26,645 bases of DNA from a virus: positions 1 through 26,645 of the IMG/VR virus record IMGVR_UViG_3300028608_000067; one strand, given 5' to 3'. A model generated the notes under the pieces. It saw only the letters and a program-made list of their open reading frames with translations. It had not been told where the DNA came from and searched no databases. A program made the translations under genes and the position numbers. Positions 1 through 26,645 of the stretch are shown in pieces (position 1 is the stretch's first letter; each line of letters opens with the position of its first letter).

Positions 1-2
1 AG

Positions 3-302
3 TGGGAGCACGCACTCGCCATGGCCATGAAACGCGATCTCCGCAATGCACAAGCTTCTGGGAGAAACACCCATGGAAACGCTCGACCCGAAAACACTGC
101 CCAAGTCCAAGCCAGCCGTAATTCCAAACCAGGTCAACGGAATGGTCGCCAAGGCTCACGATCAGCTGTCGACCAGGTCAGAGACGCCATCGACGAGCGA
201 AACGCCAGAGAAGCTGCCGCAAGCGCTGTTGGACAAGCTCTGGCTGAAGATGACGGAAATATTCGGGCACCGCTGGACGGCGAATTTCGGCGTATCAGCT
301 GA
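3..302 (+). CDS. Possible C-terminal part of an upstream phage replication gene (5' end outside window)
   Basis: The third forward frame is open from the window edge to a stop at 300-302. It reads as a hydrophilic, Arg/Gln/Ala-rich tail ending in DDGNIRAPLDGEFRRIS, which resembles the charged C-termini of phage O-like replication initiators. An O-like gene is expected immediately before a lambda P-like gene. Against it: the frame would overlap the helicase-loader gene by about 230 bases, whereas O/P pairs normally overlap by a few, and its third codon positions are less GC-rich than those of the overlapping frame. The alternative is that the upstream gene ends in the first frame at the stop at 28-30 and this frame is only a shadow. 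I cannot decide between them from the sequence. Confidence 0.35.
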   Translation, partial: WEHALAMAMKRDLRNAQASGRNTHGNARPENTAQVQASRNSKPGQRNGRQGSRSAVDQVRDAIDERNAREAAASAVGQALAEDDGNIRAPLDGEFRRIS

Positions 303-825
303 TCCAGGACATTCGTGGGCGAGTGTGCTCAAGGGCCTGACCGGAACGCAGATCGCCAACGGTCTGAACATCCTGGTGGAGAAGGGCGACGAATTCGACT
401 GGCCACCGCCGGCGAACGTCTTTCGCTCAATGTGCCTGCAAGTGCCGGGAATGCCGAGCATCAAGGACGCTTGGACCGAAGCACTGATGGGTGTGTACAG
501 CCACGAAGGCGTGCGCGTTGCCGCAGAAGCCACCAGTACGTTCGACCTGCGCACAGCCAAGCAAGGCGACAAGGCCCTGTTTCAACGCTTTGAGCGCAAC
601 TACGCCATCGTCATGCGCCGCGCACAGACCGGGCAGCCCCTGAACGGGCGTATCGCAACTGGCATCGGCCACGACAGCATGCGTGATCGCCGGCAGGTCC
701 AGCTCGAACACTCGCGCCAGGAAGCTGACCGCATCGTCGACACACTCGAAATCCCAAAAGACCCGAAGGCCTGCCGCGCACTGCTGCTCGCCAAGATGGG
801 CATCCGGAGAGACAAACATGCGTAA
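73..825 (+). CDS. Lambda P-like replication protein (helicase loader)
   Basis: Predicted 250-residue protein of the phage lambda replication protein P family, which delivers the host DnaB helicase to the phage origin during early replication. The family-like core runs from about residue 50 (LLDKLWLKMTEIFGHRW) through a segment with WPPPANVFRSMC and GMPSIKDAW, where P proteins carry a comparable PxxxxF and MPS pattern. The first 50 residues are low-complexity. An in-frame ATG exists at 46, but the ATG at 73 is preferred because GGGAGA lies seven bases before it. The C-terminus overlaps the next gene by eight bases. The gene sits just before RusA, a common order in Pseudomonas phages. Family assignment is from sequence pattern only. 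Confidence 0.75.
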   Translation: METLDPKTLPKSKPAVIPNQVNGMVAKAHDQLSTRSETPSTSETPEKLPQALLDKLWLKMTEIFGHRWTANFGVSADPGHSWASVLKGLTGTQIANGLNILVEKGDEFDWPPPANVFRSMCLQVPGMPSIKDAWTEALMGVYSHEGVRVAAEATSTFDLRTAKQGDKALFQRFERNYAIVMRRAQTGQPLNGRIATGIGHDSMRDRRQVQLEHSRQEADRIVDTLEIPKDPKACRALLLAKMGIRRDKHA

Positions 826-952
826 CCCGCGTCGATCCACCAGCCCAATGGAAAGGCGTGTTCGCCGCCTGCTCAGAGCTCAAGCTATTGGCGCCATCAT
901 CGGCCTGATTGTCGTGATCGCGATGCGCCTGTGGGTGAGAACTCATGGATAA
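818..952 (+). CDS. Small single-span membrane protein, 44 aa
   Basis: The ATG at 818 is preceded by GGAGAG at good spacing and overlaps the end of the helicase-loader gene; the stop overlaps the RusA start (ATGGATAA). The product has an Arg-rich N-terminus (about seven Arg in the first 20 residues) followed by one hydrophobic stretch (AIGAIIGLIVVIAMRLW, about residues 23-39). That predicts an inner-membrane protein with the basic end in the cytoplasm. Tight coupling on both sides supports it as a real gene. Function is unknown. A longer in-frame reading that starts upstream within the helicase-loader gene is not favoured because it lacks a ribosome binding site. Confidence 0.55.
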   Translation: MRNPRRSTSPMERRVRRLLRAQAIGAIIGLIVVIAMRLWVRTHG

Positions 953-1388
953 CCTCAAGCCCGTTTCATTCGTGGTGCCAGGTGAAGCAATCGGCAAGGG
1001 CCGGCCCAAGATCGGCCGCGTCGGTGCTCATGTGCGCATGTTCACGCCCACCAAAACGGCCAACTACGAATCACTGATCGCCGTGGTAGCGCACGAAGCC
1101 ATGCAGGGCCGTGAACTAATTGCCGGCCCGGTGCTACTAGAAATGAAAATCTTCGTGTCAGTGGCTCCGTCCTGGTCGAAGAAGAAAACCGCCGAGGCCC
1201 TGCAAGGTCTGGTCATGCCAACCAAGAAGCCAGACGCGGACAACGTCCTGAAAGCGATCTGCGACGGCATCAACGGCATCGTCTTCAAGGATGACGTCCA
1301 GGTGGTCAACGTCTCCATGTCCAAGCGCTTTGGGGAAACCCCGGGCGTTCTCGTTCGAGTCATTCCGCTTGAGGGGAAATCATCATGA
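945..1388 (+). CDS. rusA: RusA-family Holliday junction resolvase
   Basis: A 147-residue protein of the RusA crossover-junction endodeoxyribonuclease family, a homodimeric Mg-dependent nuclease that cuts four-way DNA junctions. In phages it resolves recombination or branched replication intermediates before packaging. The family signature KPDADNVLKAICDGINGIVF is at residues 95-114, followed by KDDVQV. The catalytic aspartates are expected at D97, D99 and D116/D117, matching the three Asp residues of E. coli RusA. The N-terminus has the family's GKGRPK substrate-side motif (residues 17-22). The start overlaps the stop of the small membrane gene, and the stop overlaps the next small gene in an ATGA arrangement. 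Length is normal for the family. Confidence 0.93.
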   Translation: MDNLKPVSFVVPGEAIGKGRPKIGRVGAHVRMFTPTKTANYESLIAVVAHEAMQGRELIAGPVLLEMKIFVSVAPSWSKKKTAEALQGLVMPTKKPDADNVLKAICDGINGIVFKDDVQVVNVSMSKRFGETPGVLVRVIPLEGKSS

Positions 1389-1483
1389 ACGCAATCCTGC
1401 TCACCGGCTTTTTCGCCTTGTGCGCCCTTTGCTACATGGGCGCCACGCTCTACCTGGCAGGCCTTCCAGCCGTTTGCCACTGA
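1385..1483 (+). CDS. Small hydrophobic peptide, 32 aa
   Basis: A 32-codon frame starts in an ATGA overlap with the RusA stop and has GAGGGG at suitable distance upstream, so it is likely translationally coupled to rusA. Almost the whole product is hydrophobic (ILLTGFFALCALCYMGATLYLAG), consistent with one membrane span, and it contains three cysteines. No family recognised. It is too short for most gene callers. Evidence is limited to start signals, coupling and composition. Confidence 0.45.
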   Translation: MNAILLTGFFALCALCYMGATLYLAGLPAVCH

Positions 1484-1489
1484 AACACC

Positions 1490-1509
1490 GAACTACGCAG
1501 AACTACGCA
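1490..1509. repeat. Tandem duplication of a 10-bp unit
   Basis: GAACTACGCA occurs twice head to tail (1490-1499 and 1500-1509) in the short gap between the 32-residue peptide gene and the next gene, just before its ribosome binding site. It may be slippage or a small regulatory element; nothing else in the window matches it that I noticed. Confidence 0.7.
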
Positions 1510-1523
1510 ACAAGGGGAGAATC

Positions 1524-2405
1524 ATGAAACTGATCAGTGCACGGCAGGCCTGGCGGGAAGCGTTGCACGAAAGCCGCGACTCTGTGCTGGCGGCTGCCTC
1601 CGAGCGGGTGAATCTGGGGAAGAAGGGGCGAGTGGTGGGGGAGACCATGCCATCGATGCGTGACAGCAACGGGCGCTGCGCTCACATGCTGGCTGCCGGA
1701 CTGGTGCAATCGGCCATCGGGACGCTGCCAAAGCCGCTGCAGCACTTCGGTAACGCTCTGTACTCACCAATCGCCAACGGTCAGGACATCAACGTGGCGC
1801 ATGCCCTTGTGTGGCTGACGGTGGATCTTGACGGCTATCCAGCAAAGCGCCGCGAGGTTGCCTACTGGATGGCCCTTGCCGCGATCAAGAGCCACCAGGC
1901 GGCCGTGAATGGTCGTGAAGCATGGGGCCCCGGCCGCGTGAGTGAGTTCGTGCAGGACTGGTACGGCACCAAAGTCAGCACCAGCCACTGGGCAAGGGAC
2001 TTTGCTCCGGTCTGGTCAATCATCGCCAGCGCTGTCGATTCGCTGGACGCCAAGGCCCTGAAGCCTGTTGCTGCCGTCATCGTGCGCATGGCTGAGCGTG
2101 TCGGCGGTGGGATCTGCCGCTGGGACGTGCACGACCGCGAGCACGTCGCCGAGGATCGATCGACACGTTACGCCGCTGGCCGCGAACAGTCCGTGCTGGC
2201 GTTGCGGGAGCGACTGAGCTCGATGGACGAACAGCAGTTGCGCCGCTGGATCAAGCGCATGCAGGTTTACGGTGATGCGTACCGGGCAGAGTGGGGGAGC
2301 GACGTGGTCGAGAACCCAGGCCGACACCTGATCTACCTGGACCGTGTTGCCGAGTATTGGAACCAGCGGCAGCGGGTTGGTGATGTGTCGCGGCGGGTGG
2401 CGTAA
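1524..2405 (+). CDS. Phage protein of unknown function in the late-regulator position
   Basis: A 293-residue soluble protein with a clear GGGGAG ribosome binding site before its ATG. I do not recognise a family. It is rich in Trp, Arg and Ala and looks alpha-helical. A basic N-terminal segment (about residues 28-50) contains GKKGRVVGETMPSMRDSNGR. A well-ordered middle part has VWLTVDLDGYPAKRREVAYWMALAAIK, and the C-terminal third is charged and helical (about residues 215-260). There is no zinc-finger cysteine cluster of the type found in many lambdoid Q antiterminators, no signal peptide and no membrane span. Its place, after the replication genes and before the late promoter/lysis region, is where lambdoid phages encode the late regulator. 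A role in antitermination is therefore possible but is inferred from position alone. Confidence 0.8.
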   Translation: MKLISARQAWREALHESRDSVLAAASERVNLGKKGRVVGETMPSMRDSNGRCAHMLAAGLVQSAIGTLPKPLQHFGNALYSPIANGQDINVAHALVWLTVDLDGYPAKRREVAYWMALAAIKSHQAAVNGREAWGPGRVSEFVQDWYGTKVSTSHWARDFAPVWSIIASAVDSLDAKALKPVAAVIVRMAERVGGGICRWDVHDREHVAEDRSTRYAAGREQSVLALRERLSSMDEQQLRRWIKRMQVYGDAYRAEWGSDVVENPGRHLIYLDRVAEYWNQRQRVGDVSRRVA

Positions 2406-2435
2406 GATCGGTGAAAAGCAACGGAGGCACTTGAA

Positions 2436-2789
2436 TTGAACGACCATGAATTGCTGGAACTGGCAGCAAAAGCGGCAAACCTAACCATTATCGGAAGCGC
2501 CCCTGGTCGTGCGGGTTTGGACGTTTACGACCAATCTCGGGGTGACGCACGTCGCTGGTGGTCACCTCTCACGGATGACGGTGATGCGCTGCGGCTTATG
2601 GTTTCCCTGGGCATGCGAGTCTACGTGTACCCCGATGCGGGCGATGATGTGACCGTTGTTGCGAACGACGAACTTCGGATGAAGAATGCGCCACACATCA
2701 GCGAACCGCATAGCAGCGACAAGCTTGCAGCTACCCGCCGGGCCATTGTCCGCGCCGCTGCCGAAGTCGGCAAAAACATGACCGCTTGA
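2436..2789 (+). CDS. Conserved-looking phage protein of unknown function, 117 aa
   Basis: The start is a TTG at 2436 with GGAGG eight bases upstream; the TTG at 2431 is out of frame and stops at once. The product reads ELAAKAAN near its N-terminus, then RRWWSPLTDDGDALRL and an ATRRAIVRAAAEVGKNM ending. This pattern (a W-x-PL-x-DDGDALRL block and a C-terminal helix AxRRAIVRAA) recurs in small phage proteins of proteobacteria that have no known function. It is soluble, acidic and has no membrane span. It is the last gene before the tandem terminators at 2850 and 2895, and its stop codon overlaps the -35-like TTGACC of the possible late promoter. Confidence 0.8.
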   Translation: MNDHELLELAAKAANLTIIGSAPGRAGLDVYDQSRGDARRWWSPLTDDGDALRLMVSLGMRVYVYPDAGDDVTVVANDELRMKNAPHISEPHSSDKLAATRRAIVRAAAEVGKNMTA

Positions 2790-2813
2790 CCATTTGGCGA
2801 GTGTTTTGATACC
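2786..2813 (+). promoter_or_regulatory. Possible late promoter upstream of the lysis cassette
   Basis: TTGACC (2786-2791, five of six matches to the sigma70 -35 box) is followed after 16 bases by GATACC (2808-2813, three of six to the -10 box). A transcript from here would meet two intrinsic terminators within about 100 bases and then the holin genes, the geometry of the pR'-tR' late control region of lambdoid phages. The -10 match is weak, so the promoter is a proposal supported mainly by context. Confidence 0.3.
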
Positions 2814-2849
2814 TTTTCCCCAAGTTGCAAAGTTACGCCCAGCTCCCAG

Positions 2850-2873
2850 AAACCCGCCAAGTGCGGGTTTTTT
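2850..2873 (+). terminator. Intrinsic terminator 1 before the lysis genes
   Basis: Perfect 8-bp stem AAACCCGC / GCGGGTTT with loop CAAGT, running into six T residues in total from the stem end. Almost the same hairpin occurs before the tailspike gene at 22142. Confidence 0.87.
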
Positions 2874-2894
2874 GTTGTCTGAAATTCAATCTTG

Positions 2895-2920
2895 AGCCTC
2901 GCCGTCGTGCGGGGCTTTTT
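2895..2920 (+). terminator. Intrinsic terminator 2 before the lysis genes
   Basis: Stem AGCCTCGC / GCGGGGCT (8 bp with one T-G wobble), loop CGTCGT, followed by TTTT. It lies 21 bases after the first terminator and 18 bases before the holin start, so the lysis cassette is shielded by two terminators in series. Confidence 0.75.
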
Positions 2921-2938
2921 CGTATCCGGGGTACGCAA

Positions 2939-3325
2939 ATGGCTGAGCCAAGCAGCGGTGCAGTGATGGCCGCTCAGGCGGCCGTGGGTGTGGCAGGTGT
3001 CACAGCGGCGAGCCTGATGCCAGGCGTGGACGTGAATGCCGTGGTCGGTGGTTTCGCCGGCGCCATGTTCTTCGTGGTGTTCGCCAAGGATTTGAAACCC
3101 CTCGCCCGTTTCGGGTACTTCATCGCGTCCTGGGTGCTGGGTTACTACGTGGCCAGCGAAGTCATCGGCCGCGAGTGGGCCAGGACCTCAGGCCTTGTCG
3201 CATTCTTCGGCGCGCTGTTCTGCGTTGCCGTGTGCATCAGTCTTCTGGAGTGGATCGACGGCGGCAAAATGCCCGGCTGGTTGCGGTTCATCGCAGACAG
3301 ATTCGGAGGTAGTCGCAATGGTTGA
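2939..3325 (+). CDS. Putative phage holin, 128 aa
   Basis: Small polytopic membrane protein at the head of the lysis cassette. The ATG at 2939 is chosen because the frame upstream of it reads through the terminator hairpins and GGGG precedes this ATG. Hydrophobic segments are at about residues 33-50 (VVGGFAGAMFFVVFAKD), 58-76 (GYFIASWVLGYYVASEV) and 85-104 (GLVAFFGALFCVAVCISLLEW); an Ala/Gly-rich N-terminal stretch may be a fourth. The C-terminus is short and basic (RFIADRFGGSRNG), as in holins. Holins open the inner membrane at the end of infection so that the endolysin reaches the cell wall. It overlaps the next holin-like gene by eight bases. Exact holin family not certain. Confidence 0.72.
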   Translation: MAEPSSGAVMAAQAAVGVAGVTAASLMPGVDVNAVVGGFAGAMFFVVFAKDLKPLARFGYFIASWVLGYYVASEVIGREWARTSGLVAFFGALFCVAVCISLLEWIDGGKMPGWLRFIADRFGGSRNG

Positions 3326-3602
3326 TCCATGGACTTTGGCCGCCGCCGCTATCTGTGGCGCGATCTGCTTTCGAATCGCCTTCTACCAGCGGCAGGGCGC
3401 CCGATACCGCGCGGGGGTGTCGTGGTGCGCGTACGTGCTGGCGGCTGCAACCGGTTGCGAGTGGGTTTCGGTGATGCTCGCCGTGTTGCTGGCCAGACCA
3501 ACCACAGCCGTTTCCCCCTACATCCTGATCGTTCTGCTTGTCCTGCTGGTGCTTGTGTACCGCGCTCGCGGCAACGTCGCCCGCATCCTGAGAATGGAAT
3601 GA
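3318..3602 (+). CDS. Putative 3TM holin or antiholin, 94 aa
   Basis: The ATG at 3318 has GGAGGT upstream and lies within the end of the previous holin gene. The product has three hydrophobic segments (about residues 5-22, 33-58 and 65-81) and ends with YRARGNVARILRME. The layout, DPW near the N-terminus and RARGNVARI/L at the C-terminus, matches the putative 3TM holin family often found before GH19 endolysins in Pseudomonas and Burkholderia phages. With the preceding gene it forms a two-holin set; one of the two could act as an antiholin that times lysis. Its stop overlaps the endolysin start. Confidence 0.76.
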   Translation: MVDPWTLAAAAICGAICFRIAFYQRQGARYRAGVSWCAYVLAAATGCEWVSVMLAVLLARPTTAVSPYILIVLLVLLVLVYRARGNVARILRME

Positions 3603-4222
3603 TGAAAATTACCCCTTCCCACCTGTTGGCGATCATGCGCTGCCAGGACGCCACTGCACGCCTGTGGGCTGACCCGCTCAACGCTGCATGCGAGCGCTTC
3701 CAAATCGACACACGCTTGCGCCTGGCTGCATTCCTCGCCCAGATCGGTCACGAAAGCGGCCGGTTGTCCCGCGTGGTCGAGAACCTGAACTACCGTGCCG
3801 ACGCACTGCAGCGCACCTGGCCCGACCTATTCGACGCCAAGCTGGCCGCCGAGTACGCGCACCAGCCCGAGCGCATCGCGAACGTCGCCTACAACGCCCG
3901 CATGGGCAATACCGCCGCCGGCGACGGTTGGAAGTTTCGCGGCCGTGGCCTGATCCAGATCACCGGTAAGAACAACTACATCGCGTGCGGCGAAGCTCTG
4001 GGCATGGACTTGCTGACTACCCCAAGCCTGCTGGAGACGCCGAAGGGCGCCGCGATGTCGGCTGCCTGGTACTGGGACAGTCGGAACCTGAACGCTCTGG
4101 CCGACGCCGGCGACATCCAGAACATCGGCAGCTTGATCAACACCGGGCGGCGCGGACGTGTGCCCCACGGTGCTGCTGAGCGGCTGGCGCTGTACCAGGT
4201 CGCACTGAAGGTGCTTGCGTGA
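3602..4222 (+). CDS. Endolysin, glycoside hydrolase family 19 (chitinase-like)
   Basis: A 206-residue muralytic enzyme of the GH19 fold, widespread as phage endolysin; it cleaves the glycan backbone of peptidoglycan once the holin has opened the membrane. The catalytic region is FLAQIGHESGRLSRVVENLNY (positions 44-64), giving E51 and E60 as the expected acid and base. GWKFRGRGLIQITGKNNY follows in the substrate cleft, and INTGRRG near residue 180 is another family landmark. No signal peptide or membrane anchor is seen, so it should depend on the holin. The start could be the ATG at 3599 or 3602 (adjacent ATGs overlapping the previous stop). The stop overlaps the GTG start of Rz. Confidence 0.92.
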   Translation: MKITPSHLLAIMRCQDATARLWADPLNAACERFQIDTRLRLAAFLAQIGHESGRLSRVVENLNYRADALQRTWPDLFDAKLAAEYAHQPERIANVAYNARMGNTAAGDGWKFRGRGLIQITGKNNYIACGEALGMDLLTTPSLLETPKGAAMSAAWYWDSRNLNALADAGDIQNIGSLINTGRRGRVPHGAAERLALYQVALKVLA

Positions 4223-4668
4223 AAATCCTCGCCGGCATCTGCGCCGCTCTGGTTGTTGGTTTGTTGCTGGCTATATGGCGTCTCGACAACGTCGGTACGA
4301 AGCTGGCCGCAGCCACCGAGCAGGTCACCACGTTGACTAAAGCCGCCGAGTCCCGGCGCAACACCCAGCGTCTGCTGGCCACCCTCGACACCGAACACAC
4401 AAAGGCCCTGACCGATGCGCAAGCCACTAACAACCAGCTGCGTGCTGCTGTCGCTTCTGGCGCTCACCGGCTGTCCGTCAAGGCCACCTGTCCCGCAGTG
4501 CGAACCACCGCCGGCGCCGCCCGCGTGGATGATGCAGAAGCGCGAGCCGACATTGACCCCGCGGCTGCTGAAAGAATTGTCGCCACCGCCACAGACGGTG
4601 ACGAAGCCATCGTCGCCCTGACCGCGCTGCAGGACTACGTCACCCGCCTTTGCCTGAAAGGAAACTGA
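4219..4668 (+). CDS. Rz-like i-spanin
   Basis: A 149-residue inner-membrane spanin subunit. GTG start at 4219 overlapping the endolysin stop. Residues 4-20 (LAGICAALVVGLLLAIW) form the N-terminal signal anchor. The rest is periplasmic and rich in Ala, Thr, Glu and Lys, with heptad-like helix character (about 25-80) typical of Rz proteins. Two cysteines are present after the coiled region. With Rz1 it would span the periplasm and fuse the inner and outer membranes in the last step of lysis. The complete rz1 reading frame is nested inside this gene in the +1 frame, which is diagnostic of this family. Confidence 0.87.
   Translation: MKILAGICAALVVGLLLAIWRLDNVGTKLAAATEQVTTLTKAAESRRNTQRLLATLDTEHTKALTDAQATNNQLRAAVASGAHRLSVKATCPAVRTTAGAARVDDAEARADIDPAAAERIVATATDGDEAIVALTALQDYVTRLCLKGN
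4415..4621 (+). CDS. Rz1-like o-spanin lipoprotein nested in Rz
   Basis: A 68-residue frame entirely inside the Rz gene, in the +1 frame. It starts MRKPLTTSCVLLSLLALTGC: a short basic N-terminus, a hydrophobic core and the lipobox LTGC, with Cys20 as the lipidated residue after signal peptidase II cleavage. The mature protein is very rich in proline (PSRPPVPQCEPPPAPPAW), as Rz1 proteins are. It is expected to sit in the outer membrane and pair with the C-terminus of Rz. The nested arrangement, lipobox and proline content together make the assignment strong. Confidence 0.87.
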   Translation: MRKPLTTSCVLLSLLALTGCPSRPPVPQCEPPPAPPAWMMQKREPTLTPRLLKELSPPPQTVTKPSSP

Positions 4669-4671
4669 GCC

Positions 4672-4884
4672 ATGCCTCAATTCAAAGTTCGCACCGAAGC
4701 CGATACCAGGGACATCACCGCCGACCGCATGGAGTTTGCTGAAGGCGGAGTGCGGCTCTACTCGGAAGGTCGCGTTGTTGCTGCGTTCTCCCGCTACCTG
4801 TGGGCAGAAGAGGTTGTTGTGAAAGAAGAACCGACCCCGGTACCGGAAGCCGGCTCCAATCCAACGCCAGAAGTAACCGAGTAA
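4672..4884 (+). CDS. Small phage protein of unknown function, 70 aa
   Basis: ATG with AAGGAA upstream, directly after Rz and before the terminase small subunit. The product is acidic and soluble. The N-terminal part alternates polar and hydrophobic residues (KVRTEADTRDITADRMEF, RLYSEGRVVAAF), suggesting a small beta fold, and the last 20 residues are Pro/Glu/Thr-rich and likely disordered. It has no recognised family. Location between lysis and packaging genes gives no firm clue. Confidence 0.7.
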   Translation: MPQFKVRTEADTRDITADRMEFAEGGVRLYSEGRVVAAFSRYLWAEEVVVKEEPTPVPEAGSNPTPEVTE

Positions 4885-4896
4885 GCGAGCAACCGT

Positions 4897-5451
4897 ATGG
4901 CCCTGACAGCGAAGCAACAGGCATTCGTCATCGAGTACCTGGTTGACCTCAACGCCACGCAGGCAACCATTCGGGCAGGGTACGCAAAGAAGGGCGCCAA
5001 GGATCAGGCGTGGCAGCTCATGGAGCGCCCGGAGATCTCAGCAGCGATCAAAGCGGCCATGGAGGCGCGGAACAAGCGCACGCAGGTTGACGCTGACTAC
5101 GTGCTGTACCGCCTTACCGAGATTGACCAGATGGACCTGCTGGACATCCTCGACGACGACATGTCGATCAAGCCGCTTTCGAAGTGGCCCAAGGTCTGGC
5201 GCCAGTCTCTGTCGGGTTTCGATATCGCCGAGATGTTCGAGGGCGCCGGCAAGGACCGCGACCTGGTCGGCCTGATGAAGAAAATCAAGTGGCCGGACAA
5301 GGTGAAGAACCTGGAACTGCTCGGCAAGCACGTCAACGTCAATGCGTTCCGTGACCAGGTGGCACACACCGGAACCATCAACCTCGCGAATATGACGGAT
5401 GACGAACTTGACGCTCACATTGCCCGACTTGCCAAAGCAGAGGGCAGATAA
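4897..5451 (+). CDS. terS: Terminase small subunit
   Basis: A 184-residue protein with the N-terminal signature of the Terminase_2 family: LTAKQQAFVIEYLVDLNATQATIRAGY (residues 3-29) followed by a second helix pair ending in AAIKAAMEAR. This is a helix-turn-helix region that recognises the packaging start on concatemeric phage DNA. Residues about 60-160 form the oligomerisation part, including KWPDKVKNLELLGKHV, also typical of the family. It forms a ring and regulates the large subunit during packaging. The Shine-Dalgarno is weak. The end of the gene overlaps the large-subunit gene by 53 bases. Confidence 0.88.
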   Translation: MALTAKQQAFVIEYLVDLNATQATIRAGYAKKGAKDQAWQLMERPEISAAIKAAMEARNKRTQVDADYVLYRLTEIDQMDLLDILDDDMSIKPLSKWPKVWRQSLSGFDIAEMFEGAGKDRDLVGLMKKIKWPDKVKNLELLGKHVNVNAFRDQVAHTGTINLANMTDDELDAHIARLAKAEGR

Positions 5452-6868
5452 GGTCGCGCTAGCCGAACTGCTTGCAGAGCGAGCAAGAAGGTTGAAGCAA
5501 CGTCAGTTCAAGCTTCAGTTCGAATCGCTGTACGAGTGGCAGCTCAAGTACATCTCCAAAACAGCCGAGTTCTCGGCCTGCATGCTGATGGCGGCCAACC
5601 GGGTCGGCAAGACGCGTACAGGTTTGACGATCGATGCGGCCCACCTGTTGGGCGATTACCCGGATGGCTGGGAAGGTCACAGGTTTGATTTTGCGCCGCT
5701 GTGCTGGTTGCTCGGGTACTCCATGGAGAAAACCCGAGACCTATTGCAGAAGCCTCTGTTCGGCACCTATGAAAACGGGGAGTGGACTGGCGGACTGATC
5801 CCGACTGACCGGATCGTCGGTCATTTGTCTGCTACAGGCACCCCTGGTGCGATGCGAGAAATCCGCGTCAGGCACGCATCAGGCAGCATCGCCACCGTGC
5901 AGTTCTGGTCCTACAGCCAGGGCCAGCACGCAATCATGGGCGACAGCGTCGACTGGTACCACATCGACGAAGAGCCGGAAGACAAAGAAATTTACCCGCA
6001 GGTCATCACGCGTACGGCGACTGGTGACCAGGGCAGGGGTGGCAGAGGGATCCTGACCTTTACCCCTGAGAACGGTCGCACAGAACTGGTCGTCAAGTTC
6101 ATGGACGATCCTGGCGAAGGCCAGTACATGCAGCGCGCCACCTGGGATGACGCGCCTCACCTGAGCGAGCGCATCCGCCGCGAGCTGCTTGCAGCGTACC
6201 CGGCCTGGCAACGAGACATGAGGACAAAAGGCATGCCGCTGCTCGGTACCGGTTTGATATTCGATTTCAGCGACGACGAGATCAAGTGCGCGCCATTCCC
6301 GTGTCCTGCGCACTTCTTCGTCATCAACGGCATGGACTTCGGTTGGGATCACCCGCAGGCCCACGTTCAGCTCTGGATCGACAACGATGCAGACGTGATT
6401 TACCTCGCGCATGCCTGGAAGAAAAAGAACGTAACACCTGTCACCGCATGGGGATCCGTGAAGGCATGGGCCAAGGGTGTCCCGACAGCATGGCCATCTG
6501 ACGGCCTGCAATCTGAGAAGTCGTCAGGCGATCAGCAGAAGTCAGCCTATGACGACGCTGGCTGGCAAATGTTGGATGTTCACGCCACTTGGCCGGCTGG
6601 TGGCGTTGGCGTCGAGGTTGGGCTTGTCGAGCTGTACGAGCGGATGACCACCGGCCGTTTCAAGGTGTTCTCGCACTTGTCGGATTTCTTCGACGAGAAG
6701 ATGAGCTACCACCGCGATGAGAAAGGAAAAATCGTCAAGTTGAACGACGACATCCTTGCCGCCGCCCGGTACGCCTACATGATGCGGCGCTTCGCCGTGC
6801 AGCGCTGGCAGCTCGAAACAGCCCAGGCCGGCCAGTACCAATCGGATTACGACCCTTATTCGGAGTGA
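5399..6868 (+). CDS. terL: Terminase large subunit (packaging ATPase and nuclease)
   Basis: A 489-residue DNA packaging motor. The N-terminal ATPase has the Walker A variant AANRVGKT (65-72) and Walker B with catalytic carboxylate VDWYHIDEEP (184-193). A coupling motif is likely at LTFTPENG (219-226). The C-terminal RNase H-like nuclease is marked by GMDFGWD (311-317, D313) and by LNDDILAAARYAYMM (449-462, D450/D451). The motor translocates DNA into the prohead through the portal and cuts it at the end of filling. The start at 5399 lies inside the small-subunit gene without a strong ribosome binding site, so translation may be coupled. There is no good later start before the ATPase domain. 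Whether packaging is headful or site-specific cannot be told. Confidence 0.94.
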   Translation: MTNLTLTLPDLPKQRADKVALAELLAERARRLKQRQFKLQFESLYEWQLKYISKTAEFSACMLMAANRVGKTRTGLTIDAAHLLGDYPDGWEGHRFDFAPLCWLLGYSMEKTRDLLQKPLFGTYENGEWTGGLIPTDRIVGHLSATGTPGAMREIRVRHASGSIATVQFWSYSQGQHAIMGDSVDWYHIDEEPEDKEIYPQVITRTATGDQGRGGRGILTFTPENGRTELVVKFMDDPGEGQYMQRATWDDAPHLSERIRRELLAAYPAWQRDMRTKGMPLLGTGLIFDFSDDEIKCAPFPCPAHFFVINGMDFGWDHPQAHVQLWIDNDADVIYLAHAWKKKNVTPVTAWGSVKAWAKGVPTAWPSDGLQSEKSSGDQQKSAYDDAGWQMLDVHATWPAGGVGVEVGLVELYERMTTGRFKVFSHLSDFFDEKMSYHRDEKGKIVKLNDDILAAARYAYMMRRFAVQRWQLETAQAGQYQSDYDPYSE

Positions 6869-6873
6869 TGAAC

Positions 6874-7230
6874 ATGTGCGGCAAAAAGGTTAAAAAACTG
6901 GTCAACAAGGTCGTGGACCTTGACCCACTGCGCGGCGGTGATGTGATCCTTGAGGGTTTGGGCTTGCCAAACCTGACAGGCGAGAACACCGGCATGCTCA
7001 ACAAGGCGGACCGTGAAAAGGAAGCCGCTGAAGCTGCCTCGTTGGCGGCAGGATCGGGTTCAGCACCGAGCAACGCCCCAACCACAAGCAGCGACTCGGT
7101 ACAGGCGGCCGTTGACGCCGAGCGCCGCCGCCGATTGGCGCAGTCGGGCCAGAATGGAACCATCCTGACCGGTTCGTCTGGCGTTCTGGGTGGCGCTAAC
7201 ACCAGCAATAAAACGCTGTTGGGGGTGTAA
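6874..7230 (+). CDS. Small head-region protein with C-terminal GTILTG/KTLLG motif
   Basis: A 118-residue basic protein between terminase and portal. Possible starts are GTG 6865, ATG 6868 and ATG 6874. The last is chosen because GGAG (6862-6865) is eight bases before it and the resulting MCGKKVKKLV start is usual for this kind of protein. The middle is Ala/Ser-rich and probably disordered. The C-terminus carries RRRRLAQSGQNGTILTG followed by KTLLGV, a motif pair (R-rich, GTxLTG, KTLLG) that recurs at the ends of small podoviral proteins next to the portal. The function of the motif is not established to my knowledge; head assembly or an ejected protein are possibilities. Confidence 0.72.
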   Translation: MCGKKVKKLVNKVVDLDPLRGGDVILEGLGLPNLTGENTGMLNKADREKEAAEAASLAAGSGSAPSNAPTTSSDSVQAAVDAERRRRLAQSGQNGTILTGSSGVLGGANTSNKTLLGV

Positions 7231-7231
7231 G

Positions 7232-8926
7232 TTGGCCGACTCCCTGCGCGACCAGCTCGAAAAGCGTTACGGCCGCCTGAAGACCGAGCGCGAAAGCAAT
7301 TGGCTGCCAGAGTGGCAGGAGCTCGGCGACTTCATTAGCCCGCGCTCGGGACGCTGGAACAACACCGACACCAACAACGGCAAGCGCCGTGACCAAAAGA
7401 TCATCAACCCAAAGGCAACGTTTGCCGCCCGCACGCTCGGTGCTGGTATGCACACCGGCATGACAAACCCGGCTGCTCCGTGGGTAAAGTTCGGTACTCC
7501 GGATCCCGACATGATGGAGTTTGCGCCGGTCAAGGCGTGGCTCTATGCAGTCGAAAAGTCGATGCGCGAAGTAATGGCCAGGTCGAACCTGTACAGCGTT
7601 CTGCCCAACCGCTACAGCGAAGAGGGCGTGTTTGGTACCGCACCGATGATCGTGCTACCTGACGATGACGACCTTTTGCGTGCGTACCCGCTGGCGGTAG
7701 GCAGCTACATGCTGGCCAACAACAGCCGCAACCAAGTGGACACCCTTTACCGCGATTTCCGCATGACTGCCCGCCAACTTGAGCAGCAGTTCGGCAAGGC
7801 AGCGATGAGCGTCACAGCCAGGACCTTGCTCGACTCGAACCCTGAGGCCTGGATCGAAGTCGTTCATGCCCTGGAGCCGAATGACACCCGGGAGAGTGGC
7901 AAGCAAGACAACCAAAACATGCCCTTCCGGTCGGTGTATTGGGAGAAGGGTAGCGATAAGGAAAGCGTCCTGCGCAAGTCTGGTTTCAAAACCTTTCCGT
8001 GCATGGCGCCGCGCTGGGACGTGTTGGGTGAAGACGTCTACGGCACAGGCCCTGGCTCGATGTGTATTGGCTCGACAAAGGCCGTACAGCTGATGGAGCG
8101 GCGCAAAGCCGAGCTGCTGGAAAAGGGTGTGCGGCCACCGATGGGCGCGCCTGCCAGCCTCAAGAAAGAGCGTGCATCGATCTTGCCGGGCAGCATCACC
8201 TATCTGAATGACATGCAGGTAGGCGCCAAGTTTGAGCCGCTATACATGGTCAACCCGGCTTGGCTCGGCCAGCTGCGCGGCGAAATCGAGGCCGACAGCG
8301 AGATCATCGACACCGCGTTTTTCGTCGACCTGTTCCTGATGGTCAGCCAAATGGACAGCGTCCGGACGGCCTACGAGATTGCCACCCGCAAAGAAGAGAA
8401 GCTGCTGATGCTCGGGCCTACCCTGGAGCGCCAGACTGATGACCTGCTCGATCCTCTGGTCGATATGTATTTCAACCAGATGTTGGAACAGTCGATCCCG
8501 CGCTGGTCCGGCCTGCTGCCAGGTGCGCCGCTGATCCCACCACCACCAAAAGAACTCGCCGGCCTCGATCTGCGCGTCGAGTTCACCAGCATCCTGGCCC
8601 AGGCACAGAAAGCCATCGGCGTATCCAGCATTGAGCGCGCCATTGGCTTCGCCGGCCAGGTGGCCACCACCACCCAAAGTCTCGCGGCGCTGGATCTACT
8701 CGACTCAGACGAAGCCCTGCGTCAGTACTTCGAGCTGATCGGCACACCGCCGACGCTGGTACGGGCTGAAGACGCCGTCGCTGCAATCCGCGAGCAACGT
8801 GCCCAGGCGCAACAGGCTGAACAGATGCAGCAGCAGTTGGGCAGCGTCATCCAAGGCGCACAGGCGCTTAGCGAAACCGACACCAGCGGCGATAACGCCC
8901 TGACTCAACTTGCCGGAGCCCTGTAA
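7232..8926 (+). CDS. Portal protein (T7-type head-tail connector)
   Basis: A 564-residue portal of the T7-like head-tail connector family, the dodecameric ring at one vertex through which DNA is packaged and ejected and to which tail proteins attach. The TTG at 7232 is the best start: GGGGGTG precedes it and the upstream gene has just stopped. Early residues LRDQLEKRYGRLKTERESNWLPEWQELGDFISP and the following TLGAGMHTGMTNPAAPW block match the family's start. The long stem region and wing follow. The C-terminal 60 residues are Gln/Ala-rich and helical (about 505-545), as expected for the barrel end. It overlaps the next gene in a TAATG arrangement. Coat, scaffold and tail adaptor genes follow, consistent with this role. 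Confidence 0.92.
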   Translation: MADSLRDQLEKRYGRLKTERESNWLPEWQELGDFISPRSGRWNNTDTNNGKRRDQKIINPKATFAARTLGAGMHTGMTNPAAPWVKFGTPDPDMMEFAPVKAWLYAVEKSMREVMARSNLYSVLPNRYSEEGVFGTAPMIVLPDDDDLLRAYPLAVGSYMLANNSRNQVDTLYRDFRMTARQLEQQFGKAAMSVTARTLLDSNPEAWIEVVHALEPNDTRESGKQDNQNMPFRSVYWEKGSDKESVLRKSGFKTFPCMAPRWDVLGEDVYGTGPGSMCIGSTKAVQLMERRKAELLEKGVRPPMGAPASLKKERASILPGSITYLNDMQVGAKFEPLYMVNPAWLGQLRGEIEADSEIIDTAFFVDLFLMVSQMDSVRTAYEIATRKEEKLLMLGPTLERQTDDLLDPLVDMYFNQMLEQSIPRWSGLLPGAPLIPPPPKELAGLDLRVEFTSILAQAQKAIGVSSIERAIGFAGQVATTTQSLAALDLLDSDEALRQYFELIGTPPTLVRAEDAVAAIREQRAQAQQAEQMQQQLGSVIQGAQALSETDTSGDNALTQLAGAL

Positions 8927-9243
8927 TGGCTGATCTGGAAGACCTCGATGCGCTACGCGAGCAGGAAGAAAAGGACAAGGACACCGCCCGTAAACAGGAG
9001 ATTGCCGACTTCCGTTGGCTGATGGGCGACCCGCGCGGCAGGCGCTTCATGTGGCGCCTGATGGGTCATTGCAAAGTGTTCCAACCCTCATTCAACCCCC
9101 ACGGCGGGGTGATGAACTTCAACGAAGGCCAACGAAATGTTGGCCTTTTTCTTTTGGGCGAAACAAACGACCTGTGTCCGGCGATGTTCCCGGTCATGGC
9201 CGCCGAGAACGCCCCCAAGCCTGTAGAGGATGACTCCAATTGA
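8926..9243 (+). CDS. Bbp19-like phage protein
   Basis: A 105-residue soluble protein similar in pattern to Bbp19 of Bordetella phage BPP-1. The family-like core is DFRWLMGDPRGRRFMWRLMG (28-47) followed by FNEGQRNVGLFLLGETNDLCP (65-85). The N-terminal 25 residues are highly charged (EQEEKDKDTARKQE) and likely helical. Its function is not known; the gene consistently lies between portal and scaffold/coat genes in this phage group. Odd point: the codons for EGQRNVGLFL form a strong intrinsic terminator hairpin with a T-rich tail inside the coding region (9125-9155). The start overlaps the portal stop. Confidence 0.82.
   Translation: MADLEDLDALREQEEKDKDTARKQEIADFRWLMGDPRGRRFMWRLMGHCKVFQPSFNPHGGVMNFNEGQRNVGLFLLGETNDLCPAMFPVMAAENAPKPVEDDSN
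9125..9155 (+). terminator. Terminator-like hairpin inside the Bbp19-like gene
   Basis: A perfect 9-bp stem AAGGCCAAC (9125-9133) / GTTGGCCTT (9139-9147) with loop GAAAT is followed by TTTTTCTTTT (9146-9155). Structurally it is a good intrinsic terminator, in the sense of the late operon and fully within a coding sequence that is conserved at protein level. Whether it stops transcription is not known. Confidence 0.65.
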
Positions 9244-9974
9244 ATCGCCTGATGATGAAACTGATGGGCCACGTCCTGATGAACGAAGCCCCAGCCGATG
9301 GCACGCCTTCTGGCGCAGCACCAGCAGCCCCCGCCGCCGCACCTGCGGCCGCCCCGGCAACCGATGCCACCCTGTTAACCCCTCCAGCCGCACCAGCAGC
9401 CACCGACCCTAAACCCGAAGGTGAGCCACCGGCCAAGCCAGGAGATCCCGCAAAACCCGAAGACGGAAAGCCCAAGGAAGAGGGCGACGGAAAGCCACAG
9501 GGCGCGCCTGAGGCTTACGCCGACTTCACCCTGCCGGAAGGCATGGAAATGGATACCGAAGTACTAGGCGAATTCACCGGCTTGGCCAAGGAACTGAACA
9601 TCTCGCAGGAATCCGCGCAGAAGCTGATCGATCTGCAATCGAAGATCGCGACCCAGCAGGCCGAGCAGTACCAGGCCGCCGTTGTTAAGCAGGGAGAGCA
9701 GTGGGCGGCAGCTGTGAAAAACGATCCGGAACTGGGTGGCGAGAACTACGACAAGAGCGTAGCGAGCGCCGTCAAGGTCATTCAGGCATTCGGCGACGAC
9801 GGCCTGCGGGACCTGCTCAACAACTCCGGCCTAGGCAACCACCCGGCGCTGTTCAAGTTCTGCCACCGCGTCAGTCAAGCCATCTCGGAAGACAAGTTCG
9901 TCATGCCGGGCAGCCAAACCAATACCGGCCGTAAGTCGAATGAAGACGTGTTCTACGGCCCAGGCAAGTCTTAA
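9240..9974 (+). CDS. Putative scaffolding protein
   Basis: A 244-residue acidic, helical protein directly before the coat gene, the standard place for an internal scaffold that directs coat assembly and leaves the prohead. The TTG at 9240 overlaps the previous stop and has GAGGA nine bases upstream. Residues 17-90 form a long low-complexity Ala/Pro then Lys/Glu/Pro linker. Residues 92-165 start ADFTLPEGMEMD and continue as a helix-rich segment (LAKELNISQESAQKLIDLQ), a sequence style shared by many phage scaffold proteins. The C-terminal part has LLNNSGLGNHPALFKF and ISEDKF, also usual in this family. The DNA between 9302 and 9450 is repetitive in codon composition because of the linker. No protease motif seen. 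Confidence 0.82.
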   Translation: MNRLMMKLMGHVLMNEAPADGTPSGAAPAAPAAAPAAAPATDATLLTPPAAPAATDPKPEGEPPAKPGDPAKPEDGKPKEEGDGKPQGAPEAYADFTLPEGMEMDTEVLGEFTGLAKELNISQESAQKLIDLQSKIATQQAEQYQAAVVKQGEQWAAAVKNDPELGGENYDKSVASAVKVIQAFGDDGLRDLLNNSGLGNHPALFKFCHRVSQAISEDKFVMPGSQTNTGRKSNEDVFYGPGKS

Positions 9975-9992
9975 TCCACGGAGTAATTAAAC

Positions 9993-10985
9993 ATGGCAAT
10001 TATTGGCAATACCTCGCTGACCCTGGCCGACTGGGCGAAGCGTCAGGACCCCGATCAGAAGCAAGCGCGCATGGTCGAAATGCTTGCCCAGACCAACGAA
10101 GTGTTGACGGACATGCTGTGGATGGAAGGCAACCTGCCGACCGGTCACCGTACGACCATCCGCACCGGCCTGCCGACTGGTACTTACCGTGCGTTGAACG
10201 CCGGTATTCCTCGCACCAAGTCCACCAGTGCACAGGTCGATGAAACCTGCGCGATGCTGGAAAACCTCGGGATCGTGGACGTCGCATTGGCTGAGCTGAA
10301 CGGCAACACTTCAGCGTTTCGCCTTTCCGAAAACTCTGCATTCATGGAAGGCATGAACCAGGACATGGCCACCGGCCTGTTCTACAACAACGATGCGCTT
10401 GCGCCTGCGCAGTTCCTCGGTCTGTCTCCGCGCTACAGCGACAGCACAGCGAAGAACGGTCAGAACATCATCAAAATGGGCGGCTCTGGATCGGACAACA
10501 CGTCGATCTGGCTCGTTCTGTGGGGTGACCAGACTGTCGCGGGCATCTACCCGAAAGGTTCTCAGGCCGGCCTTGAGCACAACGACATGGGTATCGATCT
10601 CGTAGACGACGGCACTGGTAAGTACTTCCGTGCCTACCGCGATCACTACAAGTGGAACTGCGGTATTGCCCTGCGCGATTGGCGCTACGCGGTACGCATC
10701 TGCAACATCGATGTGTCCGACCTTCTGGCCGACACCACTGGCGCCTCGGTCAAGATCATCGAGGCAATGATCCGTGCTGTTCACCGCATTCCGAATCTGC
10801 GCATGGGTCGGGCTGCGTTCTACATGAACCGCACCGTTCGCGAGTGCTTGGATATCCAGGCGATGAACAAGGCGAACATCCAGCTTTCCATCAAGGAATA
10901 TGACGGCGAGTTCATCACCAGCCTGCGCGGTGTGCCTTTCCGCACCGTCGATGCCCTGCTCAACACCGAGGCTCCAGTGGTCTAA
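9993..10985 (+). CDS. Major capsid protein (Bbp17-like)
   Basis: A 330-residue coat protein, close in length to the BPP-1 major capsid protein Bbp17, which has an HK97-like fold with altered chain topology. It follows the scaffold with GGAG at the right distance. Recognisable segments are the start LTLADWAKRQDP, the region GTYRALNAGIPRTKSTSAQVDETCAMLENLG (about 63-93), and the C-terminal block FYMNRTVRECLDIQAMNKANIQLSIKEYDG, where the family shows a YMNRTV/LxxQA pattern. It ends in FRTVDALLNTEAPVV. The next gene encodes a Bbp16-like cement protein, which strengthens the assignment. There is no sign of a cleaved N-terminal delta domain. Confidence 0.93.
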   Translation: MAIIGNTSLTLADWAKRQDPDQKQARMVEMLAQTNEVLTDMLWMEGNLPTGHRTTIRTGLPTGTYRALNAGIPRTKSTSAQVDETCAMLENLGIVDVALAELNGNTSAFRLSENSAFMEGMNQDMATGLFYNNDALAPAQFLGLSPRYSDSTAKNGQNIIKMGGSGSDNTSIWLVLWGDQTVAGIYPKGSQAGLEHNDMGIDLVDDGTGKYFRAYRDHYKWNCGIALRDWRYAVRICNIDVSDLLADTTGASVKIIEAMIRAVHRIPNLRMGRAAFYMNRTVRECLDIQAMNKANIQLSIKEYDGEFITSLRGVPFRTVDALLNTEAPVV

Positions 10986-11021
10986 GACCGCTGGTTTCCC
11001 TCGCTCACAGGAGTTCGAAAC

Positions 11022-11462
11022 ATGATTACCGATAAGTTGAACACCTTCAGCAATGCTCAGCTCGTTACCGCGACAGCGGCATCGACTGACGTTATCGACC
11101 TGGGGCCGCTGACCCACGGCAACACTCGGCGCGATATCGGCGCTGGTGAGCCGATCTACCTGGTCGTTGCGATGCTCGCCGCCGCCACTGCTGCTGGCGC
11201 GGCAACCACCAACATCCAGTTGCAGACCAGTGACGACAACGCCACGTGGGTGACGCTGTTCGATTCTGGCGCGCTGGCGCTGGCAGACCTCGCCGCGGGC
11301 AAACGCCCGGTTCAAATCGCTGTGCCTCGCGGAGTGCGCCGTTATCTGCGCCTGAACTTCGTGATTGGTACAGGCCCACTCACCGCCGGCAGCTTCTGGG
11401 CTGGCCTGGTCAAAGACGTACAGGACAACACCAAGTACGCCAGTGGCTTTGTGATTTTGTAA
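11022..11462 (+). CDS. Capsid cement (decoration) protein, Bbp16-like
   Basis: A 146-residue protein right after the coat gene. In BPP-1 the gene after the coat codes for Bbp16, a cement protein that binds between capsomers on the outside of the head and stabilises it. The sequence starts MITDKLNTFSNAQ and has IDLGPL, PIYLVVAM, TNIQLQTSDDNATWVTLFDSG and VPRGVRRYLRLNFVIGTGPLTAGSFWAGLV segments, the expected beta-strand-rich pattern with Ala/Thr-rich loops. GGAG precedes the ATG. No membrane span or signal peptide. Confidence 0.87.
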   Translation: MITDKLNTFSNAQLVTATAASTDVIDLGPLTHGNTRRDIGAGEPIYLVVAMLAAATAAGAATTNIQLQTSDDNATWVTLFDSGALALADLAAGKRPVQIAVPRGVRRYLRLNFVIGTGPLTAGSFWAGLVKDVQDNTKYASGFVIL

Positions 11463-11472
11463 GGGGATGATC

Positions 11473-11796
11473 ATGGAAGTTACAGCGACTGATCGCGGTT
11501 TCTACGGCGGCGGCATCAAAGAACCGGGCGACACCTTCATCCTGGATGATGAAGCGCACTTCAGCGAAAGCTGGATGGTTGAGGGCAAGGAAGCGAAGCC
11601 AAGGAAACGGCCAAAGTACACCGGCTACGTCGCCGCGCGCGGAGCTGCCGGGAAGTTCGTCGTCAAGGATGCGGCCGGGCAAATGGTTGGATCCTTTACC
11701 GGCACCAAAGCGGAGGCAGAAACGGAAGCTGCTCGCCTGAACGACGGTGGCGAAATCAATGGTGCTGGAAGCAACACCGCCAACGACGGCGCCTGA
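11473..11796 (+). CDS. Small head-region protein of unknown function, 107 aa
   Basis: Two in-frame ATGs exist (11467 and 11473); the second is chosen because GGGG lies six bases before it, whereas the first directly abuts the same Shine-Dalgarno. The N-terminus EVTATDRGFYGGGIKEPGDTFILDD is of the type seen in small proteins near coat genes of many phages (A-x-x-x-GFYxGxxxxPGDxF). A second part (about 50-85) repeats a GKFVVKDAAGQMVGSF/TKAEAETEAARLN pattern suggestive of a small beta-helix domain. It is the last head gene before the terminator at 11814. Possibly a minor head or head-completion protein; not certain. Confidence 0.75.
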   Translation: MEVTATDRGFYGGGIKEPGDTFILDDEAHFSESWMVEGKEAKPRKRPKYTGYVAARGAAGKFVVKDAAGQMVGSFTGTKAEAETEAARLNDGGEINGAGSNTANDGA

Positions 11797-11813
11797 TTCA
11801 CCTGCACCAACCT

Positions 11814-11837
11814 AAGGGCCCTTCGGGGCCCTTTCTC
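11814..11837 (+). terminator. Intrinsic terminator between head and tail genes
   Basis: Perfect 8-bp stem AAGGGCCC (11814-11821) / GGGCCCTT (11826-11833) closed by the very stable TTCG tetraloop, with a short T-rich tail TTTCTC. It lies 17 bases after the last head gene and 18 bases before the tail adaptor start, dividing the late operon. Confidence 0.78.
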
Positions 11838-11854
11838 ATTCCTGGGGTTCCCGA

Positions 11855-12454
11855 ATGGCAAGCGATATCCAGATCTGCAACGTCGCACTTTCGCGTGTTG
11901 CTCATACTCAGCCAATTGTGTCGTTCACTGAAAAGAGCAAGGCCGCCGAGCTGTGCGCCGTGTTCTACACGACACTGCGCGACCTGGTGCTGGCCGACTT
12001 TCCTTGGCCGTTCGCTGAATCGATCGTGAACCTTGCCGATATCGGCTCACCGGCGCCGGGCTGGGCGTACCGTTACCGGTACCCGGCCAACTGCCTGAAG
12101 GTTCGGGAAATCATTCAGCCGGGGCAACGCCGCTCACTCACCGCTGACCTACAGCCACCCTTCAAGATCGGCTATGACGCTGGTGGACGTGTCATTCACA
12201 CCGATCAGCCAGAGGCAGGCGTGCGCTTCACCTTTCGTGTAGAGGACTCGACGTTCTTTGATCCGCTGTTTGCCGATGCCCTGGCTTGGCGTTTGGCGAT
12301 GGATCTGGCATTGCCGCTGAGTTCGAAGCCCGATCTACAAGCATTTGCCACCCAGCAGTTCCAGTTGTCCATGACCAAGGCCGAAGGCTCAGCCTTCGAA
12401 GAGTCGCAGGACGATCCGGAACCTGAGTCCGAATTTGTGTCGGTGCGCTCATGA
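11855..12454 (+). CDS. Tail tubular protein A-like (T7 gp11-type adaptor)
   Basis: A 199-residue protein equivalent to T7 gp11, the adaptor ring between portal and nozzle. The N-terminus (SDIQICNVALSRVAHTQPIVSFTEKSKAAELCAVFYTTLRD) shows the family's pattern of I-x-N-x-AL-x-R-G/A followed by an E/K-A-x-x-C/A-x-x-FY-x-x-R-D helix. VLADFPWPFA is the expected aromatic block. The middle YRYRYPANCLKVREI is also family-like, and the region around FFDPLFADALAWRLAMDLALPL lies in the C-terminal helix bundle. The acidic C-terminus (EESQDDPEPESEF) overlaps the start of the nozzle gene by four bases. Confidence 0.88.
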   Translation: MASDIQICNVALSRVAHTQPIVSFTEKSKAAELCAVFYTTLRDLVLADFPWPFAESIVNLADIGSPAPGWAYRYRYPANCLKVREIIQPGQRRSLTADLQPPFKIGYDAGGRVIHTDQPEAGVRFTFRVEDSTFFDPLFADALAWRLAMDLALPLSSKPDLQAFATQQFQLSMTKAEGSAFEESQDDPEPESEFVSVRS

Positions 12455-14781
12455 CTGGCGTACTGCAACCCACCTTTGCCGCCGGCGAACTGTCGCCATC
12501 GGCTAGCGCGCGGACCGATATCGCCCGCTATTACACCGGCTTGAAGCTGTGCCGGAACTTCATGGTCATGCCTTATGGCGGCATCCGTAACCGCCCTGGC
12601 ACTAAGTTTGTGTGCGAAGTCGCCGACTCCGCGAAGCTGAACCGCCTGATCCCGTTTCAATTCAACGACCAGCAGACCTACATCCTGCAGTTCGGTGATT
12701 TGAACATGCGGGTCATCAAGGATGGCGGTCAGATTCTTTCGGGTGGTGTGCCCTATCAGCTCGGTATGCCCTACAGCCAGTTCGATCTGCCGCAACTCAA
12801 CTTCACGCAGTCTGCGGACCTGATGACCTTCGCGCATCCGACCTACAAGCCGCGCGAGCTGGGCCGCCTGGCGCACGATAACTGGATCACTTCCGAGATC
12901 AGCCTTGCGCCTCGCATTGCAGCGCCGGCATCTGCAACCGCAACACCAACGGCCGGGACCGGCACCAACACGCAGGTCTGGCGATACCAGGTCACTGCCG
13001 TGCTGGATGATGGCAACAGCATCGACGAGTCGCTGCCAGTCACATCGAACGCGGTCACGATCTTTCCGGACACAGCTTCTGCGACTCTCGTCTGGCCTGC
13101 CGTGGTGGGTGCGACCTATTACATCGTCTACAAGGACAACGCCGGCGCCGGGATCTACGGCTTTATCGGCCGTGCCACTGCACTGACGTTCGTTGACCGC
13201 AATGTCACGGCGATCAAGACGGACACCCCACCGAACGGCAACGACCCGTTCGTAGGCGCCAACAACTACCCAGGTGCGGTCGGCTATTACCAGCAGCGCC
13301 TGGCGTTCGCCGGCAGCAACAACAATCCCCAGACCGTGTGGATGTCCAAGACCGGGCTATTTAAGAACTTCGGGTTCTCGGTACCAAACAAGGATGACGA
13401 CGCCATCACCTTCACCATTGCCAGCAAAGAGGTGAACCGCATGCGTCACCTGGTTGGCCTGGATAAGCTGCTGGGGCTGACTTCCGGCGGTGAGTGGACG
13501 TTCTCCGGCGGTGATACCGGACTTACTGCCAAGACCATACAGGCCAGCCAGAAAGGCTATGACGGCTCGTCGCAGGTGCCACCGGTGGTGGTCGGCAATA
13601 ACGCCGTGTACCTCCAGGCACGTGGTAGCCGGGTTTCCTCGTTTGGGTACTCGCTTGAGGCTGACGGTTTCGTGGCCGGTGACCTGACGATTTTCAGTGC
13701 CCACCTATTCCGCGGCTACGAGCTAACCAGCGTTGCTTATCAGAAAATCCCTGACTCGATCGTCTGGTACGTCCGCAACGACGGCAAGCTGCTGGGACTG
13801 ACCTATCTTCCCGAGCAGCAGCTTGTCGGCTGGCACTGGCACGACACTGACGGGTTCGTCGAATCCATTGCCTGCATCCCCGAAGGCCAGGAAGACGCGC
13901 TGTACATGGTTGTCCGCAGGACGATCAATGGCGTGCAGAAACGCTATGTTGAGCGCATGGCGACCCGGCAGATCCTTTCTGTTGAAGATGGTTTCTTTGT
14001 TGACTGTGGCCTGACGTATGACGGGCGTAACACCGACATCAACAAGAAGATGCGGCTTTCTGGCGGTACTACCTGGGGCTTCCCCGAGGTAGTGACCATG
14101 ACCGCTACTGGTCATGCACCATTCACTGCCGGCAGCGTTGGAGTGAATTACTCCCTCAAGTTGCAGGTAACTGACGCCAATGAGGATGTACACACGGAGA
14201 TCGTCCGGGTCGAAGTGGTTGGCTACACCAGCACAACAGTAGTCACGGTCAAGCTGTTGGTGATTTGCCCTCAGGCCTTGCAGAACGTCAATGTCTCCAA
14301 CTGGGCGAGGCAGGCGAAAATCATTTCAGGCCTCGGCCACCTCGAAGGCAAGACGGTTTCAATCTTGACCGATGGCAGCGTGCACCCGCAGCGGGTCGTC
14401 GCTGGCGGAACAATCACGCTGCAAGAAGCCGCGGGCGTTGCGCATGTCGGCCTTCCGTACTACTCAGATGCCGAAACGCTCAACATCGAGCTGAAGAACG
14501 CCAACGAAACGGTTCTCGACAAGAAGATCGCGGTCACGTCGCTGACGGTCATCGTTGAAGAGTCGCGGGGCATCTTTGCTGGCAAGGACAAAAACTCCCT
14601 GTACGAGGAAAAAACCGAGCGAGACACCTACGAGTTGCCGCTTGAACTGCTCACTGGTCAAACCGCAATCGCCATTTCCAACGACTGGCAGGGCAAAGGC
14701 CGGGTGTTCATTCGTCAGTCTGATCCGTTGCCGCTGTCGATTCTGGCGGTCATTCCGGAGGTGACCTTTGGTGGTAGCTGA
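12451..14781 (+). CDS. Tail tubular protein B-like nozzle protein
   Basis: A 776-residue protein equivalent to T7 gp12, the hexameric nozzle of the short tail. It starts MTGVLQPTFAAGELSPSASARTDIARYYTGLKLCRNFMV, the characteristic F-x-x-GE-x-SP/D-x-x-x-x-Y-x-x-G-x-x-x-x-N opening of this group, followed by GGIRNRPGTKFV. The part at about 270-300 (YPGAVGYYQQRLAFAGSNNNPQTVW) is the core beta-propeller-like signature. The C-terminal half includes LEGKTVSILTDGSVHPQRVV and GLPYYSDAETL, also typical. Residues about 150-265 look like an inserted fibronectin-like domain (VWRYQVTAVLDDGNSIDES). Residues about 530-600 are the segment that domain databases often flag as FCCH-like in phage nozzles. Overlaps the adaptor gene by four bases and the next gene by eleven. 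Confidence 0.9.
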   Translation: MTGVLQPTFAAGELSPSASARTDIARYYTGLKLCRNFMVMPYGGIRNRPGTKFVCEVADSAKLNRLIPFQFNDQQTYILQFGDLNMRVIKDGGQILSGGVPYQLGMPYSQFDLPQLNFTQSADLMTFAHPTYKPRELGRLAHDNWITSEISLAPRIAAPASATATPTAGTGTNTQVWRYQVTAVLDDGNSIDESLPVTSNAVTIFPDTASATLVWPAVVGATYYIVYKDNAGAGIYGFIGRATALTFVDRNVTAIKTDTPPNGNDPFVGANNYPGAVGYYQQRLAFAGSNNNPQTVWMSKTGLFKNFGFSVPNKDDDAITFTIASKEVNRMRHLVGLDKLLGLTSGGEWTFSGGDTGLTAKTIQASQKGYDGSSQVPPVVVGNNAVYLQARGSRVSSFGYSLEADGFVAGDLTIFSAHLFRGYELTSVAYQKIPDSIVWYVRNDGKLLGLTYLPEQQLVGWHWHDTDGFVESIACIPEGQEDALYMVVRRTINGVQKRYVERMATRQILSVEDGFFVDCGLTYDGRNTDINKKMRLSGGTTWGFPEVVTMTATGHAPFTAGSVGVNYSLKLQVTDANEDVHTEIVRVEVVGYTSTTVVTVKLLVICPQALQNVNVSNWARQAKIISGLGHLEGKTVSILTDGSVHPQRVVAGGTITLQEAAGVAHVGLPYYSDAETLNIELKNANETVLDKKIAVTSLTVIVEESRGIFAGKDKNSLYEEKTERDTYELPLELLTGQTAIAISNDWQGKGRVFIRQSDPLPLSILAVIPEVTFGGS

Positions 14782-15235
14782 AGTATTGCCGGTCACGGTT
14801 GTAGACGTGGCCAGCATCCTGCCCATCGTGCGGCAGGCCGACATCGATGAGATCACCGAAGCACTGGGCATTCCCATGGAAGAGGCGCTGCTTGATGCGA
14901 TCACTGGCAGCCTCAACGCCAAAAAGATCGTCGTTGATGGCCTGGTGGTTGCGGTGTTCGGCGATGCGGTTCACAGCATTTTGGGTTCAGTCGGCGTGCC
15001 GTGGTTGATATCCACAATTCATGTGGAAAAACACGCAAGGGCCTTCCTCAAGGTCTGCAAGCCTGAGGTTCAAGGCATGCTGACCCGTCACCGTCACCTG
15101 ATGAATTACGTCGATGCCCGCAACACAGTCGCCATGCGCTGGCTCAAGTGGCTCGGCTTCTCCTTTGGCCCGGCCGCCCCGTACGGCGTCCGTCGCTTTC
15201 CGTTTCACCCATTCACATTGAACAGAGAGATTTAA
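14771..15235 (+). CDS. T7 gp13-like phage protein
   Basis: A 154-residue protein resembling the gp13 group of T7-like phages, with a GNAT acetyltransferase-like layout: a central VVDGLVVAVFGDAVHSILG strand region, PWLISTIHVEKHARAFLKVCK, and a C-terminal MNYVDARNTVAMRWLKWLGFSF. That last piece is like the V-x-x-x-N-x-x-A-x-x-x-Y/L-x-x-x-GF end of acetyltransferases. In T7, gp13 is needed for virion morphogenesis. The TTG at 14768 and GTG at 14771 are adjacent; GTG 14771 is chosen because GGAGGTGA ends six bases before it. It overlaps the nozzle gene. Enzymatic activity is not implied. Confidence 0.8.
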   Translation: MVAEVLPVTVVDVASILPIVRQADIDEITEALGIPMEEALLDAITGSLNAKKIVVDGLVVAVFGDAVHSILGSVGVPWLISTIHVEKHARAFLKVCKPEVQGMLTRHRHLMNYVDARNTVAMRWLKWLGFSFGPAAPYGVRRFPFHPFTLNREI

Positions 15236-15237
15236 CT

Positions 15238-15708
15238 ATGTGCTGGATGGCATTGATCCCGGCCGCCATCGCCATTGCTGGCGGTGTGATGGGGGCCCAA
15301 AACGCCAAGCAGGAAGGCGCTTTCAACGCGAGCATGCTCACCGGCAACGCGGCGTTCAAACAACAGGCTGCCGATGAAACCATTGCCGCCGGCAACACGT
15401 CGGCAGATTGGCAGCGTGTTCGCACTGGGCAGGCCGTTGGCTCCCAGCGTTCAGCTTTGGCAGCCAATGGAATCGACGTGAACAGCGGCAGTGCGGCGAA
15501 CCTGCAAGATGACACCGCCATGCTGGGCGAGTTGGATGCCCTGACGATCCAGAACAACGCAGCGCGCGAGGCTTACGGGTACAAGGTCCAAGCGAAACAG
15601 GATCTGCTCAACGCTGCCCAGGTTAAGACCAACGCGGGCAACAAGGCCACCGGCTCGATTCTCGGCGGCCTCGGTGGCGCCTTTGGTTCATTCGCAGGGG
15701 GTCGATAA
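15238..15708 (+). CDS. Internal virion protein, T7 gp14-like
   Basis: A 156-residue protein at the position of T7 gp14, the small internal core protein ejected first into the outer membrane at infection. The ATG at 15238 has a GAGA-type ribosome binding site just after the previous stop. The N-terminus MCWMALIPAAIAIAGGVMG is a hydrophobic segment. The middle is Ala/Gln/Asn-rich with GSQRSALAANGIDVNSGSAANLQDDTAMLGELDALTIQNNAAREAYGYK (approximately 69-117, discussed here as a whole region: a G-I-D-V-x-SGSA motif then a helix ending in REAYGY). The C-terminus is Gly-rich (GGLGGAFGSFAGGR). This pattern is the one seen in gp14-family core proteins. Confidence 0.8.
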   Translation: MCWMALIPAAIAIAGGVMGAQNAKQEGAFNASMLTGNAAFKQQAADETIAAGNTSADWQRVRTGQAVGSQRSALAANGIDVNSGSAANLQDDTAMLGELDALTIQNNAAREAYGYKVQAKQDLLNAAQVKTNAGNKATGSILGGLGGAFGSFAGGR

Positions 15709-17802
15709 ATGCCACGGGTACCGACATACGACACGCCTCAGGTTCAGTCGCAGCCTGGACGAGCCATCGAACTGCGTGGCGTTGCGCCTGATAGCTCGCC
15801 CATTGCTGAAGGGTTGCAGAGTTTTCAGCGCGGCGCCCAGATCCTGGCCAACAAAGAGCGGGAAAAGGCCGATACCGCGCTGCTGCTGGACGCTGACAAT
15901 CAGCTGACCAAGTGGCAGCAGAAGACGATGTACGACGAAAACGGGGGCGTATTCACTCGTAAGGGCAAGAACGCGCTCGATGTTACCAACCAGACGCTGG
16001 AGCAGTTCGAGCAGACCCAAGCGGAAATCGCCAAGTCCCTGACCAATGACCAGCAGAAGGCGCGTTACGCGCAGATCGTGGCCAGCCGCCGCAACTCGCT
16101 ATCCAACGACCTGAACCGGTACGAATACAGCGAGCGCCAGAACTATTACGGCGAGGTCGAGAAAGGCCAGCTTGAAACATCGATGCAGGGCGCCGCGCTC
16201 GATTACCAGGATCCCGCCAAGGTCGATGGCTACCGGCAGAAGATCGATGCCGTTTTGGCCAGCCGTGCCCAGCGCCTTGGATTGTCACCGGAAGCTGCCC
16301 AGGCTGAACGGTTGAGCACTGTCAGCGGCATGTCCACGGCAGTGATCCAGCGCATGCTGGTGGACTCCCCGCAGAAGGCGAAAGGCTATTTTGATTCCTT
16401 CAAAGACCAGATGACGGCCGAAGACCAGATCCGGGCGAGCAACGGTATTGACCAGGGCTTTCGCCGTCAGGAAGCCGAAGCACGCCAGCGCCAGGTCGAG
16501 GCCCGCCAGTTGCAGGCAATCAACCGCATGGAGCTGAGCGGACGCGTGCAGGATGCCAGCGCAGCCTATTCGCAGGGCCTGGACTTCGAGAATCCGCCCA
16601 GCTATGCCGACTTCAAGGCTGCATACGGTGACAAGGCCGACGATCAGTACAAGTCGTTTGCCAAGGTCCAGGCTATTGCGCCGGCAATCCGGGAGTTCGC
16701 TACCGCCACACCGGAAGAGCGTCAGGAAATTATGGGTAAATTCCAGCCGGCGAAGGATGGCGTGGCCGGTGAAGGATTCAAGGAAGACTCCCAGCTCTAT
16801 CAGCATCTGACCAGTGTTGGTGTAGGCCTGATGAAACAGCAGCAGACTGACCCAGCCGCGTACGTCGCCAAGTACAGCCCAGTGGTGCAGCGGTCTTTCG
16901 CGGCAGCTCAGGAGGCAGGCACGCCAGAGGCTTACCAGGCTTACGCCAATGCCACGTTGGCCGAGCAGCAGCGTCTCGGGGTTGCTCAACCAAAGCTTCT
17001 GCCGGATGCGGCCGCCGATCAATTTGCCGCGCAATTCAACCAACAGGTTGAGGGTGGAGAGAACGCAGCGACACTGGTCGAGCAGCAGGCGCAGTTGTGG
17101 GGCAGCAAGTTTCCCGCCGTGCTGCAGCAGGTCGGCAACAAGCTGCCAGCAGAAGCCCAAGTCATTGCCACCAGCTTGCCGAAGGACCTCGCCGAGCGCA
17201 TGGCATCGGTGGCCACCCTGAAAGATAAGGAACTCAGCGCAGGGTTGCAGAAGGGCCAGCAAGACGAGATCAGCCAGTCGGTTCAGCAGGCGATGCAGCC
17301 GTTCGCCGAGTCGTTGCAGGGCCAGGCTGGTGGGATCAGCACCTACAGCACCATGTACAAGGCGGCCACTCGAACCGCCATGTCCTACGTTTTACAGGGC
17401 GAATCCCCGAAGGACGCAGCGCAGAAGGTCGTCAATGGCATGCTCAATGATAAATACGACTTCTTTGGCACCTACCGTGTGCCCAAGACGCTCGACACCA
17501 ATGCCGTCAGCCGTGGCGCTGAAGAGACCCTGAAGAGCATCACCCCTGAAGAACTTATGCCGCTGCCTGGTATCAGCGGCGTTGCCGAGACTGAAAACGC
17601 TCGCCAGTTGCACGAAGCGCTGCAAGCCAATGGGCAGTGGGTACCGACCAACGATGAAAGCGGTTTGGCACTGACACTCAACGGGTACCGGGTGCGTGGC
17701 AAGGACGGCAAGCCACTGGTTAAAAGCTGGGCCGAACTGCAACAGCAGGGCCTCACCGCCCCAGCCAAGTCGGGCGCGCCAATCATGGGGATCTACAATT
17801 GA
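15709..17802 (+). CDS. Internal virion (DNA ejection) protein, T7 gp15-like
   Basis: A 697-residue helical protein, rich in Gln and Ala, directly following the gp14-like gene. T7 gp15 (747 residues) forms part of the internal core and, after ejection, the trans-periplasmic channel. Here the N-terminus (PRVPTYDTPQVQ) matches the usual start of ejection proteins in this phage group. A long helical region follows (FQRGAQILANKEREKADTALLLDADNQL from about residue 39), then TPR-like helical repeats through the middle. The C-terminus contains the compact segment LALTLNGYRVRGKDGKPLVKSW. No transglycosylase, protease or lysozyme motif was seen. The gene starts one base after the previous stop and overlaps the next gene by four bases. 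Confidence 0.82.
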   Translation: MPRVPTYDTPQVQSQPGRAIELRGVAPDSSPIAEGLQSFQRGAQILANKEREKADTALLLDADNQLTKWQQKTMYDENGGVFTRKGKNALDVTNQTLEQFEQTQAEIAKSLTNDQQKARYAQIVASRRNSLSNDLNRYEYSERQNYYGEVEKGQLETSMQGAALDYQDPAKVDGYRQKIDAVLASRAQRLGLSPEAAQAERLSTVSGMSTAVIQRMLVDSPQKAKGYFDSFKDQMTAEDQIRASNGIDQGFRRQEAEARQRQVEARQLQAINRMELSGRVQDASAAYSQGLDFENPPSYADFKAAYGDKADDQYKSFAKVQAIAPAIREFATATPEERQEIMGKFQPAKDGVAGEGFKEDSQLYQHLTSVGVGLMKQQQTDPAAYVAKYSPVVQRSFAAAQEAGTPEAYQAYANATLAEQQRLGVAQPKLLPDAAADQFAAQFNQQVEGGENAATLVEQQAQLWGSKFPAVLQQVGNKLPAEAQVIATSLPKDLAERMASVATLKDKELSAGLQKGQQDEISQSVQQAMQPFAESLQGQAGGISTYSTMYKAATRTAMSYVLQGESPKDAAQKVVNGMLNDKYDFFGTYRVPKTLDTNAVSRGAEETLKSITPEELMPLPGISGVAETENARQLHEALQANGQWVPTNDESGLALTLNGYRVRGKDGKPLVKSWAELQQQGLTAPAKSGAPIMGIYN

Positions 17803-19574
17803 CCATCTTTGCAGGTGATGCCCCGGTACTTGACCGGCGCACAATGCTGGACATTCCTGCCCAGTCGGGCGAAGTGTTCGATGCAGCGTTCGATAGCGCT
17901 TTCTCCACCAACCCCACCACGTCGCTGGTCCGATCTGAAGAGCTCGCCCAGCAGGCAGACGGCCGCGCCGTGGTTATGGGGCCTGAGTCCTACCTTGCGC
18001 CGAACGCCGGTCGTCTTGAGCCTGATTCGCCGTTGGTTGAGGCCCAGTCCGCGCGGGACCGGGTTGCCGGCATGGGCCTCGACATCAAGATCCCTGACCA
18101 GGGCATTCGCCAAGGCGCACTGGATGTCCTGATTGATCGGCATCGCGAGCAGGCCGCCCGCCAGCAGGTTCTGGCCCGGGCGAATGGCGGCTCGATGGGC
18201 ACGCAGATTGCGGCCGGACTTGCAGCATCACTGCTGGACCCGCTCAACATCGCTTCGGCATTCGTGCCAGTGGTGGGCGAAGCGCGCTATGCCGCGATGC
18301 TGGGCCGTGCTGCGTCCCCGCTTGGCCGTGCTGGTGTTCGTGCTGGTGTCGGTGCTGTAGAAGGCGCGGTCGGTGCCGCCATACTTGAGCCGCTTCCATT
18401 GCTCGCCGCCAACCAGGACCAAACCGAATACGGTCTCTCCGACTCGCTGGCCAACATCGCACTGGGCGGGATCCTCGGCGGTGGTCTCCATTCCATTGGC
18501 GGCGCTGCATCTGATGCGCTGCGCCGGCGACTCTCCACCGAAACCCCAGCGGCCGACGTAGCGCCGAACATTGCCGATCGACAATCTGCGCCAGCAGTTC
18601 CTGCCCAGTCGGTTCGCGCCGCCGACTTTGAGCGCTTGTTCGATCAGGATCCAGAAACAGCCCTGCGTGCATCGCTGGCCCGCAGCCTTGAAGAGGATGG
18701 CGCCATACTTTCGCGCAATGCCCAGCGCCAGGCTGTTAATGAGATACGCGGAACGCTGACAGGCGAGCGCGTGGGAAATGTGGCCGATCTGAAAGCCGAA
18801 CGTGTAGGCCTGGTACAGCGCGATATGAATCTCGACGCAACTTTCCGCGACCGGGCAAAGGAGTTTCAGGGCCAGCGCATGAGCCGTAAGCAGGCAGAGC
18901 GAGCGGCGCGGGAATCGATCGCTGTCGACCGTGAGCAAATCCGGGCGCGTCAGGCCGAAATTGATACCCAGATCGAGCGAAACCGCACCGGCGAATTTGA
19001 CCGGCGCGACCTGGGCATGATCGAGCGGGGCGAAATCCCTGACAGACTTCGCCCGCAGATAGAGGCCCGCGCAAAGCAGATCATGGCTGGCTACCAGCAG
19101 CGGCCGCTGGGTCCAGCCGTACGCACCGCCCGGGAAACCGCCGAGTCTGCCGACTGGGCCGTGCGCGACAGTGCACTGCGCAGCGCCGTGGCTCAGGCCG
19201 TAACCGGCAGAGACATCGACGTGAACGCGTTGTTTGATCTGGATGTGTCAGCGAAGAACGCCGCCGCACTGGAATACGTGAAGCGCCCAACTGCCCGGCG
19301 TGTAGATCCGCAAGGCCAGGCCGAAAGTCTGCGCGTGGACGGCGACACCAAAGCTGCAGGGCAAGACGAACTGGAAACCACACGGCAGGCCTACGCCGAC
19401 GATCAGGCGCTGACGGATGAAATGCTCGAGCAGCTTTCGCCAGAGGACCGCGACATTGTGGTTGCCGCCAGTCGTGACGAAGCCCAAGCCGCACAGGCTC
19501 AGGCAGATCGCGCCGAACAATACTCGAAGGCCTACCGCGCCGCCGCCGTGTGCGACATAAGGAACGGACAATGA
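17799..19574 (+). CDS. Internal virion (DNA ejection) protein, first large component
   Basis: A 591-residue protein starting with TTG at 17799, with GGGGA at a suitable distance. The N-terminal 150 residues are mixed. Residues about 130-240 are strongly Gly/Ala-rich and amphipathic to hydrophobic (IAAGLAASLLDPLNIASAFVP, LGRAGVRAGVGAVEGAVGAAIL, SLANIALGGILGGGLHSIGGA), as seen in channel-forming or membrane-inserting ejection proteins. The C-terminal 300 residues are a charged, Arg/Glu/Ala-rich helical region. No SLT domain was recognised. It is followed in ATGA overlap by an 849-residue partner; together they are about the size of T7 gp16, so the pair may be a two-chain version of one ejection function. 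Name by position and composition. Confidence 0.75.
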   Translation: MTIFAGDAPVLDRRTMLDIPAQSGEVFDAAFDSAFSTNPTTSLVRSEELAQQADGRAVVMGPESYLAPNAGRLEPDSPLVEAQSARDRVAGMGLDIKIPDQGIRQGALDVLIDRHREQAARQQVLARANGGSMGTQIAAGLAASLLDPLNIASAFVPVVGEARYAAMLGRAASPLGRAGVRAGVGAVEGAVGAAILEPLPLLAANQDQTEYGLSDSLANIALGGILGGGLHSIGGAASDALRRRLSTETPAADVAPNIADRQSAPAVPAQSVRAADFERLFDQDPETALRASLARSLEEDGAILSRNAQRQAVNEIRGTLTGERVGNVADLKAERVGLVQRDMNLDATFRDRAKEFQGQRMSRKQAERAARESIAVDREQIRARQAEIDTQIERNRTGEFDRRDLGMIERGEIPDRLRPQIEARAKQIMAGYQQRPLGPAVRTARETAESADWAVRDSALRSAVAQAVTGRDIDVNALFDLDVSAKNAAALEYVKRPTARRVDPQGQAESLRVDGDTKAAGQDELETTRQAYADDQALTDEMLEQLSPEDRDIVVAASRDEAQAAQAQADRAEQYSKAYRAAAVCDIRNGQ

Positions 19575-22120
19575 CACCTTGCATTGATGCTGTACGGGCC
19601 GCCGCCGGCGACCTCGAAGACCAGGAGCTTGTTGAGATTTTCGAGCTGCTGCGCGGGCGAGCCAAGGAAATCATGGCCAGGGAAGGCGCGCTGGGCATGG
19701 AGCAGGCAACATTGCGTGCCGCCGACGAGCTCGGCAAGCAGGCCGAGCAGGCCGCCATTATCGAGAAACGCAACGCACTGATAAATCTGCGCCGCCGTGG
19801 CGAGATCGTTGCCTTTGTACGCGGCAGCTTCTCCGACCGGCCAGACCTGGGCATCGAGTCGCTATTGGTCGGTACCAACCTGGCGCGCCAGGGCTCGCGC
19901 CTGTCTGTGGCTGCTGAGCAGAAGTCGCTGGGGGATGCCTACATCGGCGGCCTGATCCACGACCTTGAAGCCAAGGACCTGACTGCCGTGCTCGCGAAGG
20001 GCAGCGCCGACATCGATATCGCTGACGCGCTGTGGAAGATCGGCAACGACCTGGACACGTCGAAACTGAACGACCAAGTGGTCGACATTGCGCGGGTTAT
20101 CCAGAAGTACCAGGAAGCCGCGCGCCTTGATGCTAACCGAGCCGGAGCCAATATCGGCAAGCTGCCTGGGTACATCGCTCGGCAGAGCCACGACAGCGAG
20201 AAAATAGGCTCGGCCGGGTTCACCAAATGGCGAGACGACATCCTGCCGCGCTTGGACCCGAAAACCTTCGACGGTGTGGCAGATGAAGGAAAGTTCCTGA
20301 AAGGTGTCTACGACGGGCTTGTCTCTGGCGATCACCTGAAATTCAATGCAGAGCCCAAGGCCAATGGGTTCAAAGGTCCAGCCAACATCGCGAAGAAGCT
20401 GAGCCAGGAGCGCGTGTTGCACTTTAAGGATGGTGTGGCCTGGCACGAATACAACCAGCTCTACGGAACCGGCAACCTGCGCGAGGCCGTGTTGCGCGGG
20501 CTTGATCTGTCTGGCCAGAACACTGCACTGATGCGCCGTCTCGGTACCAACCCAGAATCGAACCTCAACCTGGCAATGGACATCATTGCCGAGGACGTTC
20601 GCAAGTCCGGTGATCCGGCCGCGCTGACCAACTTCAATACAGCCCGGCAAACGATGCTGGCCAACCGGTTCGCAGAGGTCAGCGGTGCAACTCGAATCCC
20701 CGGCAATGCCACCCAGGCACGCATCGCGGCCAACGTTCGGGCGTGGCAATCGCTGTCCAAACTCGGCGGGGCGCTGTTGTCCAGCTTCACCGACCTTCCG
20801 GTAGCCGCCAGTGAAATGCGGTACCAGGGCAAGAACTTCCTCGGATCACTGGGTGAAATGACCGCGGGCCTCGCCAAGGGTAAAGGTAGCCTGGAGCAGC
20901 GCGAAATCCTGTCCAGCTTCGGGGTGTACGCGGATTCAATGCGAGGCGAGATCATGCGCCGCTTCTCGGCCGATGACTCGGTGGGCGGCAAAATGAGTCG
21001 GGGCATGTCGCTGTTCTTCAAGTTGAATGGCCTGTCCTGGTGGACTGACGCCAACAAGGCCAGTGCGGGCCTGATGATGGCCCACAACCTGGCGCAGAAC
21101 AAAGGCCGGGCGTGGGCCACGATGGACGCCGGGTTTCGCCGAACGCTTGCCCTGTACGACATCGACGCGGGCAAGTGGGATCTGTTGCGCAGCATGGATA
21201 CCAAGATGGCTGACGGTCGCGACTACCTGACTCCGGACGGAATCGCCGACATCCCAGCCGAAAAGATCGGCGCCTACCTCACGGAGCAGGGCCGCAAGGT
21301 TTCCGATTCGTCTATCCGCGAAACCCGCGAAGGGATGGAGCGCAGTCTGCGTGCCTACGTCAATGACCGGGTCAGCTATGCGGTGCTGGAGCCAGATGCC
21401 CGCACTCGATCGATCATGAACCAAGGCACCCGCCCGGGCACGATGATGGGCGACCTCAACCGGTTCCTGACTCAGTTCAAAAGTTTTCCTGCTGCTTATA
21501 TGCAGAAGACCTTGGGGCGCGAACTGTACGGCCGTGGTTACGCGCCGACACCGCTGGGCGAGGGGTACCGGGGCAGTAAGGATTTGATTGCCGCCTTGCG
21601 CAACGGCAACGGGGAAAAGCTCGGCATTGCCCAGCTGCTGTTGTGGACCACCGCCTTTGGCTATCTGTCGATGGCATCCAAGGACATCGCCAAGGGCCGG
21701 GAGCCCCGTCCAGTTGATGATCCGAAGACATGGGTGGCGGCAATGGTGCAGGGTGGTGGCTTCGGCATCTTCGGTGACTTCATGTTCGGCGAGGTCAGTC
21801 GCTTCGGTAACAAGCCGTTGGAAACACTGGCCGGGCCCACGCTGGGTACCGCCGCCAGCGCCGTCGACCTCTGGAGCAAAGTCCGTTCGGGTGACGATGC
21901 TGCCGCCTCGGCAATGCGCCTTGCCCAGAACAATACCCCGTTCCTGAACCTCTTCTATACCCGCATCGCCATGGACCACCTGTTCCTCTATTCAGTCCAG
22001 GAAGCGCTGAACCCCGGTTCGCTTCGCCGCACTGAGCAGCGCATTCAGAAGGAAAACGGTCAGCAGTTCCTGGTGCGCCCGTCCCAGAGCTACGCCGATC
22101 CGCTGGGCATAGCCCGCTAA
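19571..22120 (+). CDS. Largest internal virion (DNA ejection) protein
   Basis: An 849-residue protein. The ATG at 19571 is selected because AAGGA precedes it and it overlaps the previous stop; an ATG 21 bases upstream lies within the earlier gene. The central part resembles the C-terminal half of gp16-type ejection proteins of podoviruses: WQSLSKLGGALLSSFTDLPV (about 396-415), then a hydrophobic to amphipathic run through SRGMSLFFKLNGLSWWTDANK. Toward the end is FLTQFKSFPAAYMQKTLGR (about 631-649), with SKDIAKGREPRP and a final NNTPFLNLFYTRIAMDHLFLYSVQEALNPG. These blocks recur in the largest ejection proteins of this phage type. It would be delivered into the cell with the DNA and help pull the genome in. 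The terminator at 22142 follows. Confidence 0.83.
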   Translation: MTPCIDAVRAAAGDLEDQELVEIFELLRGRAKEIMAREGALGMEQATLRAADELGKQAEQAAIIEKRNALINLRRRGEIVAFVRGSFSDRPDLGIESLLVGTNLARQGSRLSVAAEQKSLGDAYIGGLIHDLEAKDLTAVLAKGSADIDIADALWKIGNDLDTSKLNDQVVDIARVIQKYQEAARLDANRAGANIGKLPGYIARQSHDSEKIGSAGFTKWRDDILPRLDPKTFDGVADEGKFLKGVYDGLVSGDHLKFNAEPKANGFKGPANIAKKLSQERVLHFKDGVAWHEYNQLYGTGNLREAVLRGLDLSGQNTALMRRLGTNPESNLNLAMDIIAEDVRKSGDPAALTNFNTARQTMLANRFAEVSGATRIPGNATQARIAANVRAWQSLSKLGGALLSSFTDLPVAASEMRYQGKNFLGSLGEMTAGLAKGKGSLEQREILSSFGVYADSMRGEIMRRFSADDSVGGKMSRGMSLFFKLNGLSWWTDANKASAGLMMAHNLAQNKGRAWATMDAGFRRTLALYDIDAGKWDLLRSMDTKMADGRDYLTPDGIADIPAEKIGAYLTEQGRKVSDSSIRETREGMERSLRAYVNDRVSYAVLEPDARTRSIMNQGTRPGTMMGDLNRFLTQFKSFPAAYMQKTLGRELYGRGYAPTPLGEGYRGSKDLIAALRNGNGEKLGIAQLLLWTTAFGYLSMASKDIAKGREPRPVDDPKTWVAAMVQGGGFGIFGDFMFGEVSRFGNKPLETLAGPTLGTAASAVDLWSKVRSGDDAAASAMRLAQNNTPFLNLFYTRIAMDHLFLYSVQEALNPGSLRRTEQRIQKENGQQFLVRPSQSYADPLGIAR

Positions 22121-22141
22121 CACAAAACCCCATCCCCACCG

Positions 22142-22167
22142 AAGCCCGCCATGTGCGGGCTTTTTTT
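22142..22167 (+). terminator. Intrinsic terminator before the tailspike gene
   Basis: Perfect 8-bp stem AAGCCCGC (22142-22149) / GCGGGCTT (22155-22162), loop CATGT, followed by a run of seven T. The core CCCGCCAxGTGCGGG is nearly the same as in the terminator at 2850. It separates the ejection genes from the tailspike. Confidence 0.88.
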
Positions 22168-22192
22168 CGTCCGTAGAAAAGGAGTCACACAA

Positions 22193-24637
22193 GTGACCGT
22201 CAACACGATAAATAGCATCGCCGAGTTCGATACGAACGGGGTGACTACCAACTTTCCCTTCTTCTTCAAGTTCTTGGCGAATGAAGATTTGGTCGTCACT
22301 TACATCGATCCGCTAGGGACAACGATTCCGCTGGCTTTGGGGACGCAGTACACGGTCAACGGCGCTGGCACGGATTCAGGAGGCAGCATTGTCACCACTA
22401 CCGCGCTGGCGGGGCCTGGACAGTTGGTCGTGTCCCGGGAGATGGAGCCATTTCAACAAACCTCGCTGAGAAACCAGGGCAAGTTCCTCGCTGAAACCCA
22501 TGAGGATGTGTTCGACAGGCTGACAATGCTGATTCAGCAGAGCTTCGCAACTGACTCCAGGGCGCTGAAGCGGCCGTTCGGTAAAAGCAATTTCTACGCG
22601 GAAAACCGCCGTATTACTGATCTGGCCAACCCTGTTGATACTCAGGACGCGACCACAAGGATTTGGGTCGAAAACCATTTCGCCGATCTGATCGATCAGG
22701 TTTCCGGCGTAATCAACACCACGACCGGCATCATTTACGACGCCGGCACGCTGTTTGACCATCTGCGTTTCGGCGTGAACAGGACGGTCGACAGCATAGC
22801 TGCATTGCGCCTTCTCTCGGCGGCACGAAACCAGAGGGCGTTCGTCCTTGGCTACTATGCAAAAGGGGATGGCGGGGGCGGTGCTTACTTCATTGATCCT
22901 ACCGACACAACCACTGCCGATAACGGCGGTACCGTGATCGTTGCAGCCGACGGCAGTCGCTGGAAGCTGGCCTATACCGGCCGCGTGTCCATTGACCAGT
23001 TCGGAGCCAAGCGCAACAACCTGGGGACTGATGCACCATTCAACGACGCCGCAATCCAGAATGCTTTCGACTCTGGCATTCCACTAATGGCTGGAGACGG
23101 CACATACCAGCTGAGCTTGAGTCGTACCATCACCCTGGAGGCTGGTGCAACCGTCTGCTCGCTGTTCATGCGTAGCGGCCTGAACATCCACGGAATGGGC
23201 ATGGGGCACACAAAGTTCAAAATCCGCGACAACGAATCAACTGACGCATCGCCGAAGTTCTTCAACATGATCGCCGGCAACCAGGTCTACGATTACGGGC
23301 ACATTGAAGGAATCTCTTTCGACCTCAACGGCCAGAACAACAAGATCAGCCCGAACCGAGGTACAGGCGTTTACAGGCCATACAACTGTGCAGCGCTGAT
23401 GATTTCCGGCAGCGTGGCAACAGGCGGCTTTGACGCGCGGCTGAACAACTTCAAGTTCTTAAATAATGAGGTGATCAACTCTCCAGGCGTAACCTGTATC
23501 GCACTCGGGCAGCGTTACGGCCACCCAGGCATCAGCGGCTATAACATCGAGATCGCCGGCAACCGTTTCTACAACAACGGCATCGACGCTGGCGATCACT
23601 CAAGCATTTTCTGCTATGCCAATGGCGTAAACGTTCACCACAACGACTTCGACCACCCTACACCAAGCACCGGCACCCAAGGGCCTGTCGTTGCATTTGA
23701 GCTGCACGGCTCAAGCATGAACGCCTGTGACAACACAGTTCGCAACTACTGCCAAGTTGCCTGGATCTCAGAGGGCGAGGATGGCGTACGCGACAAAATT
23801 ATTGTTTGCCGAAACAAAGGAACCGTGAACTTCTTCGGTATTGCTCTGTTCGGCCTGGCCGGTGAGAACGACGGTCTTTCTGATGTAATCATTGATGACA
23901 ACGTTATTGTCATCACGTCAAACCCGATTAATAACCCAACTATCTCGACACTACATCGAGCTGGCCTGTACCTGGGTGTGGCAGTGGGGTTTGTGCTGCG
24001 CATAAGCGCTAGGGGCAATAAGCTTTATTGCACCGACCGGACAAAGAACGCCGGAATCATCCTGACAACCAGCGCTGGCGTGGTAATTCAGGATGCGTTC
24101 ATTGAAGGCAACACTATCTCAGGCTTCAGTCGTGGGATTTGGGCGGGGGCTGGTGGCACCGGTCAGCTCGCCAACTTGATGCTTGCGAACAACCTGATCG
24201 CAAACTGCGCAATCACCACGGAGCTACCAGCGGCAACATTTGGCATCGAAGTCGGTGGCGCTAACTTTAGCGTGCATGTTGTAGGCAACAAAGTTGGGTC
24301 GGGCGACACCGGGTCACCACCTGCCACCGGGATTAGACTTATCGGCACGGCTGACAACCTGCACATGGAAGGCAACAACCTGACCACGTCTGCGTCAGGG
24401 ATAACGTCCACGATTGTGGTCAGCGGGTTCCGTACAGGTCGCCAAGCGCTGACGTTCAGCGCGCTTCCCGCCCAATCAACTTGGGCAGCCGGGAACATCG
24501 CCTATATCGCATCGCCTCCTGTCTTGGGCACAACTCCTAACAAGTATGCCGTTGAGGGCTGGCTGCGACTAACCAACGGCACGGGCAACGTCCTGAACAC
24601 CGACTGGGTAGAGCGCCGCACCCTCACTGGGACTTGA
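22193..24637 (+). CDS. Tailspike protein, beta-helix receptor-binding/depolymerase type
   Basis: An 814-residue protein with a GTG start at 22193, eight bases after AAGGAG; the in-frame codons upstream run through the terminator and are discarded. The N-terminal domain (about 1-115) is the particle-binding part shared by many podoviral spikes (FDTNGVTTNFPFFFKFLAN, then QGKFLAETHEDVFDRLTMLI). A linker with GYYAKGDGGGGAYFIDP (220-236) and ADGSRWKL leads to FGAKRNN, the usual entry to a pectate-lyase-like right-handed beta-helix (about 265-760) made of repeats such as IEIAGNRFYNNGID, VIIDDNVIVITSNP and AFIEGNTISGFSRG. The C-terminus (KYAVEGWLRLTNGTG) is a short beta cap. Such spikes bind, and often cut, surface polysaccharide. 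Catalytic residues cannot be assigned. The adjacent acyltransferase suggests an O-antigen receptor. Confidence 0.87.
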   Translation: MTVNTINSIAEFDTNGVTTNFPFFFKFLANEDLVVTYIDPLGTTIPLALGTQYTVNGAGTDSGGSIVTTTALAGPGQLVVSREMEPFQQTSLRNQGKFLAETHEDVFDRLTMLIQQSFATDSRALKRPFGKSNFYAENRRITDLANPVDTQDATTRIWVENHFADLIDQVSGVINTTTGIIYDAGTLFDHLRFGVNRTVDSIAALRLLSAARNQRAFVLGYYAKGDGGGGAYFIDPTDTTTADNGGTVIVAADGSRWKLAYTGRVSIDQFGAKRNNLGTDAPFNDAAIQNAFDSGIPLMAGDGTYQLSLSRTITLEAGATVCSLFMRSGLNIHGMGMGHTKFKIRDNESTDASPKFFNMIAGNQVYDYGHIEGISFDLNGQNNKISPNRGTGVYRPYNCAALMISGSVATGGFDARLNNFKFLNNEVINSPGVTCIALGQRYGHPGISGYNIEIAGNRFYNNGIDAGDHSSIFCYANGVNVHHNDFDHPTPSTGTQGPVVAFELHGSSMNACDNTVRNYCQVAWISEGEDGVRDKIIVCRNKGTVNFFGIALFGLAGENDGLSDVIIDDNVIVITSNPINNPTISTLHRAGLYLGVAVGFVLRISARGNKLYCTDRTKNAGIILTTSAGVVIQDAFIEGNTISGFSRGIWAGAGGTGQLANLMLANNLIANCAITTELPAATFGIEVGGANFSVHVVGNKVGSGDTGSPPATGIRLIGTADNLHMEGNNLTTSASGITSTIVVSGFRTGRQALTFSALPAQSTWAAGNIAYIASPPVLGTTPNKYAVEGWLRLTNGTGNVLNTDWVERRTLTGT

Positions 24638-24658
24638 TTTTAAAGACCAAGACCGCAA

Positions 24659-24684
24659 CCAGTCCTGAGAAGCTTCAGGGCTGG
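24659..24684. terminator. Hairpin between convergent tailspike and acyltransferase genes
   Basis: CCAGTCCTGA (24659-24668) pairs with TCAGGGCTGG (24675-24684), 10 bp with one wobble, loop GAAGCT. It sits where the plus-strand tailspike and minus-strand acyltransferase genes converge and could act in both directions. No strong T tract follows on either strand, so terminator function is doubtful. Confidence 0.35.
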
Positions 24685-25832
24685 CTGGCCTTTGCATTCA
24701 CGATAGACGGACCTTCCACTGCAATTAGTTTTTTGCCTAGGAACTTGCCTGCATTATGGGTAGGTGACTCGATCAGAAGATGCAGTACCCAGGCAAGACC
24801 GGTGCTAATAATTGTCTGAATGGCGAGAGCTGCGTAAGGATTGATACTCAAGGTCAGCATGTACGCCATGCCGCTGTAGCCGAGTGGGGCGTGACAGGCA
24901 TAGAGTGGAAAACTGATCTTCGCGTAAAACCTAATGACCGGACCGCCGCTCCAGTTCCTGGCGAAAAAGTACATGAGGGCGAATGCGAGAAGAGTTGCAC
25001 CATAGGAGGTAGGGACCGCTCCATACATATGCTGAACTTTTGCCACGATCACAAAAGTCGTGAACATTCCAGACACAACAGCAAGCATCAGCTTCGTGCT
25101 CAGGATTCCTCTGAGGTGATAGTTAAATACGATGCCGATGCTCATGTACAAGATATATGGTAGCGCCCACAGATAATTTGTTGAGGTCACTAAAGCGCCT
25201 AGTGTTCCCTCATAAGAGGCTTTTTCAGGTGCCGCCACCAATGCGGCTATACAGATAATCGCTATCGGATAAAGCCTTCCCTTGCTGATCGCCGACCAGA
25301 AAAGCAGGACGAACAAATAGAACTTCGCTTCGGTCTCTAACGTCCAGACGACACCGTCAATCTGAGCCTCACCCATCCAATCTCTGAACAGACTCATGTT
25401 GGCAAAGATTCTCGGCCAAGGCTGATAGAAGGCAGCAGAATTCACCTGAGTATTCAGCCATAGGGCATAAACGGAAATCAAAAGCCCAATGGCATACGTA
25501 GGCCAGATTCTAAAGATACGGCCAATAACAAACGCGACTCTGCCGATCTTCGCATTTGCGAGTGAGGCAACAGAATTAGGTATGACCAATCCACTAACTA
25601 AGAAGAAAAGCGCGACGGCGATTTGGCCAAAGTTGAAATTTCTCATTATTGGAGAGTTGAGAAATTCATTGACTCCATGGAATGGGTATTGATTGATAGG
25701 AGGAAAGCTGCCGTATTGTCCCTTAAGATAATTAAAAACAAATACGTAATGGCCAAATAAAACAAGCAGTACGGCAATGCCGCGCAAAGAGTTGGCAAAC
25801 TCTATTTTTGAAGTTGGCTTGATGATGCTCAT
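24675..25832 (-). CDS. Membrane acyltransferase family 3, probable O-antigen O-acetyltransferase
   Basis: A 385-residue inner-membrane protein with about ten hydrophobic segments, of the acyltransferase-3 (OafA/Oac-like) family, which moves acetyl groups onto sugars of lipopolysaccharide or related glycans. Landmarks: SLRGIAVLLVLFGHYVF (15-31) with R17 and H28 as expected functional residues, FFLVSG (76-81), RIFRIWP (105-111) and WTLETEAKFYL (163-173), the family's W-S/T-L-x-x-E-x-x-FY-L block. Sampled segments are about 35-52% GC against 60-68% in the head/tail genes, and the strand is opposite to the late operon. Both are signs of a separately acquired lysogenic-conversion gene. The start ATG has only a weak ribosome binding site; a possible promoter box with palindromes lies 40-85 bases upstream. 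Confidence 0.9.
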   Translation of the reverse strand: MSIIKPTSKIEFANSLRGIAVLLVLFGHYVFVFNYLKGQYGSFPPINQYPFHGVNEFLNSPIMRNFNFGQIAVALFFLVSGLVIPNSVASLANAKIGRVAFVIGRIFRIWPTYAIGLLISVYALWLNTQVNSAAFYQPWPRIFANMSLFRDWMGEAQIDGVVWTLETEAKFYLFVLLFWSAISKGRLYPIAIICIAALVAAPEKASYEGTLGALVTSTNYLWALPYILYMSIGIVFNYHLRGILSTKLMLAVVSGMFTTFVIVAKVQHMYGAVPTSYGATLLAFALMYFFARNWSGGPVIRFYAKISFPLYACHAPLGYSGMAYMLTLSINPYAALAIQTIISTGLAWVLHLLIESPTHNAGKFLGKKLIAVEGPSIVNAKASQP

Positions 25833-25869
25833 TATTATCGTCCATAAATTCTTCGGCCACTTTGCCGTT

Positions 25870-25915
25870 ATTCCGCGCGCGGAATTTTATACGCTGTGCC
25901 TGTAATCGCACAGCG
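25870..25915 (-). promoter_or_regulatory. Possible acyltransferase promoter/operator flanked by two palindromes
   Basis: On the minus strand a TATAAA box (25891-25886) upstream of the acyltransferase is bordered on one side by a perfect 16-bp palindrome ATTCCGCGCGCGGAAT (25870-25885). On the other side is an 8-bp hyphenated inverted repeat CGCTGTGC (25892-25899) / GCACAGCG (25908-25915) with an 8-base spacer. No convincing -35 box was found. The layout suggests a protein-controlled promoter, but binding is not shown. Confidence 0.4.
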
Positions 25916-26109
25916 ACGTTGTTGCCAAACGTTAGATTTTTTCGAAATGGAGCAAGCCGCCGATCACCAAGCAGCAGTTCTGCAGATCCTCCCAACCGCC
26001 CGCAGCACGCCGTTCAGCGATACGACTGGCTGTGGTTGCGGACCAGGCTATTGCCCAGGGAGTGACCTGCAAACAGACTTACGAAGGAATTGGCACTAGA
26101 GCTATCGAA
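25916..26109. other. Segment without a recognised gene
   Basis: Between the acyltransferase control region and the 52-residue membrane gene no frame has a good ribosome binding site or recognisable product. A plus-strand frame (GTG 25896 or ATG 25947 region, stop at 26097-26099) contains the pieces LQILPTARS and DTTGCGCGPGYC, and another plus frame reads ADQAIAQGVTCKQTYEGIG. These look faintly protein-like, and the stretch may be the remains of a broken phage gene. GC content here is higher than in the neighbouring acyltransferase gene. Confidence 0.4.
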
Positions 26110-26268
26110 TTACTTCAGAGCACCCAGGACGTACAGGGCAGTCATCACTATGGAAAAAACGACTACCACGATGCACAGCGTCTTGAAATCTTTCTTGAAA
26201 GGGACAGGAGATGGTGGATCGTTGAACATTGGGTCTGACGGAAATGACTTGGCTTTTTGATCTTTCAT
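26110..26268 (-). CDS. Small tail-anchored membrane protein, 52 aa
   Basis: The minus-strand ATG at 26268 has a strong GGAAGGA ribosome binding site. The product has a polar, Pro/Lys/Asp-rich N-terminal half (KSFPSDPMFNDPPSPVPFKKDFK) and one C-terminal hydrophobic segment (CIVVVVFSIVMTALYVLGAL, residues 32-51) that ends two residues before the stop. This predicts a tail-anchored protein with the N-terminus in the cytoplasm. It lies upstream of the acyltransferase on the same strand. No family recognised. Position beside an O-acetylase gene recalls the small membrane inhibitor Iap of Pseudomonas phage D3, but the sequences were not compared. The frame is too short for default gene-length cut-offs. 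Confidence 0.65.
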   Translation of the reverse strand: MKDQKAKSFPSDPMFNDPPSPVPFKKDFKTLCIVVVVFSIVMTALYVLGALK

Positions 26269-26543
26269 GGTCCTTCCAGGAGCAAAGCTCTATATCGTGA
26301 TCGTGTGATAATGGTATGCGATAAGCCGTGTCGTTGAAACGGGAAAGCTTCCATTGCAGGATAATGACGTTTGACGGCGGCCAGCGCGACGAGATGTGGT
26401 ATTGCGCTATGATCTATTTTCGGTGTCCGCTGTGGGCATATCATTACCCCCAGCAAGACTGAAAAAGTACATTGGTTAGTACATGTGTTGAGACTGTAGG
26501 GCGTGGTGCCCAGCAAACGTTGATGGAAACAGCTTTGATACGG
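26269..26543. other. Non-coding stretch between the last prophage gene and attR
   Basis: About 275 bases with many stops in all frames and about 45% GC in the block sampled. It should contain the promoter of the minus-strand 52-residue gene; a TATAGA-like box occurs about 20 bases upstream of that gene, but no convincing -35. It also holds the paired AGTACAT repeats at 26466-26484. A 33-codon plus frame (ATG near 26365) has no convincing support. Confidence 0.5.
26466..26484. repeat. Paired AGTACAT direct repeats, possible integrase arm sites
   Basis: AGTACAT occurs at 26466-26472 and again at 26478-26484, start-to-start distance 12 bases, about 60 bases inside the proposed attR core. Tyrosine integrases use short repeated arm-type sites at such distances. 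Function is inferred from position only. Confidence 0.35.
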
Positions 26544-26561
26544 TTCCTGTCTCGGGCACCA
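26544..26561 (+). other. attR: tRNA 3'-end core sequence (right prophage boundary)
   Basis: TTCCTGTCTCGGGCACCA reads as the end of a tRNA gene: the last T-loop bases, T-stem strand CCTGT, acceptor strand CTCGGGC, discriminator A and encoded CCA. No tRNA body precedes it, so it is a fragment. This is what integration of a phage into the 3' end of a tRNA gene leaves at the far end of the prophage. The predicted intact tRNA would start GCCCGAG, which suits a leucine tRNA, but identity is inferred. The exact ends of the core are uncertain. Confidence 0.72.
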
Positions 26562-26645
26562 GTGACACTCTGTTTTCAGATGATCCCGAATGGTTCTGAA
26601 GGCCAGACAACCGCGCTTCATACGGTTTTTTGCGTCAGAGAGATC
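26562..26645. other. Probable host chromosome flank, with terminator-like hairpin
   Basis: If 26544-26561 is attR, these last bases are host DNA that originally followed the tRNA gene. AACCG (26609-26613) / CGGTT (26623-26627) with a 9-base loop and following T run (to 26631) would fit the tRNA transcript's terminator, though the stem is short. No gene is visible in the remainder. Confidence 0.5.

What the first reader, a model, noticed from the sequence alone, without database searches (positions are those of the whole stretch)
26110..26268. Undetected 52-residue tail-anchored protein upstream of an O-acyltransferase: possible Iap-like polymerase inhibitor
The frame has a strong ribosome binding site and a clean C-terminal membrane anchor and lies beside a predicted O-antigen acetylase. 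In Pseudomonas phage D3, serotype conversion uses a small membrane peptide (Iap) that blocks the host O-antigen polymerase together with an O-acetylase (Oac). The functional parallel here is inferred from gene neighbourhood and size. The polar Pro-rich cytoplasmic half is unlike a 31-residue Iap, so it may be a new type of small conversion or exclusion protein.
Basis: partly seen in the sequence, partly recalled or inferred. Interest (0 to 1): 0.6.

Follow-up and report, generated by a model that had tools for sequence, protein, structure and literature searches.

The report
New tail-anchored Pseudomonas prophage microprotein
A 52-residue gene that annotation would miss is real: it belongs to a small, previously unrecognised family of Pseudomonas prophage membrane proteins that share an exact eight-residue signature (DPMFNDPP), probably expressed in dormant prophages to change or protect the host cell, although what it does is not yet shown.

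Summary
Window 26110-26268 (-) encodes a 52-aa protein with one C-terminal membrane helix, and no shuffled version of the region gave such an ORF (0 of 1000). It is more than an orphan ORF. Four further proteins, in four other prophages from both podovirus-like and siphovirus-like genomes, share the invariant motif DPMFNDPP followed by a C-terminal helix. All nucleotide differences inside the motif fall at third codon positions. No Pfam, PHROG or NCBIfam family covers them. All five lie beside a lysis cassette, on the strand opposite the lysis genes, some also beside an attachment site: the classic place for a moron.

The Iap reading is not established. There is no sequence similarity to D3 Iap, and the conserved part is the N-terminal motif, not the helix. 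A true Iap homologue exists in a related phage (L045). In this window the ruin of an endolysin-Rz cassette separates the acyltransferase from the small gene, so their closeness is partly a deletion accident. Still, three of five members adjoin O-antigen genes (two acyltransferases, one polymerase), so a role in surface conversion or exclusion stays plausible.

Best reading: a lysogen-expressed, tail-anchored moron acting on a host inner-membrane target through its motif.

The parts
26110..26268 (-). 52-aa tail-anchored membrane microprotein (P0001), member of the DPMFNDPP family
   Evidence: ORF and translation; four homologues; 0/1000 shuffles; helix 24-47
26212..26235 (-). codons for the invariant motif DPMFNDPP (residues 12-19)
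   Evidence: identical in five proteins; only third-position nucleotide changes
26122..26178 (-). predicted transmembrane helix (residues 31-49)
   Evidence: hydropathy 2.71 over 19 residues; AlphaFold2 helix 24-47
26271..26277 (-). ribosome-binding site GGAAGGA, 2 nt from the ATG
   Evidence: read from sequence
24675..25832 (-). 385-aa acyltransferase 3 family protein, putative O-antigen O-acetyltransferase, downstream on the same strand
   Evidence: PF01757 E 1.9e-22; phrog_3333 E 1.1e-28
25959..26007 (+). remnant of the 5' end of an endolysin gene, 88% identical DNA to the endolysin start in L107
   Evidence: blastn
26026..26091 (+). remnant of the 3' end of an Rz gene (22 aa at 68% to L139/L112 Rz), ancestral convergent neighbour of the small gene
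   Evidence: tblastn E 3e-6, blastn 78% over 26026-26075
26466..26489 (+). tandem AGTACATTGGTT-like repeats close to the attachment site, possible integrase arm sites
   Evidence: inference
26544..26559 (+). putative attachment-site core TTCCTGTCTCGGGCAC, shared with L012, L002, L020 and (one mismatch) L043
   Evidence: att assignment inferred
26572..26615 (.). probable host chromosomal flank (93-95% identical to flanks in L012 and L002)
   Evidence: blastn
22151..24637 (+). tail spike (T7-tail-type N-terminus), last late gene before the cargo region
   Evidence: PF03906 E 6.5e-9; PHROG tail families

Best explanation
The gene is a prophage moron: a small accessory gene that sits at the edge of the lysis/attachment region, is read opposite to the late genes, and is probably expressed in the lysogen. 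Its product is a tail-anchored inner-membrane microprotein. The C-terminal helix holds it in the membrane, and the N-terminal 20-30 residues, probably on the cytoplasmic side, display the invariant motif DPMFNDPP. I infer that this motif binds and restrains a conserved host inner-membrane or membrane-associated protein, so that the lysogen excludes other phages or changes its envelope. Shown: the gene, its family, the motif, the predicted helix, the genomic slot and its presence in unrelated phages. Inferred: lysogenic expression, topology, target and exclusion function.
For: Five family members in five different Pseudomonas-type prophages, three podovirus-like (window, L111/L136, L112/L139) and two with siphovirus-type tail genes (L113/L142, L107), are 33-41% identical to the window protein yet share eight consecutive identical residues. 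Every member is beside an endolysin/Rz cassette (in the window, its remnant) and on the opposite strand to it. In the window the probable attachment core lies about 280 bp from the gene; in L136 a tmRNA 3' end lies about 200 bp away. L107 has hairpins on both sides. The conserved element is the soluble motif (100%) and not the helix (24%), as expected for a peptide that binds something and is merely anchored. In the window the adjacent lysis cassette is a ruin while the small gene is intact, so it is kept for its own sake. Net charge before the helix favours N-terminus inside in P0001, L112 and L136.
Against: No expression data. The consensus scan found no sigma-70-like promoter in the window region. 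Charge bias is weak or reversed in L107 and L113. The family is rare: one of 399 Pseudomonas genomes, three viral contigs, none in annotated phages or plasmids. No exclusion phenotype is known for any member.
Confidence: 0.5

Rival explanations
1. Iap-like polymerase inhibitor: the protein inserts in the inner membrane and blocks the host O-antigen polymerase Wzy (or its partner Wzz), while a neighbouring acetylase or phage polymerase remakes the O-antigen.
For: Three of five members adjoin O-antigen genes: window acyltransferase, L113 acyltransferase 48 bp upstream on the same strand, L107 O-antigen polymerase PF01901 E 2.8e-5. The L107 layout (tail fibre, polymerase, tiny membrane gene, endolysin) is close to that of D3. 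A true Iap homologue occupies the slot after the tail spike in related contig L045. Small membrane peptides that act on O-antigen length are established: Iap as a Wzz TM2 mimic (PMC12004945), OpvA of 34 aa (PMC4652898).
Against: No alignment to Iap. Helix not conserved, motif conserved, the reverse of the D3/L045 Iap pair. Similarity to Wzz TM1/TM2 no better than control helices, though Iap itself also fails that test, so it is uninformative. Two members have no O-antigen gene nearby. Large multi-pass membrane genes, many of them acyltransferases, occur in roughly a quarter of the related phage loci anyway, so 3 of 5 is not significant. A lysis-cassette ruin separates the two genes here.
Confidence: 0.2
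2. Accessory partner or regulator of the neighbouring acyltransferase or polymerase, for example stabilising it in the membrane.
For: Same strand and near the acyltransferase in the window; apparent tandem with an acyltransferase in L113.
Against: The two acyltransferases are only 22% identical, the third neighbour is a polymerase on the opposite strand, and two members stand alone. The closest relative of the window acyltransferase that was found (43%, L100) has no family member in the fetched 19 kb around it, L109.
Confidence: 0.1
3. Lysis-associated protein such as an antiholin or pinholin-like regulator, since all five lie at lysis cassettes.
For: Five of five members flank endolysin/Rz genes or their remnant.
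Against: Opposite strand to the lysis genes in every case. In the window a separate endolysin and Rz pair lies at about 3.3-4.7 kb, while the adjacent lysis genes are a ruin and the small gene is intact.
Confidence: 0.08
4. Chance ORF or non-coding conservation of the DNA.
For: Short, no annotation, no database family.
Against: Motif differences only at third positions in five diverged copies, open frames of 43-52 codons without stops, 0/1000 shuffles.
Confidence: 0.02

Closest known systems
Iap, inhibitor of alpha-polymerase, Pseudomonas phage D3
   Same: Tiny single-helix prophage protein in the cargo region between tail gene and attachment site, opposite strand to late genes, near an acetylase; the L107 relative also has a neighbouring polymerase
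   Different: 31 aa, no N-terminal domain, no sequence match; helix and C-terminus are the conserved part
OpvA of the Salmonella opvAB locus (34 aa)
   Same: Very small inner-membrane peptide, horizontally acquired, encoded with a partner that changes O-antigen and phage sensitivity (PMC4652898)
Lambda bor-type and HK97 gp15-type morons
   Same: Accessory gene at the late/lysis end of a prophage, independent of late genes; gp15 is a superinfection-exclusion protein (from general knowledge; the gp15 study is cited in PMC11436027)
   Different: No homology tested; Bor is a lipoprotein (general knowledge); the signature DPMFNDPP is not known to me from them

Membership tests
Iap (D3 alpha-polymerase inhibitor) | Sequence homology to D3 Iap | tested here: not met
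   BLASTP no alignment at E<=100; hhalign probability 0.6%
Iap (D3 alpha-polymerase inhibitor) | About 31-residue peptide consisting almost entirely of one helix | tested here: not met
   52 aa with a 23-30 residue polar N-terminal part that carries the invariant motif
Iap (D3 alpha-polymerase inhibitor) | Encoded with a phage O-antigen polymerase and acetylase | tested here: inconclusive
   Acetylase-type gene present in the window, no polymerase; across the family 2 acyltransferases, 1 polymerase, 2 none
Iap (D3 alpha-polymerase inhibitor) | Mimicry of Wzz TM2 | tested here: inconclusive
   Scores within the range of control helices; the positive control Iap also not distinguishable
Iap (D3 alpha-polymerase inhibitor) | Blocks host O-antigen polymerisation | not testable with these tools
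   Needs LPS gels
Prophage moron | Extra gene between late/lysis genes and attachment site, absent from most relatives | tested here: met
   No family member found in 62 related viral-contig loci; adjacent to putative att core
Prophage moron | Own promoter and terminator, expression in lysogen | tested here: inconclusive
   No consensus promoter in the window; hairpins flank the L107 gene (by eye); expression not tested
DPMFNDPP family (defined here) | 43-52 aa, invariant DPMFNDPP, conserved Lys before one C-terminal helix, beside a prophage lysis cassette | tested here: met
   Five members
Acyl_transf_3 (neighbour 24675-25832) | Pfam PF01757 above gathering score | tested here: met
   80.2 bits against cut-off 31

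The most novel reading that the evidence does not exclude
DPMFNDPP proteins are a new class of prophage effector: a short linear motif displayed on a disposable membrane anchor that docks on one conserved Pseudomonas inner-membrane protein and closes a phage entry route or reprograms O-antigen assembly, moving as a stand-alone cassette between unrelated phages.
Probability: 0.25. Interest if true: 0.65.

Novelty: new variant of a known kind. Interest (0 to 1): 0.42.

Why it matters
Small membrane proteins of prophages are easily missed by gene finders, and a few known ones (Iap, exclusion proteins) strongly affect which phages can infect a cell. This is a defined, previously unnamed family with an exact eight-residue signature, so it can be searched for, mutated and tested directly. 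If it blocks phage entry or changes O-antigen, it would be a compact tool for finding the host protein involved.

Tried and rejected
Protein searches of P0001 alone: no hit in annotated phages, plasmids, viral contigs or genome contigs; the family appeared only with a genus-wide search and a motif search. Relaxing the motif added only chance matches in unrelated frames. A profile search over 399 Pseudomonas, 288 Pseudomonadaceae and 145 further genomes, partly overlapping sets, added no members beyond G040. SecE, BNLF2a, Wzz and Methyltrans Pfam matches are all well below cut-off and look like generic helix or chance matches. The Wzz mimicry test was uninformative. Rfam found nothing in the window region. 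The tRNA finder found no complete tRNA at the putative att site, so its identity as a tRNA 3' end is a guess. The ORF 26265-26645 (-), which overlaps the start of the small gene, runs across the putative att site into probable host DNA and was rejected as a gene. A first chance test failed to count the real ORF because its ribosome-binding-site window was too narrow; it was corrected. The Taylor 2013 Iap paper is not held. No paper contains the motif as text.

Full report
Observation. The frame at 26110-26268 on the minus strand is present as described: 52 residues, ATG start, a ribosome-binding site GGAAGGA two bases upstream, and one C-terminal hydrophobic helix. In 1000 dinucleotide-preserving shuffles of the 715 bases around it, no ORF of comparable length, start signal and hydrophobicity occurred; the actual sequence has one, and it is the only such ORF in the whole window. 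AlphaFold2 on the family alignment gives one helix at residues 24-47 with a loosely ordered N-terminus.

Where it lies. The window is a virus record. It is a temperate podovirus of the epsilon15/Ab31 kind: its internal virion protein is 75% identical to that of Pseudomonas phage Ab31 and up to 92-96% identical in viral contigs; relatives lie in several Pseudomonas genomes. A tail spike ends at 24637. After it comes a cargo region that differs between relatives: here an acyltransferase on the minus strand, in L012 a 514-aa polytopic protein, in others acyltransferases or nothing recognisable. The region ends at a 16-base core, TTCCTGTCTCGGGCAC at 26544-26559, shared with L012, L002, L020 and, with one mismatch, L043. 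Just beyond it lies DNA 93-95% identical to the flanks of L012 and L002. I read the core as the attachment site and the rest as host DNA; this is inference.

A family. P0001 alone found nothing in annotated phages, plasmids, viral contigs or genome contigs. A search of 399 Pseudomonas genomes found one convincing relative, MEKYERDPMFNDPPEDQIPSKKATIIICIVLFIVSAAAYIANYN (E 6.7e-5). Searching viral contigs for the DNA that can encode DPMFNDPP found three more: in L113, L112 and L111/L136. The five proteins are 43-52 residues long; the other four are 33-41% identical to P0001. They share eight consecutive invariant residues DPMFNDPP, an invariant lysine before the helix, and a C-terminal helix with almost nothing after it. 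In the motif the nucleotide differences between copies are 0, 0 and up to 4 at codon positions 1, 2 and 3, the mark of selection on protein. A relaxed motif brought only frames without any resemblance outside the motif. No Pfam, PHROG or NCBIfam model matches with significance.

Neighbourhoods. All five lie beside lysis genes and on the opposite strand. L112: convergent with Rz, not far from an integrase-like gene. L111/L136: convergent with Rz, about 200 bases from the 3' end of a tmRNA gene. L107: between an O-antigen polymerase (PF01901, E 2.8e-5, just under the cut-off) and an endolysin, with hairpins on both sides. L113: 48 bases after an acyltransferase on the same strand, the pair inserted between two endolysin-like genes. 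Window: between the putative att core and the acyltransferase. Three of five thus adjoin an O-antigen gene. Large multi-pass membrane genes occur in about a quarter of the related phage loci, so three of five is suggestive but not significant. L112/L139 and L111/L136 have no such gene in the prophage parts read.

A ruin between the two genes. The 277 bases between the small gene and the acyltransferase contain, on the plus strand, the first ~50 bases of an endolysin gene (88% identical to L107) fused to the last 22 codons of an Rz gene (68% identical protein, E 3e-6). The ancestral order was therefore probably endolysin, Rz, convergent small gene, attachment site, as still seen in L112 and L136. 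By comparison with D3 and L107 the acyltransferase belongs to the slot between tail gene and lysis genes. Deletion of the lysis cassette has brought two cargo slots together. The phage has an endolysin and an Rz elsewhere (3.3-4.7 kb). This weakens the neighbourhood argument for a partnership in this window, and it also speaks against a lysis role, since the small gene has stayed intact while the lysis genes decayed.

Iap compared. D3 carries, between tail fibre and endolysin, iap (31 aa), an acetylase and a beta-polymerase. Iap is reported to mimic the second helix of Wzz and to compete for Wzy (review PMC12004945, citing Taylor 2013). P0001 does not align to Iap. In Iap what is conserved is the helix and C-terminus: a homologue that I found in L045, in the slot just after the tail spike, is 42% identical overall and 69% over the last 16 residues. 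In the DPMFNDPP family the helix is 24% identical and the soluble motif 100%. A direct test for Wzz-like helices was uninformative because Iap itself did not pass. So the family may act on the same pathway, but not as an Iap and probably not by helix mimicry.

Mechanism. The anatomy is that of an anchored peptide: a variable membrane tail and one fixed soluble motif. Charge bias favours the motif on the cytoplasmic side in three of five members. I commit to a moron that is expressed in the lysogen and whose motif binds a conserved host protein at the inner membrane, giving superinfection exclusion or envelope conversion (confidence 0.5). Polymerase or Wzz inhibition is the leading specific rival (0.2). 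Expression, topology, target and phenotype are all untested.

Novelty. Tiny prophage membrane proteins that alter phage sensitivity are a known kind; this family, its signature and its presence in unrelated phages are, as far as the libraries and papers searched here show, undescribed.

Noticed in passing
L045:16149-16244 (-): A 31-aa homologue of phage D3 Iap (MYRKILAQFMQVMYATAFMLVFILATYYQDI, 42% identical) lies 37 bases after the tail spike of an Ab31-like viral contig, so true Iap genes do occur in this phage group.
   Followed up: partly
L107:8594-9796 (+) (G040): A 400-aa O-antigen-polymerase-like protein (PF01901, just under cut-off, no PHROG match) between tail fibre and endolysin of a Pseudomonas prophage, a layout like the conversion region of phage D3.
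   Followed up: partly
window 25833-26109: Deletion scar: endolysin 5' end fused to Rz 3' end, showing that a second lysis cassette was once here although the phage has an endolysin and Rz at 3.3-4.7 kb.
   Followed up: yes
window about 25878-25917: Upstream of the acyltransferase, two palindromes, CGCTGTGC-N8-GCACAGCG and TTCCGCGCGCGGAA, flank a TATAAAAT box (read by eye; the repeat finder at minimum length 10 did not list them); possible operator of the conversion gene.
   Followed up: no
L012:14847-16391 and L069:14051-15595: The same 514-aa polytopic protein (identical N-terminus) in the cargo slot of related prophages, with no Pfam or PHROG match for the L012 copy; possibly a GtrC-like glycosyltransferase.
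   Followed up: partly
window 26544-26645 versus L012:16678-17411: In L012 and L002 about 690 bases, in L012 with a host-like gene, lie between the att core and the shared flank, whereas in the window the flank follows the core directly; different host strains or different integration histories.
   Followed up: no
L100:1336-2613 (+) (G056): The nearest relative found of the window acyltransferase (43% identical) lies in a Pseudomonas genome beside a possible tail-spike-like gene and has no DPMFNDPP gene nearby.
   Followed up: partly
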